From: Nitrospira sp.
GTDB taxonomy: Bacteria > Nitrospirota > Nitrospiria > Nitrospirales > Nitrospiraceae
Direction of reading: 5' to 3'
Assembly: GCA_030653545.1 (NCBI GenBank)
Contig: JAURZE010000038.1
Location: 62,001 to 126,000, forward strand
Length of the DNA: 64,000 nucleotides
Shown here: positions 1 to 64,000 of the stretch, one piece after another
Numbering within the stretch: position 1 is the first letter of the stretch
Layout: the number at the start of each line of letters is the position of its first letter
Program-made: the position numbers and the translations under genes
The notes under the pieces: generated by a model
Told to the model about the DNA's origin: nothing
The model's database searches: none
Seen by the model: the letters and a program-made list of their open reading frames with translations, nothing else

Positions 1-437
1 GCACTCCTGGCTCGGAGAGTTCTTGGCCAGCCAGACGGTCCGATGGGCCTCCGTTGAACGCATGACGGCAAGCCCGGTACAGTCGCTCCACGAGGCCCTT
101 GGACCCGATCCAACGGAACCCCCATCACTTCAGGACGGTCGGCCCGATCCAAGGATGATTCTCAGAATTCGCCTTGGCCCGATCCGGCTGGGAACCTTTC
201 ACCAAACCGCTGAAAGACTGGACATTCGGGCCATCCTGGCCGGCACCAGGCTGGAGTTCACCCTCCGAGAGGCGCTGCGGCATCAGTCAGGCTCCTGACG
301 GCAACCATCCTCCCGGTAATCACTTTCAATTTTGCAGAGTTGAATCACACATCCTTTTGCCCGATCGCTCCGTAGAGTGTTATAGTTGGGGCGTGTTTCA
401 GACCGACGTCAGAATGTTGTTAGCCAACTGATCCACT
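1..437. other. gene-poor leader region with a short repeated 10-mer
   Basis: I see no convincing gene here. The open frames of 85-91 codons lack a ribosome binding site and recognisable composition, and I leave them out. The stretch has three near-copies of a GGCCCGATCC element at about 111-120 (GGACCCGATC variant), 141-150 and 176-185, spaced 30-35 bases apart. They could be binding sites or chance. The last 80 bases hold the likely promoter of the sigma-factor gene. Confidence 0.4.
357..386 (+). promoter_or_regulatory. candidate sigma-70-type promoter of the ECF sigma factor operon
   Basis: TTGCCC at 357-362 and TATAGT at 381-386 are separated by 18 bases, about 50 bases upstream of the sigma-factor ATG. 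The -10 is good and the -35 only half matches. This is a by-eye call. Confidence 0.4.
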
Positions 438-1043
438 ATGGACCCCTCGTCGCAACACGCCGCCTCAAACATTGACCCAAAGCTGCTGGCCCGGGTGGTC
501 AAGGGAGACCACCAGGCATTCAGTCAGCTCTACGATCAATCCAGTACGCTCTTGTATACGATGGCACTGCGCATTCTCGGCAATCGCGATGAAGCGGCTG
601 AACTCCTCCAGGATGTCTACCTGGAGGTCTGGCGCAAAGTCTCACGCTACGATGTCGGACGGGGAACCCCTGTAGCCTGGCTGGTCACGCTGACGCGGAG
701 CCGGGCCATCGATCGACTCCGGGCCCGGGCCTCCCGGGGCCTGAATAAGTCGACGGAATCCCTGGACAGCTCATCGGCCTCCCAGATCGCCGATCGAGGT
801 CCCAACCCTTTTGACGCCCAAGCCGATCAGGAAATTCGAACTTTGGTGGGAGGCGCGCTGGCGGCGCTCCCGCAAGCCCAACAACATGCGCTGGAATTGG
901 CCTACTACGAAGGGCTGTCCCACGCAGAAATCGCAGCCCGGCTGAATCAGCCGCTCGGAACCGTGAAGACCAGAATCAAGCTGGGCATGTCCAAGCTTCG
1001 GGAGTCGCTCCGGCGCTGTTGGGAACAGGGTGAACACGTATGA
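438..1043 (+). CDS. ECF-type RNA polymerase sigma factor
   Basis: This 201-residue protein is a sigma-70-family extracytoplasmic-function sigma factor. It has the two expected domains: region 2 around residues 25-95 (the LYTMALRILGNRDEAAELLQ stretch, then a WRKVSRYD segment and LTRSRAIDRLR) and a C-terminal region 4 helix-turn-helix around residues 135-190 (ALPQAQQHALELAYYEGLSH, then GTVKTRIKLGMSKLR). No extra domain is visible. The stop overlaps the start of the anti-sigma factor gene by ATGA, so the two are translationally coupled. The pairing resembles SigK/RskA systems. The signal sensed and the regulon cannot be read from the sequence. There is no clear Shine-Dalgarno before the ATG. Confidence 0.9.
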   Translation: MDPSSQHAASNIDPKLLARVVKGDHQAFSQLYDQSSTLLYTMALRILGNRDEAAELLQDVYLEVWRKVSRYDVGRGTPVAWLVTLTRSRAIDRLRARASRGLNKSTESLDSSSASQIADRGPNPFDAQADQEIRTLVGGALAALPQAQQHALELAYYEGLSHAEIAARLNQPLGTVKTRIKLGMSKLRESLRRCWEQGEHV

Positions 1044-2059
1044 CCCACGAAGAACTCGAAGAAGCCGTCCCGCTGTATGCTGCCGGCGCGCTCGAACGCT
1101 CCGAGCGGCAGGCGCTCGAAGCCCATCTGCTCTCGGGTTGCGTCTCGTGCCATACGGCGCTCAAGGAGTTCCAGTCGGTAGCGGCCATTCTGCCGTTCGG
1201 ATTGAGTTCGGCGCCGGCTCCGCGGGCCCTGAAAGCGAAAATCATGGCCGCGCGGACGCCGACCGCTATCGCCGAAGATGCTCAAGACAAAGTCGACGTG
1301 AAGCCAAGCCTGGAACCGGGCGAATGGATGAACCATCTCTTCCCTCCGGAATCCGCAACCGCGCCGAGATCGTTTGGGTGGGCCTTAAGCTTCGCCGCAT
1401 TGGCCATTCTCTCCATCGGAGGCTACCTCGCGTGGACCTCCTACACGCAAAACGTCACCGGCACCGCCGTTGTCCAGCAGCTCCAAGCGGCTTCGGATGA
1501 CCAGACGAAGAAGGTCGCCGCGCTCCAGCAGCAACTGGACGAGCGGGAACGCACGATCGTTCAAATGAAGGAAGAGTTGCAGCAACGCACAACCGACTCA
1601 ACAGAACTGAAGGATCAGCTCATTCAACGCGAGGCGGAGCTCGAAGATCTGAAGTTCCAATTTGCTGCGCGCGGGGGAGTGCCGCCTGCCAACCGTGAAC
1701 CGGAAGATGAGCTCGCCGCCCTACTCCGCGTTCCGAACGCAAAAGCCGTCTCACTCAATGGATCAGACATGGCCAAGCAAGCGTCCGGCATGCTCGTCTA
1801 CGATGCCCGGACCAAGAAGGCCTGGCTCTACGCCATGAATCTTCCGGAATGCCCCAACGGCACCACGTATCAACTCTGGGCCATCAATGACAAGCCGGTC
1901 AGCGTGGGAACCTTCCATATGGACAGCGGTGAAACTGCGCATCTCCTGGTCAGCCGGGTCCCGGAATTCTCCAAGACCAAAAAGTTTGCCGTCAGCCTTG
2001 AGCCTTCAGGGGGCCGTCCCACGCCGACCGGTCCGATCTATCTGGTCAGCCAGTCGTAA
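1040..2059 (+). CDS. membrane-anchored anti-sigma factor, RskA-like with zinc-finger N-terminus
   Basis: This 339-residue protein is the predicted partner that holds the preceding ECF sigma factor inactive at the inner membrane. The N-terminus carries an H-x3-C-x2-C signature (AHLLSGCVSCH, about residues 29-39), as in zinc-binding anti-sigma domains. A single transmembrane helix follows at about 113-133. A long Gln/Glu/Lys-rich coiled coil (about 145-210) leads to a periplasmic RskA C-terminal domain (about 225-339, with YQLWAIND and the SLEPSGGRPTPTGPIYLV end). Known relatives are released by regulated proteolysis. The coiled coil between membrane and sensor domain is longer than in the simplest RskA proteins. 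Confidence 0.85.
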   Translation: MTHEELEEAVPLYAAGALERSERQALEAHLLSGCVSCHTALKEFQSVAAILPFGLSSAPAPRALKAKIMAARTPTAIAEDAQDKVDVKPSLEPGEWMNHLFPPESATAPRSFGWALSFAALAILSIGGYLAWTSYTQNVTGTAVVQQLQAASDDQTKKVAALQQQLDERERTIVQMKEELQQRTTDSTELKDQLIQREAELEDLKFQFAARGGVPPANREPEDELAALLRVPNAKAVSLNGSDMAKQASGMLVYDARTKKAWLYAMNLPECPNGTTYQLWAINDKPVSVGTFHMDSGETAHLLVSRVPEFSKTKKFAVSLEPSGGRPTPTGPIYLVSQS

Positions 2060-2144
2060 AGACGCCCGTCACACCGCCCGACCAACTGCACCACCCAGGC
2101 CTTGAGCGTCGACAAACGACTGCGCAGATGGAAGCCATACACTC

Positions 2145-2618
2145 ATGACGATCGACCCCACACAGGACGAAACATTCATGCGCATGGCGCTGGATCAGGC
2201 GGCGCAGGCTCCTGCACTAGGAGAAGTGCCAATTGCCGCGCTGCTGGTCCATGCCGGACAGGTGCTGGCGTTGGCCCATAATCTCCGTGAAACAAGGCAG
2301 GACCCGACGGCGCATGCGGAGATCCTGGTCATTCAAGAAGCGGCGGAAAAACTGGGGACCTGGCGGCTGATCGACTGCACACTCTATGTCACCCTGGAAC
2401 CCTGTCCGATGTGCGCGGGCGCCATTGTCCAGTCACGCATCGCCAGGACTGTGTTCGGCGCCTGGGACCCCAAGGCCGGCGCCTGCGGCTCGCTGATGGA
2501 TATTCCGGCGGAACCCCGGCTGAACCACCGGGTCACTGTGACGGGAGGGCTGTGCGAAATTGAAAGTCAGGCCTTACTGCGAGAGTTTTTTCGGCAACGA
2601 CGCCGCGAGACGCCCTAA
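2145..2618 (+). CDS. tadA: tRNA-specific adenosine deaminase
   Basis: A 157-residue cytidine/deoxycytidylate-deaminase-fold enzyme that converts the wobble adenosine of tRNA-Arg(ACG) to inosine. The zinc ligands and catalytic Glu are in HAEI (about residues 57-60) and PCPMCAGAI (about 87-95). The FGAWDPKAGACGSL segment is typical of TadA. Length is normal. It follows the anti-sigma gene by 85 bases on the same strand and converges on the phosphopantetheinyl transferase gene. This is an essential housekeeping gene with no sign of disruption. Confidence 0.93.
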   Translation: MTIDPTQDETFMRMALDQAAQAPALGEVPIAALLVHAGQVLALAHNLRETRQDPTAHAEILVIQEAAEKLGTWRLIDCTLYVTLEPCPMCAGAIVQSRIARTVFGAWDPKAGACGSLMDIPAEPRLNHRVTVTGGLCEIESQALLREFFRQRRRETP

Positions 2619-2654
2619 CTCATTTTGTCCGGCTGCCCGGCTGTTTCCTGAGGT

Positions 2655-3455
2655 TCATCCGTTGCGTGTTGCGCAGGGATTGATCGCCCAATCGAATCCT
2701 TGCGCTGCAACCGCACCGACCCATCCGGGTCCGCAATCCAGGGTCTTCACGACCCAGGGTACTTGTGACTGTCCTGCGAGTCGCACGGGCACTCCGTCGC
2801 GATCCGATCCGTTTGACCAGTCGATTTCACAAGCCTGCAGCGAGGCTAATCCTACCCCTTCGGCTTTCAGAACTGCTTCTTTCGCAACCCAGTAGTGAAA
2901 GAACTCCGAATTGCGTGATTCGGATACAGTGGATTGCAAGAGCAGGTGCTCGCGGTCGGAGAAGAATCGCTCAGCCAGCTTGAGCACTTCTACGTCCTCC
3001 CTGATCATTTCCAGATCTACCCCAACATCTCGACCCTGCGCGACCGCGACCATGGCGTTCCCATGCGCATGCGAGAGATTGAAGTTCAATATCGCACTCT
3101 CCCGCCGGAGACCTCCTAATGTCGGCTTTCCAGTGGGAGTCGAACCGAACTCGATGCGGGCCGGGTCGAGGCTGAGATAGAGCCCTAAGATGAACCGCAA
3201 CCCTCCGTGAGACAGCACATACCGCTCGCGGTCCTGCCGTCGAAGAAATCTGGCAGCCCTTGCACGTTCCTGTTGGTCAAGCCAATCCAGACACCGATCG
3301 TACTCGATACCCTCACCGGCTAGAGTCAGTGGCCAGAGATCGATCGTCGCGGCAGGAAGCGACCGACAGCGTGCGACAGGCGCCGTAAACAGGTCTCGAA
3401 TCGGGGAGAATTCCACACTGACACTCGCCTGCATCCTGACCGATCGTGGGTTCAT
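2655..3455 (-). CDS. Sfp-type 4'-phosphopantetheinyl transferase
   Basis: This 266-residue enzyme transfers phosphopantetheine from CoA to carrier domains. The diagnostic motifs are GVDLE (about residues 144-148) and WVAKEAVLKAEG (about 188-199), which carry the metal- and CoA-binding residues. An N-terminal FLRRQDRERYVLSHGGLRF segment is also typical of the Sfp/Gsp subfamily. It is the last gene of the minus-strand operon NRPS-ABC-PPTase, 34 bases after the ABC gene. The obvious substrates are the three carrier domains of the upstream synthetase. The length is normal for the subfamily and nothing appears missing. Confidence 0.9.
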   Translation of the reverse strand: MNPRSVRMQASVSVEFSPIRDLFTAPVARCRSLPAATIDLWPLTLAGEGIEYDRCLDWLDQQERARAARFLRRQDRERYVLSHGGLRFILGLYLSLDPARIEFGSTPTGKPTLGGLRRESAILNFNLSHAHGNAMVAVAQGRDVGVDLEMIREDVEVLKLAERFFSDREHLLLQSTVSESRNSEFFHYWVAKEAVLKAEGVGLASLQACEIDWSNGSDRDGVPVRLAGQSQVPWVVKTLDCGPGWVGAVAAQGFDWAINPCATRNG

Positions 3456-3489
3456 CGTGCGTTCCAGAGTCCTACCCTATCCGCAGCTA

Positions 3490-5124
3490 TCAGGAGGAGA
3501 CGACTTTCCCGTTCTCCAGCTTAATGACCCGATCGCCGAGATGGAAATACCGGTCATCATGCGTAATGACCACCACACTCTTCCCTCTCGCACGAAGTTC
3601 CGGCAATAGCTTCATATAAAAGACGTCCTTGTACTGCGGATCCTGATCGGCCGCCCACTCATCGAACACATACACCGGCCGGTCTTCCAGATAGGCCGTC
3701 AGCAGAGCCAGGCGTTTTCGCTGGCCCTGGGATAAATCGATTGTCGAGAATTTGCGCTCTCTCACCTCCACCTTGTGGTCAAGCTGCAAGCTGGAGAGAT
3801 ACGCGGCCGCCGATGTCCGAATTCGCTCTTCTTCAATGCCTAACAGTTTCTCAAATAAGTGAAAATCAGAAAACACCACCGAGAAATGCTCGCGGTACCA
3901 GTCGCGGTTGGCATCCGAGATCAAGATCCTATTTAAGGACACCTCGCCCGAGTGCGGAACATACAAGCCGGCAAGCAGTTTGACGAACGTCGACTTCCCG
4001 CTGCCATTTCCCCCGATCACAAACGACAATTCCCCGGGACACAGCTTCAGGCTGATGGGACCGAGTGAAAATGGGTCGTTGCCCCGACTGTCTGTCGCAT
4101 ATTGAAACGTGACTGACTCTAATGTCAGGGACTCCATCTTTCCTGCCGTCACCAGTGGAACGACGTTGTGGCGGCTCTCAGCGGGTGTGTCCAAGGACAC
4201 GCCCAATCTTTGAATATTCTCAAACGCGACCTGTCCGCGTTCAACCGTCGGCAGGGTGCCGATAATCCCCCAAATGGGAGACATCATATACAGCAATACC
4301 ACGACATACCCGATCAATGACTCCGTCGAAAGCGGAAACATCAAGGGAAATACAAACAGGATAATGCCAATCATGGAATAAAAGGCGAAATGGGACCAGG
4401 CCTCGGCAATCGCATATTGTCTGGAGGCATCGATACTGGTTCGCCGGTACAGATCGGCCGCTCCGTGGAGCTCCTGATCAATAAACTCTTTGCGCCTTTG
4501 CCTGTGAAGGGTCAACTCCTTGATCCCTTCCGTCAAAGACCGGAAATGTCTGAATAGCTGAGCTCTGGCCTCACGGGATGAGTAGATGGTCGAAAAGGCC
4601 CTGGTATGCAACCAATGATATCCCCACGCCCCCAGCAATGTGGCCGTCACGACGAGCAGAAACGTCGGCCAAGACAACCAGAGAAGATAGACCCCGCACC
4701 CGAGGACAATAGCCACATTCATCGCCAATTGCGGCAAACATTGGATCGACCACGCAAGCATGCTCACGTCGTCAGTCAGGGTGACCAGAATATTCGCATG
4801 ACCGTACGCCTCAGTGCGTCGATACGGAGATTTGAGAATCTTCTCACAGAGCGTCAGGGAGAGGTCGAGGGTCGTGTCTTGAGCAAAGCGCGCCAGGGTC
4901 AATTGCGACACAATCTGAGTGGCGAGCTTCCCTGCAACGACTGCGACAAACCCGAACGCCAGGAGAGCTTCCTGATCATGCCGCTGTTGCAGGACTCGAT
5001 TGATCAAGGCCAGCACGCCCGCGCTACAGAGTCCGGACACCACACCCACACTGACCATGGCGGCCATCACGGAACGTGAGCGCTGGAACAGAAACGAGAC
5101 GAACCCTGGGAGGCGGATGTTCAT
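3490..5124 (-). CDS. cyclic-peptide-export-type ABC transporter (permease-ATPase fusion)
   Basis: This 544-residue half-transporter has about six N-terminal membrane helices (roughly residues 15-290) fused to a C-terminal ATPase. The Walker A is GGNGSGKST (about 373-381), the signature LSQGQRKRLALL lies near 468, and the Walker B YVFDEWAADQDP near 485. The tail of the nucleotide-binding domain includes VVITHDDRYF. The architecture matches the SyrD/PvdE family, which exports non-ribosomal peptides across the inner membrane. Its ATG overlaps the stop of the synthetase gene (ATGA), so it is very likely translated with it and exports its product. The signature reads LSQGQ rather than LSGGQ, which is common in this family. 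Confidence 0.88.
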   Translation of the reverse strand: MNIRLPGFVSFLFQRSRSVMAAMVSVGVVSGLCSAGVLALINRVLQQRHDQEALLAFGFVAVVAGKLATQIVSQLTLARFAQDTTLDLSLTLCEKILKSPYRRTEAYGHANILVTLTDDVSMLAWSIQCLPQLAMNVAIVLGCGVYLLWLSWPTFLLVVTATLLGAWGYHWLHTRAFSTIYSSREARAQLFRHFRSLTEGIKELTLHRQRRKEFIDQELHGAADLYRRTSIDASRQYAIAEAWSHFAFYSMIGIILFVFPLMFPLSTESLIGYVVVLLYMMSPIWGIIGTLPTVERGQVAFENIQRLGVSLDTPAESRHNVVPLVTAGKMESLTLESVTFQYATDSRGNDPFSLGPISLKLCPGELSFVIGGNGSGKSTFVKLLAGLYVPHSGEVSLNRILISDANRDWYREHFSVVFSDFHLFEKLLGIEEERIRTSAAAYLSSLQLDHKVEVRERKFSTIDLSQGQRKRLALLTAYLEDRPVYVFDEWAADQDPQYKDVFYMKLLPELRARGKSVVVITHDDRYFHLGDRVIKLENGKVVSS

Positions 5125-8100
5125 GCGGACTGATTGTTGCGAGCCGGAGTTCCAATTCCTGCGGCACGCTCCGGACTCGTCTGGAGGTAATTCTGCAAAT
5201 GGCCGGCCAGTTCTTCAACAAACGGCGACACGAATAGACGTCCCGAATCCTCGGCTGGAATATGCACGGTGCAACTCGACCCCGCTCCTAGCTCCTGCCA
5301 GCGATGCCGAGTGTCCGGAATGACATCCTCGACATGCCGATTAGAAGCCACCACATTCACGACCTCTGCAGAAGTCGGCACCACATGATACCGGGCCACT
5401 GCAAGGAGCGTGGCTTCCGTCAAGCGCTGCACTTGGAAATCCCTGTCCTGGATATGATCCGTGAGGGACTGTGAAAATAAAGACAGTGCGACCTGAGTCT
5501 TGCGTGTAAGAGTCACCCACCACTCGTTCATCGGTAACCGCGAGATGCCTCGGATATCTCCGACAACCTTGCCCAGCACGATCATGGACATGAAGGCTTT
5601 CGCGACCAGACGATGCTTATACCTGCTGTAAGAATCAGGATGCCACGTGTCCATCATGAAGAGAGTGACCTGGCAACCCAGCGCTGTGAGCTGCCTGGCC
5701 ATTTCATAGCCAATCAGCCCTCCGGTACAGACTCCCCCGATCAGATATGGTCCATCAGGATGCATGCGCCGCACTTCCTGCACATAGTGAGCGGCCATCT
5801 CCGACACGGAGATGAACGGCGTTTCCTTACCATCGAGCCCTCTCGCCTGCAGTCCGTAGAGCGGCTGGTCCGTCCCGAGAAGACGTGCCAGCTTGGCAAA
5901 GACCAGCACGTTTCCTCCGACACCCGGCACCATAAACAACGGCACTCCGGTTCCGCTGGGCTGTATCGCGACCAGAGACTGCCACGGGGGAACCCAACTC
6001 GCTTTGGTCAACACAGACGCAAGCTCGGCTATCGTGGGAGCTTGAAACAACGTGGCCAAGGGAAGCTGTTTCCCAAACACGAGTTCCAGCTGATAAAACA
6101 GCTGCGCGGCCTTAAGTGAATGTCCGCCGAGATCAAAGAAATTGTCGTGAATTCCGATGTCCTGCATCCCAAGTACCTGTTGCCACAACGCCGTCAGCTG
6201 GACCTCCATTCCATTTCGAGGCCCGACATAGGGCTGGCCGGCCGTATGGCTCGTCATCTCCGGCGGAGGCAAGGCACGCACATCAATTTTCTTATTGGCC
6301 GTTAAGGGGAATGCGTCAAGGAACACAAAGAAGGAAGGCACCATATACTCCGGCAGCACCGCTCGTAGAAAGGAACGCAGTTCTTCCGCTCCCGCATCCT
6401 GTCCGTCCTGCAAAACCAGATATGCCGCCAGCTGCTTCAGGCCGTGCTGATCGTCCCGTGCCGTTACAACCGCTTGTTTGATCTTGGTGTGGCGACTGAG
6501 GATGGCCTCGATTTCGCCAAGCTCGATACGGAATCCCCGGATTTTCACCTGATGATCAATCCGGCCCAGATGGACAATTTTCCCATCGGTTCGATAGCGT
6601 CCGAGATCACCGGTCCGATAGAGCCTGGCAGCGGGATGAAGTGAGAACGGATGAGGGATAAATCTGTCTGCCGTGAGGTCCGTGCGGCCATGATATCCCC
6701 GCGCCACCCCATCCCCTCCGATATAGATCTCTCCGGCTACACCGACCGGGACCGGCTGTAAATAGGGATCGAGCACATACACATCCGTATTCGCGATCGG
6801 ACGACCAATCGTGATTTCCGGAATATCCGAGCTGATTCGCTCGACGGTCGACCAGATCGTCGTTTCCGTCGGACCATACATGTTCCAGAGCGCTTTGGTT
6901 CGATCACGCAACGCGATCGCAAGATCCTGCGGGAGCGCCTCGCCTCCACAGAGAGCGGTCAACGACGGACTCCCGGTCCATCCCGCCTCAAGGAGAAGCC
7001 GCCAGGTTGCGGGAGTCGCCTGCATGATGGTCGGCTGCACTCGTTCGAGGGTGTCACGAAGCTTATGTCCGTCAGTTGCAACCGCTCGACTGACAATCTC
7101 AACCCGCCCTCCGACAAGGAGTGGCAGATAGAGTTCCAACCCCGCGATGTCGAACGACAGAGTCGTGACGGAGAGAATGATGTCTCCCCGAGTACAGCCC
7201 GGCTGGCGCTTCATGGACCACAGGAAATTCATCAGGGAACGATGCCGGATTTCCACACCCTTCGGTTGCCCGGTCGATCCTGAGGTATAGAGTATGTACG
7301 CAAGATCATCGGCTGAGGCCGAGGACGGGAGGTTATGCTCGTCGTCTGGAGAAAAGACGTGCCCCTCGCGATCAAGGCACCAGGTACGACACGATTGACC
7401 ACTGAAACGATCGGCTAACGGGCTAGTCGTGATGACGAGCGGGGCTCCGGAGTCTTCCACCATAAACCTGACGCGATCGCGCGGATAATCCGGATCCAGC
7501 GGGACATAACACCCTCCCGCCTTCATCACCGCAAGCAACACCGGAACCATATCCACTGACCGCTCCAGACACACGCCGACAGCCACCCCCGAAGAGACGC
7601 CGATTGCCCGCAAGGCTCGCGCCAACTGGTTCGCCTTCCCGTTGAGCTGACGATACGTGAGAACGCGCTTATCCATCGAAACAGCTACGGCTTCAGGATG
7701 GTCCTCAGCCTGTATTTCAATATGCTCCGGCAGACAGTCCGTGTGTGGATACTCAGCCGTCGTCCGATTCCACTCATACAGGATGCGTGACCGCTCTGTT
7801 TCCCCAAGCATTTTCAGCTCGGACACTCGAGCCTGCGGGTTCGACATCGCACTCTCGATCAACGCCAGATAATGTCCGGCAAAGCGCTCAATAGTCTCGC
7901 GCACGAATAGCGCTGAATTGAAGGTGAAGTACGCCTTCTTCGCGACTTCCAATTCGATGGACAGACTCAGATCGAACTGGGCAGAGCCAGGCTCGACCTC
8001 GAATGGCTCCCACTCCAACCCATAGAGTTGGATATCTCCAATCGGAGCATTGGCCATGTTGAATAACACCTGGACCAACGGGGCCATACTCGCATCACGT

Positions 8101-11100
8101 TCGATCTGAAGACTTTCCACCAGTTTGTCGAAGGGATAGTCCTGGTTGGCAAAGGCACCCAACGCAGCATTCTTGACACGCTCCAGAAAACCTTCAAACG
8201 AAGGATTGCCGCTGACATCGACTCGTAACGCCAAGGTATTGACGAACGTTCCAATCAACTGCTCCATCAGCATATGCGTCCGGTTCGCAATCGGACAGCC
8301 GACGGCCAGATCCACCTGCCCCGTATAGCGGCTCAAGAGCAGCTGGAAGCAGGCTAACATCGTCATAAAAGGGGTCACGTGTTGTTCGGCACTGAACTGT
8401 TTGAGTCGCTGGATCACGGAATCCGGAATATCTACCGCGCACAACCCTCCCTCGAAGGTTTGGACGGCCGGACGAGGAAAATCTGTCGGAAGGTGCAGGA
8501 TAGGTAGATGCTCCAGCGTTTTTGTCCAGTACTGTTCTTGAGCCGCTAACACTGCTTCCGTCATACACCGACGCTGCCACACCGCGTAGTCCGCGTATTG
8601 GATGGGCAAGGTCATTTCGGGCAACGGTTGCCCCTGACATAACGCATTATAGTATGCGGCGAAATCGCGTCCGAGGATTCCAAAGGACCATTGATCCCCG
8701 ACAATATGATGAAGATTGAGGACAATCAGATGGTCTTCTTGATCGAGAGTGATCAGCGAGATTCTCGCGAGCGGCCCTTTCTCGAGATCAAACGGACGAG
8801 CCCCTTCCTGTTCGGCAATTCGTCGGGCTTCTCCCTCGCGTTGATCCGCTGGAATTCTGCGGAGGTCGATTTCAACCAGGTGAGGAGACTCCCAGGACGC
8901 AATTCGTTGCTCCAACCCGGCCCCGGTCATCGCAAAGGTTGTTCGAAACGCTTCGTGGCGTTGGGAGAGCAAATTCACGACCTGCCGGATCACCGGTACG
9001 CTCATTCCTCCCTTATGTCGAGAGACGAAGAGGAGATTATACGCAGTCGCCTCCGGCGCCAATTGTTGAACAAACCACATGCGCTGCTGGGAGAATGACA
9101 GCGGCAACGACCCGTCACGCGAGACCGGCACGATCGGCGGCAATGGTGACGGAGCATTCCCTCGATGCTGTTCCACTCGAATCAACTCAGCGACACCGGC
9201 AATCGTTGGTGACTCGAACATCGAGCGCAACGGAAGCTCCACGCGGAACACTTCGCGAATGCGCGAGATGACCTGTGTGGCCAAGAGAGAATGGCCGCCC
9301 ATGGCAAAGAAGTTTCGATGGATGTCGATCGTCTGCTCTCCCAGCACCTCCCGCCAAATCTCAAGCAGGCCCTGTTCAATCGGATCGCGGGCCCGAACGG
9401 AGGCTGTGTCGCTCCGGTTCTCGCCCAGCGTATGTTGTTGAAGAGCCAGACGATCAACTTTGCCATTGGGTAGGTACGGAATGGCATCGACCACACACAC
9501 GGCGGCAGGAACCATGTAGGAGGGAAGTGTCCGCTTGAGAAGCTCATGCAAATAGGGACTCGTTGATCCCGGCACCTGATCGGACATTACAAAGGCAATG
9601 AGGCTTGGCCCTGTCGTCATGTCCTCTCGTACCACCACGGCAGCGGCGCGGACACCCGGTAACCCGCTCAAGGCAGATTCGATGTCCCCAAGCTCAATCC
9701 GATACCCCCGCACTTTCACCTGGCTGTCCGCACGCCCGACATATTCGAGATTCCCGTCTTGACGCATCAGCCCAAGATCACCCGTCTTGTAGAAACGGGT
9801 TCCCGGCACAAACGGATTCGAAAGAAACTTGGCACTCGTCAGTTCCGGAAGATTCAGATACCCTCGTGCCAAACTAGCCCCGCCGATCACAATCTCTCCC
9901 ACCACCCCGACAGGAATCGGGGACAACCCTTCATCAAGCAAATAGATGGCGGCCCCGGCGATGGGCGTTCCTATTGGAATGCGCCCTCCCAACTCAGTTC
10001 CAGTCGTCTTATACACAGTCGACCACACCGTCGCTTCCGTCGGCCCATACTCGTTATACAGCGCCGCCTCCTGAAGCCGTTCATAGTGCCGCCGCACCAG
10101 CAATACCGGGAGACTTTCTCCGGCGGACACCACCACCCGAAGTGACTGCAGTGCGGCTGCTGCCACGTCACGCAGCATCGCCTCGTATAACGACGGCACG
10201 AGTACAATGTGAGACACCTGATGCCGGGAGATCAGCGCACCGATTTGAACCGGATCCCGATAATTGTCTTCCGTTGGAATGACGAGAGTCCCAGCGTGGA
10301 GCAGCGTCCAGAACATGCTCGTCACGGACCCGTCAAACGCAATCGGAAAGGTCAGGAGGCAACACTCGACCGGATCTTTATAATACTGTAGGCGTGCCAG
10401 AAGGGAATGCAGGAGCGCCCCGTGCGTAATCTCGACGCCCTTGGGTCGCCCCGTCGACCCGGAGGTGTAGATCACATAGGCGGCATGGTCGATCCCCAAT
10501 TGCGGCCATGCCACGTGTGCCTCGTGACGCTGAGCTTCTCCTGCGAGCGACTCCAATTCAATAACCGGCCCACCACCGTATGGAAGCGTCGCCCGCAGAT
10601 GCTGCTGCGTCACCAGGAGCGCGACACCGGCATCCTCGAGAATCAATCTCTGCCGTTGCTCCGGCGCACTGGCATCCAAGGGCACATACGCAGCGCCGGC
10701 CTTCAGAATGCCAAGAATCCCGATGAGACTTGAGACCGATCGATCGACGCACAACCCTACCCGGACGTTTCTTCCTCCCGTGACTGCATACACCGCACTG
10801 GCAAGCTGATCTACACGCACAACGAGCTCGCGATAGGACAGCCGGTCTTCTCCGCACACCACCGCCGTCCTTTCGGGATCTTGCTTGATGCGAGCCTCGA
10901 TCATCGGCAGGATGGAAGTGGCCTGCTGCACGTCGACCGTAGTCCGGTTCCACTCGACCAAGAGCTGCCGTCGTTCGTCTTGCGTCAGCAGCGGGAGATC
11001 GAGCAGCCGCGAAGCGGGGTTTGCAATCAGGCCGGAGAGAATCATTTCGATTTGGGCAAGCATGCGGTCGACCGTTCCACCGTCGAACAATGCTCGGTCA

Positions 11101-14100
11101 TAGAGCATCACCAGCTCAAGCCCCTCGATCCCATTGACGACCAATAGCGTGAGATCAAGCTCGACGGCCACATCATCAAGCGGGACATGTCTGACCGACA
11201 ATCCCTCGAGATGCAACTCGCTGAGAGGATCGTCCTCCCATACGATCATGACATTGAACACATGCGGCGAGTCTGCGGCTCTTCGTCCCTTGAGCGCACC
11301 GATCACTCGTTCGAACGGAACATCTTGATGGTCATAGGCATCGCCTACGGTCTGGCGAGCGCGACGGAGGAGCTGCTCGCCGGTCTCGACATCGGAGAGG
11401 TCCATGCGCAAGGCCACGGTATTGGCGAAATACCCCACCACATCCTGCCAGTGCGATTGACGACGATTCGCCAATACCGTCCCAACGACGATATCGGTTG
11501 TCCGGGTGGCGCGTTGGAGCCAGGCGCACAACGCGGAATAGACCGCCATGAATTTGGTCGTGCCCTGCCGGCTGCAGAACGCTCCCAGGTCAGCCACCAT
11601 CGATTCGGGAAGCGCGCGGATTCTTGATCCTCCCTGGAACAACGGCACACGCGGGCGCGGGCGGTCAGCAGGCAGGTCCAGTACCGATGGCATGCGGTCC
11701 AACTGGCGCTGCCAGTATCCCAGCTGAGCGACGTATCGTTCACTCTCCAACTGGTTCCTCTGCCATTGGCTGAATTCAAGATACGATCGCGGCGAACGCG
11801 CGGGAATCATCGCCGGATCTTTCGGTCGCGACCTGTACTGTTGCGTAAGTTCCCGGCACAGCAACCGCAAGGACCACCCATCCGAGACAAGGCGATGAAC
11901 GGTTAGGATGCAGAGGTGCTCCCCATCTTCTATCTCAAGAAGAAATGTCCTGAGCAAGGGTGGGCACCCCAAATCAAATGGAACAAGGACTTCTTCCCGA
12001 ATCCTCCGGCGGATTTCTGCGTCACGGTTTGAAGGAGAGAGATCGCGCAAGGAGGCCCGGGTGACCTTCGCGGCGGCTTTGGTCGAAGTCGCCTGATAGG
12101 GAAGCTCCCCAACTGAGGCAAACCCCATCCTCAATATGTCATGCCGCTGTACAAGCTCCTGGATGCTGGCATCGAAGGCCGGAAGATCTAACGGTCCGGA
12201 CAGCCTCATCCCGATGGAAATATGATTCAACGCGCTGCCAGGCTGTACTTGCTCCAAAAACCATAACCGCTCTTGACTGCAGGAAAGCGGAGACCGACCC
12301 ACTTCCCCGTCCTCTGCCTGCAGGCCTCTCCCCTCAGATTCCGGCCCGCCGGCCTGGCCACGCAAGCTCCGCTCTGGTCCGAAAGCTGGCTCCGAGAGCG
12401 CCGTCTGAAGATAGGCCGCGAGATCCCGCACCGTCCCCTGGCCAAATAACTGGCCGAATGAAAGTTCAACCCCGCACTCCTGTTCAAGTCGATTCTTGAC
12501 CAGGCTGGTACCGAGGGAGTCTAACCCAATATTGACCAAGGGCATTCCCGCTTCAATTTTGGAGACGGGGAGCCCTGACTGTTCTGCGAATACACGCTGC
12601 ACATAACTTTCAAGCCCTTCGCCGCGCTTCAACAGGTCGTGAACCTTTCGAGAGCCTTCAGCGATCGACCCCGAACTAGTCACGGCCGCTTCAGCCGGGA
12701 GCATCAGTGTGGAAAGCACGGCCAGCGACTGTTCCAGATATGCTTTTCGACAGGCTTGTCGTTGCACTTTTCCGCTTGAAGTCTTGGGAATCACCCCATG
12801 CCGCGCCAGGACAACCCCCCACACCGGCACTTCAAACCGTTCTGCCAGAGTGACGCGAACGGCCGTCGCCACCTCTTCAGCCCGCAGCTCCTGTTGGCGA
12901 TCGACTTCAAGCACAATAATCAAACGCTCGACCTCGTCCACTTCGACTGAGAAAGCCACGCATCCACCGCTCCGTGCCATGGGGTGGCAGACTTCAACGG
13001 CTGCTTCCAAGTCTTGAGGATAGATATTCCTCCCGTTCAGAATGATCAGATCTTTGAGACGACCGGTAATGACGACCTGTCCTTCACTGAAGAACCCCAA
13101 GTCTCCCGTACGGAGAAAATGTTCCTCGGGCCGACCGGAAACCTGAGCGTTGAATACCTCGATGGTCGCCTCAGCCCTCCGCCAATACCCTAAGGCCACG
13201 CTAGGACTGGACACCCAGATCTCTCCGACTTGGCCGGCGGCACATTCGAGGCCACTACCCGGTTCGACGATGATGACCTGCGAACCTGGAAGCGGACGAC
13301 CACACCCCACAAGCTCGCGTACACCCACATCATCCGGCCTTCGGACTTCGACCCGATGTGATTCAAGCGCAGCCGAATCCACCGTGATCATATGGGGTGC
13401 TTCAGCCCGCGCGGTGCTGGACACCACCAGGGTGGCCTCAGCCAACCCATACGCCGGCATGAATGCATTCCCCTTGAATCCGTGGGGGGCAAACACTTGG
13501 GTGAACGTATTGATGGTCCGGTGATGAATAGGCTCGGCTCCACAACTGGCCACCGCCCAGCGCGCAAGATCACCGGACCAGCCCGGTTGTTTTTGAAAAG
13601 CCTTCACACAAGCATCGTAGGCAAAGCTCGGAGCGCCGCTATGCGTGATATCCCACCGGTCGATGGCTTCAAGCCAGCGGAGTGGCCGCCGAAGAAATGT
13701 AAGCGGTGATAAGAGGAACGCCGGAATGCCCCCATATAAGGGTGCAAGAATCCCGTGCACCAATCCATAGTCGTGAAAATACGGGAGCCAGCACAACGAG
13801 CGGCTCTCCGCATTGACTCCTGCTGTCTGATGAATAGCTTCACATTGAGCCAGGACGTTGCGGTGACTGACCATCACACCACGTGGTGTCGCCGTTGAAC
13901 CTGACGTATATTGCAAATAGGCGAGATCCGAGATCGGCGAACGGTGTTCCAGGCTCGGCCACCCCTCACCCGTCGGTTGATCAGTGGCGAGCCATTGGAC
14001 CTGGCGATCCGGTGCCACGAGGGATTGCTCCGCACACAGGGTCTGGATGCCAGCCGTCGTCAGAACGAGCGCGGCTTGCGCATCATCCAGGATGGCCTGT

Positions 14101-14429
14101 AGGCGCGAGAGGCTGTGCTTGCGCCTGATGGGATCCGGCGCGGGAGCTGGAACGGGAACGAGGCCGGCTTGGATACAAGCCCAGAAGGCCACGACCACTT
14201 CGAGCCCAGGGGGATAAATGAGGAGCGCGCGAGTACCCGGCTCAGCGCGCGCCCCCAGAGCCATTGCAAGCACGTTCACTTCACCTGCAAGTTCAGCCCA
14301 GGTAAGTTGACGGTCTATCGCAACAGTATCTTTGAGATAGGCATAGGCCAACCCGCCGCCGGCCTGCTCACAGCGGTAGGCAAATAATTCGACCAGGGTG
14401 CGGATTGAACTAGGTACTGATTCGCTCAT
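5121..14429 (-). CDS. lipopeptide-type NRPS: FAAL-PCP-C-A-PCP-C-A-PCP-TE
   Basis: This giant synthetase of about 3,102 residues is numbered from the ATG at 14429. An in-frame TTG at 14474 would add 15 residues, and neither start has a good ribosome binding site. Approximate domains: fatty-acyl-AMP ligase 1-585 (YTSGSTATPRGVMVSHRN, APSFAYD); carrier 1 with Ser638; condensation 1 at 715-1140; adenylation 1 at 1170-1660; carrier 2 with Ser1714; condensation 2 at 1780-2210; adenylation 2 at 2230-2720; carrier 3 with Ser2771; thioesterase 2825-3085. Read by eye, specificity residues give about DGTLVAEVW for A1 (closest to a Tyr code I remember) and DILQLGMIW for A2 (a Gly code). The expected product is an N-acyl dipeptide. 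Oddities: condensation 1 reads HRLVSDG (H845, R846) instead of HHxxxDG; condensation 2 reads HHIVGDQ; the thioesterase nucleophile motif is GVCTG, with Cys2901 in place of Ser. Exporter and phosphopantetheinyl transferase genes follow in the operon. Confidence 0.92.
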   Translation of the reverse strand: MSESVPSSIRTLVELFAYRCEQAGGGLAYAYLKDTVAIDRQLTWAELAGEVNVLAMALGARAEPGTRALLIYPPGLEVVVAFWACIQAGLVPVPAPAPDPIRRKHSLSRLQAILDDAQAALVLTTAGIQTLCAEQSLVAPDRQVQWLATDQPTGEGWPSLEHRSPISDLAYLQYTSGSTATPRGVMVSHRNVLAQCEAIHQTAGVNAESRSLCWLPYFHDYGLVHGILAPLYGGIPAFLLSPLTFLRRPLRWLEAIDRWDITHSGAPSFAYDACVKAFQKQPGWSGDLARWAVASCGAEPIHHRTINTFTQVFAPHGFKGNAFMPAYGLAEATLVVSSTARAEAPHMITVDSAALESHRVEVRRPDDVGVRELVGCGRPLPGSQVIIVEPGSGLECAAGQVGEIWVSSPSVALGYWRRAEATIEVFNAQVSGRPEEHFLRTGDLGFFSEGQVVITGRLKDLIILNGRNIYPQDLEAAVEVCHPMARSGGCVAFSVEVDEVERLIIVLEVDRQQELRAEEVATAVRVTLAERFEVPVWGVVLARHGVIPKTSSGKVQRQACRKAYLEQSLAVLSTLMLPAEAAVTSSGSIAEGSRKVHDLLKRGEGLESYVQRVFAEQSGLPVSKIEAGMPLVNIGLDSLGTSLVKNRLEQECGVELSFGQLFGQGTVRDLAAYLQTALSEPAFGPERSLRGQAGGPESEGRGLQAEDGEVGRSPLSCSQERLWFLEQVQPGSALNHISIGMRLSGPLDLPAFDASIQELVQRHDILRMGFASVGELPYQATSTKAAAKVTRASLRDLSPSNRDAEIRRRIREEVLVPFDLGCPPLLRTFLLEIEDGEHLCILTVHRLVSDGWSLRLLCRELTQQYRSRPKDPAMIPARSPRSYLEFSQWQRNQLESERYVAQLGYWQRQLDRMPSVLDLPADRPRPRVPLFQGGSRIRALPESMVADLGAFCSRQGTTKFMAVYSALCAWLQRATRTTDIVVGTVLANRRQSHWQDVVGYFANTVALRMDLSDVETGEQLLRRARQTVGDAYDHQDVPFERVIGALKGRRAADSPHVFNVMIVWEDDPLSELHLEGLSVRHVPLDDVAVELDLTLLVVNGIEGLELVMLYDRALFDGGTVDRMLAQIEMILSGLIANPASRLLDLPLLTQDERRQLLVEWNRTTVDVQQATSILPMIEARIKQDPERTAVVCGEDRLSYRELVVRVDQLASAVYAVTGGRNVRVGLCVDRSVSSLIGILGILKAGAAYVPLDASAPEQRQRLILEDAGVALLVTQQHLRATLPYGGGPVIELESLAGEAQRHEAHVAWPQLGIDHAAYVIYTSGSTGRPKGVEITHGALLHSLLARLQYYKDPVECCLLTFPIAFDGSVTSMFWTLLHAGTLVIPTEDNYRDPVQIGALISRHQVSHIVLVPSLYEAMLRDVAAAALQSLRVVVSAGESLPVLLVRRHYERLQEAALYNEYGPTEATVWSTVYKTTGTELGGRIPIGTPIAGAAIYLLDEGLSPIPVGVVGEIVIGGASLARGYLNLPELTSAKFLSNPFVPGTRFYKTGDLGLMRQDGNLEYVGRADSQVKVRGYRIELGDIESALSGLPGVRAAAVVVREDMTTGPSLIAFVMSDQVPGSTSPYLHELLKRTLPSYMVPAAVCVVDAIPYLPNGKVDRLALQQHTLGENRSDTASVRARDPIEQGLLEIWREVLGEQTIDIHRNFFAMGGHSLLATQVISRIREVFRVELPLRSMFESPTIAGVAELIRVEQHRGNAPSPLPPIVPVSRDGSLPLSFSQQRMWFVQQLAPEATAYNLLFVSRHKGGMSVPVIRQVVNLLSQRHEAFRTTFAMTGAGLEQRIASWESPHLVEIDLRRIPADQREGEARRIAEQEGARPFDLEKGPLARISLITLDQEDHLIVLNLHHIVGDQWSFGILGRDFAAYYNALCQGQPLPEMTLPIQYADYAVWQRRCMTEAVLAAQEQYWTKTLEHLPILHLPTDFPRPAVQTFEGGLCAVDIPDSVIQRLKQFSAEQHVTPFMTMLACFQLLLSRYTGQVDLAVGCPIANRTHMLMEQLIGTFVNTLALRVDVSGNPSFEGFLERVKNAALGAFANQDYPFDKLVESLQIERDASMAPLVQVLFNMANAPIGDIQLYGLEWEPFEVEPGSAQFDLSLSIELEVAKKAYFTFNSALFVRETIERFAGHYLALIESAMSNPQARVSELKMLGETERSRILYEWNRTTAEYPHTDCLPEHIEIQAEDHPEAVAVSMDKRVLTYRQLNGKANQLARALRAIGVSSGVAVGVCLERSVDMVPVLLAVMKAGGCYVPLDPDYPRDRVRFMVEDSGAPLVITTSPLADRFSGQSCRTWCLDREGHVFSPDDEHNLPSSASADDLAYILYTSGSTGQPKGVEIRHRSLMNFLWSMKRQPGCTRGDIILSVTTLSFDIAGLELYLPLLVGGRVEIVSRAVATDGHKLRDTLERVQPTIMQATPATWRLLLEAGWTGSPSLTALCGGEALPQDLAIALRDRTKALWNMYGPTETTIWSTVERISSDIPEITIGRPIANTDVYVLDPYLQPVPVGVAGEIYIGGDGVARGYHGRTDLTADRFIPHPFSLHPAARLYRTGDLGRYRTDGKIVHLGRIDHQVKIRGFRIELGEIEAILSRHTKIKQAVVTARDDQHGLKQLAAYLVLQDGQDAGAEELRSFLRAVLPEYMVPSFFVFLDAFPLTANKKIDVRALPPPEMTSHTAGQPYVGPRNGMEVQLTALWQQVLGMQDIGIHDNFFDLGGHSLKAAQLFYQLELVFGKQLPLATLFQAPTIAELASVLTKASWVPPWQSLVAIQPSGTGVPLFMVPGVGGNVLVFAKLARLLGTDQPLYGLQARGLDGKETPFISVSEMAAHYVQEVRRMHPDGPYLIGGVCTGGLIGYEMARQLTALGCQVTLFMMDTWHPDSYSRYKHRLVAKAFMSMIVLGKVVGDIRGISRLPMNEWWVTLTRKTQVALSLFSQSLTDHIQDRDFQVQRLTEATLLAVARYHVVPTSAEVVNVVASNRHVEDVIPDTRHRWQELGAGSSCTVHIPAEDSGRLFVSPFVEELAGHLQNYLQTSPERAAGIGTPARNNQSA

Positions 14430-14801
14430 GCAGGCAAATAGAACAGCAGGAAACAATGAATCCGAATGACTCAATAATGGACAGATCCTATGCCGGATCA
14501 GAAGAATTTTCTACCGCTACGGAAGGATAATACGGACCGCTGCATTCCAGAAGAGATTTCCTGTTCTGCGCACAAAACAGGCCCAGGAGACTTCACGCAA
14601 CGTCATGATTCAGTGGAACAATTCATCCTACTTGGAGATTCCCAAGGCACCGTGATTCTTACCCCAATGATTTCGTGGTTAGATCGTCCACGATGAGAGA
14701 AAACTCATTGAAATATCATGCCTCTCACTGTAAGCTCCCCCCATAGCTTGATCGGTCAGGGGCGCGCGTCTTTCGGTGCCTCCCAATTCAGCACGTTGCC
14801 A
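14430..14801. other. intergenic region upstream of the NRPS operon
   Basis: About 370 bases between the synthetase start and tRNA-Ser. It should hold the promoter of the minus-strand operon. I see one striking dyad (14560-14581) and a weaker one at about 14673-14693 (TCGTGG/CCACGA arms), but no clear -35/-10 pair. A 68-codon plus-strand frame at 14490-14696 lacks supporting features. Confidence 0.5.
14560..14581. promoter_or_regulatory. perfect 22-bp dyad, possible operator of the NRPS operon
   Basis: CCTGTT and AACAGG form perfect 6-base arms around a 10-base spacer, about 130 bases upstream of the synthetase ATG. The form suggests a dimeric regulator site. The spacing is not that of the E. 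coli LexA box (CTGT-N8-ACAG; here N12), and it is 2 bases longer than a lux box. No regulator gene is adjacent. Confidence 0.4.
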
Positions 14802-14891
14802 GGAGAGGTGCCAGAGTGGCCGAATGGACTCGCCTCGAAAGCGGGCGTCCTCGCAAGGGGACCGTGGGTTCAAATCCCACCCTCTCCGCCA
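14802..14891 (+). tRNA. tRNA-Ser (anticodon CGA)
   Basis: A 90-base class II tRNA. The acceptor stem GGAGAGG pairs perfectly with CCTCTCC at 14881-14887, followed by discriminator G and an encoded CCA. The D-arm starts GCCAGAGTGGCCGAATGG, the anticodon stem-loop holds CGA at about 14835-14837, and the T-loop has GGTTCAAATCC. There is a long variable arm (GCGTCCTCGCAAGGGGAC), as expected for serine. It reads UCG codons. Confidence 0.95.
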
Positions 14892-14960
14892 AACCGCACT
14901 TCGTGCGACCCGCCCGCTCGATATCGTCTTAGCGCTATTGACGCGGGCGGATAAACACCT

Positions 14961-16484
14961 TCATATTTTCTTCACCTTCTCTCCCAAGACCCTCCGCAAT
15001 TCGACCATCGCGAGCGTGTCGCGCTTGCAGTAGGCTAACAGTGCTTCCTGAATCCTGGCCCGCTCGATCCAGTCGCTCTCGACAAACACCATCTTGTAGT
15101 ACTCCGATGCCGCCTGCCCGCCTTCACGAATGTTGAGATCGTCATAGCGCAACGAAGGCACCAGTGTCGGCAGCACCTCCTTCAGCGAGTACGATCCGCC
15201 GAACTCCGGATGGTAGTAATGCTCTTTGACAATCGGGTGCAGATCCCAAATCCGTTTCACCAACGCCTTGAGCGCTGTTCGTAGTTCAGGGAGAAACTCC
15301 GCCAGGTGCTCGATCACAGATTTCTCATACGGGGAATAGACACAAATACTCCCCGTGCCTCCCAGGGAATCCAGAAGGGATTCGGCCAATGACTTCCGGG
15401 GATCAGTCCCTTCTGCGTGGAGGAATTCGTGATGCACGAGTTCGCCGGAAGCCTGCTCGATATGATTCGACCATTGCACCGGCAGCGCTTGATAGGGGCG
15501 CGTGCCGGCAAAGCGAGGCACGGCCAGCATGACGGTCTCAAAATCCAGGTGATGGACGGGAAACCGCACGGTCTTGAGCGCGGCTTCCAGCTTCTCGGAC
15601 ACCCACTCCACGTTGTCTTTGACCTTGCGCTGAACGGCCGAAAGCTTCGTGCCATCCGGAATCTCATCGATGGTCACGATGCCCTGCTCGGCGAGTTGAC
15701 TGGTGATCTGCTTGGCGCCAGGCAGGTGAAAGATCCACCGTGCAGGCTTCTGACTCGTGCAATGAGCCCAGAAGGGACATTCATACGGGGCAAAACAATG
15801 GCGATCCGGTTCAATCACAGGGATGGCCGGTGACAGTAACATGGTCTTCATCGCGGCTATCCGCTCCGGCACAGTCACTTGCCGCTCCAAGACAATTGAG
15901 GAGAGTTCATCGATCGCGAACAGCTCGTTCAACTCGACCTCGCCGCCGGCATAGGTATAGGCGGTATTGATGCGCATAAGATGACAGCTGACGATGTTGA
16001 GGCCTGCCCCCACGAGCACGTGGCGCTGCAGCGCCAGATCGTCCAGGTGCACATCCTTCACCTTGGTGGATGACTTGACCTCGATCAATCGCCACCCCGC
16101 CAAAGCTTCGTCTTCGCCTCGTACCCGCTCCAGAATATCCACGCGAACGAGTACGCCATCGGCCATGATCGCTGCTTCATAAATCGCCGGGACAGACTCA
16201 TCCGCCATCAGCGCGGAGGTTTGGGTGAGCGCCGCCTCGGTCTGTCGATACCCGGCTGTTACGAGACGGCCGCCGGGGAACCGGCGGCGCGCCAGCTCAC
16301 CGACTTCCGTCCCCATATCCAGGATCGCCTGCGTCCCCGCGTCAGGCGGAGTTGCAAGATAGGGCCGATGGATATCGAGATACAGGCGCTTATGACATTG
16401 GAGGCCGGAGATATATTTGGATTTCGATAAGCGCGGCGTTTTCTGCACGCCGTCTTGCGGAAGATCTGTGGCTTGTTCAGTCAT
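14961..16484 (-). CDS. DUF2779-family protein with Cas4/RecB-like nuclease and RNase H-like parts
   Basis: A 507-residue protein of the DUF2779 family. The N-terminal half resembles PD-(D/E)xK nucleases: a KSKYISGLQCHKRLYLD start with a Cys, then VRVDILERV, the WRLIEVKSST core (about residues 131-140) and a downstream cysteine group in HCFAPYECPFWAHC (about 225-238). The first Cys with the later three could bind an iron-sulfur cluster, as in Cas4/AddB. The C-terminal half starts HHLDFETVML (about 315-324), an acidic DxE motif as in DEDD-type exonucleases, with further acidic residues in YSPYEKSVIEHL and CKRDTLAMVELRRVL. Biological substrates are not known. It lies next to tRNA-Ser, on the opposite strand. 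Confidence 0.75.
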   Translation of the reverse strand: MTEQATDLPQDGVQKTPRLSKSKYISGLQCHKRLYLDIHRPYLATPPDAGTQAILDMGTEVGELARRRFPGGRLVTAGYRQTEAALTQTSALMADESVPAIYEAAIMADGVLVRVDILERVRGEDEALAGWRLIEVKSSTKVKDVHLDDLALQRHVLVGAGLNIVSCHLMRINTAYTYAGGEVELNELFAIDELSSIVLERQVTVPERIAAMKTMLLSPAIPVIEPDRHCFAPYECPFWAHCTSQKPARWIFHLPGAKQITSQLAEQGIVTIDEIPDGTKLSAVQRKVKDNVEWVSEKLEAALKTVRFPVHHLDFETVMLAVPRFAGTRPYQALPVQWSNHIEQASGELVHHEFLHAEGTDPRKSLAESLLDSLGGTGSICVYSPYEKSVIEHLAEFLPELRTALKALVKRIWDLHPIVKEHYYHPEFGGSYSLKEVLPTLVPSLRYDDLNIREGGQAASEYYKMVFVESDWIERARIQEALLAYCKRDTLAMVELRRVLGEKVKKI

Positions 16485-16555
16485 CGTGTGACCCTAACGA
16501 ACGATGACGTATTTGTCTAGCTGGACATCGCCTCAGTTCTGTAGGATAGGCGCCC

Positions 16556-17896
16556 ATGGGTTCCCGCATCGCCGACATCCGCAAATCTGTGCTCACCCTG
16601 GCCCTGCCGGTCACTGTCAGTAGTCTCCTTCAACGAACCGAAGGAATCGTCGCGGTCTTTCTGGTAGGGGGACTCGGTGCGACGCCCATTGCCGCCGTCG
16701 GATTGGGGCAACTCCTGGCGTTCATCGCCACGACGCTGGTCTCAGGCCTCTCGGTAGGCTCCAACGTGATCATTGCCCAGCTGTGGGGAGCCAGACGACA
16801 TCGGGACGCCGGAGAAGCCGCCCGCCACTTTCTCGGGATTTCCATTGCAGTCTCACTCGCGCTGGCGGCACTGGGGATGACGCTGAACCGGTTCGCGATG
16901 GAGGGGCTGGGAGCTGAATCCGGCGTCATTGCGCTGGCGATTCCCTACTCCACGATCATCTTTCTGGTGATCCCCTTCACCGTGCTGCTTCAGGTATTGT
17001 CCTCAATCCTACAGGGCACCGGCGACACTCGCACGCCAATGTATGCCATGATCCTGGTCAATCTGCTGCACATCGGTATCGCCTACCCTCTCGTCTACGG
17101 ATACTGGGGCCTGCCCGCACTCGGCGTCAAAGGAGCCGCGATTGCCGTGGGAATCGCCGAAGCCATCGGCGTTGCCTTCCTCTGGTGGCGCAGTCGCCCT
17201 GTTTTGAAATCGTCCGCACACCTCCGACTCGATCTCATCCGAACCATGTGGCATGTCGGCGCACCGGTTTCTGGCGAACGGATCGTGCAGCAAGCGGGCA
17301 TCCTCATCTATACGAAACTGGTGCTGCTGTACGGCACCGTGTCCTATGCCGCCCATCAGGTGGGCCTCTCGATCGAGTCGCTGTCGTTTTTGCCGGGCTA
17401 TGGATTTGCCATCGCCGCCGCCACCATGGTCGGCCAGAGCATCGGAGCCGGGAAATACACCAGAGCGAAACTGGAAAACTGGGAAGCCAATCGCCTGGCC
17501 ATCGTCATCATGGCCAGCATGGGCGTCGTATTCTTCTTCTTTCCCTATCTGCTCCTGCGCGCCTTCACCACCGACGAAGCAGTCATCGAACTCGGTACGG
17601 TGTTCCTGAAGATCGTCGCCCTTCTACAGATCCCCCTCGCGCTCACGATGGTCATCGCCGGGTCGCTGCGCGGCGCCGGAGACACCCGATTCATCATGGG
17701 CGCAACAATGGTGGGCATGTGGGGCGTGCGTGTCCCGATGGCATTGATCATCGCCCTCTGGCTCCATCTCTCGGTGTTCTATGTCTGGCTGGCGATGATC
17801 GCGGACTGGACCGTGAGAATGGCGTTACTGCTCTGGCGTTACCGATCGGAGCGGTGGAAAGCGATTCGGGTCATCAAGACAGCGCGCATAGCATGA
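16556..17896 (+). CDS. MATE-family multidrug/cation efflux transporter
   Basis: This 446-residue inner-membrane protein has about twelve hydrophobic segments. MATE hallmarks are visible in both halves: ADIRKSVLTLALPVTVSSLL at the start, SILQGTGDTRTPM near residue 155, and the repeat SLRGAGDTRFIMG near 370. It probably exports organic cations using a Na+ or H+ gradient; the substrate cannot be deduced. It stands alone, divergent from the DUF2779 gene with a 71-base gap and convergent with the following reductase gene. Confidence 0.88.
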   Translation: MGSRIADIRKSVLTLALPVTVSSLLQRTEGIVAVFLVGGLGATPIAAVGLGQLLAFIATTLVSGLSVGSNVIIAQLWGARRHRDAGEAARHFLGISIAVSLALAALGMTLNRFAMEGLGAESGVIALAIPYSTIIFLVIPFTVLLQVLSSILQGTGDTRTPMYAMILVNLLHIGIAYPLVYGYWGLPALGVKGAAIAVGIAEAIGVAFLWWRSRPVLKSSAHLRLDLIRTMWHVGAPVSGERIVQQAGILIYTKLVLLYGTVSYAAHQVGLSIESLSFLPGYGFAIAAATMVGQSIGAGKYTRAKLENWEANRLAIVIMASMGVVFFFFPYLLLRAFTTDEAVIELGTVFLKIVALLQIPLALTMVIAGSLRGAGDTRFIMGATMVGMWGVRVPMALIIALWLHLSVFYVWLAMIADWTVRMALLLWRYRSERWKAIRVIKTARIA

Positions 17897-17922
17897 GCTG
17901 ACACACTCTCAGATTCCCCGCT

Positions 17923-19275
17923 CTAGCAATTCGTTCGCTCTTCAGCCGGAGGTCTCGTATCCTTTCCGCTGCCCACTCGCACTTCGATCCGACCCACGCC
18001 TTTCACATTGGCGCAGAGATCGCCGAGCCCCGGTGTAATCAGACGATAGGGCCCGCCCTTTCCATCGGGCAATGGCTCGCCGTTGAGCTCGTAAAGCAGG
18101 ACGCCAAAATCTTTGGCCTGTTGGAGCGTGAGCGTAGCCGCATACTTTCCGTCAATTGAATGAAACGTCACATGATCGGCCTCGATCGCCAGTGCCGGCA
18201 CATCGAGCAAGCCCTTCACCTTGATCGCCTTCCCCGTCATACCCGGCATGACGGCGCTGACGTCTGCCACATGATGCTCCGCCGGAAGTTGCCGGAGGGC
18301 CGCATAATCAAGTGAGACCGGCTGCACCACCGCCCCGTCGATTCGCACGACTCCAGAACCCTTCTTGCCCTGCTCAGTGATCGTCTTGATCATCGCCGTC
18401 ATCGCCTCGTTCACGGGAGTCGGAATGCCCAATTCTCGCCCTTTCTGCACAATGTACCCGTTCAAATAGGCGATCTCGGTCTGCCGTCCCGCTTTCCAAT
18501 CGTCGTACATCGACGTGTGAATATCCCGGATCTCCTGCGTGGCTTTGACGACCCGCTCCGCCATATCCGCCGGCAACGGCACCTTGACCGCCGCTGAGAC
18601 CGCGGCGACTTCATCGACGATCTGATGGATCACCCGCAGCATTTCCGGATGATCCAAAGCCTTGGCCACCTTGTCGTCGATCAGCACCGTGATCGGATTG
18701 AAGACGCAGTTCCAGCACATCTTCTCCCACTTGCTCCGGCGGATATCTTTCGAGAGATGACAGGGAATACCGGCAGCCGTGAAAAGCTCCTTGATCTTGA
18801 GCACGCGCTCGCTCTCATGCCCCATCAATTCGCCGATCGCCACCGCACCCTTTTTATAGTGATCGATCACCCCGGGCTCGGCAATTTTCGAATAGATGAA
18901 GGCCACGCCGCCGACGACGCAGTCACGCGAGGTGCGTGCGATGATCCGGTCTTCGGTATCGATGCCGTTCTGCAAGGTCAGGATGACGGTCTTCTCCGTC
19001 AACACCGGTTCGATCTGCGCCATGACCTCATCAAGGTCGAACGCCTTCACACCGAGAATAACCAAGTCAGGCTGGGGCAATTCCCTGGGATCCGCCGCGG
19101 CCTGCGGATGGACCGTGAACGTCCCGCTCGCACTGCGGATCGTCAACCCGCTCTGCTTCACCGCTGCCAAGGTCTTCGGCCTGAGGAGAAACGACACGTG
19201 AGGATTGTTCTTGGCGAGATGCGCGCCGAAAAATCCGCCCACTGACCCGGCACCGACGACTAGAATGTTCTTCAT
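17923..19275 (-). CDS. panE: 2-dehydropantoate 2-reductase fused to a molybdopterin-oxidoreductase-like domain
   Basis: The protein is 450 residues from the ATG at 19275, which has an AGGGAG ribosome binding site; upstream codons in the frame are unlikely to be used. The N-terminal 310 residues are a ketopantoate reductase: NAD(P)-binding GAGSVGGFFGAHLA at 7-20, LQNGIDTED near 105, RRSKWEKMCWN near 180. It would reduce ketopantoate to pantoate in coenzyme A synthesis. The remaining 140 residues are extra (KGLLDVPALAIEADHVTFHS, LYELNGEPLPDGKGGPYRLI, CANVKGVGRIEV) and resemble the sulfite-oxidase-type molybdopterin-binding fold. This domain is not part of normal PanE and probably does not bind a complete cofactor. 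coaX, another step of the same pathway, is 8 kb away. Confidence 0.82.
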   Translation of the reverse strand: MKNILVVGAGSVGGFFGAHLAKNNPHVSFLLRPKTLAAVKQSGLTIRSASGTFTVHPQAAADPRELPQPDLVILGVKAFDLDEVMAQIEPVLTEKTVILTLQNGIDTEDRIIARTSRDCVVGGVAFIYSKIAEPGVIDHYKKGAVAIGELMGHESERVLKIKELFTAAGIPCHLSKDIRRSKWEKMCWNCVFNPITVLIDDKVAKALDHPEMLRVIHQIVDEVAAVSAAVKVPLPADMAERVVKATQEIRDIHTSMYDDWKAGRQTEIAYLNGYIVQKGRELGIPTPVNEAMTAMIKTITEQGKKGSGVVRIDGAVVQPVSLDYAALRQLPAEHHVADVSAVMPGMTGKAIKVKGLLDVPALAIEADHVTFHSIDGKYAATLTLQQAKDFGVLLYELNGEPLPDGKGGPYRLITPGLGDLCANVKGVGRIEVRVGSGKDTRPPAEERTNC

Positions 19276-19334
19276 GTTCACTCCCTTATTTACGGACAGC
19301 GTACTATAGCAGGCGACCGAACTAGGATAAAATA

Positions 19335-20075
19335 GTGCGCATGAGTTCCACCCCGCTGCATGAGGCGCAATCCCGCCTCGCATCCGCACAAGCCATCACG
19401 ATCTTGACCGGGGCCGGTGTCTCCGCCGACAGCGGCGTGCCGACATTTCGCGGAATCGACGGACTATGGCGCAATTTTCGAGCGGAAGAACTAGCGACAC
19501 CGGACGCGTTTGAGCGAGACCCCAGGCTGGTATGGGAATGGTACAACTGGCGGCGGGAATTAATTGCCACGAAACGACCCAACGACGCTCACGTCGCCAT
19601 CGCATCATTGGAATCGCGCCGCCTCGATTTCTGGCTCATCACTCAAAATGTAGATGGCCTCCACAGGCAGGCCGGATCCACCCAGCTCTCGGAAATTCAC
19701 GGCAACATCTGGATGGTCCGTTGCACGGGATGTGGTGCGGCGACAGAGAACCACCAGGTACCGCTACCGCTCCTGCCCCATTGTGGACCGTGCGGAGGGC
19801 TCTTGCGTCCTCACATCGTCTGGTTTGGTGAATCCTTACATGAGGACGATCTTGCCCGCTGCGCACAACACCTACAGGCCTGTGATGTGCTGCTCGTAAT
19901 CGGCACTTCCGGCGTGGTCTATCCGGCAGCCGGGTTTGCCTCGATTGCAAAGGACGCCGGAGCCACGGTCATTGAAGTGAATCTCGACCAGACTCCCCAA
20001 TCAGACCTGGTAGATATTTCCTTGCGCGGCCGCGCGAAGGAGCTCGTCCCGCTTTTACTACAGGCGGGCAAGTAG
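19335..20075 (+). CDS. cobB: NAD-dependent protein deacylase (sirtuin class III, CobB-like)
   Basis: A 246-residue sirtuin that removes acyl groups from lysines using NAD+. NAD-binding GAGVSADSGVPTFRG lies near residues 27-41, the catalytic ITQNVDGLHRQAG near 106, and the HGN general base near 125. Four zinc cysteines are in CTGC (about 133-136) and CGPC (about 154-157). A YNWR motif (about 67-70) matches the Tyr-x-x-Arg pair that gives SIRT5 and E. coli CobB desuccinylase/demalonylase activity. I start at GTG 19335, since AGGAT at 19324 is well spaced from it; an ATG two codons later is possible. It overlaps the HAD gene tail to tail by 18 bases. Confidence 0.9.
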   Translation: MRMSSTPLHEAQSRLASAQAITILTGAGVSADSGVPTFRGIDGLWRNFRAEELATPDAFERDPRLVWEWYNWRRELIATKRPNDAHVAIASLESRRLDFWLITQNVDGLHRQAGSTQLSEIHGNIWMVRCTGCGAATENHQVPLPLLPHCGPCGGLLRPHIVWFGESLHEDDLARCAQHLQACDVLLVIGTSGVVYPAAGFASIAKDAGATVIEVNLDQTPQSDLVDISLRGRAKELVPLLLQAGK

Positions 20076-20774
20076 CGGTTGAAGTTGCTCAAGAGACCGA
20101 ATGCGATTAATCCCCGGTGCGATTTCGGCCTCTGACCGGTCGATCAGTACGCTCGTGAGCCCGGCTTTCGTCGCGCCTTCCACGTCTTCCTTCAGACTGT
20201 CCCCGACATGGACTGCATCTTCGGGATCGACGGCGTGCTTCTCCAGCGCCAGGTGGAATATTTTAGGAGCGGGCTTCGCCGCCTGGGACAAACTGGAAAT
20301 CGTGATGGTGTCGAAATACTGCGCAATGCCCAGCCCCCGCAACACGGGAAAGAGTCGCGAATCGAAGTTTGAGATAATCCCCAGCTCCAATCCCTGTGCC
20401 TTGAGCTGACGCAGCACCGCTTCCGTCTCAGGGTAGAGCTTCCACGTTTTCGGATCCTCGAAGACCTGAAAGACTTCTTCGAAGAATTCGTCGAATCCCT
20501 CAAACATCCCCACCCGATAGAACACATTATGGACGATATCAAACCACCAGAGCCGCTCGCTTTGCTTGAGGGCTGCCGGCTCTGTCAGCGCAAACACAGG
20601 AGGCGACGCGTCCTTGAACGCCCGGCTAAAGGCTTGGGTGATAGACACGAGCGATGTCGGTGTCTGCCGAAACCCGTGACGTACGGCGTACTCCAAATAG
20701 ATCTCGGCGACCGATCCGTTGATGCGAAATAAGGTCTGGGCTGCGTCGAAAAAAATGACTTGGTACGAGGCCAT
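20058..20774 (-). CDS. HAD-superfamily protein (subfamily IA, REG-2/HDHD3-like)
   Basis: A 238-residue HAD-fold protein; the ATG at 20774 has AGAGGGG upstream. Motif I reads FFDAAQTLFRI (about residues 7-17), motif II is IISNFDSRL (about 134-142), motif III is the Lys of AAKPAPKIF and motif IV is HVGDSLKEDVEGA (about 189-201). The second Asp of DxDx(T/V), the acid/base of typical HAD phosphatases, is replaced by Ala. This also occurs in the HDHD3/REG-2 group, so phosphatase activity may be weak or absent. The substrate is unknown. Confidence 0.8.
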   Translation of the reverse strand: MASYQVIFFDAAQTLFRINGSVAEIYLEYAVRHGFRQTPTSLVSITQAFSRAFKDASPPVFALTEPAALKQSERLWWFDIVHNVFYRVGMFEGFDEFFEEVFQVFEDPKTWKLYPETEAVLRQLKAQGLELGIISNFDSRLFPVLRGLGIAQYFDTITISSLSQAAKPAPKIFHLALEKHAVDPEDAVHVGDSLKEDVEGATKAGLTSVLIDRSEAEIAPGINRIRSLEQLQPLLARL

Positions 20775-20933
20775 CACAACCGTCCCCTCTCAGTCCCACC
20801 ATGTGTCAGAAAACGTGCCGGATTGTAAGGCGCTGATAACGTAGAGTCAAAACGAGACAGGATCCCCCGTTTTCTTGACAAAGAATACCCCCCCTGCTAG
20901 CTTCGTAATACTTCAATACAATTGGAGAGTTAG

Positions 20934-22061
20934 GTGTCATCTTCTATTTTCATCGTCGATAGCAGTCCGGCCGTCAGGCGTATGGTTGAGCAAATCTCGA
21001 CCCCTGAAGGATTTGACGTCGTCGGATTTCAAGATGGTCCCGCAGCCCTCGAAGCGGCCCGGCGCATCAGTCCCGCGTTGATTATTGCCGACTACCACCT
21101 CGACAACATCACCTTCTCCGGTTTCTGCAAAGAAGTGAACAAACTCGACAACTTGAGCGAGACCTACCTGATCTCGCTGGTCAATCCAGCCGATCGCCCG
21201 GATGAAAGTCTCCTTCGCACACTCGGCGTGAAAGCCTTCTTGAATAAGCCGTTTCAATCAGAAGACCTTCTCGACGTCATCAAGACCCTGCAGCAGAAAG
21301 CGCAACCGCAGCAGAATGGCAATCGCCTCAAGCGTCGCGTCTGGCCGCCGGACTCCACATCAACCGATACAGACGATGACAACGCGGTGATGGACCAATT
21401 GGACGTCACCGATGAGCAGGAGGATCTCACCATGGACCAGCCGCCGGAATCTACGACCGCCACGAAAGCCGCGCCAGCCGCCGCCGGCCCTGAAGAGGCC
21501 ATGAAAGGTCTTTTCGGACAGCTGTTGGAGTCCATGACCGAACGGACGGAAAAGCGGATCGCCGATTTGCTCCCGCAAGCGATTGAAAAAGAACTCACGG
21601 CCCGTATTCACTCGGCCGTGAAAAAGGAACTGGACGGACAACTGGGGGAAATTCTCTCACAGGAGCAGCTGACGACGATCGTCCACCCCCTGTTGATGCA
21701 GGAGCTTCCTTCGTTCATCAAGCAGGAAATGGCTGCCAGCGAAGTCCTGATCCGTCAGGCCGTGTCCGATATCGCCACTCCCGTGATCAAAGACGTGCTG
21801 GACCAATCAGTCCGCGAACTGGCCGAAGCCAGCGTACGCAAACAACTCCCTGAGGTAGTACGGGAACACCTGGGATCAATCGATCTGCTGGTCAAAGAAG
21901 AAATCAGGCAGGCGACTCTCAAACATGCCCCGCTCATCGCCGACGATATTGTCCGAGCGACCGCGGAGCAGACCGTCGAACAGGCAGTGCAACGAATCGT
22001 TCCTGAACTCGCAGAACAACACATTAAGGCCGAACTCACCCGCCTTACGGCAGCGGAGTAG
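20934..22061 (+). CDS. receiver-domain protein with long helical C-terminal region
   Basis: The protein is 375 residues and starts at GTG after a GGAG site. Residues 1-125 are a CheY-like receiver: IFIVDSS acidic pocket (one Asp position is Ser-substituted compared with the usual DD), phosphorylatable Asp in IADYHL (about residue 53), and the Lys of LNKPFQ (about 104). A Pro/Asp/Thr-rich linker (about 130-185) leads to some 180 residues of alternating acidic, basic and hydrophobic residues. These look like repeated amphipathic helices (EKELTARIHSAVKKELDGQ, KEEIRQATLKHAPLIADDIV). No DNA-binding or enzymatic output domain is visible. It may act by protein-protein contact or polymerisation. No cognate kinase is nearby. 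Confidence 0.8.
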   Translation: MSSSIFIVDSSPAVRRMVEQISTPEGFDVVGFQDGPAALEAARRISPALIIADYHLDNITFSGFCKEVNKLDNLSETYLISLVNPADRPDESLLRTLGVKAFLNKPFQSEDLLDVIKTLQQKAQPQQNGNRLKRRVWPPDSTSTDTDDDNAVMDQLDVTDEQEDLTMDQPPESTTATKAAPAAAGPEEAMKGLFGQLLESMTERTEKRIADLLPQAIEKELTARIHSAVKKELDGQLGEILSQEQLTTIVHPLLMQELPSFIKQEMAASEVLIRQAVSDIATPVIKDVLDQSVRELAEASVRKQLPEVVREHLGSIDLLVKEEIRQATLKHAPLIADDIVRATAEQTVEQAVQRIVPELAEQHIKAELTRLTAAE

Positions 22062-22080
22062 GCCCCAGGCCTACCCCGCC

Positions 22081-22200
22081 TTAGCTCTTCTTTCCGGTCC
22101 GCTTCCCCTTTTGGCGTGCTTTCACGAGCGCTTTCACACGCGTGACATTCTTGCGGTGCTTCTTGCGGGTCTTCCGATCTTTCTCGCGTCCTCGCGGCAT
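22081..22200 (-). CDS. 39-residue very basic small protein
   Basis: The ATG at 22200 has an AGGGAG ribosome binding site 8 bases upstream, and TAA ends the gene at 22081. About half of the 39 residues are Lys or Arg (starts MPRGREKDRKTRKKHRKN, ends GKRTGKKS), with no hydrophobic core. This suggests an RNA- or ribosome-associated protein. It is not bL34, bL36, bS21 or Thx by sequence. It sits between the receiver gene and valS on the opposite strand. The ribosome binding site argues that it is real; I know no family for it. Confidence 0.6.
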   Translation of the reverse strand: MPRGREKDRKTRKKHRKNVTRVKALVKARQKGKRTGKKS

Positions 22201-22350
22201 GATGACTCCCTCTAATGCTGAAAATGAATCGTTGGCTGCGGGCGATTGTATAACACAAGCCAGGCGCAGCCACAAGCTAAGCGACCGACCGTTCCCCGCC
22301 ATCGGCAGACATGCTAAGATGCGCGCTCATTTTTTCACGAAGGACGGGCC

Positions 22351-25116
22351 ATGGCCTCACAACTCGATAAGACCTATGAACCCAAAGCCGTCGAAGACCG
22401 CTGGCACCAGGAATGGATCCGTCGCGGCTACTTCCAGGCCTCGCCGCAAAACCCCGGGGCACCCTATTGCATTGTTATTCCTCCGCCGAACGTGACCGGT
22501 TCACTGCACGTCGGCCATGCGCTCAACCATTCCTTACAAGACATCTTAATTCGTTGGCGGCGGATGCAAGGTCGGAACACCCTTTGGCTGCCCGGCACCG
22601 ATCACGCCGGTATCGCCACACAGAACGTCGTCGAAAAACAGCTGATGGCCGAAGGAGCCTCGCGAGAGTCGCTGGGTCGCGAGCGGTTTGTCGAACGCGT
22701 CTGGCAATGGAAAGCCACGTCCGGGAATCAGATCGTCAGCCAGCAAAAGCAGCTCGGCGAATCCTGCGACTGGGATCGTCTGCGGTTCACCATGGACGAA
22801 GGATTGTCGAAGGCGGTTCTGGAGGTCTTCGTCCGGCTGTACGAAGACAAGCTGATCTATCGGGGCGAGCGGTTGATCAACTGGTGTCCCCGCTGCCTGA
22901 CGGCACTCTCCGACATTGAAGTAGAACACGAGGATATCAAGGGCAAGCTCTACTCCATCGAATATGCGTTGGCTGAAAATCCCGACATCCGTCTGACGGT
23001 TGCCACCACGCGACCGGAAACGTTGCTCGGCGATACGGCCGTGGCCGTCCATCCGGAAGATCCGCGCTATAACCACTTAATCGGCAAACAGATCCGGCTG
23101 CCGCTCACCACGCGCACCATCCCTATTGTCGGCGATCCGATCCTCGTCGATCGCGAGTTCGGAACCGGCGCGGTCAAGATTACCCCGGCGCATGACTTTA
23201 ACGACTACGAAGCCGGAGAGCGCCATCAGCTGCCACGGCTCGCTATTCTGGATCATCAAGCGCTGCTCGATCCCGCCGGCATGCGGAAAGCCGGAGCCGA
23301 ACCTGCCGTGATCGAAATGCTGCAGGGGCTTCCCGTGATCAAAGCCCGGCCGAAAGTGGAAGCGGTCCTCCGCGAGCGCGGCATCCTTGCTAAAGTCGAC
23401 GACCACAAGATGGCCGTGGGAAAATGCTATCGCTGCAAAACCGTCGTCGAGCCCTACCTGTCGCCCCAGTGGTTCGTCGACATTAAGCCGCTTGCAGAGC
23501 CGGCCATCAAAGCCGTGGAAGACGGACGCATCCGTATCATCCCCGAAGGCTGGACCAACAACTATCTCGGTTGGATGCGTGACATTAAAGATTGGTGTAT
23601 CTCCCGGCAAATCTGGTGGGGCCATCAAATCCCCGCCTGGTACTGTCTGGCCTGTAACTCCAAGCACATCGTCACGACGACTCATACCTCGCCTTCCGGA
23701 ACCCCTGTCACCAGGACGACTATTCTGCAGGGCGCGACACCGATCGTCGGGAAATCTGCCCCAAGCACCTGCCCCACATGCACAGGACAGGAGTTTCTAC
23801 GCGACCCCGATGTTCTTGACACCTGGTTCTCCTCCGGCCTCTGGCCGTTCTCCACGCTTGGATGGCCGGAACAGACTCCGGATCTCAAGGCCTACTATCC
23901 GACGGCCACCCTGGTGACCGGTCTGGATATTCTGTTCTTTTGGGTTGCGCGCATGATCATGCTGGGCTTGAAGTTCATGGGCGATGTCCCGTTCCGCGAC
24001 GTCTACATCCATGCCCTCGTCCGCGACGCCGAAGGACAGAAGATGAGCAAGTCCAAAGGCAATGTGATCGATCCATTGCACGTCATGGAGCAGTTCGGTA
24101 CGGACGCCTTGCGCTTCACCCTCGCCTCCATGGCCTCTCCCGGTCGCGACATCAAGCTGGCGGAAGAACGCATCGAAGGCTATCGCAACTTCGCCAACAA
24201 GATTTGGAATGCCGCTCGTTTTGCCCACATGTATCTCGACGGAGCGAAGGAGGCCCGACCGCCGAAAAATCGCTCCTTTCCCGACCGATGGATTCTCACC
24301 CGTTTGAACGACACCATCCGTGTCGTTGACCAGGAACTGGAGGCCTATCGATTCGATCGAGCCGCCAGTGCGCTCTATCAATTCTTCTGGCACGAATACT
24401 GTGACTGGTATCTCGAGCTGATCAAGCCGGTCCTCCAGGACCCCACGCACCCTGAAGGCCCTTCCACCCGTCACACGTTGTCGGAAACGCTGGAAGTCTG
24501 GCTGCGACTCTTGCATCCCTTTATGCCGTTCCTCTCGGAGGAGATCTGGCAAACATTGCCACACCAGGGCGAGACGATTGTGCTGCAGGCCTACCCGACG
24601 CCGCGGGATGAGTGGCATGATGACGCAGCCGATGAGGCCTTCCATCTCCTCGAACGCAGCATCGGCTTGCTGCGGACCGCACGCGTCTTGCTCAACTATC
24701 CGCCCGGCAAGCCAATCAATTTCTTTGTGATGCATGATGACCGGGAGACCGTCTCCAAGCTGCAGACACTGAAGACCGACCTCGCCCATCTCGGAAAAGG
24801 ATCGTTGACACTGACACCCAACACCGAATGGCCGACGACCCAGATTCTTCGGCTCGTGACCGAAGGGCTGACCGTAGGGATTACCGTCGAGGGCGACGTC
24901 GATCTCAAGAAAGCGCTCGATCGACTCCTCAAGCAGATCGCCGAAGCCGAGAAAGAAGGGCAGCGAATCGAGGGCAAGCTGAAGAGCGCGGACTTCGTGG
25001 CCAATGCCCCGCCCGCGGTCATTACGGAGCATCAAGAGCGGGTGCGCAGCCTCACCCGTGATCGCGCCATGCTGATGAGCAGCGAACAACAACTCCGTGC
25101 CATGCTGGGAGCCTGA
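22351..25116 (+). CDS. valS: valyl-tRNA synthetase
   Basis: A 921-residue class Ia synthetase that charges tRNA-Val. The HIGH motif is in PPPNVTGSLHVGHALNHS (about residues 44-61) and KMSKS in GQKMSKSKGNVIDP (about 560-573). The editing domain lies between (TTRPETLLGDTAVAVHPED). A zinc-binding-like CLACNSK...CPTC pair lies in the insert at about 430-480. The C-terminal coiled-coil arm (EKEGQRIEGKLKSADFVANA) is complete. It begins a co-directional run with nadC (3-base gap) and birA. Confidence 0.97.
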   Translation: MASQLDKTYEPKAVEDRWHQEWIRRGYFQASPQNPGAPYCIVIPPPNVTGSLHVGHALNHSLQDILIRWRRMQGRNTLWLPGTDHAGIATQNVVEKQLMAEGASRESLGRERFVERVWQWKATSGNQIVSQQKQLGESCDWDRLRFTMDEGLSKAVLEVFVRLYEDKLIYRGERLINWCPRCLTALSDIEVEHEDIKGKLYSIEYALAENPDIRLTVATTRPETLLGDTAVAVHPEDPRYNHLIGKQIRLPLTTRTIPIVGDPILVDREFGTGAVKITPAHDFNDYEAGERHQLPRLAILDHQALLDPAGMRKAGAEPAVIEMLQGLPVIKARPKVEAVLRERGILAKVDDHKMAVGKCYRCKTVVEPYLSPQWFVDIKPLAEPAIKAVEDGRIRIIPEGWTNNYLGWMRDIKDWCISRQIWWGHQIPAWYCLACNSKHIVTTTHTSPSGTPVTRTTILQGATPIVGKSAPSTCPTCTGQEFLRDPDVLDTWFSSGLWPFSTLGWPEQTPDLKAYYPTATLVTGLDILFFWVARMIMLGLKFMGDVPFRDVYIHALVRDAEGQKMSKSKGNVIDPLHVMEQFGTDALRFTLASMASPGRDIKLAEERIEGYRNFANKIWNAARFAHMYLDGAKEARPPKNRSFPDRWILTRLNDTIRVVDQELEAYRFDRAASALYQFFWHEYCDWYLELIKPVLQDPTHPEGPSTRHTLSETLEVWLRLLHPFMPFLSEEIWQTLPHQGETIVLQAYPTPRDEWHDDAADEAFHLLERSIGLLRTARVLLNYPPGKPINFFVMHDDRETVSKLQTLKTDLAHLGKGSLTLTPNTEWPTTQILRLVTEGLTVGITVEGDVDLKKALDRLLKQIAEAEKEGQRIEGKLKSADFVANAPPAVITEHQERVRSLTRDRAMLMSSEQQLRAMLGA

Positions 25117-25119
25117 TCG

Positions 25120-26001
25120 ATGATCCAACTTCCCGCCGCCGATATCCGCCGGTCCGTGCGCGCCGGACTCGAAGAAGACCTCGGAGAAGGCGACCTCACC
25201 ACCACGGCCCTGTTCTCCAAACCGGTCCCGGCTCAGGCCTCGATCATCGCCCAGCAACCGATGGTGGTGGCCGGACTCGCGGCGGCCGTACAGACCTTCC
25301 TGATGGTCGACCCTTCGCTCCGGCTCACGACGCATTCCCATGACGGCGACCGCATCCCCACCGGCGCGGCGCTCCTCGACATTGAAGGGGACGGCCGTTC
25401 GATTCTCCAGGCGGAACGGGTCGCGTTGAACTTTCTCCAACATCTGTCTGGAATCGCGACGCTCACAAACACGTTCTGCCACGCCGTCCGCCACACCCCC
25501 GCTCGAATTCTCGATACCCGGAAAACTCTGCCAGGCTGGAGATCATTACAGAAATGGGCGGTCGCATTAGGGGGCGGCACCAACCATCGTTTCTCGCTCG
25601 GCGATGGCCTGCTGATTAAAGACAACCATCTCGCATTGCTCCAGAAAGGCACACAAGGTGTCCGTACAGCCTGCCGACTGGCCCAACGGGACGCCGCCCG
25701 CACGGTCCCGCTGATCGTAGAGGTGGAATCGTTGGCGGAGGTTCGCCAAGCCGTCGCCGGAAAAGCCGACATCATTCTCCTCGACAATATGACCCCGGCG
25801 ATGGTCAAACAAGCTGTTGCCCTGATCCGGCGGCGGGCCATCGTGGAAGTGTCCGGCGGCATTACGCTCAAGAACGTGCGGGCCATGGCGCAGGCCGGCG
25901 CGGATCGCATTTCGATCGGCGCCCTCACACATTCGGCCCCTGCCGCCAACATGAGTCTGGAACTGACGCCGGTCCGCCGTCCACGGCGGCGGCGGAAATA
26001 A
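25120..26001 (+). CDS. nadC: nicotinate-nucleotide pyrophosphorylase (carboxylating)
   Basis: A 293-residue quinolinate phosphoribosyltransferase, which makes nicotinate mononucleotide from quinolinate and PRPP in NAD synthesis. Family motifs: LEEDLGEGDLTTTAL near residue 15, LNFLQHLSGIATLT near 110, DTRKTLPGWRSLQKWAV near 135, GGGTNHRFSLGDGLLIKDNH near 154-173, and EVSGGITLKNV near 245. Length is normal. It starts 3 bases after valS and ends 3 bases before the GTG of birA, so translation is probably coupled. Confidence 0.95.
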   Translation: MIQLPAADIRRSVRAGLEEDLGEGDLTTTALFSKPVPAQASIIAQQPMVVAGLAAAVQTFLMVDPSLRLTTHSHDGDRIPTGAALLDIEGDGRSILQAERVALNFLQHLSGIATLTNTFCHAVRHTPARILDTRKTLPGWRSLQKWAVALGGGTNHRFSLGDGLLIKDNHLALLQKGTQGVRTACRLAQRDAARTVPLIVEVESLAEVRQAVAGKADIILLDNMTPAMVKQAVALIRRRAIVEVSGGITLKNVRAMAQAGADRISIGALTHSAPAANMSLELTPVRRPRRRRK

Positions 26002-26004
26002 GCC

Positions 26005-26844
26005 GTGTCCGCCTCCTCTTCTCCTCTCACACTCGACGACATTCGCAGCACTCTTGCGACCAAACGATTGGGCCAGCAGCTGCACATTCACCAAACCCTA
26101 GCCTCGACAAATTCAGAGGCCATGTCGCTCGCACAGGATGGCGCGAAGGACGGCACCGTCGTGATTGCAGAGGCTCAATCGGCCGGACGGGGCCGTCATG
26201 CGCGAACATGGTTCTCCCCGCCGGGATTGAACCTCTCCTGTTCGATCATCGTCCGCGGTCTGGGCCGAGGACTTTCCCTGGCGGACTGGCTCTCATGGGT
26301 TCCCTTGACGACGGCACTGGCGGTGGCCGAGGCCGTGCAAACCGTCGCCGCCACATCAGTCGCGCTGAAATGGCCGAACGACCTCCTCTTGGACGAACGG
26401 AAAGTCGGCGGTATTCTCTGTGAAAGCTCGCTGGCTATCCCAGACAACCCCATCGTGGTCATCGGAATCGGACTGAACGTGAATGTCCCGGGCGAGATGT
26501 TTCCCGACGAATTGCGCCCGATCGCGACGTCACTGCTCGAATCCTCACACCGGCTCATTGACCGGAACAGGCTGCTTGCGCAGCTCCTCCTGGACTTGGA
26601 ACAGAGCCTCGATGAGTTGCGTGACCATGGCCCATCCCGGTTACTGCAGGCCTACACACGTCGTTGCGCGACCCTCGGCCGACAGGTTCGTGTGGTCCTT
26701 GGGGCCAATGAAGAACTCCTCGGAACCGCCGTCGCCATCACCGCCGACGGGACATTGCAAGTTAAACCCTCCGCAACCGCTGCTGGTATGGACAAGGCTC
26801 TCGTCGAGGTCCGGGCGGGCGATGTGATTCACGTCCGAAGCTAG
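26005..26844 (+). CDS. birA: biotin--[acetyl-CoA-carboxylase] ligase, monofunctional
   Basis: A 279-residue enzyme that attaches biotin to the carboxyl carrier protein. The biotinyl-AMP loop is GRGRHARTWFSPPG (about residues 59-72), with WPNDLLLDERKVGGILCE near 126 and a C-terminal SH3-like domain (TRRCATLGRQVRVVLGANEE...). The short N-terminus shows no winged-helix DNA-binding domain, so unlike the E. coli protein it should not repress biotin genes. The GTG start follows the nadC stop by 3 bases. Confidence 0.92.
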   Translation: MSASSSPLTLDDIRSTLATKRLGQQLHIHQTLASTNSEAMSLAQDGAKDGTVVIAEAQSAGRGRHARTWFSPPGLNLSCSIIVRGLGRGLSLADWLSWVPLTTALAVAEAVQTVAATSVALKWPNDLLLDERKVGGILCESSLAIPDNPIVVIGIGLNVNVPGEMFPDELRPIATSLLESSHRLIDRNRLLAQLLLDLEQSLDELRDHGPSRLLQAYTRRCATLGRQVRVVLGANEELLGTAVAITADGTLQVKPSATAAGMDKALVEVRAGDVIHVRS

Positions 26845-26878
26845 CGAAACCGCCAAGACACGAAGTACAATAGGCAGC

Positions 26879-27667
26879 ATGTTACTCGTCATCGATATCG
26901 GCAATACCAACGTCGTGTGGGGCATCTTTGAAGGCTCGACGCTGGTGGCCCATTGGCGGTTGGCGACGGATCCGAAGACCACGGCTGATGAGTATGGGGT
27001 GCTCTGCCTAAACCTCCTGGCCCGAAGCGGACGCACTCCTCAACAGGTCACAGACGCCATCATCTCCAGTGTCGTGCCGGCCCTCACCGGCACCTTTGAC
27101 GCCATGGTCGAAACCTACTTTCACCGCACGCCTCTGGTGGTGTCGTCGGAGATGGATGTCGGCCTCACGCTCAAGTATGCCAACCCCAAAGAAATCGGCA
27201 GCGACCGCATCGTGAATGCCGCCGCGGCCTATCATAAGTACAAAACCGACCTCATCATCGTAGATTTCGGCACAGCCACGACCTTCTGCGCCGTCACTCA
27301 GACCGGGGAATATCTCGGCGGGGTCATCGCCCCGGGTGTCGGCATCTCGGCTGAGGCACTCTTTGCCCGGGCCGCCAAGCTCAGCAAGGTCGAACTCGCC
27401 CGTCCCAAAGCCGTCATCGGCACCGATACCGCCAGCAGCATTCAGGCCGGTCTGCTCTTCGGATATGCCGGACTCGTCGATGCGCTCGTCCGGCGTATGG
27501 AACAGGAACTCGGGCGGACATGCCTGGTCATCGCAACGGGAGGTCTGGCCTCGGTCATCGCTCCGGAGACGACCTCCATTAAACGCATCGAGCCGTTGCT
27601 GACCCTTGAAGGCCTGGAACTCCTCTACCGCCGGGCTCGCGGAACCTCATCCTCAACGTGGGCCTAG
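26879..27667 (+). CDS. coaX: type III pantothenate kinase
   Basis: A 262-residue ASKHA-fold kinase that phosphorylates pantothenate, the first committed step to coenzyme A. It needs no potassium-independent type I enzyme alongside it. Motifs: DIGNTNVVWG at 5-14, GSDRIVNAAAAYHKY near 105, DFGTATTFCAV near 124, GGVIAPGVGISAEALF near 140, and VIATGGLASVIAPET near 218. It lies 34 bases after birA on the same strand. Confidence 0.95.
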   Translation: MLLVIDIGNTNVVWGIFEGSTLVAHWRLATDPKTTADEYGVLCLNLLARSGRTPQQVTDAIISSVVPALTGTFDAMVETYFHRTPLVVSSEMDVGLTLKYANPKEIGSDRIVNAAAAYHKYKTDLIIVDFGTATTFCAVTQTGEYLGGVIAPGVGISAEALFARAAKLSKVELARPKAVIGTDTASSIQAGLLFGYAGLVDALVRRMEQELGRTCLVIATGGLASVIAPETTSIKRIEPLLTLEGLELLYRRARGTSSSTWA

Positions 27668-27716
27668 CCGTCACGGTATCCCCATCATTTTTCTCAGAAA
27701 TTTCTTTCCTCCCCTG

Positions 27717-27744
27717 TTGACTTCCACTTCCTTATGGATATCTG
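27717..27744 (+). promoter_or_regulatory. candidate sigma-70-type promoter for grpE-dnaK
   Basis: TTGACT at 27717-27722 and TATCTG at 27739-27744 are separated by 16 bases, about 20 bases before the grpE start. No CIRCE inverted repeat and no convincing sigma-32 element is visible in this gap. Confidence 0.4.
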
Positions 27745-27765
27745 CACCCCTGTAGAGGAAGAATA

Positions 27766-28320
27766 ATGAGCGACGATCAAGACAACACCAATACAATTGA
27801 CAACTTAGAGAACGGAAGCACCACCGATCCAGGTCAGGACGGCGGGATGCAGGCCGTCCTTGCCGCCAAAGAAGACGAGTGTAAAGCGCTGAACGAAAAG
27901 TACCTGCGCCTCGCGGCCGAGTTCGAGAACTATAAGCGCCTGGCCCAACGAGACCAGCGTGAGCAGATCAAGTTCGGAAACGAACAGCTCTTGAAAGAAC
28001 TCCTCCCGGTCGTCGACAACATGGAACGAGCCATTAAGGCGGCCCATGACAAGGGAAGCAGTGCGGCCTTAGTCCAGGGTGTGGATCTCACCTTAAAACA
28101 GTTGACCGGCGCCCTTGGCAAATTCGGCGTACAAGCCGTTGAGAGCGTGGGGAAGCCGTTTGACCCGGGATCCCATCAGGCCGTCTCTCAAGTGCCATCG
28201 GACCAGGTTCCCAGCGATCACGTCCTCGACGAATTTCAAAAAGGCTATCGTCTGCACGACAGAATTCTCCGCGCAGCGATGGTCAGTGTGTCATCTGGTC
28301 CGGCAGAGGCCGATAGTTAG
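27766..28320 (+). CDS. grpE: nucleotide exchange factor GrpE
   Basis: A 184-residue cochaperone that releases ADP from DnaK. It has a polar N-terminal tail, a long coiled coil (about residues 35-100, including KYLRLAAEFENYKRLAQRDQ) and the C-terminal beta domain (GVQAVESVGKPFDPGSHQAV, then GYRLHDRILRAAMVSVS). An AGAGGAAGA ribosome binding site precedes the ATG. dnaK follows after 66 bases. Confidence 0.95.
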   Translation: MSDDQDNTNTIDNLENGSTTDPGQDGGMQAVLAAKEDECKALNEKYLRLAAEFENYKRLAQRDQREQIKFGNEQLLKELLPVVDNMERAIKAAHDKGSSAALVQGVDLTLKQLTGALGKFGVQAVESVGKPFDPGSHQAVSQVPSDQVPSDHVLDEFQKGYRLHDRILRAAMVSVSSGPAEADS

Positions 28321-28386
28321 CCTCCGGGAACGAACAAACCATCGGGTTTATTTAGACGCAGATATCGGGAAGGAAGGAGTTTACTC

Positions 28387-30303
28387 ATGGGCAAAGTTAT
28401 CGGCATCGACCTCGGCACCACCAACTCATGCGTCGCGATTATGAGCGGCGGCGATCCAGTCGTCATCGCCAACGCAGAAGGCGCACGTACCACCCCGTCC
28501 ATCGTCGGCATCACCGAGAAGGCGGAGCGGCTCGTCGGCCAGATCGCCAAGCGCCAGGCCATCACCAACCCGGAAAATACGATTTTCTCCGTCAAGCGCC
28601 TCATGGGCCGCAAGTTCAAGAGCCGCGAAGTCCAGGAAGCGATGAAGCGGCTCCCCTACAAAGTCGTGGAAGCCGATAACGGCGACGCGCATGTCGTCAT
28701 CCGCGGCAAATCCTACAGCCCGCCGGAAGTCTCCGCGATGATTTTGCAGAAGATGCGGCAGACGGCGGAAGACTATCTTGGAGAAAAGGTCACGGAAGCG
28801 GTCGTAACCGTCCCGGCCTATTTCGACGACAGCCAGCGCCAGGCGACCAAGGATGCGGGTCAGATCGCGGGGCTGAACGTCTTGCGTATCATCAACGAAC
28901 CGACGGCCGCATCGTTGGCCTATGGCCTCGATAAAAAGAAAGACGAGCGGATCGCCGTCTACGATCTCGGCGGCGGAACCTTCGACGTCTCCGTCCTCGA
29001 AATTGGCGAAGGCGTCTTCGAAGTCAAGTCCACCAACGGCGATACCTATCTCGGCGGCGACGACTTCGATCAGCGCGTCATGGATTGGCTCGTCGACGAA
29101 TTCAAGAAAGATCAGGGCATCGACCTCAAGAAAGACCGGATGGCCTTGCAGCGGCTGAAGGAAGCCGCCGAGCGCGCCAAGATCGAGCTATCGTCTTCAC
29201 CGGAGACGGAAATCAATCTGCCGTTCATCACGGCCGATGCCAGCGGCCCCAAGCACATGGTCATCAAGTTGACCCGGGCGAAACTGGAGCAGCTGGTCGA
29301 CGACCTGATCCAGCGCACCATCGAACCCTGCCGCAAGGCTTTATCCGATGCCGGCGTCTCCGCCAAGGATATTCAGGAAGTCGTGCTGGTCGGCGGGATG
29401 ACCCGCATGCCGAAGGTCATACAAGTTGTGAAGGAGTTCTTCGGAAAGGAACCCCATCGCGGCGTGAATCCTGACGAAGTCGTCGCCATCGGCGCCGGCG
29501 TCCAGGGTGGCGTGCTCAAGGGTGAAGTGAAGGATGTCCTGTTGCTGGACGTCACCCCACTCTCCCTGGGCATTGAAACATTGGGCGGCGTCTTCACGAA
29601 GCTCATTGAACGCAACACCACTGTCCCGACCAAGAAGAGCCAGGTCTTCTCGACCGCGGCCGACAACCAGACCGCCGTCACCATTCGCGTCTTCCAAGGC
29701 GAACGGGAAATGGCGAACGATAACAAACTGCTCGGCCAGTTCGACCTGGTCGGTATTCCGCCCGCACCACGCGGAATGCCGCAAGTCGAGGTGACCTTCG
29801 ATATCGATGCGAACGGCATCGTGCACGTCTCGGCGAAGGATCTGGCGACGCAGAAAGAGCAGTCGATCAAGATCACGGCTTCCAGCGGCCTCAGCAAGGA
29901 AGAAGTCGAAAAGCTCGTCAAGGACGCTGCCTCCCATACCGAAGACGACAAGAAGCGGCGCAAGCTGGCCGAAGCCAAGAACCAGGCCGATAACCTGATC
30001 TATCAGACCGAGAAAAATCTGACAGAGTACGGCGACAAGGTCGATGCGGAAGAAAAGACCAAGATTCAGGATGCCGTGGCGGCGCTGAAGACGGCCCTCG
30101 AAGGGACCGAACCGGACGCCATCGAATCAGCCACCCAGACCCTCATGACCGCCTCGCATAAGCTGGCGGAAGAGATGTATAAGAAAGCCGCAGCGACCGC
30201 CGCACCGGGATCGGGAGCCGATGCGTCAGCCTCGGCTGAGACCAAGACCGATGAAAAAGTCGTGGATGCGGAATTCGAAGAAGTAGACAAAGAGAAGAAG
30301 TAG
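28387..30303 (+). CDS. dnaK: chaperone DnaK (Hsp70)
   Basis: A 638-residue Hsp70. The ATPase domain has [13 protein letters not shown] at residues 5-17, [20 protein letters not shown] near 140, [18 protein letters not shown] near 168, and [17 protein letters not shown] near 195. The substrate-binding domain includes [20 protein letters not shown] near 392. The C-terminal tail ends EEVDKEKK. Length and motifs are those of a normal housekeeping DnaK. GGAAGGAG precedes the ATG. A strong hairpin follows the stop. Confidence 0.98.
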
Positions 30304-30323
30304 TTTACAATAACGTCAGAAGT

Positions 30324-30370
30324 GACCGAGTTTCCTCACGGAGGGAACTCGGTCTTTCTCTGCTTTTCAC
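30324..30370 (+). terminator. rho-independent terminator or attenuator between dnaK and dnaJ
   Basis: GACCGAGTT at 30324-30332 pairs with AACTCGGTC at 30346-30354 (9 perfect pairs plus inner pairing), followed by a T-rich tract TTTCTCTGCTTTT. It lies only about 20 bases after the dnaK stop and 16 bases before the GTG of dnaJ. It should lower dnaJ transcription relative to dnaK. Confidence 0.85.
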
Positions 30371-30385
30371 CCGGTACGAACTCCT

Positions 30386-31498
30386 GTGTCAAAACGCGAC
30401 TATTACGACATTCTCGGTGTTGAGAAAACCTCTTCCGACGAAGAGCTGAAGAAGGCCTATCGCAAGATGGCTCGTCAGCACCACCCCGACCTGCACCCGG
30501 GCGACGCCCAGAAGAAAGACGCCGAAGCCAAATTTAAAGAAATCAACGAAGCCTACGAAACGCTGAGCGACCAGGAAAAGCGCAAACGCTACGACATGTT
30601 CGGACATGCCGGCGGCCAGCAGGGACAGGGCTTCGACGGGTTCAACGCAGGCGGCGGATTCGGCGACGTCTTCAACGACATTTTCGAAGACTTCTTCGGC
30701 GGCCAACGCGGCGGCGGTCGCGCTGAGCGCGGGAACGACCTGCAATACAACCTCGAGCTCACCTTCGAGGAAGCCGTCTACGGAAAAGAAGCCAAGCTCA
30801 AGATTCCGCGTTGGGAGACCTGCGGCGAGTGCAAAGGGACCGGCGCAAAATCGGCGGCCTCCATCAAGACCTGCCCCAGCTGCAAAGGGGCCGGCCAGCT
30901 CCGCTTCCAGCAGGGATTCTTCAGCGTCAGCCGCCCCTGCGGCCAGTGCGAGGGAGCCGGACAAATTATCACAGAGCCTTGCGGGACCTGCCAAGGCCGC
31001 CAGCGAGTCTATCGGGAACGCACAATCGCCGTTCACATTCCCGCCGGGATTGAAACCGGCATGCGTTTACGCCTCACCAATGAGGGCGAGCATGGCGCAA
31101 ACAGCGGCCCCCCTGGCGATCTCTATGTCGCCGTCACCGTCAAGCCCCATCCGGTCTTCCAGCGCAAAGGCGTCGATATTCTCTGTGATGTACCGATCAA
31201 CTTCATCACGGCCACGCTCGGTGGAAAGATCGAAGTCCCGACACTGAAGGGCAATACCGTCATCAAGATTCCAGCCGGCACACAATACGACAAAGTGATG
31301 CGCCTCAAAGGACTCGGAATCCCCAGCCTCAAGGGTGGGCAAACCGGGGACCAGCTCTACGCCATCAAAGTCCAAATTCCCACGAAGCTCACGGCTCGAC
31401 AGAAAGAACTGCTGACCGAGTTTGCCAAAGAGAGCGGCATGGTCATGGAAGCCGACGGCGACGGCTTCTTCGATAAGATGAAGACCTTCTTCGAATAG
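30386..31498 (+). CDS. dnaJ: chaperone DnaJ (Hsp40, type I)
   Basis: A 370-residue type I J-protein. The J domain has HPD in ARQHHPDLHPGD (about residues 30-41), followed by a Gly/Phe-rich linker (about 75-115). Four zinc-finger repeats follow: CGECKGTG, CPSCKGAG, CGQCEGAG and CGTCQGRQ (about 150-210); the last lacks the second Gly. C-terminal substrate-binding domains complete it. The start is GTG, with no strong ribosome binding site visible, just after the dnaK terminator. Confidence 0.95.
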   Translation: MSKRDYYDILGVEKTSSDEELKKAYRKMARQHHPDLHPGDAQKKDAEAKFKEINEAYETLSDQEKRKRYDMFGHAGGQQGQGFDGFNAGGGFGDVFNDIFEDFFGGQRGGGRAERGNDLQYNLELTFEEAVYGKEAKLKIPRWETCGECKGTGAKSAASIKTCPSCKGAGQLRFQQGFFSVSRPCGQCEGAGQIITEPCGTCQGRQRVYRERTIAVHIPAGIETGMRLRLTNEGEHGANSGPPGDLYVAVTVKPHPVFQRKGVDILCDVPINFITATLGGKIEVPTLKGNTVIKIPAGTQYDKVMRLKGLGIPSLKGGQTGDQLYAIKVQIPTKLTARQKELLTEFAKESGMVMEADGDGFFDKMKTFFE

Positions 31499-31537
31499 CG
31501 CCGACGCACTCGGTTCGTTCGACCGATTGAGCTCTCC

Positions 31538-32278
31538 ATGCCTGTGTTTTTTCTTCCCCCCGACGCCATCACGACGCCCACTATTACCGTGCCCCCGTCG
31601 CTCCAGACGCATTTGCGGGACAGCCTTCGGCTGGAGCTCGGCGAACAGATCTGGGTCTGCGACGGACAGGGCACTCGCTACCTGATGGAACTCACGCGCG
31701 TCACCAAGCAAGAGCTGACCGGACACATTCTCAGCACCAGCCAGGAACCGGTACGTACCGCTCCCCGCCTGCGCCTTGCCCAAGCGCTGCTCAAGGGTGA
31801 AAAGATGGATTGGGTGATTCAGAAAGCCACGGAGCTGGGTGTGAGTGAAATCATCCCGCTCCAGAGCCGGCACACCATCGTGCTACTCAGGCCCGAGCGC
31901 CTCGACGCGCAGCTTGCCCGCTGGCAACGCATCGCGCTGGAAGCCGCCCAACAATCTGAACAGTGGCACCTGCCTGTCATCGCCCAACCCCAGACTCTGA
32001 CGGCATGCCTGGCTAGCCACTCTGCTCCGGCACTCTCGCTCATCCTGACCGAGCGGCGGGAAGGACAGAGCTTACACAGTGTCGACCTTCCAGAAGGCGA
32101 CAACGAGTCTGTCTTGATACTGATCGGACCGGAAGGGGGATGGTCGAAAGATGAGGTGACGCAGGCTGAACAGGCCGGCTCCACACTGATGACGCTCGGA
32201 CCACACATTCTGCGGGCCGAGACCGCTGCCATTGTTACCGTAGGGATTCTACAGAGCCGCGTGGGAGCCCTGGGTTAG
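31538..32278 (+). CDS. rsmE: 16S rRNA (uracil-1498-N3)-methyltransferase
   Basis: A 246-residue SPOUT-fold methyltransferase for U1498 of 16S rRNA. Family motifs: LLKGEKMDWVIQKATELGVS near residue 87 and ILIGPEGGWSKDEV near 185, then LGPHILRAETAAIVTVGILQ at the end, which forms the knotted SAM site. It follows dnaJ by 39 bases; a dnaJ-rsmE pair is common in bacteria. Its last 44 bases overlap the convergent Ycf48-like gene. Confidence 0.94.
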   Translation: MPVFFLPPDAITTPTITVPPSLQTHLRDSLRLELGEQIWVCDGQGTRYLMELTRVTKQELTGHILSTSQEPVRTAPRLRLAQALLKGEKMDWVIQKATELGVSEIIPLQSRHTIVLLRPERLDAQLARWQRIALEAAQQSEQWHLPVIAQPQTLTACLASHSAPALSLILTERREGQSLHSVDLPEGDNESVLILIGPEGGWSKDEVTQAEQAGSTLMTLGPHILRAETAAIVTVGILQSRVGALG

Positions 32279-33245
32279 CAGCGGGCCTTACTGACCCGGC
32301 CTGCAGATGCACCACCGTCCCGTTCTCCCCGCTCGCCCAACCGTGGGAAGCATCGGAAAAGGTCAGACCAAACAACGAGACCGGCGCAATGGGCGTGCCG
32401 TCACTCCACGAATAACCCGCGTCCGTTGTGCGATACATCATGCCCCGCTCGCCGACAATCCATCCGTCTTGAGGACTGGTGAAGCGGACCTTTAGCAGAT
32501 CAATCACCTTGGTGCAGGTCTTCCCGCAAGGCAACGTGCGATCCACCCACTTGGCGCCGCCGTCGTTCGTTTGAAAAAGCGCGCCGGCATTGCCGACCGC
32601 CCACCCGGTCGATTCGTCGGTAAAGAAGACATCGAAGAGTGTCACCGCCCCCTGCGAGACCTGCGGCACCCAGGTACGGCCACCGTCGCGGGTCGCTAAG
32701 ACGGTACCGAGCGCACCCACCGCCGTCCCTCGTTGGGCATCGAGAAACTGCACGGCGTACAGCGCCGCACTCGTCCCACTCGCCTGTTCAACCCAGTGGG
32801 CGCCGCCATCGGTCGTATGGAGAATCGTGCCCCCGCCGCCAACCACCCATCCGTGGGTCGCCGTAGGAAAATGAACCCCGTACAGCGGTTGCTGTGTTTC
32901 CAGCGGACGCCCAGTCCAGGTCTCTCCCCCGTTAACCGACTGCCTGAGCGTTCCAACCGCTCCGGTGACCCATCCGGTTTTCTGATCGATAAAGTAGAGA
33001 CTCGTCAGCAACACCGACGTCCCGCTTACCTGCTTCTTCCATTTCTTCCCGCCGTCAGTCGTGCTGAACAGCGCGCCGCCGGACCCGACCGCCCAACCGA
33101 GCTTGGCATCCTTGAACTGCACAGCCATCAGCGTCATTGGCGTGTTGGTCTTCTGGAGAGTCGCAAGCACGGAAGGCTCCGCACTCAGGGCTAATCCCGG
33201 CATGAACAGAACAACCGACATGCAGACACAAAGGACGGTCCTCAT
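32235..33245 (-). CDS. secreted Ycf48-like beta-propeller protein
   Basis: The protein is 336 residues from the ATG at 33245, chosen because CGAGGTGTG lies just upstream and a clean signal peptide then starts at once (MRTVLCVCMSVVLFMPGLAL, cut near residue 22). An upstream ATG at 33287 adjoins the previous stop codon. The rest is about seven repeats of a blade pattern with GWAVG, TTDGG(x)KW and similar cores (TGWVTGAVGTL, HGWVVGGGGTI, GWIVGERGMMYRT). This matches the photosystem assembly factor Ycf48/BNR-like family. In non-photosynthetic bacteria such proteins have no defined role. It is probably cotranscribed with the IPT/TIG gene upstream. Confidence 0.8.
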   Translation of the reverse strand: MRTVLCVCMSVVLFMPGLALSAEPSVLATLQKTNTPMTLMAVQFKDAKLGWAVGSGGALFSTTDGGKKWKKQVSGTSVLLTSLYFIDQKTGWVTGAVGTLRQSVNGGETWTGRPLETQQPLYGVHFPTATHGWVVGGGGTILHTTDGGAHWVEQASGTSAALYAVQFLDAQRGTAVGALGTVLATRDGGRTWVPQVSQGAVTLFDVFFTDESTGWAVGNAGALFQTNDGGAKWVDRTLPCGKTCTKVIDLLKVRFTSPQDGWIVGERGMMYRTTDAGYSWSDGTPIAPVSLFGLTFSDASHGWASGENGTVVHLQAGSVRPAANPGLPRGSVESLR

Positions 33246-33287
33246 CACACCTCGGTAACTTCCCACAACCATTCCCCTGTTCTCCAT

Positions 33288-34991
33288 TTATTGGTTCGTG
33301 CTGGCATCGGGGCGGTTATTCTCCCAATAGCCTTTGTCGGGCAGCCCCTTCGCCTCGATCGTAAACGGCCCTGCCTCAGCAGTCACCCATTGTTTTGGAG
33401 CGCAGCACGTGCCGTCAGGCAAGAGATCCCAGGACCCTCTCCGTACGACCAAGGGTCCAGTCGAAAGGTCATCGTAAAAGGCGCCGCGTTTGCCAATTCC
33501 ATACAAATTTCGATGGGGCACCATGACGACAATCTCCGTATCCGTCCAGGATTGGACCAGGGCTGCCGCGCCATTGAACAGCACTTCCGTCCGCGACACA
33601 TTGGACACGACCGTGTCCCCGGATTCCACCTCATTGATTTCTATGTCCAATCGGCGCTTGTAGGCCTTCTGACTCAAACGCAGATCCGTATGCTCCGCGG
33701 TCTTGAGAAAGTTGCCAAACCCTCTCCCCTTGATCGTCACCAGCGCATCAAGGCCGGCTGACTTCGGAGTATAGGATTCGACCACCGGCGTCACCAGTGT
33801 AAACATACCCGCGTCCGTGACCAGTTCCCCTCGTTCCAGACAGCATGTGCCGTCCGCTTTCGGCTTGTTGGCACTGCGGTAAATCCGCACGAGACCGCTC
33901 TTTGCGCTGAACGGAACCCAGACGTCGATCCGGTCATTATTCCACCGGTAAATCACCGCCGGCACTCCGCCGATTTCAACTCGGTTGTCGCCCTTATTGA
34001 AGTCCCTAAAGTTGTAAGGCGTCTCGCCACTTTCCGAATAAAAGCCGAAATGCTCTCCGTTGATCCTCAGCAAAGTCCCGATCGGAGCACTGGCCGGAGA
34101 AATCGCGACTGCCTTTGGGGTATGCACCGTAAAATTTCCCAGGGTCCGCTGGCGGCCCTTCTGCTTCAACACCATTGGTCCCGACTCCGCATCGATCGGG
34201 ACATGGGCCACAATGACATCGTCCTTCCATTGAGCGATCGTCGCAGGATGGTTCCCGATCATAAGCACATCATCCGCGCCCTTGGCTCCGAACCCTTGGC
34301 TGAACAGTACCACTTTAGTTCCGACCGGACCTTCCAGTGGATCAACATTCACACTGGGCACCAGAGCGAGCGGCAATGCGTTGCTCGTGAGATACTCCAC
34401 CGGAGCGCAGCAAGACCCGTCCACCTGAGGATCGGACGACGCCAGCCGCACCACGACGTCTCCGGATGCGGCATTCGCCGGAATCTCGACTTCAATCTTA
34501 TCGTCCTTCCATCGTCGGGGACGCACCACCACGCCACCGATCACCACTTCGTTCACACCGAACATTGTATTCGGATCACGCCCGCCGGCAGTCACCCCGA
34601 AATGCTCACCGGTAATGGTCACCATAGTCCCGCGCTCTGCCTCGGTGGGGGTGATGGACGCAATGCGCGGCGTTACGACGGTGAAGGTCCCGGCGGAGAG
34701 TTTCTTCTTCCCGATCATCATCTCGACCGGACCGGTCGTCGCCTTGAACGGCACCTTCACCTCGACTAGGTCGGACTCCCAGCGCTGAATCAGCGCCGGC
34801 ACTCCGGCAAACGTGACTTTATTGAACTGGACGGATTTGAACGCGCCCAGCCCCTTGCCGCTCACGACCACGGTCGCGCCGGGGGTTGCAGTTCGCGGGG
34901 AAATCTCAATCGGGGCCTGCCCGGCAAAAGAAGACATAGGAAGCGACACCGCAAGAATGGTCAGTGCAAAACAAACTCGTCGAAATGTCAT
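33288..34991 (-). CDS. secreted protein with multiple IPT/TIG domains and repeated CC motifs
   Basis: The protein is 567 residues from the ATG at 34991 (AGGAG upstream), with a signal peptide of about 23 residues (LTILAVSLPMSSFA). At least four to five IPT/TIG immunoglobulin-like domains follow. Each starts like ISPRTATPGATVVVSGKGLG or ITPTEAERGTMVTITGEHFG and ends with IQRWESDLVEVKVPF-type strands. Three domains carry an inserted DG(T/S)CC motif followed by a (L/V)T segment: DGSCCAPVEYLT, DGTCCLERGELVT and DGTCCAPKQWVT. The paired cysteines could form disulfides or bind a metal. Probably a cell-surface or periplasmic binding protein; I do not recognise a specific function. The Ycf48-like gene follows. 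Confidence 0.75.
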   Translation of the reverse strand: MTFRRVCFALTILAVSLPMSSFAGQAPIEISPRTATPGATVVVSGKGLGAFKSVQFNKVTFAGVPALIQRWESDLVEVKVPFKATTGPVEMMIGKKKLSAGTFTVVTPRIASITPTEAERGTMVTITGEHFGVTAGGRDPNTMFGVNEVVIGGVVVRPRRWKDDKIEVEIPANAASGDVVVRLASSDPQVDGSCCAPVEYLTSNALPLALVPSVNVDPLEGPVGTKVVLFSQGFGAKGADDVLMIGNHPATIAQWKDDVIVAHVPIDAESGPMVLKQKGRQRTLGNFTVHTPKAVAISPASAPIGTLLRINGEHFGFYSESGETPYNFRDFNKGDNRVEIGGVPAVIYRWNNDRIDVWVPFSAKSGLVRIYRSANKPKADGTCCLERGELVTDAGMFTLVTPVVESYTPKSAGLDALVTIKGRGFGNFLKTAEHTDLRLSQKAYKRRLDIEINEVESGDTVVSNVSRTEVLFNGAAALVQSWTDTEIVVMVPHRNLYGIGKRGAFYDDLSTGPLVVRRGSWDLLPDGTCCAPKQWVTAEAGPFTIEAKGLPDKGYWENNRPDASTNQ

Positions 34992-35192
34992 GACAGCTCT
35001 CCTCATGGCCTACGCAATAATTGCCCGCGCATCAGGTCATCGCCGACTCGGCATGTTTCGAAGGAACCTCCCTGCACGTGGCACGAGAACCCCACGCACC
35101 GGAGTCAGGAGGGAGCCACCGGGGTACAACGTGAAGCGAGGGACGAGAGGACTATAGCAAGCGATTTTTTCGAGTGTCAAGGCAGGGATGGG

Positions 35193-35654
35193 CTACGCCG
35201 TCACCTGCACGATCAATTCGATTTCGATTGGGGCTTGGCGGGGGAGTTCGGCGGCGCCGACAGCCACGCGGGCGTGCTTGCCGGCTTCGCCGAAGATTTG
35301 CACAAGGAGATCGGAGGCCCCGTTGAGGACCTGGGGTTGATCGGTAAAGCCTGGAGCTGAGGCGATGTGCCCGACCATCTTCACGATGCGTTTCACCTTA
35401 TCGAGAGAGCCTACTTCACTGCGCACGATCGCCAATGCATTCAATGCCGCGACCTTCGCCGCTTCCATCCCCTGCTCGATCGTGATGCCCTGCCCGAGCT
35501 TGCCAGTACAGATGAGTTGCCCATCGCGCGACGGCAACACACCGGAGAGAAACAGGAGATCGCCGGCACGCACGACCGGCACATAGTTCGCCACGGGTTT
35601 GGGAGCCATGGGCAACTCAATATGGAGCGCTTTCAGCTTGGCATCAAATGACAT
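35193..35654 (-). CDS. RidA/YjgF/UK114-family protein
   Basis: A 153-residue member of the Rid family, whose best-known members hydrolyse reactive enamine/imine intermediates. Visible family features: LFLSGVLPSRDG near residue 37, EAAKVAALNALAIV near 65, IVKMVGHIASAPGFTDQPQVLNGAS near 93, and AVGAAELPRQAPIEIELIV at the end, with the Arg of LPRQAP at the expected place. The longer N-terminus and the MVGHIAS core resemble the subgroup often named after YER057c, not the classic enamine deaminase. I start at ATG 35654, which is better spaced from AGAAGG than the ATG at 35663. Confidence 0.82.
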   Translation of the reverse strand: MSFDAKLKALHIELPMAPKPVANYVPVVRAGDLLFLSGVLPSRDGQLICTGKLGQGITIEQGMEAAKVAALNALAIVRSEVGSLDKVKRIVKMVGHIASAPGFTDQPQVLNGASDLLVQIFGEAGKHARVAVGAAELPRQAPIEIELIVQVTA

Positions 35655-35674
35655 GATCGACATCCTTCTCTTGC

Positions 35675-36832
35675 TTATCCTGCGCGAAGGGCTTCAAAGA
35701 AACTCTCTCCGTCAGGTAACCGCTCTGCCTGCAACGCTTCGACGATGGTTTGGCCAAGATCGGCGGCTGAGGCTCGCACACCCAGACTCACGCCTTGAGA
35801 CAACTTCGGGCCGGTCACCAACAGAGGCACATATTCCCTTGTGGGCACCTTGGCCGGCCTGGTGAGATCCCGCCCATGATCGCCGGTGATCACCACGACA
35901 TCGCCCACGCGCAACTTCTCAAACAAATCCGGCAACCGGCGGTCGAAATCTTCCAGCGCCGTTGCCGCCGTCGCCGGCTCATCCGTCAGCAAATCGAGGC
36001 TCGCGTAAAGCAGCCCGCGCGGCATCTTGGCGATCAGTTTAGTGGTTTCTTCGAGAGCCGCCATCGCGGTGACGGCGGGAAATGCCCGCGTCAATCCGCG
36101 TCCTGCAAAGAGGTCGTGCACCTTGCCGATGCCCATGACAATCTGGCCCGAGCGGTTCAGCACATCCAGCATGCTCACGGCCGGCGGCTCAGCGACATAA
36201 TCTTTGCGGCCGCCACTGAGTTGAAACGCGCCGGCTTCACCCGAGAAGGAATGGGCAACGATTCGCTGCGGTCCCAACACCCCTTTGAAGGCTTTACGAA
36301 TATCCCGACAGCACAGGTAGAAGTCCGCGGCCGGCATGGCCGAGGTATGCATCGCCACATGGCAGGTCCACCCCCCGTCGGTCCAGACGATGGGCGCGCC
36401 GCTGGAGAGATGCTCCGCGCCATATTCATCGATAAGCGATTGGGCATAGCCGAGACGATTGCCGATAACTTTCCGTCCAAAGCTTTGCTCGAGTTGTTGA
36501 ATGACATCGAACGGAAAGGCCGAGCGGAAGGGAGAGGCTGAGCGCGCTTGGATCACCCCGCCGGTTTCCCAGTAACCGACAACCGAATCGGCCCCCTGCG
36601 AAACGAAGCCCATCTTCCCGAACGAGCCATTCGGTTGCGCCATGGCTCGCACACCGGGGATCTTCGCAAGATGACCGAACCCCAGTGTTTCCAGATTCGG
36701 GAGACTCAGCCCGCCGACCGCCTCCGCCACATGAACGACCGTATTGGCGTCAGCATCGCCATAGTCCGCCGCATCGGGCAATGCCCCGACTCCAAACCCG
36801 TCGATGACCAGGAGGATGACTCGATTTATCAT
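35675..36832 (-). CDS. deoB: phosphopentomutase
   Basis: A 385-residue alkaline-phosphatase-superfamily enzyme that interconverts (deoxy)ribose 1- and 5-phosphates. Metal and catalytic motifs: VIDGFGVGALPDAADYGDADANT at residues 9-31 and VITGDHGRDLTRPAK near 320. The central cap contains YWETGGVIQ and RIVAHSFSGEAGAF. It lies in the same run as deoC, whose aldolase uses the product, so the pair can move nucleoside sugars into glycolysis. A PilZ gene lies between them, an unusual neighbour. Confidence 0.94.
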   Translation of the reverse strand: MINRVILLVIDGFGVGALPDAADYGDADANTVVHVAEAVGGLSLPNLETLGFGHLAKIPGVRAMAQPNGSFGKMGFVSQGADSVVGYWETGGVIQARSASPFRSAFPFDVIQQLEQSFGRKVIGNRLGYAQSLIDEYGAEHLSSGAPIVWTDGGWTCHVAMHTSAMPAADFYLCCRDIRKAFKGVLGPQRIVAHSFSGEAGAFQLSGGRKDYVAEPPAVSMLDVLNRSGQIVMGIGKVHDLFAGRGLTRAFPAVTAMAALEETTKLIAKMPRGLLYASLDLLTDEPATAATALEDFDRRLPDLFEKLRVGDVVVITGDHGRDLTRPAKVPTREYVPLLVTGPKLSQGVSLGVRASAADLGQTIVEALQAERLPDGESFFEALRAG

Positions 36833-36911
36833 GTGCGCACTATAGCAAAAAGGACCGGAAGGACAAAGCTCATTCCATGTGTCGCTATGGAGACGAGTGA
36901 GGAGGGCCCCG

Positions 36912-37226
36912 CTACGCAGCCTGATCGAGAAGCAGATAGCGCCGGATATGTTTGCGCGCGGCCTGGCTGATGATCCGGAACTCCAGTCCGAATTCGTGGC
37001 GTGTCACCCACCGGACCCTGGCCAGATCGACCACGACCGAATCAGATGCTCCCGGAATGGTCAGAGAAGCCGAAGCATATCCTTCCTGTGGCACACTCAC
37101 GTCACTTTCAATGGCACAGCCTTCTTCAGAAAGATTGTAGATGACACCAACCCCAGCCTCATCCTCGACGACAAAGGAGACTGGGCAATTCACTTGGAAT
37201 CTCGGCTGACGGCGCAATTCCGGCAT
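36912..37226 (-). CDS. single-domain PilZ protein (possible c-di-GMP receptor)
   Basis: A 104-residue protein made of one PilZ domain. The N-terminal RRQPRF matches the RxxxR loop and NLSEEGCAIES (about residues 31-41) matches (D/N)xSxxG, the two motifs that bind cyclic di-GMP. The end FGLEFRIISQAARKHIRRYL is typical. AGGAGG precedes the ATG at good spacing. It sits 10 bases after deoC and 79 bases before deoB. No diguanylate cyclase is in the window. Confidence 0.88.
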   Translation of the reverse strand: MPELRRQPRFQVNCPVSFVVEDEAGVGVIYNLSEEGCAIESDVSVPQEGYASASLTIPGASDSVVVDLARVRWVTRHEFGLEFRIISQAARKHIRRYLLLDQAA

Positions 37227-37236
37227 GGTACTCCTC

Positions 37237-37908
37237 CTATCGATTCCCCTGCACCTTCCACTCCTCTAGAATCTTCAAACTCGCACTCGTGCCGATTCGA
37301 TCGGCCCCGGCTTCGAGCATCGCCAGCGTCGTCTTCCAGTCTCTGATCCCGCCGGAGGCTTTGACCTTCGCCTTTCCGGCCACCGTCTGCTTCATCAACC
37401 GGACATCTTCTACCGTAGCCCCGGCAGTCGAAAATCCCGTCGAGGTCTTCACATAATCGGCCCCGGCTTCGACCACCAGATGACAGGCGGTAATCTTCTC
37501 CTGCTGTGTCAGCAGGCAGGTCTCCAGAATCACTTTATGTTCGGCCGGCGGGGTGGCCTTCACCACTTCCGCAATATCCTGCCGGACATAGGCGTGATCG
37601 CCGGACTTCAGGCGGCTGACGTTGATCACCATATCCAAAATCCGCGCACCCCGAGCGACGGCTTCCGTCGCCTCCGCCACCTTCGACTTCGTGGTATGGC
37701 CCCCGAGCGGAAAGCCGATCGGAATGCCGACCCGCACGGCTGATCCTGCCGTGGCAGCCACTGCTTCATCGACGTAACAAGGCGGCACAAAGATGACGAC
37801 GAAGCCCAGGTCCTTGGCCTCCTGACAAAGCCGCAACACATCGGCCTTGGTTGCTTCAGGACGCAAAACCGTATGATCGAGTAACGCGGGCAGATTCCAT
37901 TGAGTCAT
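37237..37908 (-). CDS. deoC: deoxyribose-phosphate aldolase
   Basis: A 223-residue class I aldolase splitting deoxyribose 5-phosphate into acetaldehyde and glyceraldehyde 3-phosphate. The Schiff-base Lys is in DYVKTSTGFSTAGAT (about residues 145-159) and a second active-site Lys in KVKASGGIRDW (about 176-186). The start NLPALLDHTVLRPEAT and KVILETCLL are also typical. I chose ATG 37908, since GTG 37920 directly abuts the AGAAGGA site. mltG lies 17 bases upstream on the same strand. Confidence 0.94.
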   Translation of the reverse strand: MTQWNLPALLDHTVLRPEATKADVLRLCQEAKDLGFVVIFVPPCYVDEAVAATAGSAVRVGIPIGFPLGGHTTKSKVAEATEAVARGARILDMVINVSRLKSGDHAYVRQDIAEVVKATPPAEHKVILETCLLTQQEKITACHLVVEAGADYVKTSTGFSTAGATVEDVRLMKQTVAGKAKVKASGGIRDWKTTLAMLEAGADRIGTSASLKILEEWKVQGNR

Positions 37909-37925
37909 GACAGCGGACACTCCTT

Positions 37926-38960
37926 CTACATTCGGCCGCGATGGGCGCGGGAGAAAAACTGCTTTTGATATTTGTCGACGGCCTTATTATGTTCCGTCAG
38001 CGTGGCGGAAAACTGATGCGTCCCGTCATTCTTCGACACAAAGTACAGGTACGGCGAAACCGCTGGAAACAGCGTAGCCCTGATCGCCTGCGCTCCCGGG
38101 CTGGCGATCGGCCCCGGCGGCAGACCGGCCCACCGATAGGTGTTGTAGGGGCTGGGGTGCGAGAGATCCTTCTTATGGAGATTGCCGTCGAAATCCGGCA
38201 ATCCGTAAATCACGGTGGGGTCGCTCTGGAGGGGAATCTTCCTGTGCAACCGGTTGTGGAACACCGACGAGATTTGCGGCCGTTCCTCCCCCGATCCCGT
38301 TTCCTTTTCTATGACCGATGCCAGCGTCAGCACCTGATGGAGCGTGAGATGAATATCCTTTGCCCGAGCCTGCCATTCCGGAGTGACCACTTGATTGAGC
38401 TGCTCCACCATCGTCCGGATAACCTCCTTGGCCGACACCGGCTTGGGAAAGCGATAGGTATCGGGATAGAGATAGCCTTCCAGCGTCTCGGCGGAAATCC
38501 CGAGCGTCTTGATGAAGCTCTTATCTTTGACCAGACGCAGAAACTCTGTGCGATCCGCGATCTGATGCTGCGCCAGGACGTCGGCGATCTGCACCATCGT
38601 ATAACCCTCGGGAATCGTGACCGCATGCAGGACCACCCGCCCGGCCATCAGCTTGGAGAGAATGTCGACCGGAGGCATCGCCGGATTCAGTTCATATTCG
38701 CCGGGACGGATCTTGCGTTCCGCTTCAAGGGCCTTGCCGAGCAAGACAAACGCCGAGCGGCTCTTAATGAGCCGTTCGCGCTCAAGCAGACCCGCGACAT
38801 GCTGAAACGTGGAGCCTTCGGCAATGACGACGACTTTGGAGGGAGGATGCTCGGCTTCCGTGACGACCGGTGCTTCAGCCCATTTCATCATCTGATACGC
38901 GGCCACCCCGGCGAGTCCGGCGGCGAGGACGAGCACGATGAGGATCACGCGCAGCTTCAT
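37926..38960 (-). CDS. mltG: endolytic murein transglycosylase MltG
   Basis: A 344-residue YceG-family protein that cleaves nascent glycan strands at the inner membrane. One N-terminal membrane helix (about residues 4-26) is followed by LysM-like and catalytic regions: GEYELNPAMPPVDILSKL near 98, LEGYLYPDTYRFP near 155, the catalytic Glu in LTLASVIEKETGSGEERP near 214-231, and LQSDPTVIYGL and SPYNTYRWAGLPPGPIASPG near 245-290. Its start lies inside the ruvX frame, 86 bases before the ruvX stop. mltG-ruvX neighbours are common. Confidence 0.94.
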   Translation of the reverse strand: MKLRVILIVLVLAAGLAGVAAYQMMKWAEAPVVTEAEHPPSKVVVIAEGSTFQHVAGLLERERLIKSRSAFVLLGKALEAERKIRPGEYELNPAMPPVDILSKLMAGRVVLHAVTIPEGYTMVQIADVLAQHQIADRTEFLRLVKDKSFIKTLGISAETLEGYLYPDTYRFPKPVSAKEVIRTMVEQLNQVVTPEWQARAKDIHLTLHQVLTLASVIEKETGSGEERPQISSVFHNRLHRKIPLQSDPTVIYGLPDFDGNLHKKDLSHPSPYNTYRWAGLPPGPIASPGAQAIRATLFPAVSPYLYFVSKNDGTHQFSATLTEHNKAVDKYQKQFFSRAHRGRM

Positions 38961-39459
38961 AAGGGCGTCCGGCTACTTCGTGGTGCCTGTGGTCCGGCTC
39001 TCCCCCTTCTTCGGTCTCCGTCGGATGACCTTGAACCGGAGAAGGTGACTGAGCCTCCAGATAACTCTGTAAGAGGATGGCGGCGGCAATCCGGTCGACC
39101 ATCCCTTTGCGTTTCTTCCAGCCGACATCGGCCGCGATGAGCAGCTGTTCCGCATCCTTCGTGGTCAGCCGCTCGTCCCAGGTCACCACCGGAACCGGTA
39201 ACGCGTCGGCGAGCCGCTCCAGAAACTGATGCACTGCCTGCACCGCCAGGCCCTCTTCGCCGTTCAGCCGCAGCGGGAGGCCCAACAATACTTTCCCGAC
39301 TTCGTGGGTCTTGACCAGATCCAGAATGTGGGAAATATCCAGATCCAGCGTCTGCCGCTCGTAGGTCTCTAACGGCTGAGCGGTCCAGCCCAGCTCATCA
39401 CTCAAGGCGACGCCGATCCGCTTGGTGCCGTGATCCAGTGCAAGAATACGGCTAGGCAT
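38875..39459 (-). CDS. ruvX: putative pre-16S rRNA nuclease / Holliday junction resolvase-like RuvX (YqgF)
   Basis: A 194-residue RNase H-fold protein. Motifs: ILALDHGTKRIGVALSDE at 4-21, LLGLPLRLNG near 57, VVTWDERLTTKDAEQLL near 88, and KKRKGMVDRIAAAILLQSYL near 110-130. The start is ATG 39459, 4 bases after alaS; the upstream part of the frame lies inside alaS. Normal family members end near residue 140. Here about 55 more residues, rich in Arg, His, Pro and Glu, run on in a frame that covers the mltG start. They may be a chance read-on caused by loss of the usual stop. Confidence 0.88.
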   Translation of the reverse strand: MPSRILALDHGTKRIGVALSDELGWTAQPLETYERQTLDLDISHILDLVKTHEVGKVLLGLPLRLNGEEGLAVQAVHQFLERLADALPVPVVTWDERLTTKDAEQLLIAADVGWKKRKGMVDRIAAAILLQSYLEAQSPSPVQGHPTETEEGGEPDHRHHEVAGRPYEAARDPHRARPRRRTRRGGRVSDDEMG

Positions 39460-39463
39460 GAGT

Positions 39464-42097
39464 TTACCGCTGAAGGGCAGATTCGACCAGACCAAAGACC
39501 TTTTCCAGCGCGGCATCGAGACGGGATACATCCTTGCCGCCGGCCTGGGCCATCTCGGGGCGACCGCCACCCGTGCCCCCGACCTCCGCGGCCAGGACCT
39601 TAATCAAATCTCCGGCTTTGAGCTTGCCGATCAGATCTTTCGTGACCACGACGAGGAGGGCGACTTTTCCGTCATCGGTCGCGGCGCCAAGCGCCACGAC
39701 GCCGCTCTTCATCTTATCCCGCAATTGATCGGCCAACGCCCGCATCCCGTTTACGTCCAACCCGTCGGTCCGTTGCACATGGACCGGCACGCCGGCCACG
39801 GTCTTCGCGCTCGACGCCACCGCCGACCCGCTGGCCATCTTGAGTTTCAGCTCTTCCAGCTCCCGTTCTTTATCCTTGAGCTGTGAGAGCACCTTGCGAG
39901 TCTTACTCACCAGTTCAGACGGCCCGACCTTGAGGAGATCGGATAATTCCCGCATTTCGCCTTCCGCCTTCTTCAACAATGCAAAGGCTCCGCTGCCGGT
40001 CTGGGCTTCGATGCGCCGCACGCCCGCCGCGACGCCCGTCTCCGACACGATGCGGAACAGCCCGATCTCGCCGGTGTGCCGGCAGTGCGTGCCGCCGCAG
40101 AGTTCCTTGCTGAAGGATTCGACCGTGACCACCCGCACCTGCTCGCCGTATTTATCGCCGAAGAACGCCAGCGCGCCTTTGGCGACTGCATCCTGGATGC
40201 TCATCACCTCGGTCGAGACCGTTTCATTCTTGCGAATCTCGTTGTTCACCACCGTCTCTATTTCATCGATATCGCGGGTCGAGAGCGGGCGGAAATGCGC
40301 GAAGTCGAAGCGCAGCCGGTTCGGCCCGACCAACGATCCGTACTGCTTCACATGGGGGCCTAACATGTCACGCAACGCCGCATGCACCAAGTGCGTGGCT
40401 GTGTGATTCCTGGCCGCGTCCTGGCGGGTCGTTGCATTGACCGACATCCGCAGCTGCTCGCCTTCCCGGATCCGTCCCTTCTTCACGATTCCTTTATGCA
40501 GAATCAGAGTCGGCGCAGGTCTCGTGGTTTCCTTGATTTCTAACCGGCCTTCCGGACCGACCAACAGACCCTGATCGCCCATCTGACCGCCGCCTTCAGC
40601 ATAGAACGGCGTGACATCGAGCGCGACTTCCACTTCATCGCCCTCGGCCGCTTCCTTCACCATCCGGTCGGACTTGAGAATCGCCTGCAACACTGCATCG
40701 GTGTCCAGCCGGTCGTAACCGACGAACTTTGTCGCGCCCAGACGCCCGGCCAACTCCGATACCGCCGGCCTGGCCGTTTCCTGCTCGAACCCGCCGGTCT
40801 TCCGCGCGCGGTTCCGCTGTTCCTCGATCGCCTGATCGAACCCCTTCTCATCGACCGTCATGTCCTGTTCGCGGCAGGCCTCCTGAATGAGGTCCATCGG
40901 GAATCCGTACGTATCATAGAGCTTGAAGATATCGGTTCCGGCCAACTGCGTCTTGCTGGATAAACGGGCCTTTTCGATCAGGTCGTTGAGAATCGGCAAG
41001 CCCTGGTCGAGAGTGGCGATGAATCGTTCCTCTTCACCCCGGGTGGCTTCCGCGATCGTCCCGGCCGCGGCCTTCACCTCGGAATAGGCCTCAGCCATCT
41101 GCTCGACCACCGTCGCGGTCAGTTCATGCAGAAACGGCTCCACGATCCCCAACAATCGTCCATGGCGGGCCGCGCGACGAAGAATCCGCCGAAGCACATA
41201 GCCGCGTCCTTCGTTGGACGGCAGCACGCCGTCGGTCATCAAGAAACTCACCGCGCGCAAATGGTCGGCGATCACACGCATCGAACGATCGTTTTGCTCC
41301 TTCTTGCCGTACTGCATGCCGGCCCGCGTACCGATGGCCCCCAGCAACGGTGCGAACAGATCGCTGTCGTAGTTGCTCAAGACTCCCTGCGCAACCGCCG
41401 TCAGCCGCTCCAGCCCCATGCCGGTATCGATGCTGGGCTTCGGCAAGGGATTGAGCTTCCCCGAGGCATCACGGTTGTACTGCATGAAGACGAGGTTCCA
41501 GATCTCGATGACCCGGTCGCCCTCGCCGTTCGGCGTATCGTCGCCCGGCACGGATGGTCCTTGGTCGAAATGAAGTTCCGAACAGGGTCCGCAAGGACCC
41601 GTATCGGCCATCTGCCAGAAATTGTCTTTCTCACCGCACCGGACGATGCGGGAAGGAGACACGCCGATTTTCTTCCAGAGCTGGTCCGCTTCATCATCCT
41701 CGCGGAAGATGGTGACCCACATCCGGCTCTGGTCGAGACCGACCGTCTTGGTCAGAAACTCCCAGCCGAAGAGGATGGCGTCTTCTTTGAAATAGTCCCC
41801 GAACGAAAAGTTCCCCAGCATCTCGAAAAACGTATGATGCCGCCGGGTGTAGCCGACATTTTCCAGATCGTTGTGCTTTCCGCCGGCCCGCAGACACTTT
41901 TGCACCGTCACGGCGCGCTTGTAGGCGCGCGTCTCCTCGCCCAGAAACACGCGCTTGAATTGATTCATCCCGGCATTCGTAAAGAGCAGGGTCGGATCGG
42001 CCTGGGGAATCAAGGCCGAGCTCGGCACCGACTGGTGCCCCTGCTGCTCGAAATACCGGATAAATGCCTGGCGAAGCTCGCGCGCACTATTCTTCAT
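39464..42097 (-). CDS. alaS: alanyl-tRNA synthetase
   Basis: An 877-residue class II synthetase that charges tRNA-Ala. The catalytic domain contains QADPTLLFTNAGMNQFKRVF near residue 30 and RRHHTFFEMLGNFSFGDYF near 81, with the tRNA-recognition domain after it. The editing domain has NHTATHLVHAALR (HxxxH near residue 568) and the CGGTHCRHTGEIG zinc motif (about 672-684). The C-terminal oligomerisation region ends GGGRPEMAQAGGKD. Complete and of normal length. The ATG overlaps the recX stop by 4 bases. Confidence 0.97.
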   Translation of the reverse strand: MKNSARELRQAFIRYFEQQGHQSVPSSALIPQADPTLLFTNAGMNQFKRVFLGEETRAYKRAVTVQKCLRAGGKHNDLENVGYTRRHHTFFEMLGNFSFGDYFKEDAILFGWEFLTKTVGLDQSRMWVTIFREDDEADQLWKKIGVSPSRIVRCGEKDNFWQMADTGPCGPCSELHFDQGPSVPGDDTPNGEGDRVIEIWNLVFMQYNRDASGKLNPLPKPSIDTGMGLERLTAVAQGVLSNYDSDLFAPLLGAIGTRAGMQYGKKEQNDRSMRVIADHLRAVSFLMTDGVLPSNEGRGYVLRRILRRAARHGRLLGIVEPFLHELTATVVEQMAEAYSEVKAAAGTIAEATRGEEERFIATLDQGLPILNDLIEKARLSSKTQLAGTDIFKLYDTYGFPMDLIQEACREQDMTVDEKGFDQAIEEQRNRARKTGGFEQETARPAVSELAGRLGATKFVGYDRLDTDAVLQAILKSDRMVKEAAEGDEVEVALDVTPFYAEGGGQMGDQGLLVGPEGRLEIKETTRPAPTLILHKGIVKKGRIREGEQLRMSVNATTRQDAARNHTATHLVHAALRDMLGPHVKQYGSLVGPNRLRFDFAHFRPLSTRDIDEIETVVNNEIRKNETVSTEVMSIQDAVAKGALAFFGDKYGEQVRVVTVESFSKELCGGTHCRHTGEIGLFRIVSETGVAAGVRRIEAQTGSGAFALLKKAEGEMRELSDLLKVGPSELVSKTRKVLSQLKDKERELEELKLKMASGSAVASSAKTVAGVPVHVQRTDGLDVNGMRALADQLRDKMKSGVVALGAATDDGKVALLVVVTKDLIGKLKAGDLIKVLAAEVGGTGGGRPEMAQAGGKDVSRLDAALEKVFGLVESALQR

Positions 42098-42585
42098 GAC
42101 TCAAGTCCCTCATGTCCAAAGCGAGCTCGTATAGTACGCTCGATCGTCTCTTCTTCGAAACCCCACTGACGTAGGAGGCGGACGGCCTGTACGGACGTCA
42201 CTGGCCGCCCCTTACGCTGCCAGGATTTCAGCGCCCGTGTAGCGAGGATATCGTCATCCACATCGGGAAGGGCCTTCTTGACAGCCCTTTCAGCAACGGC
42301 GTCCTGAATCCCCTTGGCCTGCAACTCGGCTAACAGGCGCTCACGCCCCATCGGCTGTCGAGCCAACCGGCTCTCAAGCCACCGCTCGGCGTAGGCCCGA
42401 TCGTCGAGATACCGGAGATCGGACAACCGGCTGATCGCCTGTTTCGCCTGGGCCGCCGCCGCCCCTTTACTCAACAAGAACTGCTCCACCTGAGCCGCAG
42501 TCCGATCCCAGCGAGCCAGATACCGCACGGCAAGATGCATCCACTCTTCGGGAGACGATGGCGACGTCCGATTCTTCCCACCCAC
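42094..42585 (-). CDS. recX: regulatory protein RecX
   Basis: A 163-residue, mostly helical RecX with three repeat units (AVRYLARWDRTAAQVEQFL; LRYLDDRAYAERWLESRL; ALKSWQRKGRPVTSVQAVRLL). RecX binds RecA filaments and limits their extension. It is 11 bases downstream of recA and overlaps alaS by ATGA, the common recA-recX-alaS order. The protein is normal in length. Confidence 0.9.
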   Translation of the reverse strand: MGGKNRTSPSSPEEWMHLAVRYLARWDRTAAQVEQFLLSKGAAAAQAKQAISRLSDLRYLDDRAYAERWLESRLARQPMGRERLLAELQAKGIQDAVAERAVKKALPDVDDDILATRALKSWQRKGRPVTSVQAVRLLRQWGFEEETIERTIRARFGHEGLES

Positions 42586-42596
42586 AGGTCTGCCGC

Positions 42597-43685
42597 CTAC
42601 TTGTGCGCCCGCTTCTCCTCACTCTTCTCCGTCTTTGCCGCAGGCTTCTCTTCTTTGGGCTCCGGCCGCTTCGCATTGCGGGCAGGCACCCCGGCCAGTT
42701 CGCGAAGCTTGGCTTCAACTTCCAATGCTACAGCGGGATTATTCTTGAGAAAATCTCGCGCTGCGTCACGGCCCTGGCCGACCCGCTCACCTTTATAGGA
42801 ATACCAGGCTCCGGACTTATCGATGATTTTCTTTTCCACACCGATGTCGACCAATTCACCAGTCTTCGAGATACCTTCGGCAAACATGATGTCGAACTCC
42901 GCCTGGCGGAACGGCGGCGCCATCTTGTTCTTGACGACCTTCACGCGCACCCGGTTCCCCATCACATCCTGGCCTTCTTTCACGGACTCGATGCGACGAA
43001 TATCGAGGCGAACCGAGGAATAGAACTTCAACGCATTACCGCCTGTCGTGGTTTCCGGATTGCCGAACATCACCCCGATCTTCATGCGGATCTGGTTGAT
43101 GAAAATCAGCGTCGTCTGAGACTTGGAGATAGCCGCAGTCAGCTTGCGCAAGGCTTGCGACATGAGCCGGGCCTGCAAGCCCATATGGGAGTCACCCATT
43201 TCGCCTTCGATTTCAGCCCGCGGCGTGAGCGCGGCCACCGAGTCCACCACGATCAGGTCGATGGCTCCGCTCCGGACCAGCGTTTCGGCGATTTCCAGGG
43301 CCTGTTCGCCGGTATCCGGCTGGGACACGAGCAATTCGTCATCCTGCACCCCGAGTTTTTTAGCATAGGTCAAATCCAGGGCATGTTCCGCATCGATGAA
43401 CGCCGCTACGCCGCCGGTCTTCTGGACCTCGGCGATACAATGAAGCGTCATCGTGGTCTTGCCCGACGATTCCGGGCCGAAAATTTCAATGACCCGTCCG
43501 CGAGGCAGGCCCCCGACCCCGAGGGCGATATCGAGTCCCAATGACCCGGTCGAGATGGCCGGGACATCGGCAGGACGTTCGTCTGCCCCCAGTTTCATGA
43601 TGGCGCCCTTCCCATATTGCTTCTCGATCTGGGAAAGGGCCAACTCTAACGCGCGCTTTTTGTCGTCTTTCTCTGACATGAGCAT
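42597..43685 (-). CDS. recA: recombinase RecA
   Basis: A 362-residue strand-exchange ATPase. Walker A is GPESSGKTT (about residues 68-76), Walker B is [20 protein letters not shown] near 139, and loop L2/filament segments are [27 protein letters not shown] near 212-238. The C-terminal tail is Lys/Glu-rich. An AGGAGATGCT-like site lies just upstream of the ATG. I found no clear LexA-type dyad in the 160 bases upstream. Confidence 0.98.
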
Positions 43686-43909
43686 CTCCTACAGAATTAG
43701 AAGGAATCAGGAAGAGGGATTATACCCAAGCGAGAAAAGGAAACCTAGAGCGGAATAGCGGTCCGGCGACCGGTCTCATACGCAAATCCGTCCATTCGAC
43801 TGCCCTCAATCCTCACGACTTCGACTCACGAATTATTCCCCAGATGATAGCGGGTTTACTTGCTATGCTGTACATACCCACCGCTGAGCAGGCACGGCCC
43901 GGAGAGATG

Positions 43910-44545
43910 ATGAAGATATATGAACACAACGATCCAAACTCCTTACGCCCCCGGTCCCACCCTTGGACCGACGGTGAGTCCGATCCTGCTCACAAGTACT
44001 ATGATTTTTGCACAAGGCCTGAACTCATCCGGTCGTCGATTGAGGATCTGCAGGAGTGGAGCGCCTATGCGGCGACCGAAACCTTTTACCGGCTCCTTGA
44101 ATGGCTCAATGGACCAGAATCCGCCATGGAGTCCAATGACTGCGCCTTCAACGGGGCAACCGCCACTTTCAGTACAGAGCGCTCCAAACGCCTGCAGTGC
44201 TCCGGACGCCTGATGATTCTCTACCGGAACCTGGCGTGGAACACATCGACCGAGCAGATCGACTGGCTGACCAACGCCACCGCTCACGCCGTGGGAGAAA
44301 TCGATCCGGGATTTGAATGGGGGGCCGTCGGTGCCACGATCACGTCAGTCAGATTCACCACCCTGCCCGGGCCGCCTGAACGGCAACGGGGGCAGCAACT
44401 CATGTTGTCGTTTTGGGCCTGGGGAGAGAATGAGCCTGAGGTCATGGCCAACCTCGATCGTACTTTTCGCAACATGACCGTAGCCCTTCGACAGATTTCC
44501 GATGCGATCCGTCGTCCATCGTCAGCCACCGCCCCGAACCATTAA
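43910..44545 (+). CDS. hypothetical protein
   Basis: About 211 residues from the ATG at 43910 (or 43907), which directly follows a GGAGAG site; the 22 upstream codons of the frame are probably not used. No signal peptide or membrane segment is seen. It is rich in Trp and acidic residues (KYYDFCTRPELIRSS, EWSAYAATETFYRLLEWLNG, LMILYRNLAWNTS). I do not recognise a family. It converges on thpR with a 4-base overlap. It is probably cytoplasmic. Confidence 0.7.
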   Translation: MKIYEHNDPNSLRPRSHPWTDGESDPAHKYYDFCTRPELIRSSIEDLQEWSAYAATETFYRLLEWLNGPESAMESNDCAFNGATATFSTERSKRLQCSGRLMILYRNLAWNTSTEQIDWLTNATAHAVGEIDPGFEWGAVGATITSVRFTTLPGPPERQRGQQLMLSFWAWGENEPEVMANLDRTFRNMTVALRQISDAIRRPSSATAPNH

Positions 44546-45150
44546 CCATTCAACCGCACGTCCCACAACTTCGTATAGACCGAACCGGTCGGCCTCAAGT
44601 CGCTCTTGATCAGCGCAACCGACTCCACCGCCAGGGCACCCAATGACAGCGGGCGATCCAACAGCTTGCTCGACGCGAGGGTGTCGCCGAACTCATGCGC
44701 CCCGGCCTTGATCCGGGCCAACGTCAGATGCGGGCTCAGGGGTCGGCTGTCCGGCGCGAAACCGAATGAGTCGCACCGGGCTTCGACTGCCGCATGCAAC
44801 TCAGCCAGCCGCTGAGCCTCATCGCCTCGCTCCCACCGTTCCGCAGCCCCGACCCACAGGACGCGGGGAGCGTGCAAAACGGGAAAGGCTCCCAGCCGCT
44901 CGAGCGGAACGGCCAGCACTCGCTGAGCGTGCACGGCCGCAGCAAGCGCTTCGCGCAATGGCTCAATACCCTGCTCGTCGATATCGCCAAGAAATTTGAT
45001 CGTGAGATGGATCGAGGCTGGCTGCACCCACGAGAGGCGCACGGCCCTCGGCATCTCACGGGCGAGAGATGACTTGAGATCCTGTTGCACTCGCTCGATC
45101 TGGGCTCGAACGTCCTCGGACAATTCGACGGCCAGAAAGGCGCGAATCAT
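44542..45150 (-). CDS. thpR: RNA 2',3'-cyclic phosphodiesterase
   Basis: A 202-residue 2H-phosphoesterase, formerly called 2'-5' RNA ligase. The two H-x-T motifs are HLTIKFLGDI (about residues 51-60) and HLTLARIKAG (about 145-154). The start IRAFLAVELSEDVRAQI and the LSW segment are typical. Its ATG overlaps the stop of cinA (4 bases), so the two are probably cotranscribed. The physiological RNA substrate is unknown. Confidence 0.9.
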   Translation of the reverse strand: MIRAFLAVELSEDVRAQIERVQQDLKSSLAREMPRAVRLSWVQPASIHLTIKFLGDIDEQGIEPLREALAAAVHAQRVLAVPLERLGAFPVLHAPRVLWVGAAERWERGDEAQRLAELHAAVEARCDSFGFAPDSRPLSPHLTLARIKAGAHEFGDTLASSKLLDRPLSLGALAVESVALIKSDLRPTGSVYTKLWDVRLNG

Positions 45151-46448
45151 GTCCGACCACGGTCGATCAGCCAGAGACGCAGAAGATTGAGCGCGGCCTG
45201 CGACGACCGCTGCTTGATGACCGATCGATCACCGTGAAAGCGAAACTCTTTTGTGATGGCTCCCCTTGCCCCGCCATCGAGTCCGACATAGACCAATCCA
45301 ACCGGCTTGGTTGCGGTCGCGCCGCCGGGACCTGCAATGCCAGTGACACTCAGTCCGACCGATACTCCGGCCCGTTCACGAATCCCCTTCGCCATGGCGG
45401 CGGCAACTTCTTTACTGACTGCGCCATGGGTGGCAATCAGGTCTTCCGGCACCGCCAGCATGTCGATCTTCGACTGATTGCTATAGCAGATCGCCCCGCG
45501 GTCAACGTAGGCGGACGATCCCGGCACCTGGGTCAGGCGATGACCGATCAACCCGCCGGTGCAGGATTCCGCCAGCGCCACCGTCAACCGCTGCTCATGG
45601 AGCAAACGCCCGACAACCTCCTCCATCGTCTCGCGCCCTTCGGCAAAGAGACAGTCGCTCAACCTGGTACGGACGTTCTGCGCCAGAGACGACAGCACTG
45701 CATCCGAGACCGGCCTGGCCCCGCCGGACTTCGTCGTCAGCGATACCAGCACTCCCATCGGCGAAGCCAGCAACCCCAAGTCGACCGGAAGGCCTTGGGG
45801 AATCACCCCCAACAACTGGGCATCGACATCCGCTTCCGGCACACCCCAGGTGTGAAAAATGAGTCGCATGATCGGCTGCGGAGGGATTGTTGTGGACCGA
45901 GCGAGTTGATCCGCCAGGAACGGAATGACCGATTCCGTCATCATCGCTTCCATCTCGCGCGGCACACCGGGGAGCGAGATGATCGTCGCCCCCTTCCACG
46001 TGAGCAGAAACCCCGGCGCGGACCCGACCGGATTCGCCACCACTGTCGCGCTGGTCGGGATCATCGCCTGCCGCAACTGCCCTTTGTTCGGCGTCCGACC
46101 CCACTGAGCCAGCCGCGCCGTCATTCCGTCGAGCGCCGCTTTCCGGCGCGCCAGTCGCCGCCCGGTCGTCTTCGCCACGGCTTCTCTCGTACAATCGTCC
46201 ACCGTCGGCCCAAGCCCACCGGTCATGATGACCACCCCCGCCCGGCTCACGGCGGTCTTGAGCACCCGCACCATATCGGCCTGATCGTCTCCCACAATCG
46301 ACTTGAAACGGACCTCGATCCCCAGTCGCCCCAGCACCTCCGTAATAAAAATCGAATTGCTATCGGACCGTCCGCCGACCAACAGTTCAGACCCGATGGC
46401 AATGGTTTCAGCAATGACCGAGCGATGGGCGGACCGGGTAGCATGCAT
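45147..46448 (-). CDS. cinA: CinA-family protein (nicotinamide mononucleotide deamidase-type)
   Basis: A 433-residue two-domain protein. The N-terminal half is a molybdopterin-binding-like domain (ETIAIGSELLVGGRSDSNS near residue 15, VVIMTGGLGPTVDDCTREAVA near 72). The C-terminal half is the CinA amidohydrolase domain (LAESCTGGLIGHRLTQVPGSSAY near 292, GVSVGLSVTGIAGPGGATATKPVG near 360). Known members hydrolyse ADP-ribose and/or deamidate NMN; the original link with competence came from co-expression. Full length. Confidence 0.92.
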   Translation of the reverse strand: MHATRSAHRSVIAETIAIGSELLVGGRSDSNSIFITEVLGRLGIEVRFKSIVGDDQADMVRVLKTAVSRAGVVIMTGGLGPTVDDCTREAVAKTTGRRLARRKAALDGMTARLAQWGRTPNKGQLRQAMIPTSATVVANPVGSAPGFLLTWKGATIISLPGVPREMEAMMTESVIPFLADQLARSTTIPPQPIMRLIFHTWGVPEADVDAQLLGVIPQGLPVDLGLLASPMGVLVSLTTKSGGARPVSDAVLSSLAQNVRTRLSDCLFAEGRETMEEVVGRLLHEQRLTVALAESCTGGLIGHRLTQVPGSSAYVDRGAICYSNQSKIDMLAVPEDLIATHGAVSKEVAAAMAKGIRERAGVSVGLSVTGIAGPGGATATKPVGLVYVGLDGGARGAITKEFRFHGDRSVIKQRSSQAALNLLRLWLIDRGRT

Positions 46449-46464
46449 ATGATGTCATTTCCTG

Positions 46465-47049
46465 TTATTGAATCCCGGCAAAATCGATGACGAAACTGTC
46501 CGCGCCGCCGGAGGCGGGGAACACGGTGATCGTCGTCTTCGCCCGGAGATCAAAATCGTTGTAGTCGAACGACGCCACGACTTTCGCTTTAAAGCGCGGC
46601 CGTTCCGGCCAGGCGGCGCTCCGGTTCGCCTGCCCGTCGAATCGCACCGTCACCGGCTTGATGGTGCGCCCGGCTTGATCGAACACGATGTAACTCTCCT
46701 GAGCAAAGGCCGGCACATCCCCGAAGATCACGGTGCTCACCAGCATCGTCTTCGTCGAGACGACTTGTGCGACATCGGCCTCGGTGGGCTGCAGCCCCCG
46801 CAGCGTCATATGCGTCGCCATCACGGAAAGCGCCCCGAGCTTGGTGATGAGAAATCCACTCGGATGCAGCTCATCTTCGGCGCCGAACCGCACATAAAAC
46901 GAATCCGGCGCCCGCCCCTCCTTGGCCGCAGCCCGGCCTGCGTCGAGGGCGGCGGCGATCTGTTCGGGACCTGGCAGGCTCTCAATGGCGCCGGCCGGAA
47001 CCGCAGAGAGGAGCGAGCACAGCATGAAGCCGATTGCCGGGCATTTCAT
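46465..47049 (-). CDS. hypothetical secreted protein
   Basis: A 194-residue protein with a signal peptide (MKCPAIGFMLCSLLSAVPAG, cut near residue 21). A GGAGAG site lies just before the ATG. The mature part has no further membrane helix and looks beta-rich toward the end (KVVASFDYNDFDLRAKTTITVF, then SFVIDFAGIQ). No family recognised. It lies 16 bases upstream of cinA on the same strand and may be cotranscribed with it. Confidence 0.7.
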   Translation of the reverse strand: MKCPAIGFMLCSLLSAVPAGAIESLPGPEQIAAALDAGRAAAKEGRAPDSFYVRFGAEDELHPSGFLITKLGALSVMATHMTLRGLQPTEADVAQVVSTKTMLVSTVIFGDVPAFAQESYIVFDQAGRTIKPVTVRFDGQANRSAAWPERPRFKAKVVASFDYNDFDLRAKTTITVFPASGGADSFVIDFAGIQ

Positions 47050-47127
47050 ATGAATTCTCTCCGTAACAAGAAGCCCTAACAGATCGGTTTTTCACTGTCA
47101 ACGAACCCCGCGGCCGGTTCTCGCCCG

Positions 47128-47156
47128 TTGACAAATCAAAAGACGAAGTGCTAAAG
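47128..47156 (+). promoter_or_regulatory. candidate promoter of the hemQ gene
   Basis: A perfect TTGACA at 47128-47133 is followed after 17 bases by CTAAAG, a poor -10. The ATG of hemQ is 53 bases further on and has an excellent GGAGGAG site. Confidence 0.4.
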
Positions 47157-47208
47157 AAACCGCTCTTTACATACCTGCCTTTTCAAGACGTTATACGGAG
47201 GAGTTCCG

Positions 47209-47931
47209 ATGTCGAGTCCCGAACAAACCGCACCCGCACAGCCACCCAAGCGACAATTCGTCAATTTCACATTCTATAAAGTCGATCCGGCCTGGCGCCG
47301 TCTTCCCGAAGCCGAACGCACCAAGGGGAAACAAGAGTTTCTCCGCGCCGTGGAAGAATATGCCGGTCGCGTGCTCGTCGTCGCCTACTCTGCGGTGGGC
47401 ATCCGCGGCGATTGCGATATCATGCTCTGGCGCATCAGCTACGAGCTGGAACTGTTTCAGGAAATGACCACGAAGATTCTCGCGTCGGGATTGGGCCAGT
47501 ACATCATGACCCCCTACTCCTACCTGGCCATGACCAAGCGTTCGATCTACGTGGATCATCATACCCATGAAGGACAGGAGAGCAAGCGCCTGACCGTGGT
47601 CCCCGGCAAGGGCAAGTACATTTTCGTGTATCCCTTCCTCAAGACCCGCGAGTGGTTCCTGCTGACGAAGGCGGCCCGCCAGGGCATGATGGACGAACAC
47701 ATTGAAGTCGGCCATCGCTTCCCCTCAGTCAAGCTGAACACGACCTACTCATTCGGTCTCGACGACCAGGAATGGGTGGTGGCGTTTGAAAGCGATAAAC
47801 CGGAAGACTTCCTCGACCTTGTGATGGCGTTGCGCGAAACCGAAGGGTCCCGCTACACGTTACGCGATACGCCGATCTTCACCTGCATCCGTAAAACCGT
47901 GAAAGAGACGCTCGATACACTCGGCGGCTGA
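47209..47931 (+). CDS. hemQ: Cld-family heme protein, probable coproheme decarboxylase (HemQ/ChdC)
   Basis: A 240-residue chlorite-dismutase-family protein. The proximal heme ligand is the His of MMDEHIEVG (about residue 164). The distal segment reads VKLNTTYSFGLDDQEWVVAF, where true chlorite dismutases have Arg (KRK) and coproheme decarboxylases do not. The YPFLKTREWFLL stretch supplies the Tyr used by ChdC to decarboxylate coproheme. The end LVMALRETEGSRYTLRDTPI is also ChdC-like. I therefore prefer heme synthesis over chlorite detoxification. GGAGGAG precedes the ATG and a strong terminator follows, so it is monocistronic. Confidence 0.85.
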   Translation: MSSPEQTAPAQPPKRQFVNFTFYKVDPAWRRLPEAERTKGKQEFLRAVEEYAGRVLVVAYSAVGIRGDCDIMLWRISYELELFQEMTTKILASGLGQYIMTPYSYLAMTKRSIYVDHHTHEGQESKRLTVVPGKGKYIFVYPFLKTREWFLLTKAARQGMMDEHIEVGHRFPSVKLNTTYSFGLDDQEWVVAFESDKPEDFLDLVMALRETEGSRYTLRDTPIFTCIRKTVKETLDTLGG

Positions 47932-47952
47932 CAATCCGCTCATGTGACTCCA

Positions 47953-47993
47953 AACGGCTCTCGGTCCTTTGATCGAGAGCCGTTCTTTTTTTG
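47953..47993 (+). terminator. rho-independent terminator after hemQ
   Basis: AACGGCTCTCG (47953-47963) pairs perfectly with CGAGAGCCGTT (47974-47984), an 11-pair stem with a 10-base loop, followed by TCTTTTTTTG. Confidence 0.93.
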
Positions 47994-48127
47994 CCCCCCT
48001 GATTCCCCGGCAAAGTGGCGCCAGGACAAGAAACCCGGCCTCCGGCGCAGGGATTCAACTTTGACAGCCAATTCACGCATATGGTACCTGTACTAGGTCT
48101 TCTTTCATCATCCAATCAGGTAGGACC

Positions 48128-48346
48128 ATGGCTGATACCACTGCCCTCTATGCACTCAGATTCCCTGACGGATCCGTGAGCCTGTATATTGACGAGCACT
48201 ACGCCCAAGACCGCGGAATCGATCCGTCCAAACTGGTCCGCATCGAGATTCCTCGGGAGATGTTCATTAACGGCAGCGTGCAGGAGGTTCGCGAATACGT
48301 TGCGCTCTATTTGGAGACACACCAGCAGCCAGCCGGGAACGCCTAA
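48128..48346 (+). CDS. small hypothetical protein
   Basis: A 72-residue acidic protein with GGTAGGA before its ATG. The sequence (ALYALRFPDGSVSLYIDEHY, then SKLVRIEIPREMFINGS and EVREYVALYLETHQ) suggests a small alpha/beta domain with no signal peptide or Cys. It lies 27 bases before the next gene and is likely cotranscribed with it. I do not recognise the family. Confidence 0.7.
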   Translation: MADTTALYALRFPDGSVSLYIDEHYAQDRGIDPSKLVRIEIPREMFINGSVQEVREYVALYLETHQQPAGNA

Positions 48347-48373
48347 CCTACGCACACAGGACACACCATCGCT

Positions 48374-49552
48374 ATGCCTTCAACTATGGCCTCTCCCCTC
48401 ACCGCTGAGCTGATCCAAGACGTCATCGCCAATCTGCCGATCCAGGGACGCATCATGCTCAAGCTGCTTCTGATCCAGCACCTGGACGTGACGCACGAAG
48501 AAATCCTGTTCATGGTCTCGGACCGTCCCGATCCCCGTTGCGTCTCCGGAAAGAAGCCGATTACGACGATGACGGAAGAATCGATCTCGGCCATGCTCAG
48601 CCGGCGGGATGAGTATCGCCGCCGCGCCCGGCTCCGTCGCGAACGCACCGGGCTGCAATGCACCGCCCTGACGACGCTGGCCGCGACCGCCGAGAAATTG
48701 GTTGACCGAACCTCGGCACTCCTGGCCACCCGTGGCGTGTCCGCTGAGGCCATCGCGAATCTCAAAGCGCAAGCGCGTGTGGCCGTTCCGCGCCCTGCGC
48801 TGCGCGTGCTGGAAGAACGATGGGACAAGAACGACATCTCGGCGGAGGAATATCAGACCTATCAGCTGGCCATTGAAATGCAACTGCACATTCGTATGGC
48901 CGAACGTTTTAAGACCAGACTCGCCCTGGCGGAGCGCGAGCGACAGACCTCCGATCAGACCACGTTGCAGGACCATGAGATCGGCCATATCTGGGGAATT
49001 CCCGCCGGCACCTTGGCCGCCAGGAAAGTAAAATTCCTGTCGCAATATCTGATGGCGCTCCAGGCCGCCTTGACCGGCACACCGGCCAACCCGAACAGCA
49101 TCCCCCCCCTGGATCTCTGGAAAGACACATTGGCGACCCTCTCCCGCACTCCGATCGAACGCTCCATCGCCGCCTACGATGGCCTGGAACAAACCGAGTC
49201 CGCCTTGATCGAAAAGCTTTCAGCCTATGTCGTCGGTGCGGTGCCTGAGCCGATTGAAGTCAAGTTTTGGAATTCGCTGGTCTACGGAGCGAGCTCCAAT
49301 GCGATGCACAGCGAAAACACCCGGACGTTATTCGGGTTGCAGCGGCTTGTGTCCATTCAACAGGACACCGACACCAGCCCTGAAGCGCTCAATGAAGAAC
49401 TGCTGAAACGGACGGCTCCGCGCCCGAAAGCGGAAAACGCCGCATTGGGTGATTCGTCTGAACAAAAGATCGAGATCACCGATCTTCAGAAACAGATCTT
49501 GCACAACTTTATCGGAGAAGACGTCAGCGGCAAAGCCTCAGACAAGTGGTAG
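48374..49552 (+). CDS. hypothetical protein, helical
   Basis: A 392-residue soluble, largely helical protein. The first 60 residues (ELIQDVIANLPIQGRIMLKL, HLDVTHEEILFMV) look like a helical N-terminal domain. The middle is Arg-rich (RRDEYRRRARLRRERTG) and there is a long helical stretch at about 150-240. The C-terminus is charged (ITDLQKQILHNFIGEDVS). No catalytic motif is recognised. It follows the 72-residue gene closely and precedes the OB-fold-like gene. Confidence 0.7.
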   Translation: MPSTMASPLTAELIQDVIANLPIQGRIMLKLLLIQHLDVTHEEILFMVSDRPDPRCVSGKKPITTMTEESISAMLSRRDEYRRRARLRRERTGLQCTALTTLAATAEKLVDRTSALLATRGVSAEAIANLKAQARVAVPRPALRVLEERWDKNDISAEEYQTYQLAIEMQLHIRMAERFKTRLALAERERQTSDQTTLQDHEIGHIWGIPAGTLAARKVKFLSQYLMALQAALTGTPANPNSIPPLDLWKDTLATLSRTPIERSIAAYDGLEQTESALIEKLSAYVVGAVPEPIEVKFWNSLVYGASSNAMHSENTRTLFGLQRLVSIQQDTDTSPEALNEELLKRTAPRPKAENAALGDSSEQKIEITDLQKQILHNFIGEDVSGKASDKW

Positions 49553-49603
49553 AGACAGGCGACCTTGCGAATTGCATTCGCTCAGGTATAATCAGGTTCA
49601 ACC

Positions 49604-50035
49604 ATGGCAACACAACCAATTAGACGTCGCGGTTTCTTCGTGCTGCTTGCAGTCCTGCTGCCGGCAGTCTTCTCTGTCGTCACCGTCAGCACACTTTCGG
49701 TGACATCGGCGGCGGGTCTCCTAGAAATCGCCGAATTGCTGGCCCATCCCGAGCAATACGATCATCAAGACGTCGTGGTGAGCGGGGCTGTGACCAACGT
49801 GCAGCTCGCCACTAACCGCCAAGGACAACCGGCGTATGGGTTTCTCCTGAAAGACCAGGCCGGGACGCTCAAGGTGATCAGCCTCGGACAAGCAGAAATC
49901 CATGAAGGCGACCAAGTCATCGTCGAAGGCGTCTTCAGTCGTCTGCGCCAAGTCGGCCGTTCGATCGTCTACAATGAAATCAAAGCGCTGTCAGTGAAGC
50001 CGCTTAACCGCTTGAATCCCGACCTCGTCGGATAA
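49604..50035 (+). CDS. exported OB-fold-like protein
   Basis: A 143-residue protein with an N-terminal hydrophobic segment (FFVLLAVLLPAVFSVVTVS) that acts as signal peptide or anchor. The remainder has the order of an OB-fold (YDHQDVVVSGAVTNVQLA, AYGFLLKDQAGTLKVISLG, EGDQVIVEGVFSRLR), as in CcmE-like or tRNA-anticodon-type folds. It lacks the CcmE heme-binding His motif. A role in periplasmic binding is possible but unproven. The lipoprotein gene follows closely. Confidence 0.65.
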   Translation: MATQPIRRRGFFVLLAVLLPAVFSVVTVSTLSVTSAAGLLEIAELLAHPEQYDHQDVVVSGAVTNVQLATNRQGQPAYGFLLKDQAGTLKVISLGQAEIHEGDQVIVEGVFSRLRQVGRSIVYNEIKALSVKPLNRLNPDLVG

Positions 50036-50077
50036 TTGATCGACCTCACGCACAAAAATCCTTACCGGTCCAGACCC

Positions 50078-50527
50078 ATGTCACAAAAACTATCTGACCA
50101 CACGCCGGCGCCTGAACGGAAATCACCCCAGACCGAGCGCAGCACGTTCCATCTGCTGGCGATTGCCTCGAGCCTGCTGGGACTACTGTCCATCGCCGGT
50201 TGCGCAACCGCGGCCACCGTCGGCGAATACCCGAATCAACAGAAAGTCATCGGCAAGTCAAAAGCGGACGTCCTCGCCTGCGCGGGAAAACCGGTGAAGG
50301 AACAGACCCGCAACGATGTGGTCCTCCTCCAATATTACCGGGAGGCGCCGGTCCTCGAAGAATCCCAACCGGTGGGGAAAGGCAGCATGTCGACAATCCG
50401 GCATGGCTGTTGGGCCACGGTGGTGCTGACGGAGGATCGAGTCACCGACATACGCTATCGGTTCGCGCCCCCGAGCATGGACGCCTCCAACGACTGCGAA
50501 GCCATCTTCGACCCCTGCGTGCAATAA
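50078..50527 (+). CDS. putative lipoprotein
   Basis: A 149-residue protein from the ATG at 50078; a TTG at 50036 would add 14 residues. A hydrophobic segment ends in the lipobox LSIAGC (Cys about residue 43), after an unusually long polar N-terminus. The mature part has a segment like outer-membrane SmpA/BamE-type small lipoproteins (QQKVIGKSKADVLACAGKPV, VVLLQYYRE) and four more cysteines, two in the tail (NDCEAIFDPCVQ). The BamE-like reading is tentative. Confidence 0.65.
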   Translation: MSQKLSDHTPAPERKSPQTERSTFHLLAIASSLLGLLSIAGCATAATVGEYPNQQKVIGKSKADVLACAGKPVKEQTRNDVVLLQYYREAPVLEESQPVGKGSMSTIRHGCWATVVLTEDRVTDIRYRFAPPSMDASNDCEAIFDPCVQ

Positions 50528-50601
50528 GTCCTTTACCCGCTCCTCAACATTTCAGTTTCCGCCTAGCCGCACGCCAAAAATAATGGTACTCCTACCCCAT
50601 C

Positions 50602-51516
50602 ATGGCGCTGCAAAAATATATTTCCTGCGTGCTCATCCTGACGCTTCTCGCGTGCGGTCTGCCCGCCGGCGCCTGGGCACTGGAAAAATATGGCCGGCCC
50701 CTGCCCTCGATGGACGATCCCGACGACACGGACCGCGGGTCCGAAGAAAGTCTTTTCGCCGGTTATCTCCTGACCGGAGCCTTTGTCAGAAATCCTTCAT
50801 TCGCCGCCAGGCCGGACAACAGCGGGCTGGTCGGCCTGCGCCATATGGTCCATCTTGAAACCGACCTCTATAAACAGTACCTGACCTTCTATACGGACCA
50901 GAACTTCTTTTCAGATCGAACGAACGGCTGGATTGAACTCAGCGAGTGGGACAGCACCTATGCCTTCACCGGCGTGGTCGATCACTTCAGCTGGCGCCTC
51001 CAGTATGAACGGGACGCGCCGCTCGATCGCCGGGGCATCAAGCAGGCCTATGCCGACGGCATGATCACGGCCAAACTCCAGTCGGCCCAGGACATGGCCT
51101 GGTGGCGGAAACTCTTTCCCAATCAGAGCCTGACGATGTACGGGGGCGCCGGCTGGCTGTTTCACAACAGCAACTACTTCGCGCGGCCCGACAATACCGG
51201 GCGCGCCCTCTTCCGCTACGTAGCCCACGCCGACCTCGACCTCTACAAGAACAAAGTCGTGCTCTATGGGGACGTGAACTTCTTTACCGATCGCGAAGGG
51301 AGCAATCAGGCCAGGCCGACGGAAATGGATTGGATCGTCGGGCTGGCCCTTCGATGGAGGGATATGGAATTGGCGGTCTATCGGGAGCAGGACCAGCCGC
51401 TTGACAAACCCGGCCTGGTCCAGAAATACCTGGCCGTGCAACTGCGCTTTTCGTTCGATGTTTCAAAGGGAGATCTAGGAATGAGCCGGATGAAACCGGG
51501 CACCGGCATTCAGTGA
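50602..51516 (+). CDS. predicted outer-membrane beta-barrel protein with a duplicated unit
   Basis: A 304-residue protein with a signal peptide (YISCVLILTLLACGLPAGAW, cut near 26). Alternating amphipathic strands fill the rest. Two halves repeat the same pattern: FAARPDNSGLVGLRHMVHLE followed by DLYKQYLTFYTDQNFFSDR, and FARPDNTGRALFRYVAHADL followed by DLYKNKVVLYGDVNFFTDR, then a Trp-rich strand and a YERDAPLD / YREQDQPLD end. It could be an outer-membrane channel or a surface protein. It converges on the SDR gene with a 7-base overlap. Confidence 0.72.
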   Translation: MALQKYISCVLILTLLACGLPAGAWALEKYGRPLPSMDDPDDTDRGSEESLFAGYLLTGAFVRNPSFAARPDNSGLVGLRHMVHLETDLYKQYLTFYTDQNFFSDRTNGWIELSEWDSTYAFTGVVDHFSWRLQYERDAPLDRRGIKQAYADGMITAKLQSAQDMAWWRKLFPNQSLTMYGGAGWLFHNSNYFARPDNTGRALFRYVAHADLDLYKNKVVLYGDVNFFTDREGSNQARPTEMDWIVGLALRWRDMELAVYREQDQPLDKPGLVQKYLAVQLRFSFDVSKGDLGMSRMKPGTGIQ

Positions 51517-52373
51517 GGCAGATTCAAAATCCACGTCATCAGCCGGTCCGACCACCGGTCCGGAAGCAACTTGATCATCAGCGCACGGATCTTTGCGTCT
51601 CTTCCCACTAGATACCGGGTCTTCGGGCGAGAGGCCGTCAAGGCATGGACCACGGCATTCGAAACGGCATCGGGAGGAATCGCCCTTGCCGACGCCTCGG
51701 CCACGCGCGCCCTGACTCCCGCGATCACTCCGGCGTACAGAGCCTTCAATTCTTCCGACGTGACCGCCTCTAGCTCTTCCGCCTTCACACCGGACTTCGT
51801 CCAGATCGGCGTGGCAATCGCCCCCGGCTCCACAATGGATACCTGAATTCCCCACTGCTGCACTTCGAGGCGCAAGGCATCCGTCAACGCTTCCAACGCA
51901 AACTTCGACGCCGAATACGGCCCCATCACCGGCATCGCGGCGCGCCCCGCAATCGACCCCATGTTGATGATGCGCCCGCGCCCGTTGCGGAGCAGCGGAA
52001 GAAACGCCTGGGTCACCGCGACCTGCCCGATGACATTCACCTCAAACTGCCGGCGCAGGTCGGCAATCGGCACAGCCTCCAACGGACCGACCACGGCAAT
52101 GCCTGCGTTATTCACCAGTCCGGCCAACCCTCGCGGCCCGACCTGCCCGGCAATCTGCCGCCGCGCCTGTTCGATCGAGCCCGCATCGGTAACATCCAGC
52201 AAAATAGGCTGGAGCCGAACCGATCCCTGCGCCTTCAGAGGTTCACCATCCTCGATCCGACGCACCCCGGCAAACACCGTAAAGCCTAGCCGGTCGAGAT
52301 GCCACGCACAGGCCGCGCCGATTCCGGTCGAGGCTCCGGTGATCACCACTGTTTTGCCATTGCTGCTCAACAT
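51510..52373 (-). CDS. short-chain dehydrogenase/reductase
   Basis: A 287-residue classical SDR with Rossmann motif TGASTGIGAACA (about residues 13-24), NNAGIAVVG (about 87-95), a catalytic Ser in MGSIAGRAAMP and YSASKFALEAL (about 153-163), followed by PGAIATPIW. Substrate unknown; the long C-terminal region resembles retinol-dehydrogenase-like SDRs. It stands alone on the minus strand. Confidence 0.85.
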   Translation of the reverse strand: MLSSNGKTVVITGASTGIGAACAWHLDRLGFTVFAGVRRIEDGEPLKAQGSVRLQPILLDVTDAGSIEQARRQIAGQVGPRGLAGLVNNAGIAVVGPLEAVPIADLRRQFEVNVIGQVAVTQAFLPLLRNGRGRIINMGSIAGRAAMPVMGPYSASKFALEALTDALRLEVQQWGIQVSIVEPGAIATPIWTKSGVKAEELEAVTSEELKALYAGVIAGVRARVAEASARAIPPDAVSNAVVHALTASRPKTRYLVGRDAKIRALMIKLLPDRWSDRLMTWILNLPH

Positions 52374-52450
52374 CCCGTTGTCCTTTCAGCACGTGACGTC
52401 GACCATAGCAGCTTTGCAGAACGGGGTCATCTCTTGCGTCCCACGGATTC

Positions 52451-52481
52451 CAGCTATCAGCGATCAGTCATCAGCTATCAG
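52451..52481. repeat. short direct repeat CAGCTATCAG
   Basis: CAGCTATCAG occurs at 52451-52460 and 52472-52481, 21 bases apart, with related ATCAG steps between and after them. Such low-complexity repeats occur in many intergenic regions; no function is implied. Confidence 0.6.
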
Positions 52482-52698
52482 TTCCAGACCGCAGCTCTCA
52501 GCCACTTTCCGGTCTCAGCACTCAGCACCCGCCCACGGTGGATCACTCTGGATTCAAGGGGAATTGCATTGGATTCCATCCATCCCTCCTCATGCGCCGG
52601 CAGCCCCAGCATGGTGCCGACGCAACAAAACTCCAAACGTCTTACCAGTATTGATGTTTGTTCACTGCCATAGTGATCGTGCGGGCCCGGCATCCGTA

Positions 52699-52714
52699 TG
52701 GCCCGCACATTGCA
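52699..52714 (+). promoter_or_regulatory. candidate sigma-54 promoter of the first 28-residue peptide gene
   Basis: The sequence TGGCCCGCACATTGCA has GG at 52700-52701 and GC at 52712-52713, exactly ten bases between, and TTGCA at the -12 element. It differs from the textbook TGGCACG-N4-TTGCA by one base. Transcription would start about 30 bases before the ATG. Confidence 0.55.
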
Positions 52715-52753
52715 CAGAGTGCATAGCATCACTCCGAAAAAAAGGAGAACGCC

Positions 52754-52840
52754 ATGGACTTCGGACTCATCTTAATCGCCACCAACACTCTCATGGCCAT
52801 CTTTATCTTTTTTGTTCTGAACTTGATCTGGAAGCAATAG
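52754..52840 (+). CDS. 28-residue single-helix membrane peptide, copy 1
   Basis: This short frame (ATG to TAG) has AAAGGAG 7 bases upstream. Its product starts MDFGLILIATNTLMAIF and ends LNLIWKQ: one hydrophobic helix with a short acidic N-terminus and a basic end, so probably an inner-membrane peptide with the C-terminus in the cytoplasm. A second copy with 14 of 28 identical residues lies at 53796. The shared core is MDF at the start, N at 11, MA at 14-15, FI, and LIW near the end. A receiver gene follows 137 bases downstream, with a small frame between them. No family is known to me; candidates are a regulatory peptide, a subunit of a membrane complex or a toxin-like peptide. Confidence 0.7.
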   Translation: MDFGLILIATNTLMAIFIFFVLNLIWKQ

Positions 52841-52885
52841 CGGAATCAGAACAGGCAAAAAACCGATGGGGAAATCAACCGACCC

Positions 52886-52981
52886 ATGAATAAGATATCG
52901 GGCATTAATAAATCGCGCGATATGGAGCCGACCAGCGATCAGCACCTGACATACTCAAAGGAAAAAGGAACAGCACCATGA
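52886..52981 (+). CDS. possible 31-residue leader peptide overlapping the receiver gene
   Basis: A 31-codon frame starts at ATG 52886 and its TGA overlaps the ATG of the receiver gene (ATGA), a coupling arrangement. It contains SRDMEPTSDQHL, and the corresponding frame after the second peptide also has MEPT at the same distance from its ATG. The ribosome binding site is weak (GGGGAAATC, far from the ATG). It may be a leader peptide or a chance frame; the shared MEPT is the main reason to list it. Confidence 0.35.
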   Translation: MNKISGINKSRDMEPTSDQHLTYSKEKGTAP

Positions 52982-53481
52982 CATACGGAACAATCCTGGT
53001 GGTCGACGACAATCCCGACATTCGAGAAATCACCCGTATGACGCTCAGTCGGCAAGGTTATGAAGTCTGGCTGGCTCCGGACGGCAACAGTGCTATACAG
53101 CTAATGAACCAACCGGTGCTGGCGAGTGAAGTCTGCGCCGTGATCTGCGACCTGGCCATGCCCAATGGCAACGGAATGTATCTCATTGCCCACCTCCAGA
53201 AACATCACCCGGCCATCCCGATCATCGTCTGCAGCGGGGCCGACGACACGGAATTCCTTGAAGGAATTATCCAGCAAGGAGTGGGCGACTGGATGCGGAA
53301 ACCCGTGTCGCGGGACGTCCTTGTGCAAAAAGTCAGAACCGCCGTCCATCTCTTCACGCTCAGAACCAGGCAGGACTCGGTGAACAGACCTTCATATGCT
53401 TCAGACGCAAGTCCTAGAACGGCCTCCCCCTCAGAGTTTGAGGCAGTACAGGACTTTCACGACAAGACCACCGACCAGTAG
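52978..53481 (+). CDS. single-domain response regulator
   Basis: A 167-residue protein; AAGGAAAAAGGA lies upstream. Residues 1-125 are a full receiver: TILVVDDNPDIREI at the start, phosphorylated Asp in VICDLAMPNGNG (about residue 60), Ser/Thr switch in VCSGADD, and Lys in WMRKPVSRDVL (about 110). The last 40 residues are polar and unstructured-looking, with no output domain. It must act by contact with another protein. No histidine kinase is near; the neighbours are the two small membrane-peptide genes. Confidence 0.88.
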   Translation: MTYGTILVVDDNPDIREITRMTLSRQGYEVWLAPDGNSAIQLMNQPVLASEVCAVICDLAMPNGNGMYLIAHLQKHHPAIPIIVCSGADDTEFLEGIIQQGVGDWMRKPVSRDVLVQKVRTAVHLFTLRTRQDSVNRPSYASDASPRTASPSEFEAVQDFHDKTTDQ

Positions 53482-53534
53482 GATCAAACCTTCGCCCTAG
53501 TTCTTCTCGCGCACCAAGGCTCAATGAACCTTCT

Positions 53535-53580
53535 AGTGCCGTTGGCACTGAATCGAAAGTGATTCAGCCTGAATTATTTT
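53535..53580 (+). terminator. two abutting dyads, possible terminator of the receiver gene
   Basis: AGTGCC/GGCACT (53535-53549, 3-base loop) shares two bases with CTGAATC/GATTCAG (53548-53567, 6-base loop). A CCTGAATTATTTT tail follows. The two stems cannot both form fully. It is about 55 bases after the receiver stop. The T-tract is imperfect. Confidence 0.45.
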
Positions 53581-53702
53581 GGGTTCATTGCCGCATGGCT
53601 CATCAGTGAAACAGAAAACCTCTGAGCAAATCATTGCTCACAAATCCCACGCCAATCTGACAATCGACGCTTGTTCAGACGGAAGCGACATTCCATCACT
53701 GA

Positions 53703-53718
53703 TGGTTCAGCGCTTGCA
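53703..53718 (+). promoter_or_regulatory. candidate sigma-54 promoter of the second 28-residue peptide gene
   Basis: The sequence TGGTTCAGCGCTTGCA has GG at 53704-53705, ten bases, and GC at 53716-53717, with TTGCA at -12. The -24 element is weaker (TGGTTCA against TGGCACG). It lies about 78 bases before the ATG of the paralogous peptide. Confidence 0.45.
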
Positions 53719-53795
53719 CAAGGTCTCAGCCATCAGAGACGCAAATAAAATAGAAAGCAGCCAAGCGGCCGTGAAGGGATAGAAAGGAGCACATC

Positions 53796-53882
53796 ATGGA
53801 CTTCACACTTCTCCTCCTACTTTCCAACATATTCATGGCCTGCTTCATTTACCTAGTCGTGCGGCTGATTTGGCAGGAGTAG
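53796..53882 (+). CDS. 28-residue single-helix membrane peptide, copy 2
   Basis: This frame has GAAAGGAG 7 bases before its ATG. The product starts MDFTLLLLLSNIFMACF and ends VRLIWQE. It has the same length as copy 1 and 14 identical positions, including MDF, N11, MA and LIW. The central helix is uniformly hydrophobic, with one Cys. Conserved length, strong ribosome binding sites and conserved end residues argue that both are translated. Downstream, the sequence around 53927-54003 still resembles that after copy 1, but no receiver gene follows. Confidence 0.68.
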   Translation: MDFTLLLLLSNIFMACFIYLVVRLIWQE

Positions 53883-54771
53883 CGCGCTCAGATCGGGACA
53901 GCCTAAACACTGCGAGCAATGACGCAACGTAACCGATAAGGGAGAATCAGCGAAACATGACTCCGTTTGGAAAAACCCCTCGCCTCAGCATGGAGCCGAC
54001 CAAGTGTCATTCGACTCATACGCGGAGTCGAATCGCTCCACGCAGCCAGGATCCAACCCGCTCCGGGCTGCAGCCGTCGCCTCCAGGCCGAGGACATAGG
54101 AGCCGCCTCTTCGCTTCATATTCGGAGAGACGGCTCCTTCAAAACAGATTAAGGCAAGGCAGAGGCGTCACAGGAAGGAAAAAGGAATGGACGGACAGCC
54201 GGATGGACAAGCGAAGGGTCGAGCCCCTGAAGCAGAGACCCGGAGCGGCGGTCTGAGTGGAGCAGGATGGAGCCACCGTCATCTTGGACCAGACGAAGTG
54301 ACGATACGTGCCAGGCGGTCCCGGTTACGGAACGAAGGAGGCTTGTCGACTCCCCTTCATCTTCCGTTAGTGGCCCTGATGAAACAGGGATCACGACGGA
54401 CGAAGAGACCAAGGCCAGAATCGTTGCAGGCAGCACATCACGCCGGTCCAGCTGGAGACAACCGGTAAGTAAAGAGAGACCGAGCAGGGCCAGGCTTGAT
54501 CGATGAAGAGCCCGAAGACAGACGCGCTCACAAATAGACATAGCTTCCATATCGGAAGCCCCATGGAGATCTGAAGCGCATGGAGTGAGAGAGTCAGGAT
54601 TTTCCTGATGCCCCAGTGAGGGGAATAGGTTGAAACGCAGTCCTAGGACGATGTTCCGAGCCAGGGCCCATCAGCCCTATCCCAAGGGGTTATTGCGGAA
54701 AATGAGCCGGAAGCCTAGCTAGAAGGCACCAGCAACCGAACGATACGAAAGTCCTCGGTCAGTTTGGTCGA
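53883..54771. other. mostly non-coding region with remnants of the peptide module
   Basis: The first 120 bases match the sequence downstream of copy 1 in patches (AACCGAT, GGAGAATCA, then ATGGAGCCGACCA at about 53991-54003). A frame from 53957 begins MTPFGKTPRLSMEPTKCHS and runs on without support to 54256. A minus-strand lipoprotein-like frame (54149-54541) is listed separately. The segment 54600-54771 holds no gene I recognise and I could not match it to a riboswitch. Confidence 0.45.
54149..54541 (-). CDS. possible lipoprotein
   Basis: The protein would be 130 residues. It begins MSICERVCLRALHRSS, then LALLGLSLLTGC, which is a good lipoprotein signal (basic end, hydrophobic core, lipobox LTGC with Cys near residue 28). 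The rest is Ser/Leu-rich with no recognised domain. The ribosome binding site is poor, and a perfect GCTTCC/GGAAGC dyad (54543-54559) sits just upstream of its ATG. It may be a chance frame, but the signal is notable in an otherwise empty region. Confidence 0.4.
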   Translation of the reverse strand: MSICERVCLRALHRSSLALLGLSLLTGCLQLDRRDVLPATILALVSSSVVIPVSSGPLTEDEGESTSLLRSVTGTAWHVSSLRLVQDDGGSILLHSDRRSGSLLQGLDPSLVHPAVRPFLFPSCDASALP

Positions 54772-54795
54772 ATGCGACAGAAGGAGATGCCAAGG

Positions 54796-55989
54796 ATGGC
54801 GCTTCAAATTCGCAGGGCACATCAGTTCTTTTCTTCCCCCCAAGATCTCATCGCACTCAGTACATCCAATGGCACAAACAGGGAAAAGGGTCCTGGGACG
54901 TATTCCATACTACGGATCGTTGGGGGACTTACTCTATGTTTATCCCAGCTCTTCTCCGCTCCTAATGCCGAAAGTGCGGAAAAGTGGCTTATTTATTCTG
55001 AGGCTGGCGTCTTCCCAGATAGCCCAAACCTTCTAGGACATTTCTACTATGGCTACTATGAGGTTCCAGAAAATGAGATAGGCGCGATCGACATTTCAGC
55101 CAGGACACATGAAGTCTACCAAAAGATCTTAAACAAGGATAAGGAGATCAAGAAGGCCAAACCCATCATTACCCGGAAAGATGACGGCTACCTTCTGCTC
55201 TATTTATCAGGAATGGACAAGCCGCTAATCTGCACAAAAGCTGAGGCCGCTTTTAAGCAGTCTGATGCACCCGTAGTCCCGTCAGATACCCTATCCAATG
55301 TCAAAGGGATCACTTCAATCAATCAGGAACAAAACGGCAAGGTATTTCCATGCGATCTTGAAACGAGGGACAAAGGCAATACCAGGATTACATTCACGGT
55401 TGAGAAGCAACTCACCGATACAACTAAAGGAGAGCTGCTGAAGGGAACCGTCCTCGTTCACGAACTCTATCGGTTCCGCATCATCTCTGGGCCCGTGTTT
55501 TCTTCACTCATCACAAAGAACCGCACATACAGCACCTTAGTAAATGCTGGGGGACAAACCGTCATCTCGTCATCGCGGACAAATGATGCTCCCGTGAACT
55601 TTCCCCTATTTCTCAAGTGTTACTGTTTCTCGAAAGATGGTCGGGACATCTTGGTAAATCCCCCCTACTTAACATGGGAAGGGTTTCGCCAGCGAGTAAA
55701 CCCGATTGTGGGAATCAACCTTGTTGACAATCCCTTCAAAAATTTTTACGCAGGATTCAGTTTTGAGCCCGTTCTCGGAGTGGATATCGTGGCTGGTGCA
55801 CATTTCGCAAAGATAGATCAACTTGCCGGAGGGTTTTCAGACGGTCAAGTCGTTGCAGCAGGCACACAACCACCCACCACGAGCAAGTTTCTCACAGGCG
55901 GCTTTGTTGGCGTCACGGCTGATGTTGGGGTCATCGGTTCGTGGCTGGGATCCCAGATCACAAAAACAATTAAAGAAGGGCTGCGCTAA
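54796..55989 (+). CDS. hypothetical exported protein
   Basis: About 397 residues from the ATG at 54796 (AAGGAG 9 bases before); ATGs at 54772 and 54787 are alternatives. A signal-like stretch (SILRIVGGLTLCLSQLFSAP) lies about 35-40 residues in, so either the N-terminus is long or the true start is a non-ATG codon. The body has mixed beta-rich sequence, and an end reading GAHFAKIDQLAGGF, GVTADVGVIGSWLGSQI looks like the last strands of an outer-membrane or pore-like domain. No family recognised. Base composition is clearly lower in GC than in the housekeeping regions. It starts the secreted-protein block. Confidence 0.65.
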   Translation: MALQIRRAHQFFSSPQDLIALSTSNGTNREKGPGTYSILRIVGGLTLCLSQLFSAPNAESAEKWLIYSEAGVFPDSPNLLGHFYYGYYEVPENEIGAIDISARTHEVYQKILNKDKEIKKAKPIITRKDDGYLLLYLSGMDKPLICTKAEAAFKQSDAPVVPSDTLSNVKGITSINQEQNGKVFPCDLETRDKGNTRITFTVEKQLTDTTKGELLKGTVLVHELYRFRIISGPVFSSLITKNRTYSTLVNAGGQTVISSSRTNDAPVNFPLFLKCYCFSKDGRDILVNPPYLTWEGFRQRVNPIVGINLVDNPFKNFYAGFSFEPVLGVDIVAGAHFAKIDQLAGGFSDGQVVAAGTQPPTTSKFLTGGFVGVTADVGVIGSWLGSQITKTIKEGLR

Positions 55990-56045
55990 GATCAGCAGAA
56001 AATGTTGGTAACACCTTTCCAAGCTCAACCGGGCACGAGGATAGT

Positions 56046-56927
56046 ATGAAGAGAGTAATAAGGTTGTTGACCTCACTTACTTTCGCAATTCAGCTCCTCT
56101 ACGCATCAGTCGGCTTCTCTCAGCCGGCTATTTTGATAGCCCCTGAGATTGAACGCGTTCCCGATGATAGACCACTAATAACTACACCTCCGATTCCGAG
56201 GCCTCCAGGGCTTGGGCGGATTCCTATTCCTAAGCCCGTTCCCGATCTCAGTAGAATTCGAAGGCCCCCCTTTGGCCTTCCCAGCAATGACGGAATCAAA
56301 TTTGGATGTCCTTTTTATTGCGACCAGAACTATTGTGTGCTCTGCACGAAAGCTTTCAAGCAGCTTGAGGCTGGCTGGTGTTGGAACGCCGTCTCCCAGA
56401 TCATCTTAGACTATCATGACATCAAGGTCACGCAATGTGAGATTGCAAACCGGGTATACCCACAACAGTCGCCTTGCTGCCTCAAGGACGGTCGCCCATA
56501 TGCCCAAGATACTAATGACCCCAATGCCAGACCGGATTGCGGGCTGAGCGCAGGTGGTTTTCCACAGTATGTTTTCGATAAATATGCTTTCGATTATTCG
56601 CCTCAGTCCACTCCAAATGGACAGCTCCAGCTACAGCTTCTATTTTGGTCCGCAGCGGTCGAGCAAATAAAAAAAGATCGGCCTTATATCGTGTGGTTGC
56701 ACTCTCTCATCGGTAACCCTTCCCATACCCTGGTGGTACATGGATTTTCTGATCTCATGGGCGGCGCGAGAGAACTCAAGGTCATTGATCCTCAAACCAA
56801 CCCTCCAGATGATTGGTTCCAACCCTGGGACGGCACGCTTAGGTCAGTTGGTTCGGCACAGGTGCCAGTTGGCTTGGGCGATATGAATAATCAACATACA
56901 GGAGACATCTCCGATATCCAACCGTAG
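56046..56927 (+). CDS. secreted papain-like cysteine protease
   Basis: A 293-residue protein with a signal peptide (cut near residue 25) and a Pro-rich linker (about 38-80). The catalytic domain has the Cys in GWCWNAVSQIILDYHD (Cys112) and QCEIANRVY near 130. The His is probably in SHTLVVHGFSD (His227), with VIDPQTNPPDDW following. This pattern fits the papain-like family that includes AvrRpt2-type C70 peptidases. The many cysteines (about 12) in the mature part suggest disulfides and secretion. Substrate unknown; self-processing or a neighbour is possible. Confidence 0.78.
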   Translation: MKRVIRLLTSLTFAIQLLYASVGFSQPAILIAPEIERVPDDRPLITTPPIPRPPGLGRIPIPKPVPDLSRIRRPPFGLPSNDGIKFGCPFYCDQNYCVLCTKAFKQLEAGWCWNAVSQIILDYHDIKVTQCEIANRVYPQQSPCCLKDGRPYAQDTNDPNARPDCGLSAGGFPQYVFDKYAFDYSPQSTPNGQLQLQLLFWSAAVEQIKKDRPYIVWLHSLIGNPSHTLVVHGFSDLMGGARELKVIDPQTNPPDDWFQPWDGTLRSVGSAQVPVGLGDMNNQHTGDISDIQP

Positions 56928-56948
56928 GTGCACAGGATAATTGACAGG

Positions 56949-57701
56949 ATGCGGTACTTCATATCCCTCAAAACAATCTACCTGTATACGAAGTCGGCCA
57001 GATTAACCCTCATCATTTTGCCTATTCTTATTTCCCTCTCCGCACATGCTGCGGATGTGAACCGAGAGGACACCGGGCAAACATTCCATGCCCCTCAAGT
57101 ATTTCCTAATCCAAAAGGAGCCGCACAGTTTGGCTTGGAGGAAATACGGAAGATCGGACTGTTACCGGACCGCGATCACGAGATGTATGCCCAAGCATTA
57201 GGGCTCTCTACCGCTTCAGAAACATTGGTTGCTGAGCTGGGGGTTGGCCTACGAACCTATGATGTCCCAATAATTAAGCTCAAAACCTTTCAGGCCACGG
57301 ACGACCCGGTCTCTCTGTTACTTGATGTCCATGAAATTATCTTCCCGGTCTTGGTTGAGGGACAACCACGATCGTCCTTGACGATCACCGAATCAGAGCA
57401 GGGAAAAGGGTGGAGAGTCCTGAAGAAGGGACGATCTACACTCATTCATCTAATCGAGCAATACCGAACATCCAACGAAGATAATCTGGTTGTAATTTCA
57501 GCGATTGGCCTACGGTTCTTGAGCAAGGGGAACCAAACCGATCAAGGGGAACTAGTGCTGATCCCGCTTGCTGATGGTCCCACAACCGAGATACGAGCTG
57601 GCAAGCCCATATCGGCTCGTAAACTGTTTCTGGAGCTTAACGGTGAAATGCCCCCTTCTCAAACGGGTGGCCAGAATCACGGCTTATCGATCCAGCGGTG
57701 A
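56949..57701 (+). CDS. hypothetical exported protein
   Basis: About 250 residues from the ATG at 56949 (GTG at 56928, directly after the protease stop, is an alternative). The N-terminal hydrophobic segment (LTLIILPILISLSAHA) is followed by a signal-peptidase-like site. The mature part is mixed alpha/beta (GLEEIRKIGLLPDRDHEMYA, VHEIIFPVLVEG, SSLTITESEQGKGWRVL). No family recognised. The tight spacing implies cotranscription with the protease, so it may be a substrate, inhibitor or partner. Confidence 0.65.
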   Translation: MRYFISLKTIYLYTKSARLTLIILPILISLSAHAADVNREDTGQTFHAPQVFPNPKGAAQFGLEEIRKIGLLPDRDHEMYAQALGLSTASETLVAELGVGLRTYDVPIIKLKTFQATDDPVSLLLDVHEIIFPVLVEGQPRSSLTITESEQGKGWRVLKKGRSTLIHLIEQYRTSNEDNLVVISAIGLRFLSKGNQTDQGELVLIPLADGPTTEIRAGKPISARKLFLELNGEMPPSQTGGQNHGLSIQR

Positions 57702-57726
57702 ACTCACCAAACAAGGGAGGGATGAG

Positions 57727-58137
57727 ATGCTGAAGTTAACTCGGACATTGACGACTGGAGGAGCAAGCGTGCTCTTGTGGGTTTTCATTTTAGTAGGATT
57801 GCAAGGCTGTCGCCACGATATATATCACCATGGGCGCACTGATCTCATGGTACCAGATGATCGTGGACCTGTGGTAGGGGTCGATGACTGTGGCGCGAAG
57901 GGATGCGACCCAACAGGCTACACTGGGTCCCCGCAAGGCTTTGTGGGAATCGGCGGACCCAGTCCAGTTGGATCCGGCTATACCTGTAACGCCGGAAGCG
58001 TCAAGTGCGGCAATAACAACCCGGGATGTTCACTGCGCTACCCAAACAGGGTATGCACGTCCACATTTACATATCCCAGCAGTGGCACTAGTGGGCCTTG
58101 TGCGTGTCAATGTCTCAATCCGCCACCGGCACCTTGA
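57727..58137 (+). CDS. Cys-rich small lipoprotein
   Basis: The protein is 136 residues from the ATG at 57727 (GGAGGG site upstream). The lipobox is LQGC (Cys near residue 28) after a hydrophobic stretch. The mature part is Gly/Pro-rich with nine more cysteines in groups (DDCGAKGCDP; CNAGSVKCGNNNPGCS; CACQC). This suggests a disulfide-stabilised surface protein. It is the last gene of the lower-GC block and is followed by a long perfect dyad. Confidence 0.72.
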   Translation: MLKLTRTLTTGGASVLLWVFILVGLQGCRHDIYHHGRTDLMVPDDRGPVVGVDDCGAKGCDPTGYTGSPQGFVGIGGPSPVGSGYTCNAGSVKCGNNNPGCSLRYPNRVCTSTFTYPSSGTSGPCACQCLNPPPAP

Positions 58138-58172
58138 TACATTCCGGTCTTGCAGAACGGTCGCTAACAGAA

Positions 58173-58200
58173 GGCGTGGTGTGATCGACCACACCACGCC
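58173..58200. promoter_or_regulatory. perfect 11-pair inverted repeat upstream of tpsA
   Basis: GGCGTGGTGTG (58173-58183) and CACACCACGCC, ending at 58200, are perfect complements around a 6-base loop. There is no T-tract, so it is not a normal terminator. It lies 133 bases before the tpsA ATG and 35 bases after the lipoprotein stop. It could be an operator or a factor-dependent terminator. Confidence 0.5.
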
Positions 58201-58333
58201 GGTCCGTCTGGGCAGTGGAGACATTTTCAACCGCCCCTACTCGATGGAGAAGCCTGGCAGGTCCCTTTGGTGAACTCGGAGCGCGCACTGTGTTACGCAT
58301 TTTGAGGAAATCTACGTAACTCGAAGGTGAACC

Positions 58334-61327
58334 ATGAAGAGGACAGGCTTGAAAAATGGGAGCCCATACCTGCACATGCATTCCGTGGTACCCCTTCTAG
58401 CTATCCTTGTCCTTATCCTAGTCCCGTTTTGTTTTCTCGCACTCGGTCACGCTCAAGTCTCCCCGCCCATCACATCCTCTGGTCTGAACACGGTCGTGAC
58501 AACAAACGGCAATGTCCACAGTATCACCGGCGGCACTCGGCCTGGGAACGGAACAAACCTCTTTCATAGTTTCGGTGAGTTTGGCGTTCCGACAAATAAC
58601 ATCGCCAACTTTCTGAATGAGACGGCACTCCCAACAAGCAACATTCTCGGTCGCGTCACCGGCGGAAATCTCTCGACAATTTTCGGCACCGTTCAAACCA
58701 CCGGCTTTGGTAATGCGAACCTGTTTCTCATGAATCCAGCCGGCATCGTATTTGGGCCCAATGCCACATTGAATGTCGGCGGATCTGTCACATTCACCAC
58801 CGCTAACAATCTTCGACTGAACGACGGTGTCTTGTTTAACGCGGTGGCTGGACCAGCCGATGCTCTTCTGAGTGCAGCCCCTGTGGCGGCATTTGGGTTT
58901 CTGGGTTCCAATCACGGATCCATCACCGTTCAAGGCAGCAACCTCTCGGTGCAACCTGGTCAAGCCATTAATCTCGTTGGAGGAGATATCACGATTCAAC
59001 CAACAGAAGTAGAACCGGGCACAATCCAATCTGCCCGTCTCACAGCTTCGGAGGGACACATCAACTTCGTGAGCGTCGCCTCGCCTGGAGAAGTTCTCGC
59101 CGCATCCTTCCAGCCAGCGTCCGAAATGACGCTCGGTTCGATCAGCCTTAGCCCCGGCACATTGGTTGTCGTGAGCGGAAATGCCGCAGGCACCGTTCGT
59201 ATCAGAGGCGGAACCCTTGTGATGGACAACGCCACGATCTTGGCCGATACGATAAATACCACGGGGGCTCCAGTTGCGATCGACATCAATGTCACCGGTG
59301 ACATGTCCATCTCGAGCGATGGAGCGCCTGCGCTTACGGCAAGATCTTCGGGATCGGGTGACGCCGGAGAGACTCGCATAGCGTCCGCCAACTTGACAGT
59401 GACATCAACGGCTCTAGACTCCACGCTCGCCCTGATCGATACCCGCACCTCAGGGACGGGCCAAGCGGGGAAGGTTGACATCACGACCGGCGATCTCGAC
59501 GCAAGCGGTGGCACCTGGCTCATCGATAGCGGAACGACCGGTCCGGGCAACGGATCAGACGTCACCATTACGGCAGGAAACATTCGCCTGAATGACGTCA
59601 ACATCAGCACAGGCGACTTTCGGGCTATCAATCAGGGCATTATTGATGCCACCGGTTTCGCGGGAAACATTCGACTTACGGCAGATAGCACTTTGGACAT
59701 GACCGCGTCAGTCCTCTCCACAGACTCATTCCTCGGGCAGGGAGGCGACATTACGCTAAGAGCCGGAAATTTGCAGATGCTGAATGGCCTCATTGGGTCC
59801 CTTTCTCTGGGAGGCAGCGGAGCTATCACCATCACAGCCGATAGCATACAGATGACCCGAGCACAAATTGAGACAGAGACCGCGTTCGAACCAGGGCGCG
59901 ACATTACTCTCACCGGGAAGGTAATCGAACTGAGAGACGGAACCTCTATACGGAACCAGACCTCTGGCAATGCGGATGCCGGCAATATCCTTGTGACGGC
60001 CACAGAGCGCCTCATCCTCTCCGACCAGCCCACCACGAGCAGGCCCACCGGGTTGTACACGAACTCGCTGGGCGTCGAAGACGAACCTCTGGATACATTA
60101 GGAGGACGTGCCGGTTCGATCATGATTACAACTCCTCGGCTTGAGATGAGTGGGGGGGCGCGGATCAACACCACTACGGAAACGAGCGGACGGGGCGGCG
60201 ATGTCACAATTACCGGAACGGACCTTATATCTATATCCGGCGAACGGCGACTCCCTATCCCCGAAGACGAACTGTCTCTGGGAGCCACGAATCCTGGTGG
60301 AATCTTCACCCGTACGGTTGGCAGCGTGTTCTGTTCCGGCCCTTGTGGTGATGCTGGACACATCACTATCACCACCGGTTCCTTGAACTTGAACAGCGGT
60401 GCAGCGATCGATAGTGGAACTAGTAGCACTGGACAAGGTGGCGCTATTGGAATTAGCGCAACGAACGCGATCACTTTATCTGGCACGCTAGCTGACGGCA
60501 CACCGGGTGGCATCTTCAGTCGGGCAGTTGGAACCGCCCATGATTCGGGATCAGGCGGCAACATCGCTCTCACAGCCGGGCAATCTGTGACCATCTCGGG
60601 CGGCGCGGCGGTTTCCGCCAGCAGCACGGGACCAGGCAACGCTGGCAACATTGCGATCAATGCCGGCCAGCAATTTGAAATGCGCAACGGCTCGGTGAAG
60701 ACGGAAGCGGCTCAGGCGAGCGGCGGAAATATCGACATTCAAGCCATTGACCGTATCCGACTGGTGAATAGTTCCATCAGCACATCGGTACTTGGCGGTA
60801 GCGGCAGTGGTGGAAATATTACGATCGATCCGAATGTCGTCATCTTGCAGAACAGCCAGGTGATTGCCCAGGCCGTCCAGGGCGCCGGGGGGAATATTTC
60901 CATCACCACGCCACTCTTCCTCGCCGATGCCGGCAGCCTGGTGGATGCCTCGTCGCAATTCGGCTTGAACGGCACGGTGAACATCCAGAGTCCGACCTCG
61001 AACCTGGCAGGCACCGTCTCCTCACTCCCCTCTTCGCTTCGCCAGGTGCAATCACTACAGACCGGTCGTTGCGCGGCACTGGCCGATAGCCGATCCAGCA
61101 GCTTGATCGTCGCCGGGCGCGATATTCTTCCGGCGGAGCCGGGCGGTTGGTCGCCCAGTCCCTTCGCGCTCATGGGCGCGGAGACCGATTCACTTGCCAT
61201 CGCGTTGCCACCGGTCGCAGCCATGACTGCATCGGCCGATGCCCCGCTCTCGTTGCGTCGGTTGACCCCCGCAGGCTTTCTGACACAGAGCTTTGCGGAG
61301 AGCGGATTGACTGGATGCCGCGCGTAA
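58334..61327 (+). CDS. two-partner secretion exoprotein (TpsA, filamentous hemagglutinin-like)
   Basis: A 997-residue exoprotein. The signal peptide ends near residue 41 (FLALGHAQ). The TPS domain (about 42-300) has NLFHSFGEFGVP, NILGRVTGG and NPAGIVFGPNATLNVGGS, which guide it to its TpsB partner. The rest (about 300-900) is a beta-helix with Gly/Asn-rich turns such as GDITLRAGNLQML and GNIAINAGQQF. The C-terminus has RCAALADSRSSSLIVAGRDILPAEPGG, typical of cyanobacterial-style TpsA. It is short for an adhesin and shows no toxin domain. tpsB follows after 13 bases. Confidence 0.9.
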   Translation: MKRTGLKNGSPYLHMHSVVPLLAILVLILVPFCFLALGHAQVSPPITSSGLNTVVTTNGNVHSITGGTRPGNGTNLFHSFGEFGVPTNNIANFLNETALPTSNILGRVTGGNLSTIFGTVQTTGFGNANLFLMNPAGIVFGPNATLNVGGSVTFTTANNLRLNDGVLFNAVAGPADALLSAAPVAAFGFLGSNHGSITVQGSNLSVQPGQAINLVGGDITIQPTEVEPGTIQSARLTASEGHINFVSVASPGEVLAASFQPASEMTLGSISLSPGTLVVVSGNAAGTVRIRGGTLVMDNATILADTINTTGAPVAIDINVTGDMSISSDGAPALTARSSGSGDAGETRIASANLTVTSTALDSTLALIDTRTSGTGQAGKVDITTGDLDASGGTWLIDSGTTGPGNGSDVTITAGNIRLNDVNISTGDFRAINQGIIDATGFAGNIRLTADSTLDMTASVLSTDSFLGQGGDITLRAGNLQMLNGLIGSLSLGGSGAITITADSIQMTRAQIETETAFEPGRDITLTGKVIELRDGTSIRNQTSGNADAGNILVTATERLILSDQPTTSRPTGLYTNSLGVEDEPLDTLGGRAGSIMITTPRLEMSGGARINTTTETSGRGGDVTITGTDLISISGERRLPIPEDELSLGATNPGGIFTRTVGSVFCSGPCGDAGHITITTGSLNLNSGAAIDSGTSSTGQGGAIGISATNAITLSGTLADGTPGGIFSRAVGTAHDSGSGGNIALTAGQSVTISGGAAVSASSTGPGNAGNIAINAGQQFEMRNGSVKTEAAQASGGNIDIQAIDRIRLVNSSISTSVLGGSGSGGNITIDPNVVILQNSQVIAQAVQGAGGNISITTPLFLADAGSLVDASSQFGLNGTVNIQSPTSNLAGTVSSLPSSLRQVQSLQTGRCAALADSRSSSLIVAGRDILPAEPGGWSPSPFALMGAETDSLAIALPPVAAMTASADAPLSLRRLTPAGFLTQSFAESGLTGCRA

Positions 61328-61340
61328 GGTCGAGGCTTGG

Positions 61341-63104
61341 ATGAGGAATTACACATCGTTTGCGCGGCCGAGCGCAGGCATTGCCCTTTCTGCGGGGTTC
61401 GTCATGCTGCTCACGCTGCCCCCTTCTTCACTCCTGGCTCAAGCCCTCCCGCCGGTCTTCGATCCGACCGGCCGATCCGGTGAACCGCCCGGTCCGCTCA
61501 AGAAGGAGTTCAGGCCGCCGGCTCCCCCGCCGAGCATGGTGCTGCCGCCGGTCCCACAAGCGCCGGATAGCGACCTTGAGCGGCAATTGGGACAGATCCG
61601 CGTCTTCGTGCATGACATTCATGTGACCGGCAACACCGTCTTTACGGAAGCGGAGATCGACCAGGTCACGAAGCCGTTCAAGGGCCGCACGCTCACGACG
61701 GACGACCTGGAGCGGCTGCGGCTGGCGCTGACCCTGCTCTACGTCAATCGAGGCTACATCACGTCGGGCGCGATCATTCCCGATCAGGACGTGACGCTCG
61801 GAGTCATCACCTATCACATCGTCGAAGGCACGGTCGCGCGGATCGATGTGGAGGGGACCGACTGGTTCCGTGACGGCTATCTGCGCGACCGGGTGGCGCT
61901 GGGCGTCAAGACGCCCTTTGCCATCGCGCCGCTGCAGGAACGACTGCAACTGCTCCAGCAGGACACACGCCTCGAACGCATCAACGCGGAACTCCGCCCC
62001 GGCGATCGCCGCGGGGAGAGTGTGCTGAGTCTGCGGGTGAAGGAAGCCTCTCCTTGGAAAGCCTGGCTGGATTTCAATAATCATCAGACACCGGTCGTGG
62101 GCGCCGAACGCGGTCTGGCGACGATCGCGCACCAGAATGTCACCGGAAACGGCGATGCCTTCAGCTTCACCTACGGCCGGTCGCGCGGGGTGAATCCGAT
62201 CATCGACACCTCCTACACGATTCCGGTGAACCGGTACGATACGACCCTATCGGCCTACTACCGGCGCAACGATTTCCTCGTGATCGATCAGAGCTTCCGC
62301 TTTCTCGACCTGAAGGCCGACGCGGAGATCTTCGGCATCACGCTCCGCCAGCCGCTCTACAAGACGCTCACCGATGAGTTTGCGGTCGCGATCACCGGGG
62401 AACGGCTCTATAACAAGGTCACCTCCGCGTTCGACCAGGCCGGACTCCCCTCGCTGTTCATCCCCGGCTCGTCGGACACCGGGGTCAACACGGTCAGCGC
62501 GCTCCGCTTCATTCAAGAGTATGTCCATCGCACGTCGAACTCGGTCATCGCTGTCCGCTCCCGCTTCTCCGTCGGGCTCGACGTGCTTGGTGCCACCAAC
62601 AACTCCGGTCCGCTCCCGGATACGCAATTCTTCTCGTGGTTAGGCCAAGTGCAAGGCCTGCGGCGGCTCGATGAGTGGGGAGGCGTGCAATTACTGGGAC
62701 AGATGAGCCTCCAACTCGCGAACGACCGCCTCTTCCCGCTGGAACAGATGCCGGTCGGCGGACGCTTCAGCGTCCGCGGCTATCGCGAGAACACGCTCAT
62801 TCGCGACAACGCGTTTCTCGCCTCCATTGAGTCCCGCATCCCTCTACTCACATTTCCCTCCGGCGAGCCCCGCCTCCAGTTCGCGCAATTCGCCGATGTG
62901 GGCCGCGCCTGGAATGCGAAAGGCGGCACACCCGATCCACAGACGCTGGCGAGCGTGGGACTCGGCGTTCGCTGGAGCCTGCTGCCGCAGGAACGCGCGC
63001 GGTTTGAACTCTACTGGGGACAACCGCTCAATCACGTCCCACATCCGCCGGGCAATCTGCAGGATCACGGCATCCACCTGCAGTTTGTCGTGCAAGTCTT
63101 ATAA
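61341..63104 (+). CDS. two-partner secretion transporter (TpsB, FhaC/ShlB family)
   Basis: A 587-residue outer-membrane protein. After the signal peptide and a Pro-rich helix region (about 25-75), a POTRA domain (about 84-175) contains FVHDIHVTGNTVFTEAEI and ITYHIVEGTVARIDVEG. A second POTRA segment (DGYLRDRVALGVKTPFAIAP) leads to a 16-stranded barrel. The conserved loop motif VRGY (GGRFSVRGYREN, about 475) is present. It should export the TpsA protein immediately upstream. Complete. Confidence 0.93.
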   Translation: MRNYTSFARPSAGIALSAGFVMLLTLPPSSLLAQALPPVFDPTGRSGEPPGPLKKEFRPPAPPPSMVLPPVPQAPDSDLERQLGQIRVFVHDIHVTGNTVFTEAEIDQVTKPFKGRTLTTDDLERLRLALTLLYVNRGYITSGAIIPDQDVTLGVITYHIVEGTVARIDVEGTDWFRDGYLRDRVALGVKTPFAIAPLQERLQLLQQDTRLERINAELRPGDRRGESVLSLRVKEASPWKAWLDFNNHQTPVVGAERGLATIAHQNVTGNGDAFSFTYGRSRGVNPIIDTSYTIPVNRYDTTLSAYYRRNDFLVIDQSFRFLDLKADAEIFGITLRQPLYKTLTDEFAVAITGERLYNKVTSAFDQAGLPSLFIPGSSDTGVNTVSALRFIQEYVHRTSNSVIAVRSRFSVGLDVLGATNNSGPLPDTQFFSWLGQVQGLRRLDEWGGVQLLGQMSLQLANDRLFPLEQMPVGGRFSVRGYRENTLIRDNAFLASIESRIPLLTFPSGEPRLQFAQFADVGRAWNAKGGTPDPQTLASVGLGVRWSLLPQERARFELYWGQPLNHVPHPPGNLQDHGIHLQFVVQVL

Positions 63105-63114
63105 GGACGAGACG

Positions 63115-64000
63115 ATGAACCCTCGACACATGCTCATCCTCCCCCTCACGGCATCAGCGGCCGGCCCTCGGCACGCCGCACGAGGGATCCGCCGCTGGAT
63201 CGGCTTGGCGTTCGTTGGACTCCTGGGCCTCCTGCTCACGAGCGCGGTGCAGGGAGCGACCACCCCGGACAATCTCGACGCCCTGCTGGCGCAGGGCACC
63301 GACGCGTTTCGCCGCGGTGCGTTTGAACAAGCCCTCACCTCCTGGAAGGAGGCCGCCGGGCTTGCCGGCGAACGCGGCGCGACCCGCGAACACATCCAGG
63401 CCCTCCTCGGCGCCGCACAGGCTGCGCAGGCCCTCGGGCAGTCCAAGCAGGCGCTGCTCCAACTCGACCTTGCCCTGGTGCTCTCACAGAACAGCGGCGA
63501 TCCGCAGACCACAGCCGGCGTGCTGGCCCAACTCGGTCGCACCTATCTCGCGGTCGGCCAGCTCGATGAAGCCGAGGAACGCCTGACCGACGCGTTGACG
63601 CTCGCCCGTCAAGAAGCATCACCCGCGCTCACCGCCGCCACGCTGAACGATCTGGGCATTCTCCACGCCCTCAGACACGAAGATACCGAGGCGCTGGCTG
63701 CCTTTCATGAGAGTACGACGATTGCGCAGGACACCGGGCTTCCCATGGTCGCGACTACCGCCAGAATCAACGCCGCGCGCGCGGCGTTGCGGCTCGGCCA
63801 ACCGCAAGACAGCCGGCTCTGGCTCGATCAATCCCTCGATCAAGCCCGTGAACTGTCCCCGTCTTACAACAAGGCTATTGGCTTGATTAATATCGGGCTG
63901 GGCTACGGGCACCTGCGGCCGCTCCTGCCCGCCATCGGCGATGCGCTGCTCATACGAGCCGCCGGCGTGCTGCAGGAAGCGGTGGCCCTATCCGAACGAT
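63115..64000 (+). CDS. TPR-repeat protein, truncated by the window edge
   Basis: The visible 295 codons have no stop. A hydrophobic signal segment near residue 35 (WIGLAFVGLLGLLLTSAVQG) is followed by tetratricopeptide-like helical pairs (DAFRRGAFEQALTSWKEAAG, LAQLGRTYLAVGQLDEAEER, LNDLGILHALRHEDTEALAA). In cyanobacteria and related phyla, genes at this place after tpsA-tpsB usually encode TPR proteins with a C-terminal CHAT protease domain; the window ends before that could be seen. Confidence 0.8.
   Translation, partial: MNPRHMLILPLTASAAGPRHAARGIRRWIGLAFVGLLGLLLTSAVQGATTPDNLDALLAQGTDAFRRGAFEQALTSWKEAAGLAGERGATREHIQALLGAAQAAQALGQSKQALLQLDLALVLSQNSGDPQTTAGVLAQLGRTYLAVGQLDEAEERLTDALTLARQEASPALTAATLNDLGILHALRHEDTEALAAFHESTTIAQDTGLPMVATTARINAARAALRLGQPQDSRLWLDQSLDQARELSPSYNKAIGLINIGLGYGHLRPLLPAIGDALLIRAAGVLQEAVALSER

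Follow-up and report, generated by a model that had tools for sequence, protein, structure and literature searches.

A putative fatty acyl-started, two-module peptide synthetase of Nitrospiraceae with a constant glycine module and a cysteine thioesterase lacking the expected histidine

Introduction

What would a nitrite-oxidising bacterium assemble on a single large nonribosomal peptide synthetase (NRPS), and how would the finished chain leave an enzyme whose terminal thioesterase lacks the histidine expected of such domains? Both questions are raised by a locus of Nitrospira sp. (GCA_030653545.1), analysed here within a window of 64,000 nt, the whole stretch from 62,001 to 126,000 of contig JAURZE010000038.1 on the forward strand, to which all coordinates below refer. 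The genome comprises 3.94 Mb in 39 contigs, and its closest named relatives are Nitrospira sp. metagenome-assembled genomes (MAGs) at 85-91%. Members of Nitrospira are major nitrite oxidisers, including complete ammonia oxidisers, and live in biofilms and flocs. NRPS clusters have been counted in Nitrospira MAGs from activated sludge and their gene cluster families compared (PMC9765116); these clusters may include the present locus, and the part of that text covered here contains no gene-level analysis of the synthetase. A search of the literature found no report of its product.

The reading that we prefer, with a probability of about 0.7, is that the locus encodes an assembly line for a lipodipeptide of the form N-acyl-X-Gly, which would be held as a thioester on the cysteine of the thioesterase, released by a non-classical route and exported, the chemistry being deduced from the domains and their motifs.

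Organization of the locus

The synthetase occupies one uninterrupted frame on the minus strand (5121..14474) and comprises 3117 amino acids in the order FAAL-T-C-A-T-C-A-T-TE, that is, a fatty acyl-AMP ligase (FAAL), carrier (T), condensation (C) and adenylation (A) domains, and a thioesterase (TE). The frame opens with TTG at 14474 and its first ATG, at 14429, is residue 16 and a possible alternative start; the span of 5121-14429 given in the initial annotation is thus the same reading frame counted from the first ATG. Pfam models identify three AMP-binding, three PP-binding, two Condensation and one Thioesterase domains, and the order C-A-T occurs twice after FAAL-T, in agreement with the two amino acid modules proposed earlier. 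The serine motifs of all three carriers are intact (GLDSL in T0, GGHSL in T1 and in T2).

Two further genes on the minus strand complete the operon. The first (3490..5124), whose start overlaps the synthetase stop by four bases as judged from the coordinates, encodes a cyclic-peptide-type ABC exporter of 544 amino acids that scores 466 bits against the cyclic peptide export model TIGR01194 (cut-off 286), a family that we take to cover SyrD and PvdE. The second (2655..3455) begins 34 bases beyond the exporter gene and encodes a Sfp/HetI-type phosphopantetheinyl transferase (PPTase) of 266 amino acids (PF01648, PF22624). Gene order and domain matches therefore bear out the single operon of synthetase, exporter and PPTase that the initial annotation described. 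An ECF sigma and anti-sigma factor pair (438-2059, plus strand), which is found beside the locus in other clades also, could be a candidate regulator of the operon.

A search of the whole genome for condensation domains returned only the two in this protein, which by that measure is the only NRPS of the genome. The same architecture, whole or as parts cut by contig ends, is present in a relative with 98% identity (G120) and in about 60 related loci, so the locus is not an artefact of assembly.

Loading domain and acyl starter

The first domain (residues 28-586; 12717..14393, minus strand) is matched by PF23024 and by FAAL models of NCBIfam. Against the PDB its 18 best chains are all FAAL or FAAL-like, with E-values from 4e-133 (7r7e) to 5.7e-54, and the best matches include 3kxw, FadD23, FadD28 and FadD32. 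A chain annotated as CoA ligase or synthetase first appears at 1.8e-25, more than 100 orders of magnitude below the top match. On this ranking a CoA ligase is rejected as the first domain. The grouping with acyl-CoA ligases that the initial annotation had named as the weak point of its FAAL assignment was thus looked for, and the domain groups with FAALs instead. Carrier T0 (12375..12632, minus strand), whose GLDSL motif is GGNSL in most relatives, directly follows the FAAL domain. A literature search on Nitrospira together with FAAL gave no mention of a FAAL among the matches listed.

Amino acid selection and condensation

Module 1 consists of C1 (10935..12293), A1 (9420..10907) and T1 (9180..9371), and module 2 of C2 (7782..9110, motif HHIVGDQW), A2 (6270..7718) and T2 (6009..6212), all on the minus strand. 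Extraction of the specificity codes gave DGTLVAEVWK for A1 and DILQLGMIWK for A2, so both codes previously read by eye were right. The A2 code is an exact published glycine code, recorded in glycine domains by a survey from 2025 that covered 2051 A domains (PMC12283262). A large alignment of the family holds 63 rows, in which some species are present twice, two genome collections having been combined; with rows cut by contig ends excluded from the counts, 59 A1 and 55 A2 codes are complete, and 55/55 of the latter read DILQLG[MVL][IV]WK. This supports an A2 domain that is predicted from its code to be glycine-specific and is constant across relatives.

The A1 codes vary. The clade of the window has DGTLVAEVWK; most other clades have DGTWIAEVWK or DGTWVAEVWK, one has DTEDIGTVAK or similar, and two rows have DALFIGAVAK. 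The DGT-type pocket is presumably closest to tyrosine codes (DGTITAEVAK shares 7/10 positions with A1), and the DTED type, in whose pocket two residues are acidic, may take a basic residue. Literature searches on specificity-code strings found no assigned tyrosine code, and phmmer searches with A1 and A2 placed gramicidin synthetase chains first, which carries no substrate information. Of the substrates originally claimed, glycine at module 2 stands by virtue of its exact published code, and tyrosine at module 1 is not established; the first residue (X) is perhaps aromatic, with a tyrosine-like pocket in the clade of the window. In a MAG labelled Nitrospira lenta the synthetase (L022:3522-12824) is broken up over two frames, and its A1 code, DVAWIGEIWK, is an odd one; this copy is either a broken gene or an assembly fault.

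The C1 domain departs from the usual HHxxxDG motif. It reads HRLVSDG, with Arg861 (11892..11894, minus strand) in place of the second histidine, where C2 has HHIVGDQ. HRxxxDG is found in C1 of 48/49 DGT-type rows with a complete code, the exception (L029) having HH, and all nine DTE, DQE and DAL rows have HH. The role of the second histidine of C domains is debated, its mutation not always being fatal, and according to a figure legend of the same paper the X domain carries HRxxxDG (PMC11546977). C1 thus shares its arginine with the X domain of glycopeptide synthetases, but its match to ordinary C domains (Txo1, E 8e-79) is far stronger than that to the X domain 4tx2 (E 9e-37), so that an inactive domain of that kind is rejected, and it occupies a condensing position. 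A literature search on HRxxxDG was unproductive. Because C1 is close to ordinary C domains and is placed where condensation must occur, it is taken as active, as far as sequence comparison can indicate.

The C1 motif type and the A1 code type vary together across the rows, and the C1-A1 half of the protein differs between clades more than the remainder. The DTED clade shares 26-28% identity with the window over C1 and 37-40% over A1, but 45-51% over C2, A2 and TE; the DALF rows share 36% over C1 and 39-40% over A1, but 68-70% over A2. Trees built by a quick method and with long branches place the DALF rows beside the DTED clade when C1-A1 is used and beside the DGT groups when C2-TE is used. 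From these sequences it looks like the C1-A1 unit has been exchanged between lineages, although an old divergence combined with rapid evolution of that half may instead account for the pattern.

A cysteine thioesterase without histidine

The terminal domain (5175..5987, minus strand) was compared across 56 rows containing a TE, of which two identical rows were dropped to leave 54 distinct sequences. The nucleophile position, Cys2916 in the motif GGVCTGG (5727..5729, minus strand), is cysteine in 54/54, and the GxCxGG elbow is invariant down to 35% identity. The loop after beta-8 in which the catalytic histidine is expected reads PAEDSG here (5241..5258, minus strand); it contains any histidine in only 3/54 sequences, at differing positions, and the residues at the histidine site of the family are E, R, N, A and others. 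Two more distant cysteine TEs keep the histidine there, as PGH in L082 and GGH in L079, and it was through these that the column was placed, hhalign to E. coli EntF having given a confident alignment for the front half of the domain alone. Neither the TE without histidine nor the arginine of C1 had been noted in the initial annotation. There is no invariant histidine column anywhere in the TE; the four commonest hold histidine in 49, 46, 42 and 40 of the 54 sequences, none of them at the canonical loop.

The acid position after beta-6 is aspartate in 27, asparagine in 18 and glutamate in 9 of the 54, aspartate being kept in the clade of the window, and D3054-T-R3056 is invariant (54/54). Position 2942 is D or E wherever an ABC gene is adjacent (36/36) and N wherever it is not (18/18); the association is weak and may reflect one event, because all sequences of the N type belong to a single clade.

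A predicted model of the domain (pLDDT 81, pTM 0.76, 35 sequences) has the full alpha/beta hydrolase fold of NRPS thioesterases. In structural comparison AB3403 scores highest (Z 24.1, rmsd 3.9, 235 residues aligned, 23% identical), with ranks 2-5 tied with it, lying within 1 Z, and Foldseek TM scores are around 0.6. The domain therefore has the elbow nucleophile and the fold of a thioesterase, and no catalytic histidine after beta-8. A search of the literature for cysteine TEs without histidine found none, a negative result of little weight.

Two polyketide synthase (PKS) proteins from other Nitrospirota families, with modules of the order KS-AT-ACP-TE (L080:574-4479 and L081:2322-6194), also end in a cysteine TE without histidine, which contradicts the idea that the loss is unique to this synthetase family. 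The histidine-bearing TE of L082 belongs to a KS-AT-ACP-aminotransferase-C-A-T-TE hybrid (L082:4561-13356) of another Nitrospiraceae genome, G047.

Proposed route and alternatives

On the preferred reading the PPTase would arm the carriers, and the FAAL domain would convert a free fatty acid to its acyl-AMP and load the acyl group onto T0. C1, with arginine for the motif histidine, would join this acyl group to the residue selected by A1, and C2 would add glycine to give N-acyl-X-Gly, which would pass to the invariant TE cysteine as a thioester. Release, the most uncertain step of the route, would probably proceed by slow hydrolysis or with a nucleophile in the pocket as acceptor; fast ordinary hydrolysis is improbable because the TE has no histidine to activate water. 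The product would then be carried out by the ABC exporter, and export by this protein would not be universal, since the gene is missing beside the synthetase in one clade (18/54 TE rows).

An ordinary hydrolytic TE that yields a free N-acyl-X-Gly acid, as a surfactant or antibiotic, is quite possible, if against the odds. Here another residue, or water alone, would replace the histidine, which is consistent with the full TE fold of the model, with the aspartate after beta-6 that is kept in the clade of the window and with the invariant D3054-T-R3056, which could serve as a replacement network. It has to be set against the lack of a histidine that is invariant, or even frequent at the canonical loop, and from established enzymology a cysteine that no base assists should hydrolyse poorly. 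Moreover, exchange of the cysteine for serine in ObiF turns release to hydrolysis, so that the cysteine itself disfavours this outcome (PMC6668435).

More speculatively, and with considerable doubt, the terminal domain may be a histidine-independent cysteine acyltransferase that passes the chain to an amine, alcohol or thiol, giving glycine-linked lipopeptide conjugates such as a signal, an envelope lipid or a modified protein; X would then be exchanged between lineages by C1-A1 swaps, with glycine and the mode of release fixed.

It is rather unlikely that the TE is vestigial, its cysteine being merely structural. Such a domain might be inactive, with the chain leaving T2 spontaneously, by hydrolysis or other attack, or with the help of an enzyme acting in trans. 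That every clade has lost the histidine, and one clade the acid, would fit; yet dead TEs usually lose their nucleophile, and here the cysteine and the whole elbow are conserved throughout. A short or aryl acid starter leading to a metal chelator is highly improbable, for although the exporter scores within a family that includes the pyoverdine-precursor exporter, the E-values of the FAAL matches are more than 80 orders of magnitude better than those of aryl-acid ligases, and the operon has no siderophore receptor.

Relation to known systems

The closest known relative in kind is the AB3403 or A1S_0112-0119 cluster of Acinetobacter baumannii (acinetin 505), which shares a FAAL-like ligase, a carrier, a terminal glycine module and a cysteine TE (PMC5376624, PMC11298585). 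In that cluster, however, the ligase and ACP are separate and there is a single C-A-T-TE module, whereas here the FAAL is part of the synthetase and the modules number two. Of the three cysteine TEs described as structurally known, SulM and ObiF have both Asp and His, and the Asp of AB3403 occupies its usual position (PMC11298585); in the portions of the published text covered, AB3403 is nowhere said to lack the histidine (PMC5376624, PMC11298585), in contrast to the Nitrospira TE. The TEs of obafluorin (ObiF) and sulfazecin (SulM) synthesis share the GxCxG nucleophile with the Nitrospira TE but, in the descriptions available, keep the histidine, and their Asp has shifted to the loop that follows beta-7. 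They close a strained ring through a beta-nucleophile of the final residue, a group that glycine does not possess.

FAAL-started lipopeptide synthetases in general share the FAAL-carrier-C start and differ in that the present enzyme combines a two-module size, a glycine end, a histidine-less cysteine TE and HR in C1. The parts are of known kinds, and what is new is their combination, with a fused FAAL, two modules, a fixed glycine, a cysteine TE without histidine, an HR-type C1 and a site that is filled or empty across the family. The TE in particular offers a test case for NRPS chain release with cysteine and no histidine.

Distribution and chromosomal site

The TE is present in 91/175 Nitrospiraceae genomes (E 1e-25), in 68/114 of those of good quality and in 5/22 genera; a lipodipeptide had been called unusual for this type of bacterium, which is in one sense wrong, since the synthetase is common in the family. 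One TE-positive genome is G047, with the PKS-NRPS hybrid described above and a TE at 33%, and so the synthetase itself is counted in at most 90 genomes. A phylum-wide sample of 395 genomes gave three matches outside the family, each over part of the TE only. A link to ammonia oxidation is ruled out, the TE being present in 29/61 genomes with amoA and 62/114 without AMO (lists compared by hand). The occurrence of the synthetase in about half of the sampled species, often at one site, points to an ecologically useful compound, perhaps in biofilms or flocs.

The insertion site is bounded on one edge by tRNA-Ser(CGA) (14802..14891, plus strand), and the other edge in all clades seen is DUF2779, a TM0106-type RecB-like nuclease (14961-16484, minus strand). 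At this fixed position between the tRNA and tadA, the synthetase and exporter genes are found in some genomes and missing from others. By hand count, 22 of 60 tabulated loci are flanked by DUF2779 and tadA as in the window, and four more have one of these flanks; the tRNA lies beside the synthetase in 15/16 scanned loci of this type and in 0/2 loci at a second site. At the empty sites of G121, G157 and G169, a distance of 1.1-1.8 kb separates DUF2779 from tadA, and the tRNA lies within this interval. A tblastn search of these three sites found no trace of NRPS or ABC genes, and an intact control locus was found at once. The PPTase remains at the empty site in G121 and G157 and is absent in G169; the NRPS and ABC genes thus appear to come and go beside a resident PPTase. 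The clade-specific C1-A1 halves would be a natural archive of how modules were exchanged while the site stayed the same. A second group of loci lies between cytochrome c genes and an mla operon (L031), and one clade there has lost the adjacent exporter.

Two other features of the neighbourhood may be recorded. A ketopantoate-reductase-like protein (17923-19389, minus strand; PF02558, PF08546) carries an odd C-terminal fusion to Oxidored_molyb (PF00174, 50 bits), and in other clades, too, the site is flanked by homologous reading frames of about this length. Further along the window, the segment 52001-58000 has a G+C content of 0.51-0.54, against about 0.59 around it, and is possibly an acquired segment.

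Follow-up and report, generated by a model that had tools for sequence, protein, structure and literature searches.

A terminal thioesterase with a cysteine nucleophile and no evident catalytic histidine in a predicted lipodipeptide synthetase of Nitrospiraceae

The synthetase locus and its predicted product

The window, that is, the whole 64,000-nt stretch of Nitrospira DNA analysed here, derives from an assembly representing a 3.94-Mb genome whose relatives are Nitrospira. Its minus strand carries an open reading frame of 3117 aa (5121–14474) with a TTG start at 14474 and an ATG 15 codons in. The order of domains, as read from Pfam and NCBIfam models, is FAAL-ACP-C-A-PCP-C-A-PCP-TE, which identifies the protein, by its sequence, as a lipodipeptide synthetase. 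From the N-terminus, and all on the minus strand, these are a fatty acyl-AMP ligase (FAAL, 12705–14402; models PRK05850/PRK09192), an ACP with the motif NIGLDSLGT as the putative fatty-acid acceptor (12390–12602; Pfam/NCBIfam models), the condensation domain C1 (10980–12287), the adenylation domain A1 with the code DGTVVAEVWK (9435–10907), PCP1 (AMGGHSLLA, 9165–9392), C2 (HHIVGDQ, 7782–9110), A2 with the code DILQ(L)GMIWK (6270–7742) and PCP2 (DLGGHSLKA, 6000–6227), which would hand the chain to the terminal thioesterase (TE). The latter, delimited with PF00975 and an AlphaFold model, spans 284 aa including a C-terminal tail (5124–5975, folded part ~5175–5975).

The main conserved partners of the synthetase are an exporter and a phosphopantetheinyl transferase. 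A cyclic-peptide-export-type ABC transporter (3490–5124, minus strand; TIGR01194, 466 bits against a cut-off of 286) overlaps the synthetase stop by 4 bases and is kept in loci L065, L066, L067, L178–L182, L188 and L189, while a Sfp/HetI-like 4'-phosphopantetheinyl transferase (2655–3455, minus strand) is a neighbour in 34 of 40 loci. Four loci with Asn at position I of the TE, described below (L053, L054, L056, L059), have no ABC exporter beside the synthetase. Genes for an ECF sigma factor and an anti-sigma factor adjoin the cluster (438–2059, plus strand) and are kept in 11 loci. In one Nitrospira lineage, genes for Mla-type lipid transport (MlaD, MlaE, ATPase and auxiliary lipoprotein), found across L038–L064 (e.g., L054:10503–14172 and L042:17027–17836), adjoin the synthetase on the opposite strand and may be unrelated to it. 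Further along the window, an odd fusion reading frame (17923–19389, minus strand) joins ketopantoate-reductase (ApbA) domains to a molybdopterin-oxidoreductase domain.

The A1 code varies among relatives, being DGTxxAEVWK in most Nitrospira, DTEDIGTVAK in another genus, and DALFIGAVAK and others elsewhere; DGTxxAEVxK presumably resembles tyrosine codes, which we take as a lead only. On the other hand, the A2 code DILQ-G-IWK was found in all core members read (20-plus), including those outside Nitrospira, once position 278, sometimes shifted by automatic alignment (DILA for DILQ), had been re-read for the final codes. DILQLGMIWK is listed among glycine codes (PMC12283262), and the expected chain is a fatty acyl-X-Gly whose last residue is predicted to be Gly. 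Macrocyclisation through a side chain is not favoured, since the variable A1 code contrasts with a Gly code and a His-less TE that are both fixed, which argues against release via the side chain of X. A corallorazine-like system (PMC11342130) also makes a lipodipeptide ending in Gly; its release, however, depends on a reductase domain, and it was set aside as different.

The C1 motif reads HRxxxDG (HRLVSDG, 11877–11897, minus strand) in place of HHxxxDG, with Arg replacing the second His. Among complete members, the A1 code DGT..AEVW went with HR in 28 cases and with HH in one, whereas the other A1 codes went with HH in all seven and never with HR, a tally in which related sequences count repeatedly and which is correlative, not a test. 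The pattern suggests that, in the HR lineage, either the chemistry of C1 or the amine with which residue X accepts the acyl chain is unusual. Some modifying C domains are reported to have lost the second His (PMC11342130). The C2 motif (8691–8711, minus strand) is HHxxxDQ instead of HHxxxDG, as in nearly all relatives read, and HHxxxDY in L182.

Active site of the terminal thioesterase

Both the profile score of the terminal domain (72–76.9 bits against a cut-off of 26.4) and its alpha/beta-hydrolase fold, which VIA-align matched to NRPS TEs with Z 26 (7crn and 4zxh), place it in PF00975. Among solved structures, AB3403 of Acinetobacter baumannii (PDB 4zxh), likewise a C-terminal NRPS TE with a Cys nucleophile, ranked first in both profile (E 8e-46) and fold (Z 26). 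The TE lacks the GxSxG elbow typical of PF00975 and has Cys in its place, a known minority variant. This nucleophile, Cys83 of the TE in the motif GGVCTGGL (codon TGT, 5727–5729, minus strand), is invariant in 68/68 non-redundant core relatives, confirming the assignment made in an earlier note; it is residue 2916 or 2901 of the protein when counted from the TTG or the ATG, respectively, the choice of start accounting for the offset.

The same note had reported no evident catalytic His in the C-terminal segment, with Asp or Ser at the aligned place, and had proposed structure prediction to locate the triad. The stretch in question reads CTVHIPAEDSGRLFVSPFVEEL. The end of strand beta-8 and the loop where the His is expected, CTVHIPAEDSGRLFVSPF (5220–5273, minus strand), have D243/S244 at the His position. 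In the AlphaFold model, built from 71 aligned sequences (mean pLDDT 84.8, ~95 over residues 241–250), beta-8 comprises residues 235–239 and is followed by the confidently modelled loop P-A-E-D-S (240–244), devoid of His. Indeed, profile alignment to PDB entries laid the catalytic His of both AB3403 (LPGDH) and human FAS (IEGDH) on this very loop. In same-genus relatives, in 80 loci of named genomes and in further family members, the position after beta-8 was D, N, R, S, A and others, so that relatives and profile alignment agree with the first reading.

It could still be argued that an ordinary Cys triad is present and its His was missed through misalignment or an error in the sequence. The window TE does hold ten His in all, and a few members (L113, L134, L012, L016) have a His by chance near the canonical place. 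However, no His column is conserved across the TE domain in the 68 core relatives, which come from independent assemblies, H238 of the window, itself part of strand beta-8, is not conserved either, and the His of solved TEs aligns exactly on the modelled loop. We therefore consider a missed His very improbable. A frameshift or sequencing error was ruled out by the identical state in many independent assemblies.

All Ser-type TEs compared retain the catalytic His (45/45 by column count), as do seven unrelated Cys TEs in the sample; a stricter regular expression had called six Ser TEs devoid of His, at least one of which was a visible artefact (L106, GTHGHL), whereas the looser column count gave 45/45. 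Further substitutions accompany the loss. The His of the HPxGG motif (His17) is replaced by Pro in the clade (34/38, versus His in 39/40 other TEs), and comparison with 40 other TEs revealed as clade-linked changes Gly241 to Ala before the missing His, Trp111 and Thr222-Arg223, with a small residue in place of the catalytic His itself. The pocket has been remodelled as a set, well beyond the loss of one residue. AB3403, unlike the window TE, retains both its catalytic His (LPGDH) and HPxGG, together with a position-I Asp (PMC11298585).

By the criterion set in the note, a predicted structure with another His beside the Cys in ordinary geometry would have overturned its reading; His112 is the one real candidate for such a residue. 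After beta-6, the segment DTWHPDS (5631–5651, minus strand) contributes the position-I acid Asp109 (D/N/E in 33/20/15 across the clade), Trp111 and His112, and between beta-7 and beta-8 lies the motif DTR (residues 221–223; 5307–5315, minus strand), whose D and R occur in 68/68 and T in 66/68 core relatives, the outgroup being mixed. A non-canonical hydrolase could use His112, a carboxylate or Arg213/Arg223 as base or Cys polariser, and would yield the free acid acyl-X-Gly, the linear acid being the simplest product of an NRPS without tailoring genes. The invariance of Trp111, Asp221 and Arg223 (each 68/68) speaks for such an enzyme, and His112, three residues past the position-I acid, is the best-kept His near the active site (57/68). 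Nonetheless, in the other 11 of 68 it is L, P, Q, Y, V or F, including whole lineages with Asn at position I that are still under purifying selection (L051, L055, L060), and Asp221 is common in ordinary TEs as well (22/40). Hydrolysis with a substitute base thus stands as a somewhat doubtful explanation, yet one of real weight.

The pocket was also compared with the strained-ring-forming TEs of obafluorin (ObiF1) and sulfazecin (SulM), to which the earlier note had likened it. In both, as in the window, the Cys sits in an integrated NRPS TE, and the chain is loaded by transthioesterification to it. Their triads, Cys1146/Asp1254/His1284 in ObiF1 (PMC6668435) and Cys2818/Asp2926/His2956 in SulM (PMC11298585), nonetheless place Asp after beta-7 (position II) and His after beta-8 and serve to form four-membered rings, whereas the window clade conserves neither residue: its position II reads S-x-R, and neither E216 nor D217 of the window is kept among relatives. 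Moreover, the C-terminal residue is predicted from the A2 code to be Gly which, having no beta-hydroxyl or beta-amine as nucleophile, would preclude closure of a four-membered ring. A strained-ring product is barely credible on these grounds, and this part of the note was rejected. The TE is hence devoid of two catalytic residues of PF00975, belongs to that family by score and fold, and is not of the ObiF/SulM type.

Distribution and selection of the His-less domain

Scanning the phylum yielded matches in 70 of 396 genomes, 67 of them in the family of the window (Nitrospiraceae), spread over four genera and mostly encoding an open frame of ~3100 aa. The first tree placed all Cys TEs without the His in a single group, L078 excepted (SH-aLRT 92). 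A wider tree, from an alignment in which the Cys column and the region of the His had been masked, gathered 53 rows in one clade (SH-aLRT 97), two of them tagged 'C_H' for a His two residues beyond the canonical place; these are quick trees of related rows, and the counts are not independent. Many of the loci are metagenome bins, and L066 (Rhizobacter, on a contig of 5 kb) may have been assigned to the wrong bin. A contig labelled Nitrosospira (L064) falls inside the Nitrospira TE clade and is probably a misassigned bin.

Outside the main clade, L155 and L078/L165 also have Cys TEs without the His. L155 and L165 form a separate pair, which suggests that the His was lost more than once, independently, after a Ser-to-Cys change.

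The TE domain is under purifying selection. Its dN/dS is ~0.1 among close members of the group of the window and 0.1–0.28 elsewhere, similar to the other domains, and identity reaches 92–94% over the TE core versus 90–91% over the whole TE, the core being among the best conserved parts. These values bear on a further explanation, namely that the domain is degenerate or merely parks the chain, with the Cys structural or chain-holding, no catalysed release, and discharge occurring spontaneously or in trans. With the His, a conserved acid and the His of HPxGG all lost, the domain does resemble one whose catalytic site is decaying. However, four residues (Cys83, Trp111, Asp221 and Arg223) do not vary between genera, and neither the conservation of the core nor the dN/dS of the TE fits decay. 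As for release in trans, no free-standing hydrolase is conserved beside the cluster in the loci compared. We accordingly judge degeneration unlikely.

Release of the chain from the lone cysteine

Because a TE without its His is still kept by selection, the product is probably released by an unusual route. The earlier note had raised this for the window on account of the Cys and the missing His; the suggestion holds and, with purifying selection added, extends to the whole clade, the mechanism itself being inferred. The reading that we favour, with confidence a little short of even, is that the clade TE was rebuilt around a lone Cys, which accepts the chain through thioester exchange and then, with no water activated by a His, passes it on, most likely to an amine.

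As deduced from the domains, the FAAL would load a fatty acid onto the ACP, C1 would couple it to residue X, and C2 would add Gly, leaving acyl-X-Gly on PCP2. Cys83 would then accept the chain from the phosphopantetheine thiol, an exchange near energy-neutral for which a strong base should not be obligatory; transthioesterification to a TE Cys has been described as energy-neutral (PMC6668435). The resulting S-acyl enzyme would not be discharged by activated water because there is no His to form it. Release to an amine, or to another nucleophile that needs little base, is hence the most economical reading. Such an amine may be external or bound through the clade-specific Arg, and the product would leave via the adjacent ABC exporter.

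Several characterised systems illuminate single steps of this scheme. Relative to an oxoester, a thioester on Cys is more activated towards aminolysis, whereas the two are similar in hydrolysis (PMC11536411). In BulbE, the Cys TE that forms the indolylamide of bulbiferamide, it has been argued that the acyl-thioester helps a poor amine to attack; unlike the window TE, BulbE keeps its His, the proposed triad being Cys961/Asp988/His1097 (PMC11536411). The acyl-chain shuttles CmaE and LgnA move a thioester-bound chain between carriers and do not hydrolyse it, but they are free-standing, and LgnA has a full Ser77-Asp184-His212 triad (PMC8748450). On the other hand, ObiF1 deprived of its His loses much activity (PMC6668435), so a Cys TE can need this residue, which counts against His-free release. 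Likewise, the loci compared share no conserved gene near the synthetase that would supply an amine, and this counts against release to an amine.

Taken to its full extent, the favoured reading describes an NRPS TE without any catalytic His, in which a lone Cys in a rebuilt pocket takes a lipodipeptide by thioester exchange and passes it to an amine, downstream of a C1 domain that also lacks a catalytic His (HRxxxDG); what the assembly line makes throughout Nitrospiraceae would then be a lipoamide and not a free acid. We advance this combined proposal tentatively, as a possibility. No report of a His-less NRPS TE emerged from the open-licence literature searched, which is weak evidence of absence. 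That literature regards the catalytic His as indispensable to thioesterases, also to every Cys-type TE that it describes. This large natural clade, in which the Cys has been retained under selection and the His has not, offers a ready-made way of testing whether thioester exchange with a reactive nucleophile can take the place of a general base. A genome survey of activated sludge reported NRPS clusters in Nitrospira and called the biosynthetic potential of its main sludge species uninvestigated (PMC9765116). The synthetase that hosts this TE is widespread in Nitrospiraceae, which are among the dominant nitrite oxidisers.
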